Below are positions 1 to 34,024 of a DNA stretch of 34,024 nucleotides, one piece after another. The stretch comes from a virus. The notes beneath the pieces are model-generated. The model was not told the origin of the DNA and searched no databases. It saw nothing but the letters and a program-made list of their open reading frames with translations. Each line of letters begins with the position of its first letter. Position 1 is the first letter of the stretch. The position numbers were made by a program, and so were the translations under genes. The stretch covers positions 1-34,024 of IMG/VR virus record IMGVR_UViG_3300026518_000036. One strand, given 5' to 3'.

Positions 1-127
1 GGAATGGCATGATAAGAAAAGGCGATGATGTCAGAGAGCACCCAACCCAAAAGCCGCTAGGTGTTATGAAATGGTGTATCACGCACCTACCAGACGACAC
101 AAATACAATCCTAGACCCCTTCATGGG
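1..127. repeat. Terminal direct repeat, left copy (circular contig overlap)
   Basis: Positions 1-127 are identical to 33898-34024. The exact length of 127 and its place inside a coding gene fit an assembler overlap of a circular or circularly closed genome better than a biological terminal repeat. The true unit is 33,897 bp. Confidence 0.9.
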
Positions 128-260
128 GTCAGGCACAACTGGTGTTGCTTGCGCTGAAATGGGCAGAAAATTCATTGGCATAGAACTTGACGAAGAGTAT
201 TTTGACATAGCCTGTAAAAGAATTGAAGACGCCTATCGCCAAGGTGATCTTTTTTTATAA
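1..260 (+). CDS. DNA methyltransferase, 3' part (gene continues from 33483)
   Basis: This is the C-terminal part of a DNA amino-methyltransferase cut by the linearisation point. Codons run in phase from 33483 through the 127-bp overlap to the TAA at 258-260, giving 224 residues in all. This part holds the SAM-binding motif I, DPFMGSGTT, followed by the acidic IELD strand end, while the catalytic DPPYG lies in the 5' part at the right window edge. That order, catalytic motif first and SAM motif last, is the beta class of N4-cytosine/N6-adenine methyltransferases. No restriction endonuclease is visible nearby, so it is probably a solitary enzyme used against host restriction or for regulation. 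Its sequence specificity cannot be read from here. Confidence 0.9.
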   Translation, partial: NGMIRKGDDVREHPTQKPLGVMKWCITHLPDDTNTILDPFMGSGTTGVACAEMGRKFIGIELDEEYFDIACKRIEDAYRQGDLFL

Positions 261-267
261 AAACCTG

Positions 268-296
268 TTGACATGATAAACTATTGTCTATAAGAT
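268..296 (+). promoter_or_regulatory. Early promoter P1 (shared TTGAC/TAAAC family)
   Basis: TTGACA (268-273), 17-bp spacer, TAAGAT (291-296). The spacer holds TGATAAAC, shared with the promoter at 1076 and in variant form at 26091, 26398, 26823 and 30921. The predicted start near 303 leaves a leader of about 29 nt before the gene at 332. Confidence 0.65.
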
Positions 297-331
297 ATAG
301 TTATAGATAGAGAAAACTATAGGAGATAGGA

Positions 332-646
332 ATGGGAATAAAAGACAATATAAAGCTTCTTGAGAAGGCAGTTGACGAAATTCTTAAGGAGGTTAGGGAC
401 GGTAATTGCGACACAGATTCTATTGAGTTCGCTATGGATGACGTTGGTTGTTATGAAATTTACCAAATTATTAACAAATTATTTTCAAGCAAAAAAGCTG
501 TAGCATATGCTTGCATAAGTCATCTATATCAAGAAATACATTACTATGAATCTCTTCTTGAAGACGGAAAACAAAGCGACAAAGACGCTGAAAAATACGG
601 CACTGAACGCGATCAAGTAAATTCAGATTATTATGCAAGTCGATAG
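332..646 (+). CDS. Hypothetical early protein, 104 aa
   Basis: Acidic, mainly helical small protein with no family I recognise. The ATG is preceded by GGAGATAG at 322-329, the extended Shine-Dalgarno core seen before several non-structural genes of this phage. Promoter P1 lies directly upstream and the next small gene starts at 656, so the two probably form one early transcript ending at the terminator near 1042. The central stretch is rich in Tyr and Cys and the C-terminus is strongly charged, with no signal peptide or membrane segment. The coding call rests on an intact frame, a strong ribosome site and promoter context; function is unknown. Confidence 0.75.
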   Translation: MGIKDNIKLLEKAVDEILKEVRDGNCDTDSIEFAMDDVGCYEIYQIINKLFSSKKAVAYACISHLYQEIHYYESLLEDGKQSDKDAEKYGTERDQVNSDYYASR

Positions 647-655
647 GAGATAAAA

Positions 656-823
656 ATGACAGAACTAGATAAATTCCACCAAGAGAACATTAAGAAAAAC
701 GGGAAACTACATACTGACACGGGGCCATCTGGATTGGTGACATGCCTTGTATGCTTAGCTTTGGTTCTAGCCACTTTAGGCGCGTTCCAGATTGCTGTTT
801 TAATTTACTTAGGATATTTATAG
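656..823 (+). CDS. Small single-pass membrane protein, 55 aa
   Basis: A short gene with a clear ribosome site (GGAGATA at 646-652, 3 nt before the ATG) starting 9 nt after the previous stop. About 25 polar residues are followed by a hydrophobic segment at residues 28-51 (leading into LALVLATLGAF), so the product should be an inner-membrane protein with a short N-terminal tail. Early, tiny, membrane-inserted phage proteins often serve in superinfection exclusion or host-envelope modulation, but nothing here identifies which. The structured RNA copy A starts 7 nt after the stop. Confidence 0.7.
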   Translation: MTELDKFHQENIKKNGKLHTDTGPSGLVTCLVCLALVLATLGAFQIAVLIYLGYL

Positions 824-829
824 GGTTTA

Positions 830-909
830 TGGGGCGGGTCTGCCCTACATTATAGCGTTGACCATGCGCGGTTTCGGAGTGTAGGTGCAAGAGGTGAAAA
901 ACCGCCCCA
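830..909 (+). ncRNA. Structured RNA motif, copy A
   Basis: TGGGGCGG (830-837) pairs perfectly with CCGCCCCA (902-909). Inside lies a second hairpin, CCTACA (845-850 region) with TGTAGG (880-885 region), then an A-rich 3' strand ending GTGAAAAA. The same closing stem, a different inner 6-bp hairpin, an A-rich 3' strand and the same trailing CCATTAA(A)CAAAG occur on the minus strand before the HNH gene (23354-23307). The changed inner stem that keeps pairing argues for selection on structure. Here no gene follows, so this copy may be a relic or a 3'-UTR element of the membrane-protein gene. Confidence 0.5.
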
Positions 910-927
910 CCATTAACAAAGAAAGCA

Positions 928-956
928 TTGACCACCTAGGAAGAAATAGCTATATA
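928..956 (+). promoter_or_regulatory. Sigma70-like promoter of the candidate sRNA
   Basis: TTGACC (928-933), 17-bp spacer, TATATA (951-956). Transcription should start near 963. No translated gene follows before the terminator at 1042-1074, which is why I call the product an RNA. Confidence 0.6.
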
Positions 957-962
957 TAGATA

Positions 963-1073
963 AATAGATGCTTGCAAACACACACATGTTTTCTAACTTT
1001 GGCGCGCCTCTATCTCCACTATCTATACACAAGACGCGCCCGCCCCAGATTTTCGAATTTGGGGCTTCTTTTT
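963..1073 (+). ncRNA. Candidate phage sRNA with anti-Shine-Dalgarno loop
   Basis: A short transcription unit of about 110 nt with its own promoter (928-956) and intrinsic terminator (1042-1074). Three hairpins are visible: a small one, AAACA/TGTTT (976-980/987-991); a GC clamp, GGCGCG/CGCGCC (1001-1006/1035-1040), with a 28-nt pyrimidine-rich loop; and the terminator. The loop carries CTATCTCC (1010-1017), the exact complement of GGAGATAG, the extended ribosome-binding core before genes at 332, 26030, 30973 and 33276. Seven of those eight bases also match before 656, 1135 and 31905. A second CTATCT lies at 1019-1024. The layout is that of a base-pairing regulatory RNA. It is not antisense to one gene, and an open frame from ATG 968 has no ribosome site and reads through the terminator. 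Alternative: an attenuating leader that pairs with the SD at 1123-1129 on read-through. Confidence 0.5.
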
Positions 1074-1074
1074 T
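1042..1074 (+). terminator. Intrinsic terminator with UUCG-type tetraloop
   Basis: A stem of about 10 bp (GCCCCA/TGGGGC extended by G-T, A-T, T-A, T-A pairs) closes a TTCG loop and is followed by TTCTTTTTT. It ends both the 332-823 transcript and the candidate sRNA, and separates them from promoter P2 two bases downstream. Confidence 0.85.
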
Positions 1075-1075
1075 A

Positions 1076-1104
1076 TTGACATGATAAACAATGGTATATA
1101 GTAT
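1076..1104 (+). promoter_or_regulatory. Early promoter P2 (shared family)
   Basis: TTGACATGATAAAC (1076-1089) is identical to the first 14 bases of P1. At a 17-bp spacer the -10 is TAGTAT (1099-1104); an overlapping TATAGT at 1097-1102 is an alternative. The leader to the ATG at 1135 is about 24 nt. Confidence 0.65.
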
Positions 1105-1134
1105 ATACACTATAAACAACAGGGAGATAAGATA

Positions 1135-1362
1135 ATGGAAACAGGTTTATATAAAATTGAAGTCGATGGCTCGGATTATGGCTGGCCAACATTCAGAAGC
1201 AAGAAAGACGCTATAGCTACAGCAAAATGCATGACCATTGCTGATAATGTGGCACGAAGTTCTGATGTCTATGCACATTATTTCAACAGCAGAGAAATTA
1301 AAGTCTGGGATAGCACAGAATGCGATTATATCTTTGATAGTTCAGAATGGGATGGTGAGTAA
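1135..1362 (+). CDS. Hypothetical early protein, 75 aa
   Basis: Small, acidic, aromatic-rich soluble protein (WPTF near residue 18, three Trp in all) with no recognised family. GGAGATA at 1123-1129 precedes the ATG, and P2 is immediately upstream. Its stop TAA shares its last base with the ATG of the next gene, so translation of the two is probably coupled. First gene of a three-gene early operon ending at the terminator near 2519 or at an undetected site before it. Confidence 0.7.
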   Translation: METGLYKIEVDGSDYGWPTFRSKKDAIATAKCMTIADNVARSSDVYAHYFNSREIKVWDSTECDYIFDSSEWDGE

Positions 1363-1901
1363 TGCTACAACACTTAAAAAACATGGACAGACGCGTTTAT
1401 AACCGCCTTAATATTAAACAGCTGATCTTAGGAAATGAGATTGCGCGCTGTTATAAGCTTGATGCCCAGCAACAATTAGCGCATGGACTAACTGCAGATG
1501 AACGCGCGTCATTAACAAATTATCATGATTGGTTGTTTAGCTTGCCAAAAAAGCTCGATGGATTAAACGGGTATTCTGGTGATATTATTAGCGTTCTATT
1601 AGGAAATGCGACATTAACATCTATTGATAGAAAAATGGTCGCTAGTAACGGCACATCAAGAGATTTTCTGTATGCTATGATTGACATGTATGAAGATTAT
1701 GTGTCATTCACATGGTTACAACACCAAGGAAAGATCCATTTTAATCGCACAATTAAGAGAAAGGACACACTAAGAGAAGTCGCTTTAGTTAGTCATGGCA
1801 AAAAGAAAATTAAGGAAATCCCGATTATGAATGAATCTGTTTCCGAATTGCTGTTAGAAATTGATATGAAGCTGGAGGGCATGAATGCAAAACGAGCATA
1901 A
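1362..1901 (+). CDS. Hypothetical early protein, 179 aa
   Basis: Soluble, mostly helical protein with no family I recognise. It starts in a TAATG overlap with the upstream gene and overlaps the next gene by 17 nt, as expected in a tightly coupled early operon. Visible features are an N-terminal basic stretch (residues 6-14), a central region with many Tyr and Asp, and a lysine-rich turn (GKKKIKEI) near residue 146. No catalytic motif is evident. The gene order, promoter and position suggest a host-takeover function, but this is only inference from context. Confidence 0.7.
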   Translation: MLQHLKNMDRRVYNRLNIKQLILGNEIARCYKLDAQQQLAHGLTADERASLTNYHDWLFSLPKKLDGLNGYSGDIISVLLGNATLTSIDRKMVASNGTSRDFLYAMIDMYEDYVSFTWLQHQGKIHFNRTIKRKDTLREVALVSHGKKKIKEIPIMNESVSELLLEIDMKLEGMNAKRA

Positions 1902-2268
1902 AAACCCAATGCCGATAGCGTGCTTTGGCATTATGAACGATATTGAACAAGATAATCCCGCTTTACACGAAAAATGGGATCTGTTAGAGGTGCAGTCAAA
2001 AGAGAAATATTGCAAAATGGCCGAAGCCCTTGGCGGTAGTAATCTGGAATTAATAGGCGCTGATGAATTTCCAAATAAATTTATTGCTATTTACAGCGAT
2101 GGATCGGGCGCATCGATTTTGCAGAGAAAATGCGATCACTATTTTATCTTTGCGTGCGATGAAGATCAGACACCTTGCACAGTTGAAGATATCCAAGACG
2201 CAGGTTTTTGCTTTTTTATTGCCCTGCCTGATAATTTTGATATTTTTATGAGCAGTAAAACAGACTAA
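1885..2268 (+). CDS. Hypothetical early protein, 127 aa
   Basis: Acidic soluble protein, third in the early operon that begins at 1135. GGAGGG just upstream, inside the end of the previous gene, serves as ribosome site. Residues 5-35 (HKNPMPIACFG) are followed by an alternating beta-type pattern around residues 60-105 containing several Cys (C88, C95, C102 region), but they are not arranged as a zinc finger I recognise. No signal peptide or membrane span is seen. Function unknown. Confidence 0.65.
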   Translation: MQNEHKNPMPIACFGIMNDIEQDNPALHEKWDLLEVQSKEKYCKMAEALGGSNLELIGADEFPNKFIAIYSDGSGASILQRKCDHYFIFACDEDQTPCTVEDIQDAGFCFFIALPDNFDIFMSSKTD

Positions 2269-2284
2269 AAATGCACGAAATTAC

Positions 2285-2313
2285 TTGCGGCATGATTTGA
2301 TTACTGTTATGAT
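2285..2313 (+). promoter_or_regulatory. Sigma70-like promoter of the three-way-junction RNA
   Basis: TTGCGG (2285-2290), 17-bp spacer, TATGAT (2308-2313). Transcription would begin near 2320, exactly at the base of the folded RNA described next. It does not share the TAAAC box of the early promoters. Confidence 0.6.
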
Positions 2314-2319
2314 GTAAGA

Positions 2320-2525
2320 ACTTTAGGAGAGACCTTTTAACGGTTCAGAGGCTTTGGCTAGGTCAGATTAGATTACAAAGTGAACGATTAGCATTGATTA
2401 TTCCTTTCTCGGGTTAAAATTAATGTTGGTCATAGAATACGATGGCGTAGAGTTGCACCTCCATCGCCAAACATAAGATCTCTCTCTTGGGACGCAAGGC
2501 CACCTTAATCGGTGGCCTTTGCTAT
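2320..2525 (+). ncRNA. Candidate ~205-nt structured RNA, three-way junction
   Basis: A gene-free stretch bounded by a promoter and a terminator hairpin. Pairings found by hand: closing stem AGGAGAGA (2325-2332) with TCTCTCTT (2481-2488); arm 2, TTTTAAC (2335-2341) with GTTAAAA (2413-2419), containing AGAGG/CCTTT (2347-2351/2403-2407) and a competing or nested CTTTG/CAAAG hairpin (2352-2356/2376-2380); arm 3, 2420-2429 with 2467-2476, capped by CGATGG/CCATCG (2440-2445/2461-2466). Arms 2 and 3 abut at 2419/2420 and could stack. Long closed RNAs of this kind include 6S RNA and the phi29 packaging RNA, but I see no sequence reason to assign either. A 17-codon frame at 2423 has no ribosome site. 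Confidence 0.55.
2496..2523 (+). terminator. Intrinsic terminator after the structured RNA
   Basis: AAGGCCACC (2496-2504), a 6-nt loop, GGTGGCCTT (2511-2519), then a T-rich but interrupted tail (TGCTATTT). The strong 9-bp stem with a weak tail probably still terminates efficiently. Confidence 0.7.
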
Positions 2526-2575
2526 TTATGCCCCAAATCAAATAAAACAAAACTATGCCATCAAGCACATAAAAA

Positions 2576-2635
2576 CCCGAACGGGATTAATCGCGCATTT
2601 TAAAACATTATGCGATCATAAAAGAACCGTTCGGG
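2576..2635. repeat. Nested inverted repeat in the leader region of the phosphoesterase gene
   Basis: CCCGAACGG (2576-2584) pairs with CCGTTCGGG (2627-2635). Inside it ATCGC (2590-2594) pairs with GCGAT (2612-2616) around TTTTAAAA. Read on the minus strand, the outer arm is followed by TTTTTATG, so it could stop antisense transcripts running out of the late operon; on the plus strand it could be an operator or leader structure. Confidence 0.5.
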
Positions 2636-2714
2636 GCGGTATAAAACAACCTATTCACAAAATGTGATAAGAGTGCTACCATATAAGACATGTAAAACAA
2701 TTGGGGAGTTTTAT

Positions 2715-4295
2715 ATGACTTACATTCCAAGTATGCCTGAAAATAGTGAAGAATCTATTAAGCTTCTGCATTGGTTTGAGGATCACAATTGCAGCAATTA
2801 CAAGGCAGCGAGGATATGCGGTGTCCATGAAAAGACCGTTAGGCGGTGGAAAGCAAGGGCGCATAAAATATTAAAAGGCAGTAAGCCAATATCATCTGGT
2901 GAAATCAAGCCGTTTACACACAAAAGCAAGCGTCTATCTGGCAAGCGTTATCTATTCACATCAGCGCAAAACAACACCGACATTCACGAAGACTTCTATA
3001 AATCATTACTAAACTTCTGCAAGCATAAAAACGCAGAACTAATTATCGGGAAATTCACATACAATCAAAATGGATTCCAGAACCTAACAAAAGAAGATGA
3101 CGGCCTTTGGTATCACCCAGATGTGCTGAAACATGACCGCTCAGAGCGTTTAACCATATGTGATGACCTAGAGTGGTGCGGAGAGGCTAACATCCTTCCT
3201 ACAGCCGTTAATCCGCTTTCTGGCTATGACGGTTACACCAAACAATCATCAGGAATATTTCCACACACCAAAATCATGATGAAGAGCCTGGCAACGCTAA
3301 AGCATGAAGATGCAAAAATGCTTTACACAACCGGCACAATCACGAAAAGAAACTATATTGCAAAGAAAGCAGGTCAAAAAGCAGATTTCGACCATTGCTT
3401 TGGCGCGTTATATGTAGAAATAGACAGCGATGGCGACTGGTTCGCACGTCAAATTCGTGCCGATGATGATGGCTCATTCTATGACCTGACCGAGTTATTC
3501 GCCCCAGATGGCGTTTCAGGCGGTCATGAGGTTGAAGCGATAAACTGGGGTGATATCCATGTCGAGAAGCTAGACGGCGTTATCAGCGAGGGCGCATGGT
3601 ACGGCAAAGACAGCATGTTAAACACGTTAAAACCACGTCATCAGTTCTTGCACGATGTTTCCGATTTCGAACCACGCAATCACCACAATATCAACGATCC
3701 GCATTTTTTAGCCAGACAGCATTTTAACGGTATAAACAATGTTGAAAGCGCGTTAAAACTTGTCTCTAATTTCATTAAAAGTGTTGAACGGCCATATTGT
3801 AAAACTGTTATTGTTGACAGCAATCATGATGCTGCTTTATTAAAATGGCTATCAACAGCATGCGTGAAAAGAGATCCAGAGAACGCCAGATTTTACCATG
3901 AGGCGAGTGCAGAAGTTTACAAGGCCATCGAGAACAATGAAAAATTCAATGTGTTTGAGTGGGTGCTTAAGCGGCATAATGATTTAGATAATGCGATATT
4001 CCTTGAAACAGATGAAATCTATAGGATATGCGGAAACATTGAATGTAGTCAGCATGGCCATAGAGGCGCAAATGGCGCAAGAGGTAATCCACGATCATAT
4101 GTCGGTTATAAAGCCAATACAGGCCACACGCATTCAGCAGGTATTATTTCGGGTGTTTATACAGCTGGTGTTTCAGGTTCTCTGGATATGGGTTATAATC
4201 AGGGTATGTCGGCATGGTCACATTCACACATCCTGACCTACAAAAACGGCAAGCGGGCTATCATCACTATGAGAAAAGGAAAATGGCATGCATAG
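2715..4295 (+). CDS. HTH plus calcineurin-like metallophosphoesterase, phage T5 A1-like
   Basis: Predicted 526-aa protein. Residues about 23-49 look like a helix-turn-helix (NYKAARICGVHEKTVRRWK). The C-terminal half carries metallophosphoesterase signatures in order: GDIH (279-282), an acidic HDVSDF stretch (near 313), DSNHD (368-372), HGHRG (447-451) and GHTHSAG (470-476). This metal-ligand pattern and the GHTH-then-SHSH ending recall the pre-early A1 protein of T5, implicated in host DNA degradation; that assignment is from memory of the family. The ATG at 2715 is chosen because GGGGAG lies 6 nt upstream, and an in-frame GTG at 2664 lacks one. It is the largest early protein and overlaps the next gene by 8 nt. 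Host chromosome breakdown is the leading hypothesis. Confidence 0.7.
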   Translation: MTYIPSMPENSEESIKLLHWFEDHNCSNYKAARICGVHEKTVRRWKARAHKILKGSKPISSGEIKPFTHKSKRLSGKRYLFTSAQNNTDIHEDFYKSLLNFCKHKNAELIIGKFTYNQNGFQNLTKEDDGLWYHPDVLKHDRSERLTICDDLEWCGEANILPTAVNPLSGYDGYTKQSSGIFPHTKIMMKSLATLKHEDAKMLYTTGTITKRNYIAKKAGQKADFDHCFGALYVEIDSDGDWFARQIRADDDGSFYDLTELFAPDGVSGGHEVEAINWGDIHVEKLDGVISEGAWYGKDSMLNTLKPRHQFLHDVSDFEPRNHHNINDPHFLARQHFNGINNVESALKLVSNFIKSVERPYCKTVIVDSNHDAALLKWLSTACVKRDPENARFYHEASAEVYKAIENNEKFNVFEWVLKRHNDLDNAIFLETDEIYRICGNIECSQHGHRGANGARGNPRSYVGYKANTGHTHSAGIISGVYTAGVSGSLDMGYNQGMSAWSHSHILTYKNGKRAIITMRKGKWHA

Positions 4296-4491
4296 CAGAA
4301 TCAGAGATAATCTATTAATGGAGCTGGCAGAATTTGATTTCTTTGAATATTACTATATGGATGATTTAAAAAATGCATGGGCCAATGAAAACTTTGACAA
4401 GGTTGATGAATTACTATGCACCGCCCTTGATGAAATGATCGGCGTAAAGGAAGCCATGAAATACGGACGCGCGAAAAAGCGTAAAAAGTAA
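4288..4491 (+). CDS. Hypothetical protein, 67 aa
   Basis: Small helical protein with an acidic first half (FDFFEYYYMDD) and a basic tail ending RAKKRKK. It overlaps the phosphoesterase gene by 8 nt (ATGCATAG), so it is translationally coupled and may act with it. Its stop lies directly against the stop of the convergent o-spanin gene at 4492, marking the meeting point of early and late transcription. No family recognised. Confidence 0.65.
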   Translation: MHSRIRDNLLMELAEFDFFEYYYMDDLKNAWANENFDKVDELLCTALDEMIGVKEAMKYGRAKKRKK

Positions 4492-4740
4492 TCAATCACA
4501 CCCAATAGGCTCTTTATCCGTAAATTTCCAGTTGCAAAATTCCGCGCCTGATTGATTATGGTTTTTAATGCTTTCTTTTAGCTGTCTTGATGCGTTCTTA
4601 ATATCACTATCACACATGCTGATTTTATCAGTCCAAGAACATTCACTAGCGGTTGTTTGACAGCCAGTCATCAAGCTCGTCATTAGACATGCCATGAGTA
4701 TCATTTTCAATTTCTTGGCGTTCTTCTCTTGCTTTTTCAT
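4492..4740 (-). CDS. Putative o-spanin (Rz1-like outer-membrane lipoprotein)
   Basis: 82-aa protein with a lipoprotein signal peptide: a basic N-region (residues 2-12), a short hydrophobic core and a lipobox LMTGC near residues 23-27, predicting cleavage and lipidation at that Cys. Mature o-spanins are short outer-membrane lipoproteins that join an i-spanin to fuse inner and outer membranes at lysis. The start lies inside the upstream i-spanin gene in another frame (95-nt overlap), the classic Rz/Rz1 arrangement. Last gene of the late cluster; its stop abuts the convergent gene ending at 4491. The mature part has further Cys residues that could dimerise it. Confidence 0.7.
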   Translation of the reverse strand: MKKQEKNAKKLKMILMACLMTSLMTGCQTTASECSWTDKISMCDSDIKNASRQLKESIKNHNQSGAEFCNWKFTDKEPIGCD

Positions 4741-4861
4741 TTTTTTCTAGCCTTTTCTTTTTTTCCGCATCCGCTCCAGATTTGCGAATAAAAAAAGCCC
4801 CAAATAACCACGCTAACGGCTTTATGAGGCTTTGTATTAAACTAATAACAGCTTGGGGCAT
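4646..4861 (-). CDS. Putative i-spanin (Rz-like inner-membrane protein)
   Basis: 71-aa protein with an N-terminal hydrophobic segment (residues 6-25), then a very charged helical region (AEKKKRLEKNEKAREER) and a C-terminal MSNDELDDWLS motif of the kind seen at the end of many short Rz-like spanins. It would sit in the inner membrane with its coiled coil in the periplasm. Its ATG overlaps the stop of the upstream small gene by one base and its 3' half contains the start of the o-spanin gene. It is short for an i-spanin; the nested lipoprotein is the main support. Confidence 0.65.
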   Translation of the reverse strand: MPQAVISLIQSLIKPLAWLFGAFFIRKSGADAEKKKRLEKNEKAREERQEIENDTHGMSNDELDDWLSNNR

Positions 4862-5019
4862 TATTCACCTGTTGGCGCTTCTGTGGCACTATCAATGATG
4901 ATCTGCGCAGCCTCAATGATTGGATCGGCCAATTCTGGCTTATAAGCAATAATCAAACCCATAACTGCAGCAATGACTTTCTTTTTATTGGCTTTAACCC
5001 AAGTAATAATTTTTTCCAT
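4861..5019 (-). CDS. Small hydrophobic lysis-cassette protein, 52 aa
   Basis: A short gene with AAGGAGAAC seven nt before the ATG, ending in a TAATG overlap with the i-spanin gene. The product has a lysine-rich N-terminus (residues 9-14) followed by a moderately hydrophobic stretch (VIAAVMGLIIAY, 15-26) and a second amphipathic helix. Its place between endolysin and spanins suggests a holin or antiholin role, but the hydrophobic span is short and the assignment is inference. Confidence 0.6.
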   Translation of the reverse strand: MEKIITWVKANKKKVIAAVMGLIIAYKPELADPIIEAAQIIIDSATEAPTGE

Positions 5020-5029
5020 GTTGTTCTCC

Positions 5030-5506
5030 TTAAATTAATTTAAACGCCTTTTCCCAGACTTCTTTTTCGTACCAATATTCAGGAAATCCTGTTCTTGGAT
5101 ATCCGTTCTCATGGACTGTAATAGACTGAACAAGCGCAATCATTAAATCCATGTTATCTATAATAGCATGCCCATGAATATCAACCAATGATAAACCAGC
5201 ATCAGGTTTCACGTCTAATTTTCTAGCAACGTTATTAACATATGATTCCGTGTCGTTCTCATGTGGTGGGGCCCAACGGTTAATAATTTCCCGAACTGTC
5301 ATTAATCCGTATTTTTTCTGATATGTGATGATGATTTTCATCATGGCGCGGATGCCATATTCTGGCTTCATGAATACGCAAAAACGGCTGTCTGATGACT
5401 GGTCAAGCTTTAAGCCTTTCCATGATGTTGTATTGCGCTCGATATTGCCAGGATTGTTATTTCTGATTCCGCGTGGTAGTTTTAGTTTTGTTACATTATC
5501 AGGCAT
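5030..5506 (-). CDS. Probable endolysin (lysozyme-like peptidoglycan hydrolase)
   Basis: 158-aa protein. It contains the signature of a phage lytic family: PRGIRNNNPGNIER near residues 10-23, a PEYGIRAMMK stretch near 50, and INRWAPPHENDTESY near 75. Proteins with this pattern are usually annotated as phage lysozyme-like or virion-associated hydrolases and lie in lysis cassettes. I chose ATG 5506 over an upstream in-frame ATG at 5581 because AGGAG lies nine nt before it and the first 25 codons of the longer version only mirror the overlapping upstream gene. It overlaps that gene by 8 nt. No signal peptide, so it needs a holin. Confidence 0.75.
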   Translation of the reverse strand: MPDNVTKLKLPRGIRNNNPGNIERNTTSWKGLKLDQSSDSRFCVFMKPEYGIRAMMKIIITYQKKYGLMTVREIINRWAPPHENDTESYVNNVARKLDVKPDAGLSLVDIHGHAIIDNMDLMIALVQSITVHENGYPRTGFPEYWYEKEVWEKAFKLI

Positions 5507-5801
5507 TGGTTTTGCTCCTGATAAACTCTTTAGTAATTTCGTTAGATTCTTTAGAAACGCGATTAGATTCTTTAACGACATTGTTCATCTCCAGAACATT
5601 TTTATTCATTTCCACAACAGTGCCGTTAAACATTTCAGAGGTATCTCTTATTTGCGTCATTAGTGCAGTTCGTTCTTCTGAATTTCGCTTTTCTCTTGCT
5701 TCCATATGTTTAAGTAAACGTATCATAGAAAACAACCCAACCCCAAGCACCGCCCCAAGAGCACCTGAATCCGCTAAAATCTTTAAAATTGCACCTTCCA
5801 A
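5499..5801 (-). CDS. Membrane-anchored coiled-coil protein, holin-like
   Basis: 100 aa, TTG start with GGGGAG eight nt upstream. Residues 10-28 are a glycine-rich membrane segment (ALGAVLGVGLFSMI), followed by about 70 residues of heptad-like coiled coil rich in Glu, Asn and Ser. BhlA/XhlA-type holin-associated proteins have this size and architecture, and the gene directly precedes the endolysin, so it is the best holin candidate in the window. A late promoter (5827-5855) lies just upstream, giving the lysis cassette its own expression. Confidence 0.6.
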   Translation of the reverse strand: MEGAILKILADSGALGAVLGVGLFSMIRLLKHMEAREKRNSEERTALMTQIRDTSEMFNGTVVEMNKNVLEMNNVVKESNRVSKESNEITKEFIRSKTNA

Positions 5802-5826
5802 AACAAACTCCCCAAATTATATTAAC

Positions 5827-5855
5827 ATTATATAATATTTAGCATAATTATGTCG
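5827..5855 (-). promoter_or_regulatory. Late promoter of the lysis cassette
   Basis: On the minus strand a perfect TATAAT (5832-5827) sits in TTATATAATG, preceded by TATGCTAA (5846-5839); the -35 (CGACAT) is poor. The portal promoter has the same TATGCTAA and TTATATAATG blocks. A strong -10 with weak -35 suits an activated late promoter. Confidence 0.5.
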
Positions 5856-6828
5856 GTATTGTATAGCCATAAATATCCAGGACACCAGATTCGAATGAGC
5901 CTGATGACATTAATAATCGCAATCCTTCGATAGTTCCGCCTGTGTTATGATAACCAACTCCATGCAATTGTCTAGGATCTGCCGCAGATCCACCTTCGCA
6001 GTATTCACCCTCAAACTCTATAAAATGACGATCACTTTTAAGTGGATTACTTACCATCATACGCACAACACTCTGATTGTCCGATGTTGTTCCCGGCTCT
6101 ATATTGGTGTATATCCTAGATACAAGGCCACTCGGACCACCACTATCGTTGGCGTTCGTCATGATTTCATTGTATGCATATGCGTATTGAGTGGTTGGAA
6201 TAGACCCACCAGTTTCAATAAACTGTATCTGCAAAATGGCGCCGCTAGTCGTTCCCCTAAAATCAGATAACACCAAATAATAATTGTCATATTCAGACGT
6301 GAAGATAGCCCCTGTGTCATGCGGTTCTGATGATAGCGTCTGTCTAGCAATCGGCACTAAACCACCGCCAGCTGCACTACTTGCGCCAGATGTAATCTGG
6401 AAATCAGTACCGTTGTAAACAATGCGATAAATACCACCATTCACAATATCGCCAGCCTCAACAGCGTCAATCGTTGCGTCCTTAATATTCAGCTTTTTAA
6501 CAGACTTCGCACCAAGTGAGTTTACATTCATAGTAACCGCACCTGTATTCGTTGCCGTGGCGATAAATTCAAAAGCCTGACCAACAGCATAGGCGGCAGG
6601 TGTTTTAGGCACTGTGATTGTAAGGGCGTTCGTACCCGTTGCAGAACTATATTGATAACGCTGATTCATAACATCAAACTGATTAGGGATCTGAATACCG
6701 CCAACGGTTAAACCGTCATGCATAGCCAAGCGATTATCAGTCGTGTTAATATCTAATTCACGTGACACTAGCGTTCTAGCTTCCTGTGTGGCTCTAATAT
6801 TACCGCGGATCTGTACCTGTGTTGTCAT
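5848..6828 (-). CDS. Putative tail fibre / receptor-binding protein
   Basis: 326 aa, last gene of the tail block. The N-terminus has a fibre-start pattern (RELDINTTDNRLAMHDG, residues about 24-40, of the kind found in trimeric fibre tails), then beta-rich repeats with many Thr, Gly and Asn, and a Gly/Ser linker (SGASSAAGGG) near 150. The C-terminal 170 residues look like a compact beta domain that could bind the receptor. The ATG at 6828 follows a GGGGAAA site; a longer in-frame start at 6951 would lie inside the upstream gene and is rejected. Position after the J-like hub and before lysis supports the role; the receptor is unknown. Confidence 0.7.
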   Translation of the reverse strand: MTTQVQIRGNIRATQEARTLVSRELDINTTDNRLAMHDGLTVGGIQIPNQFDVMNQRYQYSSATGTNALTITVPKTPAAYAVGQAFEFIATATNTGAVTMNVNSLGAKSVKKLNIKDATIDAVEAGDIVNGGIYRIVYNGTDFQITSGASSAAGGGLVPIARQTLSSEPHDTGAIFTSEYDNYYLVLSDFRGTTSGAILQIQFIETGGSIPTTQYAYAYNEIMTNANDSGGPSGLVSRIYTNIEPGTTSDNQSVVRMMVSNPLKSDRHFIEFEGEYCEGGSAADPRQLHGVGYHNTGGTIEGLRLLMSSGSFESGVLDIYGYTIPT

Positions 6829-6829
6829 A

Positions 6830-7123
6830 TTATTTCCCCTTCTTAAATTTTCTAGCTTCTTCACGTGTAGCAAATTCATGACGATCTCCAGCATCATCAT
6901 AAATAGCAAAAACCTCAACGGCGATTTCACGTGTTTTATATTCAGCTTCAATCATAACTTGACGCATGATATCCTGCTTTTCTTCTCGCAGATTTCCGTT
7001 TTCATCTTCAACGGTGCGAACCGTCTTTTTCCCAGTCGGCTTATATTCCATGCTTGCAGGTTTCACGCACTCAACAAATTCACGTGTTACCGTTTCCGCA
7101 ATAATTTCATTTTTCTTAGTCAT
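6830..7123 (-). CDS. Hypothetical tail-region protein, 97 aa
   Basis: Small charged protein that starts in a TAATG overlap with the J-like gene and ends 1 nt before the fibre gene. It alternates charged strands (EYKTREIAVEVFAIYDD) and ends in a basic helix (TREEARKFKKGK). Candidates by position are a fibre chaperone or a small tail-tip component. No family recognised. Confidence 0.65.
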   Translation of the reverse strand: MTKKNEIIAETVTREFVECVKPASMEYKPTGKKTVRTVEDENGNLREEKQDIMRQVMIEAEYKTREIAVEVFAIYDDAGDRHEFATREEARKFKKGK

Positions 7124-9273
7124 TATAGCTCCCAATCCTCTGATGTAGCGGTGTCATTTTCCCAGTCTGTGTTATTTCTAGGCAAGGTTTCGTTTTCCCA
7201 ATCTTCTGTATTCGTTGTGATAGACGTACCGACCAAGAACCCTGTAAGCGTTGTAGGCTGTGATCTAACACCTAGTCTATTATAAGCATAAATCCGAACA
7301 TCGTAAAGTGTGTCTGGTTTCAGTACCGTCAATTCCATTTCCGTTACACTACCATCAACCCGACCAGCGGAGATATATGTGCTATCTGCGCTTGCCTTAT
7401 ATTCAATCTCATACCAACCACCAGACAACACATACTGATCATCGCTAAGATCCCATGACGCGCGGATTTTATAAACGCGGTCAAAGTTCTGCGTAAATGT
7501 CGGCATACTATCAAGCGAGAACCCTGAAACAACAACAACGTCAAACGGATTCCAAAGGCTTGTATTCGGCGCGGGATCAACAGCAGTTTCTTCGCCATTA
7601 TTCCAGTCATAAACAGCGCTCGCATTTTCACGGCATGTCATGTTAATAACAGGCGTTCCATCCTCGGAATTAAGCGACCATTCCATGACTTCAAACACTT
7701 TATTATTCCAGCCATAGCGATCAACGCTGAAATAGAAATTATCACCAACAGCCAATTTAAAAGCGGTCAGTTTAAAGCTTGCTGAGAATATAATCTCTTG
7801 GCGCATGCGTTCTAGTGATATTTTAGCAATCCTCTGCGCTGTATGTGGACGTTGGGTAAATGGTAAATCCAGATTTTTCTTAATAACGCGTCCGTCTTCT
7901 GTCTGATATGTAGAGTTCTTAATAATCGGATAATCAGCAGGATTTCCGTCATTCAATGGCGATGTGTAAACCCCCTGAATGCTGTTAAAGCGATCTCTTG
8001 CGCTAATGAGTGATGAAACCTTAATAGAGCTAACAACATCGGATAAATCTAACGACACAGACGGTGTGTTATATGCACCTGGCTTGATAGACCATAGACC
8101 ACCAGAATAGATCGCCTTGCCAGCCATTGAGCGGATAATCTCTTCTAAGTTGCTACCCAATTCAGTTGTGGATTTCAAAACACCGCCACCATGATAGCGA
8201 GGCTCTGCGTTCTTAGTGATCGTGCCAGTCGTGCCAGATGTTAGGCTGATATAAGTTCCTGCTTGCGCATTGGCTAAACTAGTCGCAAGGCCAATTCTCG
8301 GCGTTCCTTTTCGCTGATATGCGATTACATAGTAATTAGTCGCAGCCGATAAACCGCCGACAGTTCCGCTTGTTAATTGAACCCGATCTCCAGTCTGTAC
8401 CGTTAATCTATCAGCATCAATAGTCAGCAGGTTCAGCGATGTGTCTACCTCGGTAAAGTCCTGATTGATATTCGTTGTGGTTACAAATTCATCGCACAAG
8501 TTAGCCGTTGCGTTAATATCTGTTTCGTTAATATCATCTTGCGCTGTTTCAAAGCCATATTGGCTATCAGTAAGATAATCATTAACCATTAATCCGATGT
8601 TAGAGCTATAACGTGTCGTATCATCTCTTGTGTCGAAAAGCTTTTTACCCTTAATCCAAGCCGACATATTAGGGATCCCAGTTGGGAATTTATCGCGATC
8701 CCATTCAAGGCGCACATAGATATAGGCAATACCTCGCAATCTGTGATTGCTTGTCCATTCTGGAATCTCTGAAACCATGTCACTATCGGCTGTCTGGCTA
8801 TCGCTTCCAAGGTGCTTTTTAATGCGGATGACATCTTCATAGCGTCCAGAATTTACTGTGCCATCGCCATCAAGCATATCGGTGGTTATAGATTCCTCAC
8901 CGATTAAGATTTCGCCGATTTCCTCGATCTCATGACCAGCAAGGGCAATTGCCATATGAAGGTATTTGTTCTGATTTGTCAGGCCGACATAAACAACGGG
9001 TCCAGACTCTCTTGACTCACCGTAAACAATTCTTCGTTCCGTCACTGGCTGTCTAAACTGTTGTGTTGATCCTGATGTTTTAAATGCAGCGAAGGAGCTT
9101 GATTCACCACCACCTAGCGCGCCAGTTAGAACAGAACCAACAGCGGCGGTCAGTGTACCTGCTACAAAGGCGGTCACGCTGAATTTAACCGCAAGCGTAC
9201 CAGCAAGCAAAGAACCTGTAGTTGTAAGGCCAGCCGATAAACCAGCGGCAATAATAGGTGCAGCAGCAGGCAT
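7123..9273 (-). CDS. Central tail hub / host-specificity protein, lambda J-like
   Basis: 716 aa. A glycine/alanine-rich hydrophobic N-terminus (about residues 1-55) is followed by a tail-hub region (QPVTERRIVYGESRESGPVVY near 75-95, a hallmark of J-type proteins), a long beta-rich middle that builds the tail-tip hub, and a fibronectin type III-like domain near residues 590-685 (TLYDVRIYAYNRLGV). A repeat-like C-terminal end (NTEDWENE, NNTDWEND, TSEDWEL) may anchor the fibre. It is shorter than lambda J (about 1,130 aa), as in the GTA-like tail group. RBS GGAGGG precedes the ATG. Confidence 0.85.
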   Translation of the reverse strand: MPAAAPIIAAGLSAGLTTTGSLLAGTLAVKFSVTAFVAGTLTAAVGSVLTGALGGGESSSFAAFKTSGSTQQFRQPVTERRIVYGESRESGPVVYVGLTNQNKYLHMAIALAGHEIEEIGEILIGEESITTDMLDGDGTVNSGRYEDVIRIKKHLGSDSQTADSDMVSEIPEWTSNHRLRGIAYIYVRLEWDRDKFPTGIPNMSAWIKGKKLFDTRDDTTRYSSNIGLMVNDYLTDSQYGFETAQDDINETDINATANLCDEFVTTTNINQDFTEVDTSLNLLTIDADRLTVQTGDRVQLTSGTVGGLSAATNYYVIAYQRKGTPRIGLATSLANAQAGTYISLTSGTTGTITKNAEPRYHGGGVLKSTTELGSNLEEIIRSMAGKAIYSGGLWSIKPGAYNTPSVSLDLSDVVSSIKVSSLISARDRFNSIQGVYTSPLNDGNPADYPIIKNSTYQTEDGRVIKKNLDLPFTQRPHTAQRIAKISLERMRQEIIFSASFKLTAFKLAVGDNFYFSVDRYGWNNKVFEVMEWSLNSEDGTPVINMTCRENASAVYDWNNGEETAVDPAPNTSLWNPFDVVVVSGFSLDSMPTFTQNFDRVYKIRASWDLSDDQYVLSGGWYEIEYKASADSTYISAGRVDGSVTEMELTVLKPDTLYDVRIYAYNRLGVRSQPTTLTGFLVGTSITTNTEDWENETLPRNNTDWENDTATSEDWEL

Positions 9274-9702
9274 TTATTCAACCCTCCAAGCAATCATTTT
9301 TTCATTAACATCGGTCATGACTAGACCTTTCCCAAAACTTTTAAAAACAGCTTTACCGCCCCAGATAACACCAAAGGTTTTACCGCCTTCTAACTTATAT
9401 AATACCACATCTCCGCGCTGGGCAAAATGAGGATTTACGCGGTCAAAGTGCAAGTCCATAATAGCTGTGATTGTTCTTCTGTGTTGCTTGATAAGCTTAT
9501 AAGCATCTTCTTTAGTGCTGTACGCCCCTCGGATAGTGTCTGGATCGCCTGATTTCTTCTTAGACATAGGATCAACGCCACAAACAAGCTTGCAAGCATT
9601 GGACGCAAATATAAGACAATCCATTTTCCCCCATTTAAAAAGGCGACCGCTTGTCTTTTCCAGATATTTAGATAATTTATTTTCCCAGCCTTGCAATCTC
9701 AT
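9274..9702 (-). CDS. Tail-tip cell-wall peptidase-like protein (NlpC/P60-type, DUF6950-like)
   Basis: 142 aa. The N-terminal region has a W-G-x-x-DC motif (WGKMDCLIFA near 24-33), as in the NlpC/P60-like proteins that lie just before the J gene in siphophages, and a later RGDVVLY strand typical of the same fold with a degenerate His region (no clear HxxxY). It may cut peptide crosslinks during DNA entry or be purely structural. ATG 9702 overlaps the previous stop by four bases (ATGA); an in-frame ATG at 9717 is the alternative start. Confidence 0.65.
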   Translation of the reverse strand: MRLQGWENKLSKYLEKTSGRLFKWGKMDCLIFASNACKLVCGVDPMSKKKSGDPDTIRGAYSTKEDAYKLIKQHRRTITAIMDLHFDRVNPHFAQRGDVVLYKLEGGKTFGVIWGGKAVFKSFGKGLVMTDVNEKMIAWRVE

Positions 9703-10262
9703 GTAGCTGCCCCCCATGGCAGTTCAATATCTTGCGATGTCGCAACGAAATCCAAACCTTCATCGCTGGCATAAACAGAACGCTGATCTTCTTGCGTGTA
9801 TCTGGATTCCTTAGCACGTTTCAAGACAATCAAATCACCCTCACATGAAATTACAACACCAGCGGTTTCGCCGTCATCGCGCCATTCTAATCCGTCAATT
9901 TTTCCAGAAAAAACTTTATAAGGATCAGCAATTAAGTTTCCATCGCTATCAAGAACGGCGAACCATGCTGTTATCGGACGGTAAAATGTATCTTCATTCT
10001 GTGCAATCGAAATAATCGCGCCATCAACACCTGATAATTCAAATGTAACACCACTAGCTGATAATGTTTGAGATTCCTCAATCGGTGACATTTCCACAAG
10101 ATCACCAGAACCCACATAAGTATCAGAGTTCCAAATAAGCTCGCCATATCCAGTCCATAGATTTAAATCACCGCTGTCAAATTCAGCTTTAAATATTAAA
10201 ATAGGGCTTAGGCTGTCGCTATCTGTTTCAGTCTGTAATCCTGATGTGATGTCACGTGCCAT
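9699..10262 (-). CDS. Minor tail protein (DUF2163-like, tail-tip)
   Basis: 187-aa beta-rich protein: an N-terminal strand block beginning LSPILIFKAEFDSGDLNLW, a central part (TLSASGVTFELSGVD) and a final segment with RYTQEDQRSVYASDEGLDF. The order tape measure, this pair, NlpC-like, J matches the tail-tip block of GTA-like siphophages, where this position is a DUF2163 or BR0599-type hub protein. Starts 1 base before the previous stop region, with GGAG upstream. Confidence 0.65.
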   Translation of the reverse strand: MARDITSGLQTETDSDSLSPILIFKAEFDSGDLNLWTGYGELIWNSDTYVGSGDLVEMSPIEESQTLSASGVTFELSGVDGAIISIAQNEDTFYRPITAWFAVLDSDGNLIADPYKVFSGKIDGLEWRDDGETAGVVISCEGDLIVLKRAKESRYTQEDQRSVYASDEGLDFVATSQDIELPWGAAT

Positions 10263-10877
10263 TTAGAGCGACTCCATACAATTGAAATCTAAAAGATAAA
10301 ACTTGTTAATGTCCATATCAATTATAGGCTCTTCTGTTAGTTTAAACAACCCCTTGCAATTGGAAACAGTTACCGCTGCGCTATCAGAAGGGCTAGTTCG
10401 CAATGATGGGTAAATATTGATTGTCGCCTCACCTGATCCGTCTGTGTCCACGTCATCAAGAACACGATGTAATCTTGTATCTGCACCTGTGCCAAGCTGA
10501 ATCCAGTCACCTGCTTTAAGCCATCCTGTTACGCTTGCAGTCGCGCCTTTAATATCTAGGCTATCACCTGTTTGAGATCCACCATCAACAAGCGGTGTAC
10601 CTGTCGCGACCCCTCTTGGCGTTGCTTCTGGTACTGGCAATAAAAACGTTCCCTTCTTGCCTTTCAGCTTTAAAATAAACGCGATATAATCGCCTGCCGT
10701 TTCCCTATTCATTGCAGGCAAGGAAGCATTTACTTCCCACATCTCACCGCCAAAATCATATACCTGTTGTGAGAAATCAAAAGGGCTTTGAGAACTTGAA
10801 ACTGCATTAACGCCACGGATTGAGAAACCGCTTAAATAAATGCTACTTGGAAAATCAATCGGATATGTAACAGCCAT
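10263..10877 (-). CDS. Distal tail / minor tail protein
   Basis: 204 aa, directly after the tape measure (one-base overlap, TAATG). A beta-rich first half (YPIDFPSSIYLSGFSIRG) and a middle with GDWIQLGTGADTRLHRVLDD resembling the minor tail proteins (gpL/DUF2460-like) that attach to the tube end and receive the hub. It likely forms the ring joining tube and tip. Assignment rests on order and composition, not on a catalytic motif. Confidence 0.6.
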   Translation of the reverse strand: MAVTYPIDFPSSIYLSGFSIRGVNAVSSSQSPFDFSQQVYDFGGEMWEVNASLPAMNRETAGDYIAFILKLKGKKGTFLLPVPEATPRGVATGTPLVDGGSQTGDSLDIKGATASVTGWLKAGDWIQLGTGADTRLHRVLDDVDTDGSGEATINIYPSLRTSPSDSAAVTVSNCKGLFKLTEEPIIDMDINKFYLLDFNCMESL

Positions 10878-13138
10878 TATATTCCTCTCCCTCTTGAATC
10901 TGCGTCTTTAACGCTTGAAACCGCAATAGATGGGACTTCCTTACGCAATTGTTCAACCTGTTTTATCGCGTTGGCAATTTTCTGCTCCACGCCTGCACTC
11001 GCACCCCTTGCGTCAATATTGTAAACAGCACCGCCACCGCCATTGATAGAGTTACGCATTTTATTAGATTGCTGCGCAGTTAAAACCGTTTCGCCCTTGT
11101 GCAAGCGCGCTGTCATGTCTCTTGGCACGTCCTTAATACCTGTGGCAAAGCTTCCCTCTGCGCCACCAAATATACCGCCAAACGCCCCACCGATCGCATT
11201 AGCAAGCGGATTGATAATAGCCTTTTTCAGAGCAACCTTGGCAATATCTTTCGCAAGGTCTTTCAAAACATCGCTTAGTTTCTTGCCCTCGTTAACAGCA
11301 GCATCAAAAGCATCCTCGAATGAATCCCCAAGATCCTCGTATGTGTCGTCAAGCTCTTCTGTCAGTTCTTTCTGAACGCCAAGCTCTTCATTCTGTCGTC
11401 TGATCTGCTCGATCTGTTCATCGATCTGCTTAGTCTGTTCAGCAGTTAGCTCGATGCCTTTAGCTTTCAATTCCGCTTCGATTTCAGCACGTTTTAAAGC
11501 TGCGTCAATGATTTCTGATTTCTGGCCATAAAGATCAAGCTGGATTCTGACTTCATCACTTTCACGTTTCAAGCCATCAAGAACCTTGTCGAATTCTGTT
11601 GTGTCTCCAGTCGTTCCACCCGTTCCGCTAGGCTTAATTTCGCCACGATCAATCTTGCCAAAATTATCCAGACTAGCTTCGAGTTCTGTAATCGCTGATT
11701 GTACGTTATTTTTAAGGTTTTCAACATCCTTTGCAGAGGAATCAATACCAAGAGCGGATCCAAGTTCACGCGATTTTCTGAAAAGGAAATTCTCACCTTC
11801 TAGCGTTTTCTGAATGCGATCTAATGTTTTCAATTCTTGAATATACGCCTGAATACGTGCCTTTGTATCTTCTGTGATTGCCTTGCGCATATCACCGCTT
11901 GCCAGAATATAGCTGTCAGCCTTTGATCTGAAAGCAGTCATAGACTCATTAAGCTTTACCTGTGAATCCTTGGCGGCATTAGTTGATTTCGCCCATAGGT
12001 AATAACTCGCAATCGCAGCAACGCCGATGGGACCACCGATTAAGGCAAGACCTCTTGAAACAAGACCAAGCGCACCTGCGAGGGTTGTCTGTGCAACGGC
12101 TGCTGTACTTGAAACTCCCGCCATTCTCGCCACTGCAACAGTAACACCTGTTGCCTGTAATGCGTTGGCCGCAAAGGCTGCTGCTGTCGCTGTTAGGGAT
12201 GTTAATAGTCTACTAGCTACCACAACGGCAAGACCACCCACAGCAAGAGATAGATTTCCCAGATTGTCAGCAAGGGCGGTAATACCAAAAGCTAGTGATG
12301 AAACGCCATTATTCGCAAGGTCGCTCTGCCCGATTAAGCGCAAGAACGCATTGTCAAGACGTTGCATAGCCTTTCCAACTGTGTTTGGAATGCCCTCAAC
12401 AGCCTCGTTAATTCGCTCGCTTCCACTTACTAAAGCTTTAGCAATAAGATCAAATGACAATTGGCCATCAGCTGCGAATTGTTTAATTGACTTACCGCCC
12501 GTGTCTAAGTTCTCTTGCAGAATTTTAATAAAGAAGGCGTTTTGATCTGCAAAGGTCTGGATCTCTTGTCCAACGGCTTTAAAGTCACTAGATGCCGCTT
12601 GTCCGAATTGCTGGAAGAATGTCGCTGCCCCTGCAGCGTTCGTGCCACTAACAAGCAGTGTTTTAGAAAGCAGGTCTGTAATCTGCGTTAGGTCATTCTC
12701 TTTTTTCTGAACATCGTTAAGGGATAGTGATAGGCGTGAATATGCGTCAATCACATCTTTCAGAGGCGCAGCGTTCTTCTGTGAGATATTAAACAGATCA
12801 TTCTGAATTTTAACAAGATCACCCACGCCATCAGTCGCAACGGCCAAGCGTCCAGAAAGTTCTTTATATGTGTCTGAATATTTAACGACCTTGCTAACAG
12901 AAAATGCACTCGCGGCAATGCCAGCAAAAGAAACAAGTTCCGCTTTTAAAAATCCGATTGTTCTATTCGTGTTAGTGATACGTGAGTTTAAACGGTCAAA
13001 AGAGCGTCCATTTTTCGTGAGATTGCTATCAAGCGATGAAGAAAAACGACCAAGAACAGTAGAGGCTTTTTTCATACCACTTTCAAAGCGTGTGGTATTC
13101 GCATAAAGATCGGCGGATAATTTAGCTACTTGAACCAT
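10877..13138 (-). CDS. Tail tape measure protein
   Basis: 753 aa, the longest late gene. Begins KLSADLYANTTRFESGMKK, typical of tape measures, then a long helical region with a TMP N-terminal domain (near 110-240), an Ala/Gly-rich hydrophobic part (about 280-385) that may become the membrane channel for DNA, and coiled coil near 520-600. By the usual rule of about 1.5 angstroms per residue the tail would be near 110 nm. It overlaps the chaperone gene by 17 nt, as in lambda-like tail operons. Confidence 0.9.
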   Translation of the reverse strand: MVQVAKLSADLYANTTRFESGMKKASTVLGRFSSSLDSNLTKNGRSFDRLNSRITNTNRTIGFLKAELVSFAGIAASAFSVSKVVKYSDTYKELSGRLAVATDGVGDLVKIQNDLFNISQKNAAPLKDVIDAYSRLSLSLNDVQKKENDLTQITDLLSKTLLVSGTNAAGAATFFQQFGQAASSDFKAVGQEIQTFADQNAFFIKILQENLDTGGKSIKQFAADGQLSFDLIAKALVSGSERINEAVEGIPNTVGKAMQRLDNAFLRLIGQSDLANNGVSSLAFGITALADNLGNLSLAVGGLAVVVASRLLTSLTATAAAFAANALQATGVTVAVARMAGVSSTAAVAQTTLAGALGLVSRGLALIGGPIGVAAIASYYLWAKSTNAAKDSQVKLNESMTAFRSKADSYILASGDMRKAITEDTKARIQAYIQELKTLDRIQKTLEGENFLFRKSRELGSALGIDSSAKDVENLKNNVQSAITELEASLDNFGKIDRGEIKPSGTGGTTGDTTEFDKVLDGLKRESDEVRIQLDLYGQKSEIIDAALKRAEIEAELKAKGIELTAEQTKQIDEQIEQIRRQNEELGVQKELTEELDDTYEDLGDSFEDAFDAAVNEGKKLSDVLKDLAKDIAKVALKKAIINPLANAIGGAFGGIFGGAEGSFATGIKDVPRDMTARLHKGETVLTAQQSNKMRNSINGGGGAVYNIDARGASAGVEQKIANAIKQVEQLRKEVPSIAVSSVKDADSRGRGI

Positions 13139-13795
13139 CTGTCTCTAAAACCTCTTTTTTGTACCGCTTGGAATAAGCTTTTAACCATCCCATTATAGCA
13201 CCTTCATCAACAGATTTCGAAGGCTTTTTGTAACTAGACATGAATTTTTCAAGCTTGGGGAAATTCTTGCCGCTCGCACCAGATAAAAGCGCATTGTGCC
13301 ACATCATCCAAGCGGCGCTATCATGCTCTTTATTTTTCCTAGAGCGATAGCCCTCTAAGCATTTAAAAAATTGCCAAGGGGTCAACACCCAAAATTCAGA
13401 AGGTGTCAACCCGATTTCATAGGCAATTTTAAGGCTTTCAGCTATGTCGTCTTTTTTGGCTTTTTTTTAGATTCTTTGACAATGTTTTTAGCTTCATCAA
13501 TCATCTTTTTACCTTCTTCAACGCCATGCTGGGCATAAACGAAAGCCTCAACGATACAATCAGACACATAACCGATTGGTGGAGATGCAGCCATAATATC
13601 GTCTAAAGTGATATCTGGATGGTGTTTAGAAAGGCCAATAACAAGCGTTTCAGCGATCTGGTCAATGCTGAATGTGTTTACATCCGCATTATTGCCAAAT
13701 TTGCTCTGGAACTCTGAAATAGCGCGCCAGTCATAAACAATCTTGTAAGTTTTTTCACCAAGTTTAATCGGCACTTCGCCTAAGTATTTATTCAT
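13122..13795 (-). CDS. Tail assembly chaperone, -1 frameshift fusion product (G-T type)
   Basis: The 13442-13795 frame and the downstream 95-aa frame (13122-13409) join by a -1 shift at A_AAA_AAG (13466-13460). After the slip the reading is open through 17 codons (AKKDDIAESLKIAYEIG) straight into the second frame, which lacks its own ribosome site and only has a TTG in mid-protein. The fusion would be 224 aa (112 + 112). The downstream part (PSEFWVLTPWQFFKCLEGY) resembles the GTA/rcc01693-type tail chaperone family. This matches the lambda gpG/gpGT scheme in which the fusion recruits the tape measure and tube protein. Seen: phase and motifs. Inferred: that slippage occurs. Confidence 0.75.
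13442..13795 (-). CDS. Tail assembly chaperone, unshifted product (G type)
   Basis: 117 aa, the zero-frame product, beginning MNKYLGEVPIKLGEKTYKIVYDWRA, a start like those of GTA-type tail chaperones that sit between the tube protein and tape measure. Ends in a lysine-rich tail encoded by the A runs that hold two slippery heptamers. Expected to be made in excess over the fusion. Start supported by AGGGG upstream of the ATG. Confidence 0.85.
   Translation of the reverse strand: MNKYLGEVPIKLGEKTYKIVYDWRAISEFQSKFGNNADVNTFSIDQIAETLVIGLSKHHPDITLDDIMAASPPIGYVSDCIVEAFVYAQHGVEEGKKMIDEAKNIVKESKKKPKKTT
13451..13466 (-). promoter_or_regulatory. Tandem -1 frameshift slippery sites
   Basis: Two A_AAA_AAG heptamers in the correct zero phase: 13466-13460 and 13457-13451, separated by CC. 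A_AAA_AAG is the dnaX-type slippery sequence. Either can feed the open -1 frame. A small CG-containing stretch follows, but I could not define a convincing stimulatory stem. Confidence 0.75.
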
Positions 13796-13815
13796 TTAAA
13801 TCAACCCCTGTTTTT

Positions 13816-14226
13816 TTATGCGAATGTTACATCACCAGAAATACGGATAGCAAAAGAGCCGTCCACTTTAGCATCAACACCACCTGTCAATGGATTTGAT
13901 TGCACAAAACCTTGGAAAGTAGCTGTTGAAGCGTCAGAGAATGTCACTTTAAAGTCCTGAATGTCACCAGATACCTTAGCAGAGCGCATAGCCTGTTGAC
14001 CTGCATCGCTTGGCAGGTGGTTACAGTCTAGCGTGCCAGTACCGAAATCCTGCAAGCCCATTAAGAACTCTTTAGCAGTTGATTGAAGGTGTGTTACATC
14101 AATCTCATTCGCCTGACCGTCAAAAAGTGAGAAGTTAGTGATCTCTTTAACTTCTGTATATGTTAAGGGTGAGTCAGCGTTGCCGATCTCGAATTTAAAG
14201 CCCTGTGTTACAATTGCTTCTGCCAT
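13816..14226 (-). CDS. Major tail tube protein
   Basis: 136 aa. Starts MAEAIVTQGFKFEIG and contains NEIDVTHLQSTAKEF (near 40-54), the pattern of lambda/TP901-1-like tail tube proteins in which a target helix follows a THL(Q/K) strand. The C-terminal VDGSFAIRISGDVTF is a beta strand closing the barrel. It precedes the chaperone and tape measure, the expected order. Many copies polymerise into the tail tube. Confidence 0.85.
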   Translation of the reverse strand: MAEAIVTQGFKFEIGNADSPLTYTEVKEITNFSLFDGQANEIDVTHLQSTAKEFLMGLQDFGTGTLDCNHLPSDAGQQAMRSAKVSGDIQDFKVTFSDASTATFQGFVQSNPLTGGVDAKVDGSFAIRISGDVTFA

Positions 14227-14230
14227 TTTA

Positions 14231-14644
14231 TTACCTTTGCTTATAAGTTACCAAAAAAGTCGCGAAGTTCCTATAAAGGAACGGTTCATCCGTCTGATCA
14301 AAAACATCACTTTCATTTTGTAATGAAATGCCTTCGATGTCAACGAAATCTTGTGGACTGTCACTGCCATATGAAACGCGACCTGAATAGCCGTCTAGCG
14401 TTTCCTCAAGCTCTGCCCTAAGTTCTTTTGCCGATAAATAGTCATTGGAATAGCAATCAACCTGAATAGTCGCCTGGGCAATTCCGCTAGGATTATTAAT
14501 CGAACGAAATCTATCAGAATCTACTGTCTGATAAATAATAAAATCCCCTTGCACGTTCTGCGGTGCTTTCATCGCATAAACTTTACCACTCGCAAGAGCT
14601 GCGATTAGTGTATAAAATCCACGCTCAACAATTTTTAAAGCCAT
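14231..14644 (-). CDS. Tail completion / terminator protein (DUF3168-like)
   Basis: 137 aa. Central VQVDCYSNDYLSAKELRAELEETLDGY region fits the DUF3168 tail-terminator family (lambda gpU class position). Such proteins cap the tail tube and join it to the connector. Sits between the gp10-like protein and the tube protein, as expected. Confidence 0.75.
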   Translation of the reverse strand: MALKIVERGFYTLIAALASGKVYAMKAPQNVQGDFIIYQTVDSDRFRSINNPSGIAQATIQVDCYSNDYLSAKELRAELEETLDGYSGRVSYGSDSPQDFVDIEGISLQNESDVFDQTDEPFLYRNFATFLVTYKQR

Positions 14645-14648
14645 GCAA

Positions 14649-15077
14649 TTACCTATTCAGTTTATCTAACTCTTTATTAATACCGACTTTCAGACGTTCG
14701 CTTAATTTCTTAACCATAGCGCCCTCGGCACGTCTAAACGCCTTTCCGAAAAACGGTCTAGCTGGTTGATAGCGTGTGCCAAGCTCATAAAACAGCGACC
14801 AAAACGCATTACCAGTATCAACCCTAGCGGCCTTTTCACCACGTGCAACACGTCTTAAACGCTTTACTTTCAGCTCTTTCCACAATGGTTTGTAACCGTA
14901 TTTCTTCTGTACTGTAGAGCGCTCTTTACCCCTTGGTGCTGATCGTTTAATCTCTTTACGACCTTCACGGACTGCGCTAGTAACAGCGGCTTGTAAAACA
15001 CGTCTTTCAACATTCTTTGGAAGCTGCGTTAATGTTTTGTTAAGCTCTTCAAAGCCACCTAGTCTAATATCAATCAT
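14649..15077 (-). CDS. HK97 gp10-like tail-completion protein
   Basis: 142 aa, very basic. LNKTLTQLPKNVERRVLQAAV near residues 12-32 is the familiar start of HK97 gp10-like proteins, and LGTRYQPARPFFGKAF near 98-113 is the typical ending block (xARPFxxPA). Probably the neck component that follows the head-tail adaptor. Overlaps the previous stop by four bases. Confidence 0.85.
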   Translation of the reverse strand: MIDIRLGGFEELNKTLTQLPKNVERRVLQAAVTSAVREGRKEIKRSAPRGKERSTVQKKYGYKPLWKELKVKRLRRVARGEKAARVDTGNAFWSLFYELGTRYQPARPFFGKAFRRAEGAMVKKLSERLKVGINKELDKLNR

Positions 15078-15394
15078 TCAGCCCCCAAGCATTCACAATG
15101 AAGCCACATATATCCTTCACGCCTTGCAGATCGATCCAGATAAACAATATTATAATCCTGACCATCAATCTGCACACGCCATTTAACATTCACATCAGAA
15201 CGATATCGGATTTGGACGCGGATCTGTTCTTCTGCGTTCACTCGACCAGCTTCAAAAGCTTCCGTTCCTTTTCTGGAAACAACACGCCCCCAAACAGTCG
15301 CAACAGTTGAATAATCCTGTGTCAATGAACCGTATTCATTAACCTCTGTAAGTTCCTGCAATGTAATACGCTCGTCTAGCTTTCCAATTTGCAC
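15074..15394 (-). CDS. Head-tail adaptor (SPP1 gp16 / HK97 gp9-like)
   Basis: 106 aa beginning IGKLDERITLQELTEV, then VWGRVVSRKGTEAFEAG, the standard head-tail joining family pattern. Forms the ring between connector and tail terminator. GTG start; its first 19 bases overlap the 3' end of the glycosyltransferase-like gene, showing that gene sits inside the operon. Confidence 0.85.
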   Translation of the reverse strand: MQIGKLDERITLQELTEVNEYGSLTQDYSTVATVWGRVVSRKGTEAFEAGRVNAEEQIRVQIRYRSDVNVKWRVQIDGQDYNIVYLDRSARREGYMWLHCECLGAE

Positions 15395-16143
15395 TTAACT
15401 CGCTCCCAAAAATAACCGCTTGCGATTTCGTCTGGTGAATACTGGCAATGCGCCAATTTAACAGCCCAATCACGCCTGTCTGGTCTAATTATATCAAAGC
15501 AATCATGACTTGTCACCTGATAAGCCATAGAGCCTCGATCAAAACTAAGGTTCGGTATGCCGTTAATAACGGAATCCACGCCCGTGTTGGAATTATAAGC
15601 AACAGTCAGGAATGCATTGTCTAAAACGCTATCTAAGCCACCACCAATTTTTGGTATATTCGGATTAAAATTCGCTCTCTGCGTGTGTGGATGTGTTCTG
15701 AAAAACACATCTTTACCATGCACTCGATAAAGTTCTTTTGCTGTCCGCTCGTAAAAATCCGTTAAATTCTTACCTCGCAATGACATATCACCCATCACTT
15801 GGCCCATAATAACGATATAATCACCGCCTTTTTTCCATGGTTTCAGTTCGAAATTATCGAAAAATCTGTTTTTATCTGGATTATCTGGCAAGCAAAAATC
15901 TGCGCGTCCGTTTAAGCCATTCCAGCCTATCGATGTCCATTCAAAGCGGTCACCAAGATACCCGCGCTCAAAAACAAGCACGTTGTGACCTTTAGATTTA
16001 TATTCTTCACCCTTGCGCCACCCCCAGCATATAACATTCTTGTTTCTTGGACTGTTAGTAACTTCAAAATCAACGCCATGCGCCTTTAAGCCATCAAATA
16101 GCCCGAACTTCTCCAATAAATCACCAGCAACAACACTAATCAT
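15376..16143 (-). CDS. Glycosyltransferase-like accessory protein
   Basis: 255 aa, not a head or tail protein. FFRTHPHTQ near residue 145, then AYNSNTGVDSVINGIPNLSFDRGSMA near 180-205, resemble the C-terminal donor-binding half of capsule/LPS-type glycosyltransferases (Kdo-transferase-like), where a Ser/Asn turn and an FDxxS loop hold the nucleotide sugar. The ending WAVKLAHCQYSPDEIASGYFW recurs in phage-encoded copies I recall. It starts in an ATGA overlap with the next accessory gene. Role could be glycan decoration of virion or host surface; no substrate can be read. Confidence 0.6.
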   Translation of the reverse strand: MISVVAGDLLEKFGLFDGLKAHGVDFEVTNSPRNKNVICWGWRKGEEYKSKGHNVLVFERGYLGDRFEWTSIGWNGLNGRADFCLPDNPDKNRFFDNFELKPWKKGGDYIVIMGQVMGDMSLRGKNLTDFYERTAKELYRVHGKDVFFRTHPHTQRANFNPNIPKIGGGLDSVLDNAFLTVAYNSNTGVDSVINGIPNLSFDRGSMAYQVTSHDCFDIIRPDRRDWAVKLAHCQYSPDEIASGYFWERVKCKLES

Positions 16144-16721
16144 AGAACATCCCTTAAATCTGCCTTTTCAAAGCATTCCAAGCGCGTTTTTCGTGTGCAA
16201 TTCACAATCTTAGTCTGAATTAATGGAGCAGCACGATTGAAATTCTCAATCCAACGCTTAAAATTAGATCCACGCTGTAAACCGCCTTTATGATCCCCGA
16301 ACCAATGCGATTTATGATCAAATCCCATGTCATAACCAAGCAAAATTATCTCGTCAAACCCCATTAAATCGGCCATATTCAGAACCTGAAACCCACTATT
16401 GCCACCTGTGGCAATAACGCCATCTTCAACTGACCAGTCAAGCCTTGGTTTATAATCGATCACATTAACGCCATATTTCGCATGAGTTTCTGGTGATAAA
16501 CTCCACAATTCCCCCTTAAAGCTATACTTAACATCGTTAAAATGAAGATCCCACCAAGGCGTGTCGCAGGAATATAGATAATCAGCCCATGGCGCAAGCT
16601 TATAACCATCGCTAACGATAAAAACAGTCGCTTTTCCCTTGCAATAATCAACATCCTCTTGCGTTAGGCTCTCACCCGATGCAATGCAGACCGCTTTATT
16701 CAATGAGGCTTTCAAGTTCAA
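16140..16721 (-). CDS. DUF115/Maf-like sugar-related accessory protein
   Basis: 193 aa. AVCIASGESLTQEDVDY near 10-26 is a glycine/serine turn of a Rossmann-like fold, and TGGNSGFQVLNMADLMGFDEIILLGYDMG (about 105-133) followed by HWFGDHKGG is the pattern of phage proteins related to DUF115 (Maf-type glycosyltransferases, MptE-like). Starts with TTG after GGGGAG, and overlaps the upstream gene by 26 nt. Paired with the neighbouring glycosyltransferase-like gene, it forms a two-gene accessory pair between the connector genes. Confidence 0.6.
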   Translation of the reverse strand: MNLKASLNKAVCIASGESLTQEDVDYCKGKATVFIVSDGYKLAPWADYLYSCDTPWWDLHFNDVKYSFKGELWSLSPETHAKYGVNVIDYKPRLDWSVEDGVIATGGNSGFQVLNMADLMGFDEIILLGYDMGFDHKSHWFGDHKGGLQRGSNFKRWIENFNRAAPLIQTKIVNCTRKTRLECFEKADLRDVL

Positions 16722-17043
16722 AACTCCCCTTGGCGATTACATACTTCTTAGAAGATTCCGTGATTGTTAGCTGGAAACCATAAAACCCAGCCTGATCAAG
16801 TTCAGAAGTATCAATCTCAACCTGTCTTACGTTTCCAGTCGTGCTTGGATATTCCTGTGAGATAACCGATGTGGTAACGCCATAATATGCAACGTCAAAC
16901 GATACAACGCCATCAAAATCAGACGCATCGCCACCGCTTCCAAACTTGTGGAAATCTAAACGGATAACATCTTCATATGTTGCCTTGAATTTCTCAACAT
17001 AATTAAGATTGCTGTCAGTCACCTTAAATTTTTTAACAATCAT
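16696..17043 (-). CDS. Hypothetical structural-region protein, 115 aa
   Basis: Beta-rich protein with an N-terminal KKFKVTDSNLNY and a strand pattern ending KKYVIAKGSFELE. It looks like a small Ig-like or baseplate-type beta domain. It overlaps the gp6-like connector by four bases and the accessory gene by 26. Likely a virion decoration or connector accessory; no family recognised with certainty. Confidence 0.6.
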   Translation of the reverse strand: MIVKKFKVTDSNLNYVEKFKATYEDVIRLDFHKFGSGGDASDFDGVVSFDVAYYGVTTSVISQEYPSTTGNVRQVEIDTSELDQAGFYGFQLTITESSKKYVIAKGSFELESLIE

Positions 17044-17339
17044 ATTCCGATATCCACTCTATAAGGGTATAACAAACTTGAAACTGCGCGGTTTTCGTTT
17101 AGCTCTTTTTCACTCGCTGCTTCTCGGTTCTCGTAAAGGTCAGAAACAATCAGCAGAATAGCAGAAATGATAGGTGCAGGCGTTGTGACAGGGCTATCCA
17201 AAGAGCCGGGAATGGTTCTGTTCAAGAAATTCTCAACAGATCCCTCGGCAGCGTCAATATAGGTCTGGATAAGGTTATCCTCTTCGCTTTGGTCTACCCT
17301 TAGATGTGATTTTGCCTGACTTAGACTTACGATCGACAT
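17040..17339 (-). CDS. Head-tail connector, HK97 gp6-like
   Basis: 99 aa. Starts VSLSQAKSHLRVD-x-SEEDNLIQTYIDAAE, the signature of gp6-like connector proteins, and continues with the helix containing SAILLIVSDLYENREA. Twelve or thirteen copies would form a ring under the portal. GAGGTG lies eight nt before the ATG. Confidence 0.9.
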   Translation of the reverse strand: MSIVSLSQAKSHLRVDQSEEDNLIQTYIDAAEGSVENFLNRTIPGSLDSPVTTPAPIISAILLIVSDLYENREAASEKELNENRAVSSLLYPYRVDIGI

Positions 17340-17490
17340 TTTGCTTCACCTCTTTTTTATCTTCAACGATTTCCGCAACACCAGCAGAAATATATTTTTC
17401 AGCCGTTTTCTTGTCTGTTTCAACTTCTTTTGTGACGTAAACATTTCCGAAAACTGGGCTTGTAAATTCTTTAATAAACTTGATTTTCAC
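17275..17490 (-). CDS. Small basic structural-region protein, 71 aa
   Basis: GTG start with AAGGAC upstream. The N-terminal half has a beta/alpha pattern (FGNVYVTKEVETDKKTAEKYISAG) like the small FluMu- or gpFI-type head proteins found between capsid and connector. The C-terminal 20 residues are very basic and overlap the start of the connector gene by 65 nt in another frame. Expressed downstream of the capsid terminator. Confidence 0.6.
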   Translation of the reverse strand: MKIKFIKEFTSPVFGNVYVTKEVETDKKTAEKYISAGVAEIVEDKKEVKQNVDRKSKSGKITSKGRPKRRG

Positions 17491-17504
17491 AGATAAGTCC
17501 TTTC

Positions 17505-17540
17505 AAAAAAATAGCATAGGGGCAGATAAACCGCCCCTAT
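17505..17540 (-). terminator. Intrinsic terminator directly after the capsid gene
   Basis: Minus strand: ATAGGGGC (17540-17533) and GCCCCTAT (17523-17516) with a nine-nt loop, followed after a short step by seven T (17511-17505). It lies inside the late operon, so it is probably a partial terminator that keeps capsid mRNA high and tail mRNA lower. Confidence 0.8.
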
Positions 17541-17557
17541 ACCATCAGGGGTTGACC

Positions 17558-18745
17558 TTAGACAGTCAAGTCACCAGCTTGAACTGATGCTGGGCGTAAA
17601 GATGCCAACGCGCCACGGTTTTCCGCGCGTACTGTTAGCAAGTTTTTCTCTACATCATCTTCGTTTTGGTTGAAGATTTCAACAGTCGTACCTTGGCGGT
17701 TAAATACCATGTACGCAATGTCGAATGCACCAACAATCGCTTTACCGGCTGTCACGTTGTTAGACAACACAACAGGCAAGCCCCACAATTGAGGACCCAT
17801 AATGCCAGCAGGATTACCAACGATATAACGATCGTCGGCAGAACCAACTTTCAAGCGTTCGATTGCATGCCAGTCAGCAGGGTTCATCATGATTGCAGTC
17901 GCTGCATAGTCAGCCAAAGCAACTTTTTCAATCATACGGTTCAAGCTATCCAAGGCATTTTCACCAGTTGTCGCACTAAACGCAGTGTGATTTCCTGATG
18001 TTAAAATACCAGAGATGTTTTGGCCTGTACCGTTACCCTTAATGATCTGCTCATCATAGCGCAATTCAACACCATAACGCATACGCGCGTCAATGTATGA
18101 CGCAAGCATAGGAGCATCATCAAGAACCTGTTTAGACACCTTGATTGTGTGAGCGATTGTAGCAATCGGAGTTGTCACGCTCTCAAATGTCAATACAGAT
18201 TCAGGCTTTTGTGCGCCCTCGGCTGTTTCAGCTGCGTTATTAGTGAATAGCAATTCACGCGCATATGTAACAGCGTTTGAAGATGTAACACCGCTTGGCA
18301 ATACGTCACGCACACGCAAGGCGCGGAATGCACCCGGCACGATGCCGTTCATGCGATCTTCTGGGACAAGCGTATCGCTATTTACAGGCGGAGAACCCTC
18401 TTGACCTGTAATTGTGTTAGCTTGAACGCGCATTTTAGTTAGGTCGCCAGCTGCGAACTGTTTAAATGCATCAGATTTAATCACAGATTGACCAAGTGTT
18501 TCAGGGGCAGCTTTACCAGCCATCACATCAGCACCTAGTTTTTGCTCCATGTCAATAATTGACGCAGAGATTTTAGACAGTTTTTCAGCAGATGCATCAG
18601 CTTTTTGCAAAGCTTCAACTGCGTCATTACCTGTTTTTTCGACAGCATCTTTAAGATGTGCCATTGTTTTTTGGTTTTCAACCGCCGCTGCATCAACGGA
18701 CGCTTGAATTTGTTCTACAAGAACAACTGGATCTTTTTCAGACAT
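17558..18745 (-). CDS. Major capsid protein, HK97 fold
   Basis: 395 aa. Residues 1-100 are helical and charged (SEKDPVVLVEQIQASVDAA), the delta/scaffold domain removed by the prohead protease; the rest has the HK97 capsid pattern: RVRDVLPSGVTSSNAVTY near 143-160, ETAEGAQKPESVLTFESVT near 173-191, and a C-terminal A-domain (WGLPVVLSNNV). Size and N-terminal extension match a capsid that carries its own scaffold. GAGGAGA precedes the ATG. Confidence 0.95.
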   Translation of the reverse strand: MSEKDPVVLVEQIQASVDAAAVENQKTMAHLKDAVEKTGNDAVEALQKADASAEKLSKISASIIDMEQKLGADVMAGKAAPETLGQSVIKSDAFKQFAAGDLTKMRVQANTITGQEGSPPVNSDTLVPEDRMNGIVPGAFRALRVRDVLPSGVTSSNAVTYARELLFTNNAAETAEGAQKPESVLTFESVTTPIATIAHTIKVSKQVLDDAPMLASYIDARMRYGVELRYDEQIIKGNGTGQNISGILTSGNHTAFSATTGENALDSLNRMIEKVALADYAATAIMMNPADWHAIERLKVGSADDRYIVGNPAGIMGPQLWGLPVVLSNNVTAGKAIVGAFDIAYMVFNRQGTTVEIFNQNEDDVEKNLLTVRAENRGALASLRPASVQAGDLTV

Positions 18746-18759
18746 ATAAGTCTCCTCTT

Positions 18760-19554
18760 TTAAGATCGTTTAAGCTTGTCATTCAAAGCACTCAATGCCT
18801 TAAACAACTCTTCGTTTACAGCGCTCGGCGTGTCATCAGCAGCGCTCGGCGTACTGGTTAAATCTTTAATTAATTCTCTGCGCTCTGAACGGCTCATTCC
18901 AGAGCGGGCAAGCGCAATATCAACCTTTTTCAGGCTGGAATTGTTCACATTGTCCTGATCTTCTTCAAGGCCGTCATTGCCCATTAGACCAGAGACAAAA
19001 CCTAGATCAACCGCTTCTTTACCGCTAATCCAAGTTTCTTTATCCATCATCTTAGCAACTTTTTTCTCGTCAATGCCTGTTTTTTCTGCATACAGCGATT
19101 TCATGCTTTCATCGAATTTCCCAAGAACATCAGAAGATTCTTGCATGTCGTGACGGTTACCCATGCAAACGCACCAAGCGTTATGGATCATCAAGAAACC
19201 CTCTTTAGCGATCTCGACATCATCGCTTGCCATGGCAATCACAGAAGCAGCACTAGCAGCCAAACCGACAACGCGGATTTTAACATTACCCTCATAATCT
19301 TTTAACAGCGTATGAATTGATAAACCCTCGAAAAAGTCACCGCCTGGTGAATTGATATTTACAACTACATCCTCGCCCTTGGCGTTTCGTAAAACACTAG
19401 AAACAAGCTTTGCTGTCATGCCTAGCCCCGTCCAAGGATCAACGCCGATCTGATCGTAAATATTGATCGTGTTTTTATCATCGTCAGCCTTAGCCACAAT
19501 TTCAGGCTTCCAAAGTTCCAATGCTTTTACATTTAGATCGTAAGATAAATTCAT
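18760..19554 (-). CDS. ClpP-like prohead protease
   Basis: 264 aa, serine protease of the ClpP class that trims capsid scaffolds. Motifs: NSPGGD near residues 68-73, GLAASAASVIAMA with the likely nucleophile Ser101, and LMIHNAWC with catalytic His124; the GKEAVDLGFV motif follows near 169-178. The C-terminal 60 residues are charged and probably act as scaffold or capsid-binding tail. The duplicated TPSAADDTPSA linker is low complexity. Lies between portal and capsid, the standard order. Confidence 0.93.
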   Translation of the reverse strand: MNLSYDLNVKALELWKPEIVAKADDDKNTINIYDQIGVDPWTGLGMTAKLVSSVLRNAKGEDVVVNINSPGGDFFEGLSIHTLLKDYEGNVKIRVVGLAASAASVIAMASDDVEIAKEGFLMIHNAWCVCMGNRHDMQESSDVLGKFDESMKSLYAEKTGIDEKKVAKMMDKETWISGKEAVDLGFVSGLMGNDGLEEDQDNVNNSSLKKVDIALARSGMSRSERRELIKDLTSTPSAADDTPSAVNEELFKALSALNDKLKRS

Positions 19555-19556
19555 AT

Positions 19557-20768
19557 TTAAACCTCTTTCTGGTCGCTTCTTAATCCCGATTTAAGTGGCA
19601 ACATCTGCTGCTGCATAAATAATTCATCACCGCCATCTTTAGGCTGCATGCCCTCTGTTTCTCTAAACTCGTTAGGTGTAATCAATCCACCTTGTACGCC
19701 TTCTTTACCTGTCTTGATGCGCTCGGCAATATCAGGGCGCAACAAGGCGTTAAAATCAAACTCAATGTCATATTCTAACTGATCTTCAACGCTTAGTAAA
19801 TTCGCTTTCATGCTGGCTTCTAAACGCTCAAGCAACGGGCGCAAATTCAGCTTATAGAAACCCTGCACAATCTGCTCTACACCGCTTCCCCATGTCGTGC
19901 TTGCTGTGGAATCATTAACCAAAACGCTAGGAACGCCAAAGAAGCGGCAGATATCCTCAATCTGGAAACGTCTGGAGGCAAGCAGTTCAATATCCTGCGG
20001 TGACAGCGAAATCTGTTGATACTTCATGCCAGCTTCTAAAACGAATAAGCGATTTGAATTACCCTCGCTCATTTCAGAGAAATTTGCCTTTACCTGCTTG
20101 CGCTGTTCAGCAGAGATCACCTCGTCAATCGTTAAAACGCCAGAGGGCTTACCGCCATTGTTATAAATCTTCGTTGTCGTCTTTTCAGCAGCGGACGCAA
20201 TGCCGAGGCTGGTTCGGGCATATTCCAAGGTGGAAAGGCCAATAATACCATTGCCGAACTGCTTATTATGCCAAATGTTATCTGATGCATAGACGTTAAC
20301 ATTCTTTCCGTCCGAATATTCATAAACAACTGCGCCACCAGATAACAAGGTAACATCCATCTGTTGAGACATTAGCGGAATAAGCGATGTAATCTCGCCA
20401 ACACCATTTCTTTGAATACGTGAATAGGAATTACCAAGCAACACATACTGATAAACAAGCGTTTCAAAAAATTCTTGGCGTGTCTGCCATCGGTTTACCT
20501 TACGGTCAAAAAGCTTGCTCAAATAGTGGTCAGGATCTTTCGCCCGAACGCCAGTCTTGCGGTCAATTTTATACACATTAACAGGCAAGCTTCCAACGCT
20601 TTCAGCCATTAACTTAGTGCAAGCCCAGACTGCGGACAACTGCATAGCGGTATCCATAGTAACAGGCACAGCGGATTCCGTTCCAACAGATGGCGAACCA
20701 TCCTGAATACCCTCTTGCCTGTTTCCTGCGCCTGTAAAGAAGGTCGCTAAATGTTTGATCAATCCCAT
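19557..20768 (-). CDS. Portal protein, HK97 family
   Basis: 403 aa. VWACTKLMAESVGSLPVNVYK near 48-68, PDHYLSKLFDRKVNRWQT near 79-96 and WHNKQFGNGIIGLSTLEYAR near 165-184 are strong HK97 portal signatures, and the C-terminal MQPKDGGDELF is the usual crown. Twelve copies form the DNA gate. It has its own promoter upstream (20802-20830). No strong Shine-Dalgarno precedes the ATG, so initiation may depend on the A-rich leader. Confidence 0.93.
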   Translation of the reverse strand: MGLIKHLATFFTGAGNRQEGIQDGSPSVGTESAVPVTMDTAMQLSAVWACTKLMAESVGSLPVNVYKIDRKTGVRAKDPDHYLSKLFDRKVNRWQTRQEFFETLVYQYVLLGNSYSRIQRNGVGEITSLIPLMSQQMDVTLLSGGAVVYEYSDGKNVNVYASDNIWHNKQFGNGIIGLSTLEYARTSLGIASAAEKTTTKIYNNGGKPSGVLTIDEVISAEQRKQVKANFSEMSEGNSNRLFVLEAGMKYQQISLSPQDIELLASRRFQIEDICRFFGVPSVLVNDSTASTTWGSGVEQIVQGFYKLNLRPLLERLEASMKANLLSVEDQLEYDIEFDFNALLRPDIAERIKTGKEGVQGGLITPNEFRETEGMQPKDGGDELFMQQQMLPLKSGLRSDQKEV

Positions 20769-20801
20769 TTAAAAGCCTATGTATTTTTTTACACAACTAT
20801 C

Positions 20802-20830
20802 ATTATATAACTAAAATTAGCATAGTTCAA
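20802..20830 (-). promoter_or_regulatory. Late promoter upstream of portal
   Basis: TTGAAC (20830-20825), 17-bp spacer, perfect TATAAT (20807-20802). TATGCTAA (20824-20817) and TTATATAATG (20810-20801) recur at the lysis promoter. Lies in the 69-nt gap between TerL and portal. Confidence 0.7.
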
Positions 20831-20837
20831 CGGCATA

Positions 20838-22355
20838 TTATACAATAATCGGATCGTTAATAAACGCATCAATGTCCATCTTTTCTTCGTGCTTACGCTC
20901 GGCAATACCGCAAGCCATAGCAAGAGCCTGAAACCCATCAATCCGCTTAGATGTCTTGGCCTTATCAAGCTTCCGATCCCCTGCTGGGTTCACAGTTACA
21001 ATCGCAGAGCCAGCGCACATATTCATGACTGGATTATTATCATGTTTCATCTTTCCGTTCAAAACAAGGCTTTCAACAGCATCAAGAGCAGGTGACATAT
21101 CCTTAAACCCCTGCCCCCAATCCACAAGCGGCAGGTCAATATCTAAACGCTCTAGCTCTTTCTTCATTACATCCATGCGATAGCGGTCATAGGCCACCGC
21201 CACAAGATTAGCCTCGTCATTAACAAAGCCCATCTCTGTAGCAACAAACTCATAGTCCACAGTTGCGCCAGGCGTTGTCTTTAAATGCCCCTGATTTACC
21301 CAAACATCATACGGCGATCTATCACGCTTCGCACGTTCATGGAGGCCATCGCTCGGAGTCCATAACTGCGGATAAACATACCAAGCGCCCTTATATAACC
21401 CAACGCAGACAAACGCCGTCAAATCCGTTCTCTTAGACAAATCAAGACCACCATAAACTTCTTCACAATCAGAAATAGGCGGTTTTCTATCAACGATACA
21501 GCTATCCCATGTAGACTTTGCCACAAAAGGATTGTGCTTAGAAACACGCTGATTTAAATATAAATTCCTGAAACTATTTTCAAAGCTTTTCATGCGGTGC
21601 GCATCATGCGCCATGTTTTTCATATCTTCATAGTTTCTAAAAACACCCAAGGCGGGGTTCGACTGATACCAGCCCTTTTCATCGAGTAAGTCTAAAGATT
21701 CATCAGCTTCATATAGGTGGCATATCTTCTGCGGATCTTCACCTGTCAAAGCGTCATCAATCCAAATGGATAGCAAGTCATTATCACTCGCCGCTTGTGT
21801 GGAAATAACTATTCTTAATGGTTCATCATGCGCCCCTTGCGAGGTCACAACCGCATCAATAAAATCATCCGATGGGCCAACAACCTGGCCAGTTTCATCC
21901 AAAATCAACAGTAACGGAGATCCACCCATATTGGTTTTACCGTCTTTAGCCAATGCCATATATTCAACATTCATAGGCAGGCCGAAAATCTGCTTTTTAC
22001 TCGGCACAACTCTGGTAAGTTTCTGCAATTCAGGATTTAAGTTAATCATTTTAGACATGGCCTTGAATACCAAGCCAGCATTTTCTTTTGACATCGCACC
22101 AGACGAAATCTGAGAATTAAGCTTCGCCTCTGGGCCTACAGTGTGCGCCATGCCTATGCATGCAATTATCGCCGTTTTTCCATTTTTCCTCCCCATTGAC
22201 AAAACACCAACGCGTGTTTTATGAGGATTATCATAAACATCTAAAATAAATTTTTTCTGGAAATCTAACAGCTTTATTGGCTTTCCAACCAGTGGCCCCT
22301 CAGGCACAAGGCAGAATTTCTCAATAAATGCAATGACGCGTTCACCCCTTGTCAT
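20838..22355 (-). CDS. terL: Terminase large subunit
   Basis: 505 aa, two-domain packaging motor. ATPase: Walker A GRKNGKT (55-61) and Walker B LLLILDE (148-154). Nuclease: GGLDLSKRTDLTA (302-314) with the first metal-binding Asp305, and later acidic residues (AYDRYRMD). Length and motifs match the HK97-type, cos-cutting large terminases. Follows TerS by 9 nt and precedes the portal promoter. Confidence 0.95.
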   Translation of the reverse strand: MTRGERVIAFIEKFCLVPEGPLVGKPIKLLDFQKKFILDVYDNPHKTRVGVLSMGRKNGKTAIIACIGMAHTVGPEAKLNSQISSGAMSKENAGLVFKAMSKMINLNPELQKLTRVVPSKKQIFGLPMNVEYMALAKDGKTNMGGSPLLLILDETGQVVGPSDDFIDAVVTSQGAHDEPLRIVISTQAASDNDLLSIWIDDALTGEDPQKICHLYEADESLDLLDEKGWYQSNPALGVFRNYEDMKNMAHDAHRMKSFENSFRNLYLNQRVSKHNPFVAKSTWDSCIVDRKPPISDCEEVYGGLDLSKRTDLTAFVCVGLYKGAWYVYPQLWTPSDGLHERAKRDRSPYDVWVNQGHLKTTPGATVDYEFVATEMGFVNDEANLVAVAYDRYRMDVMKKELERLDIDLPLVDWGQGFKDMSPALDAVESLVLNGKMKHDNNPVMNMCAGSAIVTVNPAGDRKLDKAKTSKRIDGFQALAMACGIAERKHEEKMDIDAFINDPIIV

Positions 22356-22364
22356 ATCACCGCC

Positions 22365-22820
22365 TTAGTTTGGTCGTGCAATAAGATCGTCAACATCATC
22401 AAGCTGTCCTGATAACGTGCCTTTTTTCTGCTTGGCAGCATCACGATTATCACCAGACTTCGCGCGCGCGTGTAAAGCCAATGAGCGGCGCAAAGAGAGA
22501 ATGTCACCAGTCAATGATTTCACCACTCGCATTCGTGGGTTCTCAACAGTCGTTCCATTTTGGCGTTCCGTGATATACCCCTCTTTGTTCAATGATTTCT
22601 GTTGTTCATTTAAATCGCAAATCGTACGGGCAAGAACGCAGACAATCTCAAGCTGGTGATTAGTCCATTCTGACTTTGCAAATTCTGCAATCACGTTGTC
22701 AAAATAGATTCTATATTTTTCTTCAAGCTCGATATGCTCTGGAGGTTCGATATTTGTGAAAGATGCCTGCGCTACTTTTACGCTTTCCGATATGCTGTCA
22801 GTTCTTTTTTTTCTGCTCAT
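22365..22820 (-). CDS. terS: Terminase small subunit, P27-like
   Basis: 151 aa with the P27-family layout: PPEHIELEEKYRIYFDNVIAEFAKSEWTNHQLEIVCVLA near 25-63, then a long helix and a basic C-terminal half. DNA-recognition partner of TerL. The 185-nt gene-free interval upstream is the likely packaging site. RBS GGGGAAA. Confidence 0.85.
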   Translation of the reverse strand: MSRKKRTDSISESVKVAQASFTNIEPPEHIELEEKYRIYFDNVIAEFAKSEWTNHQLEIVCVLARTICDLNEQQKSLNKEGYITERQNGTTVENPRMRVVKSLTGDILSLRRSLALHARAKSGDNRDAAKQKKGTLSGQLDDVDDLIARPN

Positions 22821-23005
22821 GTCATTTCCCCTGTGAAATTGGGGTTAGATTTTAAAGAAAAGGGGGGGTCGTGTCTAACGCTCGATGACAGTTCTACTTT
22901 TCTCATGCCCCCCTGCCATATATCTAACCACACATTAAGAATAAAATAATCTAGCTATCTAGGCAAGCAAATTTTTAAAGCCTCTGTACAGGTCTTGAAA
23001 TCGTT
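22821..23005. other. Probable cos/packaging region between HNH and terS
   Basis: Gene-free DNA between the HNH gene and terS. It holds a run of seven G (22862-22868) and, 39 nt on, CATG followed by six C (22908-22913), so the runs form an inverted repeat. HNH proteins next to small terminases help cut cos in HK97-like phages, and cos overhangs there are G/C-rich. No other packaging-like site was seen. Exact cut points cannot be read. Confidence 0.5.
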
Positions 23006-23284
23006 TTAAACGTCCCATCCGTCCAATCCAGTAACAGGCACGTCCTTTCCGTTCTCCATTCTTTGCTTGGCGCTTGCGTGGCATGGCGTGCAGAGTGGCT
23101 GCCAGTTTGATCTATCCCAGAATAGAGTGAGGTCGTTCTTATGCGGAATGATATGATCCACAACATCGGCTGGTGTTATCTCGCCTTGCTCTTTACAGAA
23201 TACACATAATGGATTGTGCTTTAGGAATACAATCCTAGCGTTTCGCCACTTAGCGCTGTTGTATAATCTCTTTTGGTTTGGCAA
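23006..23284 (-). CDS. HNH endonuclease, packaging-associated
   Basis: 92 aa, TTG start with AAAGGAATAA upstream. Zinc and catalytic residues: C27-x-x-C30, DHIIPH (43-48, catalytic His44), N60, and C65-x-x-CH (65-69). This compact HNH type, HK97 gp74-like, sits next to terS and stimulates cos cleavage by TerL. The leader holds structured RNA copy B, which may control its translation. Confidence 0.9.
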   Translation of the reverse strand: MPNQKRLYNSAKWRNARIVFLKHNPLCVFCKEQGEITPADVVDHIIPHKNDLTLFWDRSNWQPLCTPCHASAKQRMENGKDVPVTGLDGWDV

Positions 23285-23306
23285 TTGTTATTCCTTTGTT
23301 TAATGG

Positions 23307-23354
23307 TGGGGCGGTAATTTTTGAAACCACGTTAAAACAATAACGTCCGCCCCA
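23307..23354 (-). ncRNA. Structured RNA motif, copy B (HNH leader)
   Basis: Minus strand: TGGGGCGG (23354-23347) pairs with CCGCCCCA (23314-23307). Inside, ACGTTA and TAACGT (23346-23341/23334-23329) form a six-bp hairpin, then comes an A-rich strand. It is followed by CCATTAAACAAAGGAA, so the HNH ribosome site lies just after the structure. The closing stem is identical to copy A and the inner stem differs but still pairs. Candidate cis-regulatory leader. Confidence 0.55.
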
Positions 23355-23362
23355 TAAGGCAA

Positions 23363-23560
23363 TTAATTAGCCGGCTTAAACCCATCCGCATATAATGCTG
23401 GGTATTTCTTAGCACCTTTCTTTTTCAGGTGCTCTTGAATAAGTTTTTCGCGCTCTTCATCTGGTATTGGCGGTAGCGGATCACCTCGGTAATACTGCCA
23501 CATTGTCTTTTGCTTAATCTTGTCCTGATTTACTATTTGCGCTTTTGATCGCTTTTTCAT
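23363..23560 (-). CDS. Hypothetical small protein, 65 aa
   Basis: Basic first half (KKRSKAQIVNQDKIKQK), then GDPLPPIPDEEREKLIQEHLKKKG, a proline turn followed by a charged helix. GGGGATAG lies six nt before the ATG at 23560; an in-frame GTG at 23563 is the alternative. First gene of the late cluster after the promoter near 23675. No family recognised. Confidence 0.65.
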   Translation of the reverse strand: MKKRSKAQIVNQDKIKQKTMWQYYRGDPLPPIPDEEREKLIQEHLKKKGAKKYPALYADGFKPAN

Positions 23561-23660
23561 CACTATCCCCTTTGATGATTAATCTTGGTGCAGGCGGTGG
23601 CGGTTAAAACAAGTTGTCGTTCATTACTACCTATCCCGATCGCCACAACCTGTATCTATG

Positions 23661-23688
23661 ATTATGCACAAAAGAACATGCGTGTAAA
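23661..23688 (-). promoter_or_regulatory. Promoter at the head of the late cluster
   Basis: TTTACA (23688-23683), 16-bp spacer, CATAAT (23666-23661). The stretch upstream includes ATAAACTATT, a block also present in early promoter P1. Downstream, AACAAGTTGT near 23612 is a small palindrome that could be an operator. Confidence 0.45.
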
Positions 23689-23698
23689 TAGTTTATTT

Positions 23699-23941
23699 CT
23701 ATTTTCTTTCTTTTAATTCACGATCAATCTGTTTAATTAACTGCTCGCAAGATGGCTTTAAAACACAGACAAGAACCTGGTGCATTGTATCAGCATTGAA
23801 ATGCCTGCGCAGGTTCTCGCTGTGCTGTTTGATTGAGTGGACTGTCAGATTAAGATTTTCAGCCATCTCTTTCTGTGATTTTCCTTGAAGATACAGTTTA
23901 AGCACCTCCAGCTGTCTTTCTTTTAGAATTTTAGTTTTCAT
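23699..23941 (-). CDS. Stand-alone LuxR-type (GerE) HTH regulator
   Basis: 80 aa. Nearly the whole protein is a GerE HTH: LKERQLEVLKLYLQGKSQKEMAENLNL... then the recognition helix (TVHSIKQHSENLRRHF, about 31-46). No sensor domain. The ATG at 23941 is chosen because AAAGGA lies seven nt upstream and it overlaps the upstream gene by 11 nt; a longer start at 24022 mostly duplicates that gene in another frame. The gene ends about 10 nt before the promoter of the late cluster, so it is the natural candidate for a late-gene activator or repressor. Confidence 0.8.
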   Translation of the reverse strand: MKTKILKERQLEVLKLYLQGKSQKEMAENLNLTVHSIKQHSENLRRHFNADTMHQVLVCVLKPSCEQLIKQIDRELKERK

Positions 23942-24113
23942 TTTTACATCCTTTCTCGATGATTTCCATTGTCCACAGCTTTGGATCTGCTGTTTTGTCC
24001 GTCTGTTGTTTGATTCCAACAATCATAGCATGTTGTTGTTTTAATCTTCCGTCTATCACTACCAGCATTGTAAAGACAAGAAAGAAGCCAAGCACGATTA
24101 AATCTTTTGACAT
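23931..24113 (-). CDS. Small membrane protein, 60 aa
   Basis: Starts with a short KDL N-terminus and a hydrophobic segment (LIVLGFFLVFTMLVVI, residues 5-20), then about 40 polar residues. Probably anchored in the inner membrane with a cytoplasmic or periplasmic tail. The ATG follows the preceding stop directly and the last 11 nt overlap the HTH gene. Function unknown. Confidence 0.6.
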   Translation of the reverse strand: MSKDLIVLGFFLVFTMLVVIDGRLKQQHAMIVGIKQQTDKTADPKLWTMEIIEKGCKNEN

Positions 24114-24554
24114 CTATTCATTCTCCTGTGGTGGTGTTGGTAGGGGTTTCCAGTGGGTTGGCGTCGGCACTTCATAGTCGCCATCAAGCCACAAACCATC
24201 TTCATATTCCCCACAATATACATCTTTAAAGTTGAAGGTTAATATAATCCTTTTACCCTTTGGCGCAGTCTCAATAGGTTGCCACCCATCACCCTTTTCA
24301 AGCTCTGCGATGCGCTCTTTAAGTTTCTTGTTTTCTTCATACATGGCTTTGATGGCTGGGCGTGAATTGGCGGCCTTTTCTATAAACTTGCCGTTATCCT
24401 CGTATTCAGGCAATGAAAAAACATTGACAATAATAGGTTCAAAAGGTTCAAGCGGTGATGTTATTGCTCTCAATCGTTCGCTATAACGCCAAGTAACATC
24501 GCGCGCTTTCTCACCCGCTTCAATCAGCTCTTTAATTTCTTTTTCGTAGGTCAT
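24114..24554 (-). CDS. Coiled-coil protein with DUF551-like C-terminus
   Basis: 146 aa. N-terminal and central charged helices (coiled coil near 70-90: NKKLKERIAELEK), then GWQPIETAPKGKRIILTF and the ending PTPTHWKPLPTPP, the pattern of the phage DUF551 family, common in early regions and of unknown function. I chose the ATG at 24554 because AAGGAGG is seven nt away, whereas ATG 24560 abuts it. Confidence 0.7.
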   Translation of the reverse strand: MTYEKEIKELIEAGEKARDVTWRYSERLRAITSPLEPFEPIIVNVFSLPEYEDNGKFIEKAANSRPAIKAMYEENKKLKERIAELEKGDGWQPIETAPKGKRIILTFNFKDVYCGEYEDGLWLDGDYEVPTPTHWKPLPTPPQENE

Positions 24555-24556
24555 TT

Positions 24557-24805
24557 TCATCCCTCCTTAATTCTAAATATATGAATGTATTTTGTGCGTT
24601 TATGATTTTCTTCAAATGTACACCCCTCATATGAAATCGCTCCATCCCATATCTCATAGCCATAAAATATCTCTCTGAATTTTTCTATTGCTGCCTCCAT
24701 GCATTTTGGAAAATTGTGGAGAGTTTTAGTTTCAACTTTGATAATAGCCTCACCATCATCCTCATCTCCTATCTTTACAGCGACAACTAATGATATATCT
24801 CCCAT
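24557..24805 (-). CDS. Hypothetical protein, 82 aa
   Basis: Compact alpha/beta protein: strands ISLVVAVKIG and AIIKVETKT, a helix (KCMEAAIEKFREIFYG) and further strands ending YIHIFRI. No recognised family. GGGAGAG upstream of the ATG; the stop overlaps the next gene region. Part of the small early minus-strand operon. Confidence 0.65.
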   Translation of the reverse strand: MGDISLVVAVKIGDEDDGEAIIKVETKTLHNFPKCMEAAIEKFREIFYGYEIWDGAISYEGCTFEENHKRTKYIHIFRIKEG

Positions 24806-24837
24806 CTATTTCTCTCCCTTTGCTTTTGTGTTTTCTG

Positions 24838-25158
24838 TCATTTTACACCTCTAATATCCAATTCAAACAAACGAACCTTTTCAATCTTGTTTCCACGAAA
24901 AGGATTATAGTCCTCTCTGACATTTCTATTTCCATGAAAAGATAATGCTGGTTCATCGCTGTGATAATAACCGTCTTCTTGATTGAAGATAAAATTAATC
25001 CGTTGTTGAACGTGATCGCTTTCATAGTTGATAAAAAACCTATCAATAGCGGCGTCATATTCTGCTAAAAACACATTGTCCCAATCATCAACGCATAAAT
25101 AATGCTTGCAATGTTTAAGGCTTAAACCTGGGTCTTTAATTGAATAAAAATCACTCAT
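24838..25158 (-). CDS. Hypothetical protein, 106 aa
   Basis: Aromatic-rich soluble protein (many Tyr, Phe, His), with strands around KHYLCVDDWDNVFLAEYD (near 17-34) and a YESDHVQQRINFIFN stretch. AAGGGAGAG upstream. No family recognised; the pattern suggests a beta-rich single domain. Co-transcribed with the Lar-like gene four nt upstream. Confidence 0.65.
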   Translation of the reverse strand: MSDFYSIKDPGLSLKHCKHYLCVDDWDNVFLAEYDAAIDRFFINYESDHVQQRINFIFNQEDGYYHSDEPALSFHGNRNVREDYNPFRGNKIEKVRLFELDIRGVK

Positions 25159-25162
25159 TTGC

Positions 25163-25498
25163 TTACTCTCCCTTTGCTTTTTCTAATGCTTTTTGTGCAT
25201 GGAAGAAACAACGCAGTCCTGTCTTTTGATTGTTTGTTGTTTCTATATCTTTTACCAATCCGTCCAAAGCATCGATAAATTGCGCCTTGGTTGGATCTTC
25301 TGCTCTGGTGTTCCAGTCTTGTTTTGCTTTCCTTGGGTTGCTTCTTGGTTTCAATTTTGCACCGCAACGATCCCTACGACACTCAACGTGGAAAAATTCT
25401 TGCCCCGAGCCATTATAGTGCGGTGAATAATATTTTCTAAATATTGGCTTACCTTTACCACAAAATGGGCATGGCTTTAGTTCTGTTTCTTGTGTCAT
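25163..25498 (-). CDS. Lar-like zinc-ribbon protein (putative restriction alleviation)
   Basis: 111 aa. LKPCPFCGKG (C10, C13), then C40 and C45, form a four-Cys zinc ribbon, followed by a KQDWNTRAE motif (60-68). This start and WN ending are the Lar/ restriction-alleviation family. In lambdoid phages Lar modulates host type I restriction. The pairing with a solitary methyltransferase suggests two lines of anti-restriction, though many proteins of this family are untested. Confidence 0.7.
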   Translation of the reverse strand: MTQETELKPCPFCGKGKPIFRKYYSPHYNGSGQEFFHVECRRDRCGAKLKPRSNPRKAKQDWNTRAEDPTKAQFIDALDGLVKDIETTNNQKTGLRCFFHAQKALEKAKGE

Positions 25499-25499
25499 C

Positions 25500-26030
25500 T
25501 CAAATCACCCCATACAAACAATATTTTTTGATTGCGTCTTTGCCGTGTTTTTCGGTTACGGTTTTGATGGCTCTTTTGGCATCTTTTATGCCATTGAAAT
25601 AAACCGCGCTAGGGCTTTGCCTGTGTTGAGACGTAAACACTTTAACCGTGCATTCAAAATGACACCAAACTAAAAATGACTTATCCTGATCTTCATTATC
25701 CCAATCAGGCACAAACCCACCAGCCAATTCTTTTAGCATTGTGTGGACTTTGCGGTTTTGGGCTATTTGTTCTGCTTGTTCTTGGGTTTTGTAGATACCG
25801 AGTTCTTTTGCGTTTTTATCCCAACTCTGATCTTGCCACCTGTCATAATTAACAGTACCATCAGCACCAATGTGATAATAAATTTCACCATTCTCAGGCC
25901 ATGGCTTTTCTTCTTCTGGCTGATTATTAACAACCGCATTAATGAGCTGTTCAAATGTCACTCCAGCGTCATCTAACGAATTTGCAAATTGTGTGAACGC
26001 CTCAACTGCATATTTTGCTTTATTTGTCAC
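25500..26030 (-). CDS. Hypothetical early phage protein, 176 aa
   Basis: GTG start with GGAGATAG in the leader (26033-26040). Middle region with PWPENGEIYYHIGADGTV near 43-60 and IYKTQEQAEQIAQNRKV near 79-95 is a pattern I recall from accessory phage proteins; the ending KYCLYGVI is hydrophobic. First gene of the minus-strand early operon, driven by promoter P6. Function unknown. Confidence 0.7.
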   Translation of the reverse strand: MTNKAKYAVEAFTQFANSLDDAGVTFEQLINAVVNNQPEEEKPWPENGEIYYHIGADGTVNYDRWQDQSWDKNAKELGIYKTQEQAEQIAQNRKVHTMLKELAGGFVPDWDNEDQDKSFLVWCHFECTVKVFTSQHRQSPSAVYFNGIKDAKRAIKTVTEKHGKDAIKKYCLYGVI

Positions 26031-26062
26031 CCCTATCTCCTTTTATTAATTTACCTAACCTA

Positions 26063-26091
26063 ACTCTATAGACATTCGTTTAATGCGTCAA
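26063..26091 (-). promoter_or_regulatory. Early promoter P6 (shared family)
   Basis: TTGACG (26091-26086), 17-bp spacer with CATTAAAC, TAGAGT (26068-26063). Same box as the other family members. The leader to the GTG at 26030 carries GGAGATAG. It reads away from the origin-like region. Confidence 0.6.
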
Positions 26092-26093
26092 GT

Positions 26094-26124
26094 AAAAAAA
26101 AGGGCGGTTTTTTATTCACCGCCC
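26094..26124 (-). terminator. Intrinsic terminator after the small hydrophobic gene
   Basis: Minus strand: GGGCGGT (26124-26118) with ACCGCCC (26108-26102), nine-nt loop, then eight T (26101-26094). Ends the transcript from P5 and insulates P6 just beyond it. Confidence 0.85.
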
Positions 26125-26149
26125 ATATAGTCATTAACCATTTTATTGA

Positions 26150-26305
26150 TTAGTCATTAAATTTATAAACTTTTTCAACCTTGATTGTTTTACCTGTATG
26201 CGCTTCGAAAGCTTTTGCGACCGCGCCATCATCAGCTGCACTTGTTGAGATTGTTCCTGCTACGATGGCAGGGATAACGAATTTTGCAACGATTGCTGGT
26301 AACAT
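26150..26305 (-). CDS. Small hydrophobic early protein, 51 aa
   Basis: ATG 26305 follows AAAAGGAAA by six nt; an in-frame start at 26344 has none. N-terminal stretch LPAIVAKFVIPAIVAGTIST (residues 2-21) is a membrane segment, then an acidic/basic tail (DDGAVAKAFEAHTGKTIKVEKVYKF). It has its own promoter and terminator, so it is a single-gene early unit, perhaps a host-membrane or exclusion factor. Function unknown. Confidence 0.6.
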   Translation of the reverse strand: MLPAIVAKFVIPAIVAGTISTSAADDGAVAKAFEAHTGKTIKVEKVYKFND

Positions 26306-26369
26306 AATAATTTCCTTTTCTTCTAAGTTATGGCGAAGCACCATGCCCGCCGTTAATGTGTATAATATA

Positions 26370-26398
26370 ACTGTATATACTTTTGTTTAATGTGTCAA
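26370..26398 (-). promoter_or_regulatory. Early promoter P5 (shared family)
   Basis: TTGACA (26398-26393), 17-bp spacer with CATTAAAC, TACAGT (26375-26370). Alternatively TATACA at a 15-bp spacer. Drives the 26150-26305 gene. Confidence 0.6.
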
Positions 26399-26550
26399 CA
26401 ATAAAACAGCAAAAAGCGCAAAAAAATCAAGACTACATTCAGGTTACAAACAAATGTACCCTGATTTACCTTTATATTACAGGCACTTAACCAAAAAAAA
26501 GGGCAAAAAACTACAAATAGGTGCGCATCTTTCCTATAGGGCATAAAAAA

Positions 26551-26595
26551 TCTGGACATTTGGACAAACTTTCTGAAAATGTCCAGATGTCCAGA
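26551..26595. repeat. 16-bp inverted repeat with internal TGGACA direct repeats
   Basis: TCTGGACATTTGGACA (26551-26566) and TGTCCAGATGTCCAGA (26580-26595) pair at 15 of 16 positions across a 13-nt loop. Each arm holds two copies of TGGACA, or its complement, eight bp apart. No T-tract follows, so not a terminator. Confidence 0.85.
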
Positions 26596-26686
26596 AATAT
26601 ATAAAATATAAAAAAGTTTGTAATATAAATGTAGTAAATAGGGGTAAATATAGGTTAAGCCATTGATTTTAAAGGATAATTCAGGG

Positions 26687-26725
26687 TACATTTTGACTAC
26701 ATTTTGACTACATTTTACTACATTT
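26687..26725 (+). repeat. Iteron-like direct repeats TACATTTTGAC
   Basis: TACATTTTGAC (26687-26697), TACATTTTGAC (26698-26708), TACATTTTAC (26709-26718), TACATTT (26719-26725). Three tandem near-identical units and a partial fourth; the 11-bp period puts them on one helix face. Confidence 0.85.
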
Positions 26726-26822
26726 GGTATTATAATACCCTACTTTATTTAACATATTCGTGTCCAAGCTCTTTTGTCATAATAATCATGGACGCTAAAA
26801 GTTAATTTTTCAAAAAGCTGTA

Positions 26823-26851
26823 TTGACATGGCATAAAGTTTATGTTTTGAT
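26823..26851 (+). promoter_or_regulatory. Early promoter P3 (shared family, variant)
   Basis: TTGACA (26823-26828), 17-bp spacer starting TGGCATAAAG, TTTGAT (26846-26851). It differs from P1/P2 by a short insertion in the box and by AAAG instead of AAAC, and the -10 is weak. Leader to ATG 26883 is about 25 nt. Confidence 0.5.
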
Positions 26852-26882
26852 TGTTTTCGTAAAGATAGGGAGTTACAAACAC

Positions 26883-29141
26883 ATGAATTTTATCCAAGAA
26901 TTTATTGAACATATGCAGTCTAGCGGTTGGGGGCCACTAAAGGAATCCGAGATCATTCCCGATGACGTTAAAAGACGCTATGCCGTGATAGGCGATAAAG
27001 GCGGTAAGAAATCCGCAGTCTATCAGCTGCGACTAGATGGTGATTTTGCTTGCGGATGGTATCACTCATTTAAAGAAGGTGTCACACATAAATGGCACAG
27101 TAAAAGCAAGCGTAAAATTTCAGATGAAGAGCGCAAAGAAATCCATAGAAAAATCGATGCCCAGAGAAAAAAGCAAGAGCGCGAAATTAAAAAAGGATAT
27201 GAAAAAGCGGCAAGGATTGCTGTAAAAAGATGGGCGACATGCACGAATAAAGGAACGACAGAATACCTGGAACGCAAGAAAATAGAATTACTATGCGCGC
27301 GTATTTATAAAGACAGCGTTTATGTGCCGATGTATTTTGATAATAAGATTGTTAATTTACAGAAAATCTACCCAGATGGGCGCAAGCGGTTTATTAAGTA
27401 CGGGATTAAGCAGGGCTGTTATGGGTTTATTGCATCGGCTGATGATGATAAATCGGTAATATATATATGTGAGGGATATGCCACCGCCCAAAGTGTGAGA
27501 TATGCATGCGTGAATAATCCCGTGATTATTGCATTTGATGCTGGGAATTTACAGCCTGTTGCGGAAAAGATCCGTTTGAAATATCCAGATGCTAAGATTG
27601 TGATTTGCGCTGACAATGACCAGTGGACGAAAAAGCCAGATGGCACTGCATGGAATCCAGGTCTTGAGAAAGCGCGCAAGGCAGCGGCGGTTATTAGAGC
27701 GTTTTGCATCTGGCCAGAGGTTTCAGCAGACGATCCCCACAGAACGACAGATTTTAATGATGTTCATTGTAATTATGGTATTGAGCAGGTGAGAGATCGC
27801 CTTGATAGTGTCGGGGATGTTCAGAATATCACAGAAAGCGATGCCTCGCAGGTGATACCATTAAGTGCCTATGATGAAGATGAAGGCCACATTCCAACGA
27901 AAAGGGATTTAGGGGAGACTGTCGAGCAGAACTGGCAGAGCATGGTGATTGAAGATAAATATGGCAATCTGAAATCTAGTTCTATGCACAATATGAAGAT
28001 ACTGTTGGAATATCACCCAGAATTTAAAGGTATGTTTGCGTATGATGAATTTGCCCATCAGATGATGCTAGTGCGATGCCCACCATGGGAAAAGGAGTCG
28101 GAATTTCGGGTGCAACGTGTGAATGATACGGTAATAACAGAGATGTCTATGGCGTTTGAGTGTCATGGCCTGTCATCAAGTGTGGATAAAACATTTAAGG
28201 CGGTTCAGGTGGCTTGTAAGAAAAATGCGATCCACCCAGCAAGGGAATATATCAGCAAGCTTGAATGGGATGGTGTGCCACGCCTTGATAGATGGTTGAA
28301 GACCTATGCGGGTTGTGTTGATGCACCGGATGAATATTTGGATTTTGTCGGAACTAAGTGGTTGGTCGCTGCGGTGAAGCGTGTGTTTGAACCTGGTTGT
28401 AAGTTTGATCACATTCTTGTGTTTGAAGGAAATCAGGGGATCGGTAAGTCAACGTTGCTGAAAGAATTGGCGACATTTGAAGATGAAAGCTATTTCAATG
28501 ACGATCTAAGCATTACAGACATCGGCGACAAGGATATGATTATGAAGATCCAAGGCGCTATGATTTTGGAGATTCCTGAAATGCAGGGGTTTAATAAGAA
28601 AGATGATACTGAGATTAAGAAATGGATCACGGTTCAGGTTGATGAATGCCGCCTACCCTATGGTCGCACGATTGAATATTTCCCACGGCAGTTTGTGATT
28701 GGCGCTTCAACGAATGAATATGACTATCTGCGTGATATGACGGGTAACCGCCGATATTGGCCTGTGTTGGCGACTAAGATTGATATTGATAAGCTTAGAG
28801 AAGATAGATTACAGCTATGGGCGGAGGCGCTGACACACTATAGAGATGGGATGTATATTGGCCCAACGCATGAAGAGGCTGAAATGGCCAAGGCTGAACA
28901 GGCGAAAAGACTGAAAGAGGACATCTGGGAAGAAGCGATCATGCATGCGGTTGATGAACTGAATGATAAGAGAATGCCTGTTAAGGTGAATAGTATTTTA
29001 CAGGCGCTTGGCGTGGATTTGAAAGATCGAAATGTGCTGAATAAAAAACGTGTTGAGAATGTTCTGAAAAAAGGAGGGTATGAGCAGAAAGTTCGGAAGT
29101 TCGGTGAGGAGAATAAATCTCATAGATGTTGGATTAAATAA
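26883..29141 (+). CDS. Primase-helicase, TOPRIM-like plus VirE-type SF3-like helicase
   Basis: 752 aa, main replication initiator candidate. Residues about 190-250 form a TOPRIM-like domain: ICEGYATAQSV (195-205) and CADND (242-246). Residues 340-720 resemble VirE-family ATPases: Walker A EGNQGIGKST (515-524), Walker B AMILEIPEM (559-567), and FVIGASTNEYDYLRDMTGNRRYWP with sensor and arginine-finger residues. Primase plus helicase would open the nearby origin-like region. ATG 26883 is used because the longer frame begins with the TTG of the promoter's -35 box; AGGGAG lies about 10 nt upstream, a rather long spacing. Confidence 0.88.
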   Translation: MNFIQEFIEHMQSSGWGPLKESEIIPDDVKRRYAVIGDKGGKKSAVYQLRLDGDFACGWYHSFKEGVTHKWHSKSKRKISDEERKEIHRKIDAQRKKQEREIKKGYEKAARIAVKRWATCTNKGTTEYLERKKIELLCARIYKDSVYVPMYFDNKIVNLQKIYPDGRKRFIKYGIKQGCYGFIASADDDKSVIYICEGYATAQSVRYACVNNPVIIAFDAGNLQPVAEKIRLKYPDAKIVICADNDQWTKKPDGTAWNPGLEKARKAAAVIRAFCIWPEVSADDPHRTTDFNDVHCNYGIEQVRDRLDSVGDVQNITESDASQVIPLSAYDEDEGHIPTKRDLGETVEQNWQSMVIEDKYGNLKSSSMHNMKILLEYHPEFKGMFAYDEFAHQMMLVRCPPWEKESEFRVQRVNDTVITEMSMAFECHGLSSSVDKTFKAVQVACKKNAIHPAREYISKLEWDGVPRLDRWLKTYAGCVDAPDEYLDFVGTKWLVAAVKRVFEPGCKFDHILVFEGNQGIGKSTLLKELATFEDESYFNDDLSITDIGDKDMIMKIQGAMILEIPEMQGFNKKDDTEIKKWITVQVDECRLPYGRTIEYFPRQFVIGASTNEYDYLRDMTGNRRYWPVLATKIDIDKLREDRLQLWAEALTHYRDGMYIGPTHEEAEMAKAEQAKRLKEDIWEEAIMHAVDELNDKRMPVKVNSILQALGVDLKDRNVLNKKRVENVLKKGGYEQKVRKFGEENKSHRCWIK

Positions 29142-29142
29142 G

Positions 29143-30537
29143 ATGGTTATTTCACTATGGGATCACCAGCGCGAGTTATATGATGCTGTGCGCTTGGAAA
29201 TGGCAAGGGGTTATAAGCGGATTTTGGTTCGTGCTGAAACAGGGTTCGGTAAGACCAGGCTTGCAGGCGCTATGATTGAAGCGGCGCTGTCTAAGGGATT
29301 AAAGGCTGGATTTGTTGTACCACGGAAGGAGCTGCGCAGACAGACAAGCGAGAGTTTCACGGACTTGGGGGTTTCACACAGCAGTATTGCCTCTGGAATG
29401 CACTATAATCCGTTCGCTGATGCGTATATTTGCACAGCTGGAACGCTACACACGAAGCTGGATAGGTTAGAGCCTAGCATTGTGTTTATTGACGAAGCCC
29501 ACTTTGGGAATGCGCAGATCGGCAAGATCATTGATTATTATGCTGACAAGGGGTGCTGGATTATTGGGTTGACTGCCACGCCTAAGAAAATGGACGGAAC
29601 GCCATTGGCGCAATGGTTTGACGTGATGGTTCAGGGTAAAGATATGCGGTGGCTGATTGATCACGGTTATTTATCTGACTATAGATTGTTTCAGCCCTCG
29701 ATGCCTGATTTGTCTGGTGTGAAGTTTGATAAAAACAAGGGCGATTATAACGGGGCGCAACTGAAAAAGCGCATGGAGCAGGACAGAAAGATCATCGGCG
29801 ACGCTGTGAAACACTATCGGGATCTGGCCATGGGTCGGTTGAATATGGCATTCACGACATCGGTTAAACACAGTAACATTCTGGCCGAGGGTTTCAGGAG
29901 TGCAGGCATCCCAGCGGTTCACATGGACGGTGACACTAAGGAAGCAGATAGGAAAAAGATTGCTAGGGCGTTCGCTAAGAGAGAGATCCTCGTGCTATGC
30001 ACTGTTGACCTTTGCCTGTTTGGTTATGACTTGGCAAGCGCGGCAGGAATGCCTGCAACGGTGGAATGTTTAAGCGACCTACGACCGACTGGATCGCTGC
30101 CTTTACAGATGCAAAAATGGGGGCGTGGGTTAAGAAAGAAAAAGGATGACTGTATTATTCTGGATCACGCTGGGAATAGTTTTCACAAGAATGGCCAGCG
30201 AAACCACGGATTTCCATGTGATGAACGTGAATGGTCACTATTGGGTGAGACGATCAATCACACAGGCGAGAAGGGGGTTGCAACGAAGCAGTGTGAGAAA
30301 TGCTTTTTTGTATATGCACCAGCTAAGGAATGCCCGAACTGCGGTCACGTAAACGCCACCCAAGAGCGCGAGGTGACGATGGAAGATGGCACGTTGCAAG
30401 AGATTAAGCGTGATAGTCGCAGAGAGCAGGAAGATGTTTATAACTATTATTATAAGAAAGCTGTTGAGCAAGGGTTTAAGAACCCATCACTATTTGCGAA
30501 GAACGCTGTATTGGCTAAGAAAAAAGGGAGTTTATAA
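29143..30537 (+). CDS. SF2 DEAH helicase with C-terminal zinc finger
   Basis: 464 aa. AETGFGKT (31-38) Walker A, IDEAH (116-120) Walker B, LTATPKK (143-149) motif III, and QKWGRGLRKK motif VI near 345. CEKCFFVYAPAKECPNCGHV near 395 is a four-Cys zinc ribbon. Resembles the RAD25/XPB-type phage helicases that pair with VRR-NUC nucleases. ATG 29143 begins two bases after the primase stop; a longer frame from 29080 overlaps the primase and is rejected. Confidence 0.9.
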   Translation: MVISLWDHQRELYDAVRLEMARGYKRILVRAETGFGKTRLAGAMIEAALSKGLKAGFVVPRKELRRQTSESFTDLGVSHSSIASGMHYNPFADAYICTAGTLHTKLDRLEPSIVFIDEAHFGNAQIGKIIDYYADKGCWIIGLTATPKKMDGTPLAQWFDVMVQGKDMRWLIDHGYLSDYRLFQPSMPDLSGVKFDKNKGDYNGAQLKKRMEQDRKIIGDAVKHYRDLAMGRLNMAFTTSVKHSNILAEGFRSAGIPAVHMDGDTKEADRKKIARAFAKREILVLCTVDLCLFGYDLASAAGMPATVECLSDLRPTGSLPLQMQKWGRGLRKKKDDCIILDHAGNSFHKNGQRNHGFPCDEREWSLLGETINHTGEKGVATKQCEKCFFVYAPAKECPNCGHVNATQEREVTMEDGTLQEIKRDSRREQEDVYNYYYKKAVEQGFKNPSLFAKNAVLAKKKGSL

Positions 30538-30539
30538 TT

Positions 30540-30932
30540 ATGACTAAGGAAATTAATATTCAGAATACAGCGCGCAAGGAAGCGTCTAAGGAATTGGATA
30601 TGCGCCTGTTTAATAATCCGCGTGGCCTAGCCTATAAGAAGAACGGCGAGCCTGTGAAATATGGACTTGGCCCGAATGGTGCGAGCGATACGATAGGATT
30701 CACGGTTGTGGAGATCACACCAGAGATGATTGGGCGTAAGCTTGCGATATTTACAGCGATTGAATTTAAAAGAGACCGTAAAGAGGTGGATAAGTGGTTT
30801 AAAAGCTCTGGAAAGCGTGAAGTTCAACAGCGCGGATTTGTGGATGCTGTGAATGCACAAGGCGGGATTTCAGGGGTTGCCTGTGAGACTGTAGATTTGA
30901 GAAAAATATTAGATAAGTTCTTGACAGGGTGA
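30540..30932 (+). CDS. VRR-NUC domain nuclease
   Basis: 130 aa PD-(D/E)XK nuclease. Catalytic set: D50 (GASDTIGF), AIEFKR with E75 and K77, and the QQRGF helix (96-100). This size and fold match phage VRR-NUC proteins, Holliday-junction-type nucleases, and the gene directly follows the SF2 helicase as in many phages. Its last codons contain the -35 of promoter P4. Confidence 0.9.
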   Translation: MTKEINIQNTARKEASKELDMRLFNNPRGLAYKKNGEPVKYGLGPNGASDTIGFTVVEITPEMIGRKLAIFTAIEFKRDRKEVDKWFKSSGKREVQQRGFVDAVNAQGGISGVACETVDLRKILDKFLTG

Positions 30933-30948
30933 TAAACATTAGTATATT
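30921..30948 (+). promoter_or_regulatory. Early promoter P4 (shared family)
   Basis: TTGACA (30921-30926), 16-bp spacer, TATATT (30943-30948). The TGATAAAC box follows three extra bases. Embedded in the end of the VRR-NUC gene, it drives the recombination genes; GGAGATAG (30963-30970) precedes the next ATG. Confidence 0.6.
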
Positions 30949-30972
30949 GTTTAACTAGAAAAGGAGATAGGA

Positions 30973-31908
30973 ATGAAAAGAATAACAATCACCCCAGACA
31001 ACGAAGAACACTGGCTAAAGTTGCGAGATGAAGATATCACATCCACAATGATGTCCGCGCTGTTTGACGTGTCGCCATATAACACGCGTTTTGATATTTA
31101 TCATAATAAAAAGAACGGCGTGGAATTGCCTTTTAAGATGAATGAGCGGATTGAAATTGGTAGTCGCATGGAAGAGTTCGCAGGGCATGAGGTGCTGATA
31201 AAACATGGCTGGGAAGGTCACCTGTTTAAAGATTATATCCGCATCCCAGAGTTGAAAATGGGTTCAAGTTTTGACTTTGAAGTTATCTGCCCAGAGCGCG
31301 GTAAAGGTATCTTAGAGATAAAAGCGGTTGATTATTTTCAATACAAGGAAAAATGGGAAGAGGACGAAGCCCCACCGCATATTGAAATCCAGTTGCAACA
31401 TCAATTAATGGTAGCTGGCCCCGAGTATAAATGGGGCGTGATTGCCGTCTGGACAGGTATTTATGACCACCATCTGATTATTCGGGAACGTGATGAAGAA
31501 ATGATGAAAGTCTTAGAAGCTGAAACAAAGAAATTCTGGAAACAGGTTGAGGACGGTGAAGAGCCAGATATCGACCTTTACAGAGATTGTGATTTAGTTG
31601 TAAAATTATGCGATGGAGATCAGGATATTGATCTAAGCGACAATGAAAACTTGCTGATGAAATATCACAGATTGAACCGTGAAGTTAAAGAAGCACAGAA
31701 AGAATTGAAAGAGACTAAAACACAGATCGCCAACGTCATGAGATTAGAGAATGCCAAACATGGTTTTTCTAAAGATTATGAAGTGAAGGTTATCACAGTT
31801 AAAGACACCCCAGCCACGTTAATCACAGCGGACATGGTTGGAAATGAAATCGGTGGTCGTGATGGCTATAACAGAATTGCTGTAAAATATATAGGAGATA
31901 AAAAATGA
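30973..31908 (+). CDS. YqaJ-type (lambda exo-like) recombination exonuclease
   Basis: 311 aa. Motifs of the YqaJ/PD-(D/E)XK exonucleases: MGSSFDFEV with Asp101, GILEIKAVDY with E115 and K117, and QLQHQLMVAG (140-149). C-terminal 100 residues are helical. It should resect dsDNA ends and hand ssDNA to RecT, encoded next with a four-base overlap (ATGA). Expressed from P4. Confidence 0.92.
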   Translation: MKRITITPDNEEHWLKLRDEDITSTMMSALFDVSPYNTRFDIYHNKKNGVELPFKMNERIEIGSRMEEFAGHEVLIKHGWEGHLFKDYIRIPELKMGSSFDFEVICPERGKGILEIKAVDYFQYKEKWEEDEAPPHIEIQLQHQLMVAGPEYKWGVIAVWTGIYDHHLIIRERDEEMMKVLEAETKKFWKQVEDGEEPDIDLYRDCDLVVKLCDGDQDIDLSDNENLLMKYHRLNREVKEAQKELKETKTQIANVMRLENAKHGFSKDYEVKVITVKDTPATLITADMVGNEIGGRDGYNRIAVKYIGDKK

Positions 31909-32732
31909 GTGATAAAAAAAATACACTACCAGCAAAAATTAAAAAGATGGACGGAGAGTTTAAAGCTGCCCTTCCAGATCACATTGCATCGGAACGATTT
32001 ACACGGAATGCAATTACAGCGATTAACAGCGACCCGAATTTGTTGCAGGAGAATGTCGATCATAAGAGCGTTATTAAATGCTTGATGACAGCTGCCCAGC
32101 AAGGTCTGTTAATTGACGGTCGTGAAGCTGCGATTGTTACATATAACAACAATAAAACGGGCATGAAGGAAGCGACATATATCCCAATGACTGAGGGTAT
32201 TATGAAGCTTGTGCGCAATAGCGGAGATGTTTCTGTAATTAGTATTCACGTTGTAAAAGAGAATGACGTGTTTGATTATGAGTTAGGTGATAATGAACGC
32301 CTATCCCATAAACCTGCCCTTAAAGAGCGTGGAGCAACGATTGGTGCGTATAGCATTGTGAAGCTTAAAGATGGTGGTATCTCACGCGAGTGGATGGATG
32401 TTGACCAGATTAACGCAATTCGAGACCGCAAGAAATTTGTTAATCCTGTTTGGAAATCAGATTATGACGAGATGGCGCGTAAAACTGTATTTCGCCGTCA
32501 TGCCAAGCGATTGCCAAAATCAACGGATCTTGAGAATATCTTGGAAGCAGAAGACGCGCGCGACAATGGAGATTTTGAACGTGTTTCACGCAATGTAGAG
32601 CCAGAAGCACCAACGGAAAAGACTGAAAAGAAACAGACCGCTGCACAGAAAGCTGTAAAGGCAAAAGCAGAAACACCAGAGCATGATGAAGACGGCGTGA
32701 TTGACGCTGACTTTACGGAATTACCAGTATAA
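31905..32732 (+). CDS. recT: RecT-family ssDNA annealing protein
   Basis: 275 aa. Family hallmarks: SVIKCLMTAAQQGLLIDGREAAIVTYNN near 65-92, ATYIPMTEGIMKLVRNSG near 100-117 and a C-terminal part with Arg/Lys (ARKTVFRRHAKRLPKST). The ending is acidic (ADFTELPV), possibly to bind SSB or exonuclease. Together with YqaJ and SSB it forms a recombination cassette. GGAGATA precedes the ATG. Confidence 0.93.
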   Translation: MSDKKNTLPAKIKKMDGEFKAALPDHIASERFTRNAITAINSDPNLLQENVDHKSVIKCLMTAAQQGLLIDGREAAIVTYNNNKTGMKEATYIPMTEGIMKLVRNSGDVSVISIHVVKENDVFDYELGDNERLSHKPALKERGATIGAYSIVKLKDGGISREWMDVDQINAIRDRKKFVNPVWKSDYDEMARKTVFRRHAKRLPKSTDLENILEAEDARDNGDFERVSRNVEPEAPTEKTEKKQTAAQKAVKAKAETPEHDEDGVIDADFTELPV

Positions 32733-32745
32733 GAAAGGGGAAATA

Positions 32746-33219
32746 ATGAACAGAGTCACGTTAATTGGGAATCTCGGGAACGACCCAGAGATTAGAGCAA
32801 TGCAGAACGGTAAAGAGGTGGTTAATTTTACAGTTGCCACGTCTGAGAAATGGAAAGATAAAGCCACAGGAGAAAAGAAAGAAGCGACAGAATGGCATCG
32901 GATTTGCATTTTTAATCCTGGCTTGGTTGAAGTCTGTAAGAATTATCTAAACAAGGGCCAAAAGGTTTTGATTGAAGGTGCTGTAAAGACACGTAAATGG
33001 CAGGATCAGGATGGAAACGATAAATACACAACAGAGATTGTCCTAAGTGGTTTTGATAGCAAGCTGTTAATGCTTGGCGGTAAATCCGAAGGCGCACAGC
33101 AACAGCCACAATCAACAGCCCCAGCAATGGGTGCGAGTTACGATCCACAGAAAGACCAGAAGAATCACGGTGCGCCACCACCTGCTGATGATTTCGAGGA
33201 TGAAATACCTTTTAACTGA
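32746..33219 (+). CDS. ssb: Single-stranded DNA-binding protein
   Basis: 157 aa. OB-fold starts NRVTLIGNLGNDPEIRAMQNG and continues VVNFTVATSEKW and TEWHRI, all classic SSB. The C-terminal tip is DDFEDEIPFN, the acidic IPF tail that recruits partner proteins, with one extra Asn. ATG 32746 follows AAGGGGAAAT; an in-frame start at 32701 overlaps recT and is rejected. Followed by a terminator. Confidence 0.95.
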   Translation: MNRVTLIGNLGNDPEIRAMQNGKEVVNFTVATSEKWKDKATGEKKEATEWHRICIFNPGLVEVCKNYLNKGQKVLIEGAVKTRKWQDQDGNDKYTTEIVLSGFDSKLLMLGGKSEGAQQQPQSTAPAMGASYDPQKDQKNHGAPPPADDFEDEIPFN

Positions 33220-33224
33220 GCCCA

Positions 33225-33259
33225 GCGGTGGGGGCATAAAGTAACCACCGCATTTTTTT
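33225..33259 (+). terminator. Intrinsic terminator after ssb
   Basis: GCGGTGG (33225-33231) with CCACCGC (33245-33251), 13-nt loop, A, then seven T (33253-33259). Ends the recombination operon from P4; two small genes follow, possibly by read-through. Confidence 0.88.
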
Positions 33260-33275
33260 AACAGGGGAGATAGAT

Positions 33276-33473
33276 ATGAAACAAATAACCAACATTAAAG
33301 AATTGAGCGATGTAAGATTTGATCTTAAAACACGCTTAGAAAAAGAACACGACATGAAGAACCATCCAAAAGCAGACGCATTATTTCGCGTTGCTTGGAA
33401 GCATGGCTGGGGCAAGCATGCCAGCTTAAAAGAAGTTGAAAACTGTTACATTGATTTTGCGGATTTGGTTTAG
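33276..33473 (+). CDS. Hypothetical small phage protein, 65 aa
   Basis: Helical protein with NHPKADALFRVAWKHGWGKHASLKEVENCYIDFADLV, a pattern (NHPKADxLxxxAWxHGH...EV...Y) I recall from a small uncharacterised phage family found near replication genes. GGAGATAG (33266-33273) precedes the ATG. It lies directly upstream of the methyltransferase. Confidence 0.75.
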   Translation: MKQITNIKELSDVRFDLKTRLEKEHDMKNHPKADALFRVAWKHGWGKHASLKEVENCYIDFADLV

Positions 33474-33482
33474 GGGATAAAA

Positions 33483-34024
33483 ATGACATACAAAAGAAAA
33501 GAGATCATCGGCGATTGCACGCTTTATTTAGGGGACTGCCAAGAGGTGATGAAGGATATTGATAAAGTTGATGCTGTGGTTACAGACCCGCCTTATGGGA
33601 TTGATGTTATTGAAAAAACATATCAAAACAAAAAGAAAAGACCGGGTAAAAGTAAAGCTGATAAAACAAACTGGTCAAGAACACAAACATGGGATAAAAA
33701 GCCACCAGAACAAGAAGTTATAAATAAAATATTAGACATCTCAAATCATCAAATCATATTTGGCGGCAATTATTTTCACCTACCTCCAACAAAATGTTGG
33801 CTTATTTGGGATAAGCAAAACGGAAGTAATGACTTTGCTGATTGCGAAATGGCATGGACAAACCTGAATAAGGCCGTAAGAAAAATTGAATGGCTGCGGA
33901 ATGGCATGATAAGAAAAGGCGATGATGTCAGAGAGCACCCAACCCAAAAGCCGCTAGGTGTTATGAAATGGTGTATCACGCACCTACCAGACGACACAAA
34001 TACAATCCTAGACCCCTTCATGGG
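33483..34024 (+). CDS. DNA methyltransferase, 5' part (continues at 1-260)
   Basis: Starts 9 nt after the small gene with GGGGATA as ribosome site. The catalytic motif TDPPYGI lies at about residues 38-44, after a short N-terminal block (IGDCTLYLGDCQEVMKDI), and the likely target-recognition part (residues 50-130) follows. The gene runs off the window edge but is complete on the circle: 224 aa ending at 260 in the left piece. Beta-class N6-A/N4-C enzyme; DPPY fits either. Confidence 0.9.
   Translation, partial: MTYKRKEIIGDCTLYLGDCQEVMKDIDKVDAVVTDPPYGIDVIEKTYQNKKKRPGKSKADKTNWSRTQTWDKKPPEQEVINKILDISNHQIIFGGNYFHLPPTKCWLIWDKQNGSNDFADCEMAWTNLNKAVRKIEWLRNGMIRKGDDVREHPTQKPLGVMKWCITHLPDDTNTILDPFM
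33898..34024. repeat. Terminal direct repeat, right copy
   Basis: Identical to 1-127; see the left copy. It shows that the true molecule is circular or circularly permuted and that the unit ends at 33897. Confidence 0.9.

Follow-up and report, generated by a model that had tools for sequence, protein, structure and literature searches.

Close to the left end of the window (the whole of a virus record, 34,024 bases in length, a single genome that underlies all the comparisons of loop and leader given below), two genes read rightward from a promoter at positions 268 to 296 (+; TTGACA-N17-TAAGAT). The first gene of this operon (332-646, +) encodes a protein of 104 amino acids of unknown function, and the second (656-823, +) a protein of 55 amino acids with a hydrophobic C-terminal half. 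The latter is possibly a small single-span membrane protein, translationally coupled to gene 332, the end of which is overlapped by the Shine-Dalgarno (SD) sequence GGAGATA of gene 656. Downstream of both genes lie, in this order, a hairpin of the form GGGGCGG...CCGCCCC (830-909, +), to which a hairpin at 23300-23356 (-) is related; a weak candidate internal promoter (TTGACC-N17-TATATA; 928-956, +); a GC-clamped hairpin with a 28-nt loop (1001-1040, +); and an intrinsic terminator (1042-1074, +), which would close the 332-656 mRNA and any small RNA (sRNA) made from this region. Since no other intrinsic-terminator-like site comes between the promoter at 268 and this terminator, the loop sequence at 1010-1027, past genes 332 and 656 and ahead of the terminator, is placed in the 3' untranslated region (3'UTR) of the operon mRNA, with or without a separate sRNA, the transcript ends being those predicted from the sequence.

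The first and last 127 bp of the window (1-127 and 33898-34024) are identical, and the two ends of the record each hold a part of one DNA methylase gene, so that the record most likely represents a complete genome of 33,897 bp, circularly closed or circularly permuted. The minus strand carries an HK97-like structural module (terminase, head and tail proteins), while a rightward module for replication and recombination encodes a primase-helicase, RecE-like and RecT-like proteins and an SSB. Identity of the terminase to anything found does not exceed 65%, and that of RecT is below 60%. The subset of proteins that was searched included no recognisable integrase or repressor, and a search for tRNA and tmRNA genes gave none.

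In the clamped hairpin, the arms GGCGCG (1001-1006) and CGCGCC (1035-1040) face each other, and folding of the segment 995-1041 gave -10.2 kcal/mol (z = -3.1), a stability equalled by 0 of 200 shuffles. Its loop contains two blocks. Block 1, the octamer CTATCTCC (1010-1017, +), was identified as an anti-SD sequence by complement and duplex analyses, and block 2, CTATCTATA (1019-1027, +), as complementary to the 332 mRNA at its 5' end, by 9-mer counts and pairing. According to the predicted folding of the isolated RNA, bases 1012 to 1017 are at least 96% unpaired and bases 1010 and 1011 about 45%. The terminator scan recovered a strong site, made up of a 10-bp stem (1042-1065) followed by TTCTTTTTT. 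These data agree with a preliminary description of this DNA, which had proposed a GC clamp presenting the octamer at 1010-1017, a terminator at 1042-1074 and, between the promoter at 928 and that terminator, no credible gene, the 38-codon frame found there having been read by eye. This frame, which begins at the ATG at 968, is devoid of an SD sequence and extends through the terminator, and was rejected; so was a minus-strand gene that would use GGAGATAG at 1017-1010 as its SD, as no start codon lies at a workable distance.

The window contains five copies of the octamer GGAGATAG, compared with 0.5 expected, and none of 100 shuffles reached this number. Four of these copies are the SD sequences of the early genes 332, 26030 (-), 30973 and 33276, while the remaining one lies opposite the loop sequence, on the other strand at 1010-1017. 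GGAGATA is also found upstream of 656, 1135 and 31905. As the two leftover GGAGATA matches (7369 and 24796) sit within coding sequence, no copy serves as the SD of a structural gene, and the window-wide count upholds what had been stated beforehand, namely that the octamer precedes no structural gene; the motif serves as ribosome site for just the early genes listed above. Taken alone, the octamer is only modest evidence, because a sense copy of CTATCTCC arises in a noncoding gap in 1.6% of shuffles; the complementarity is moreover partly generic, since GGAGATA is a common, ordinary form of the SD. Noncoding complements of recurring SD octamers do occur in related contigs (7 matches in other contigs, a figure that gives a rough background rate only, as it comes from ab initio open reading frame calling that masked the loop site itself). 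Such frequencies would fit a locus that had no regulatory function and were an ordinary operon end (hairpin, spacer and terminator) in which an anti-SD octamer had appeared by accident, and the fact that the loop was picked after many features had been scanned points the same way.

The same holds for conservation, as no relative carrying the locus was found in the collections searched. Nucleotide searches of phages, for close as well as distant similarity, yielded no match, or weak AT-rich ones mostly around the promoter at 1076; when 1362, 2664, the primase and RecT served as protein seeds against viral contigs, no relatives emerged; the terminase search returned relatives at 39-65% only, with the locus in none of the 25 records tested; and neither the RecT search in genomes nor a pattern search for the loop, run on viral contigs as well as on genomes, returned anything. 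The window had no match in Rfam at gathering thresholds, and the c4 RNA model none at 780-1140 up to E = 5.

The second block speaks against an accident. While block 1 is the exact complement of GGAGATAG, the SD of gene 332 (322-329, +), block 2 is the exact complement of TATAGATAG, which lies where the same mRNA is predicted to begin (302-310, +). Each strand of the genome has a single copy of this 9-mer, at 302-310 (+) and 1019-1027 (-). Loop and leader match in two collinear blocks of 8 and 9 nt (1010-1017 with 322-329, and 1019-1027 with 302-310). Neither 30,000 dinucleotide shuffles of the 3'UTR nor 2,640 natural stretches contained such an arrangement, with block parameters that were set after the match was seen. 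When the noncoding gaps were compared all against all under looser settings, a few other, unrelated long-range two-block pairs appeared. Because of these pairs and of the post hoc parameters, we take the real chance of a two-block match to be about 1% or less, not 1 in 30,000. Leader-specific duplex energies alone gave p values of about 0.007-0.015, and block 2 is AU-rich. Predicted binding by the UTR (824-1041) exceeded 98.5% of shuffles for the 332 leader and 99.3% for the 26030 leader. In the minimum free energy fold of the predicted mRNA (303-1074), 322-329 pairs with 1010-1017 and 303-310 with 1019-1026, leader and loop share 15.5 expected pairs (60 shuffled loops gave at most 11.7) and the SD bases are about 1-4% unpaired, figures to be read as those of a 772-nt fold that ignores ribosomes and is unreliable. 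The best partner of the loop is the leader of its own mRNA (332), and the second block had escaped the preliminary description; the 1135 leader, which had been put forward there as the target in cis, ranks among the weaker partners (-11.4 kcal/mol, 7 nt).

In predicted pairing, the loop also prefers early over late ribosome sites. Its early-minus-late duplex preference amounts to -4.07 kcal/mol, against a background of +0.62 +/- 1.12, which places it second of 1,901; when random loops of the same composition were used as a check, as had been suggested, the preference of the 28-nt loop was equalled by 0 of 1,000 shuffled loops, and among natural segments by 1 of 1,900. In these comparisons and in the mRNA fold, the methylase start was set at 33484, one base off the correct 33483, which leaves the outcome unchanged. 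With this preference, the second block that fits the same leader and an octamer lying in the loop of a hairpin stabler than chance, we regard a locus devoid of regulatory function as rather unlikely, though deserving of a hearing.

The strongest single partner in trans is the leader (26031-26043, -) of the leftward early gene 25500-26030, for which 11 continuous pairs, including one G-U, and a duplex of -21.9 kcal/mol are predicted. The cofold gain was -20.6 for this leader and -12.0 for the 30973 leader, compared with about -5 for two late leaders. These gains, as well as the preference for early sites, would suit a stand-alone sRNA of about 110 nt (963-1074), transcribed from the promoter at 928 and repressing 26030, 332, 30973 and 33276 in trans through its loop; a hairpin followed by a terminator is moreover an architecture typical of sRNAs, and an intrinsic terminator and an exposed seed are both predicted at 1001-1074. 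However, whereas the promoters at 268 and 1076 took ranks 4 and 7 of 577 in the weight-matrix scan, that at 928 came at rank 83. The sequence TTGACC-N17-TATATA is present there, as had been described, but it is weak, was missed by the consensus scan and is devoid of the TAAAC element common to the better early promoters of this phage (TTGAC..TAAAC..TATA in the promoters 268-296, 1076-1104 and 26067-26091 (-); 3 exact matches, 0 expected). Nor did the collections searched contain relatives that would show conservation, or Rfam anything above threshold. Given this poor promoter evidence, the free-standing sRNA initially proposed is not supported and we consider it unlikely; from the switch on early translation that it was to exert in trans, the predicted pairing preference for early over late SD sequences is retained. 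That the TATAGATA-like sites at 302 (the predicted start of the transcript from 268), at 955 and, reversed, at 1020 are operators of a phage regulator, the RNA complementarity being a by-product, is highly improbable, since TATAGATA also occurs within genes at 16573 and 5155, the copy at 1020 is not at a promoter, and both the complement of GGAGATAG and the GC clamp are left unexplained.

With a little less than even confidence, we favour a reading in which the anti-SD loop of the 3'UTR folds back onto the leader of its own mRNA and may, in trans, also target the SD sequences of other early genes, because the predicted fold of the 303-1074 mRNA joins leader and loop. An early mRNA would start near 303, carry 332 and 656, and stop at the terminator at 1042-1074. 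Its 6-bp GC clamp would hold open a loop with the adjacent blocks CUAUCUCC and CUAUCUAUA, which would pair with the Shine-Dalgarno sequence GGAGAUAG and with the first leader nucleotides of the same mRNA. Once the whole message has been made and fewer ribosomes travel along it, the tail would close on the head, thereby masking the ribosome site of 332, and that of 656 if the two genes are coupled, and the duplex of leader and loop would probably be exposed to RNase III. As the tail is transcribed last, such repression in cis would come late. The SD octamer being shared with other early genes, the loop could also pair in trans, either on the mRNA tail or on a processed or separately transcribed RNA of about 110 nt, most strongly with the 26030 leader, and in this way help to shut off early translation.

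A bolder form of the self-closing loop, which we consider improbable, would make this one loop a genome-wide off switch for early genes, with the SD octamer as an address tag present on both strands and absent from late genes, the loop's own message being closed first through the two blocks and the others afterwards in trans. If true, RNA alone would suffice for the phage to keep early and late translation apart, the shared SD variant being the tag and the 3'UTR loop the switch, and the pairing between 5' and 3' UTRs, demonstrated for icaR in Staphylococcus aureus, would extend to phages. It would also supply a simple search rule, namely to look for SD octamers that recur among early genes and are complementary to a clamped loop located ahead of a terminator.

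By base-pairing with the SD, the motif UCCCCUG in the 3'UTR of the S. aureus icaR mRNA keeps ribosomes from loading and brings in RNase III, for which the pairing gives a substrate, and the motif may act in trans as well (PMC3868564). Similarly, an anti-SD motif is located here in the 3'UTR of the same transcript, as delimited by its predicted ends, and its predicted partner, also in the fold of the full mRNA, is that mRNA's own SD. In contrast to icaR, a bacterial chromosomal gene with a 7-nt motif, we are dealing with a phage early operon, with blocks of 8 and 9 nt in a clamped loop, with an SD common to several early genes and with a pairing that is predicted only. Among phages, the c4 RNA of P1 and P7 blocks translation by pairing at a ribosome site, and its complementary sequences are thought to be in loops (PMC12197685), so that the earlier statement that no phage RNA of this kind had been described was too strong. 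Both are phage RNAs with a loop complementary to a ribosome site (in our case by prediction), but c4 RNA acts on one antirepressor gene in the control of immunity, whereas several early genes share the SD here, no immunity region was recognised in the window and there is no Rfam match. The alpha-r14 or NfeR1 ('cuckoo') sRNAs of rhizobia occlude ribosome sites by anti-SD motifs in unpaired regions of hairpins (PMC10746234); NfeR1 has three hairpins with CCUCCUCCC, as opposed to one hairpin with another motif in a phage genome. With the Betaproteobacteria toxic small RNA (RF02278) the locus has in common a UCUCC stretch shortly before the terminator stem, a likeness of layout and not of membership, as it scored 13.7 bits (E = 3.4), far below the gathering score of 50. 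In the hok mRNA, the 3' end folds back to pair with the 5' end and the message stays untranslated. Our predicted tail-to-head pairing, in an operon that encodes a small hydrophobic protein (656), resembles this arrangement, although no antitoxin RNA or Hok-like protein was identified here. The proposed mechanism would be of a known kind, and its unusual part would be the SD octamer shared by early genes.

Some further features of the genome were recorded. A hairpin made of TTATGGGGCGG, a variable interior and ACCGCCCCACCATTAA follows a gene's stop codon both at 828-916 (+) and at 23300-23360 (-), the latter copy lying immediately ahead of the HNH gene that is next to the terminase. In L086, a phage contig without detectable similarity to the window, GGGGCGG...CCGCCCCACCATTAA lies between a stop codon, which it closely follows, and a terminase-like gene (11623-11690, -), a match that could be due to chance, as we estimate that about 0.2 would be expected; the GGGGCGG hairpin has no Rfam entry. 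The early promoters share the motif TTGAC(A/G)..(A/T)TAAAC.A..GT(A/C)TATA (268-292, 1076-1100, 26067-26091 (-) and, by eye, 26374-26398 (-)), which exceeds what the sigma-70 consensus explains, had no exact match in IMG/VR viral contigs and possibly represents an operator or a phage-specific promoter class. On the minus strand, 25163-25498 encodes a Lar-like restriction alleviation protein, and 23699-24022 a short protein with a helix-turn-helix resembling LuxR/sigma region 4, a possible regulator of late transcription. The largest noncoding gap (26345-26883; 539 nt) is situated at the GC-skew minimum and holds repeated ACTACATTT units and inverted TGTCCAGA elements, which makes it a candidate replication origin or regulatory region.
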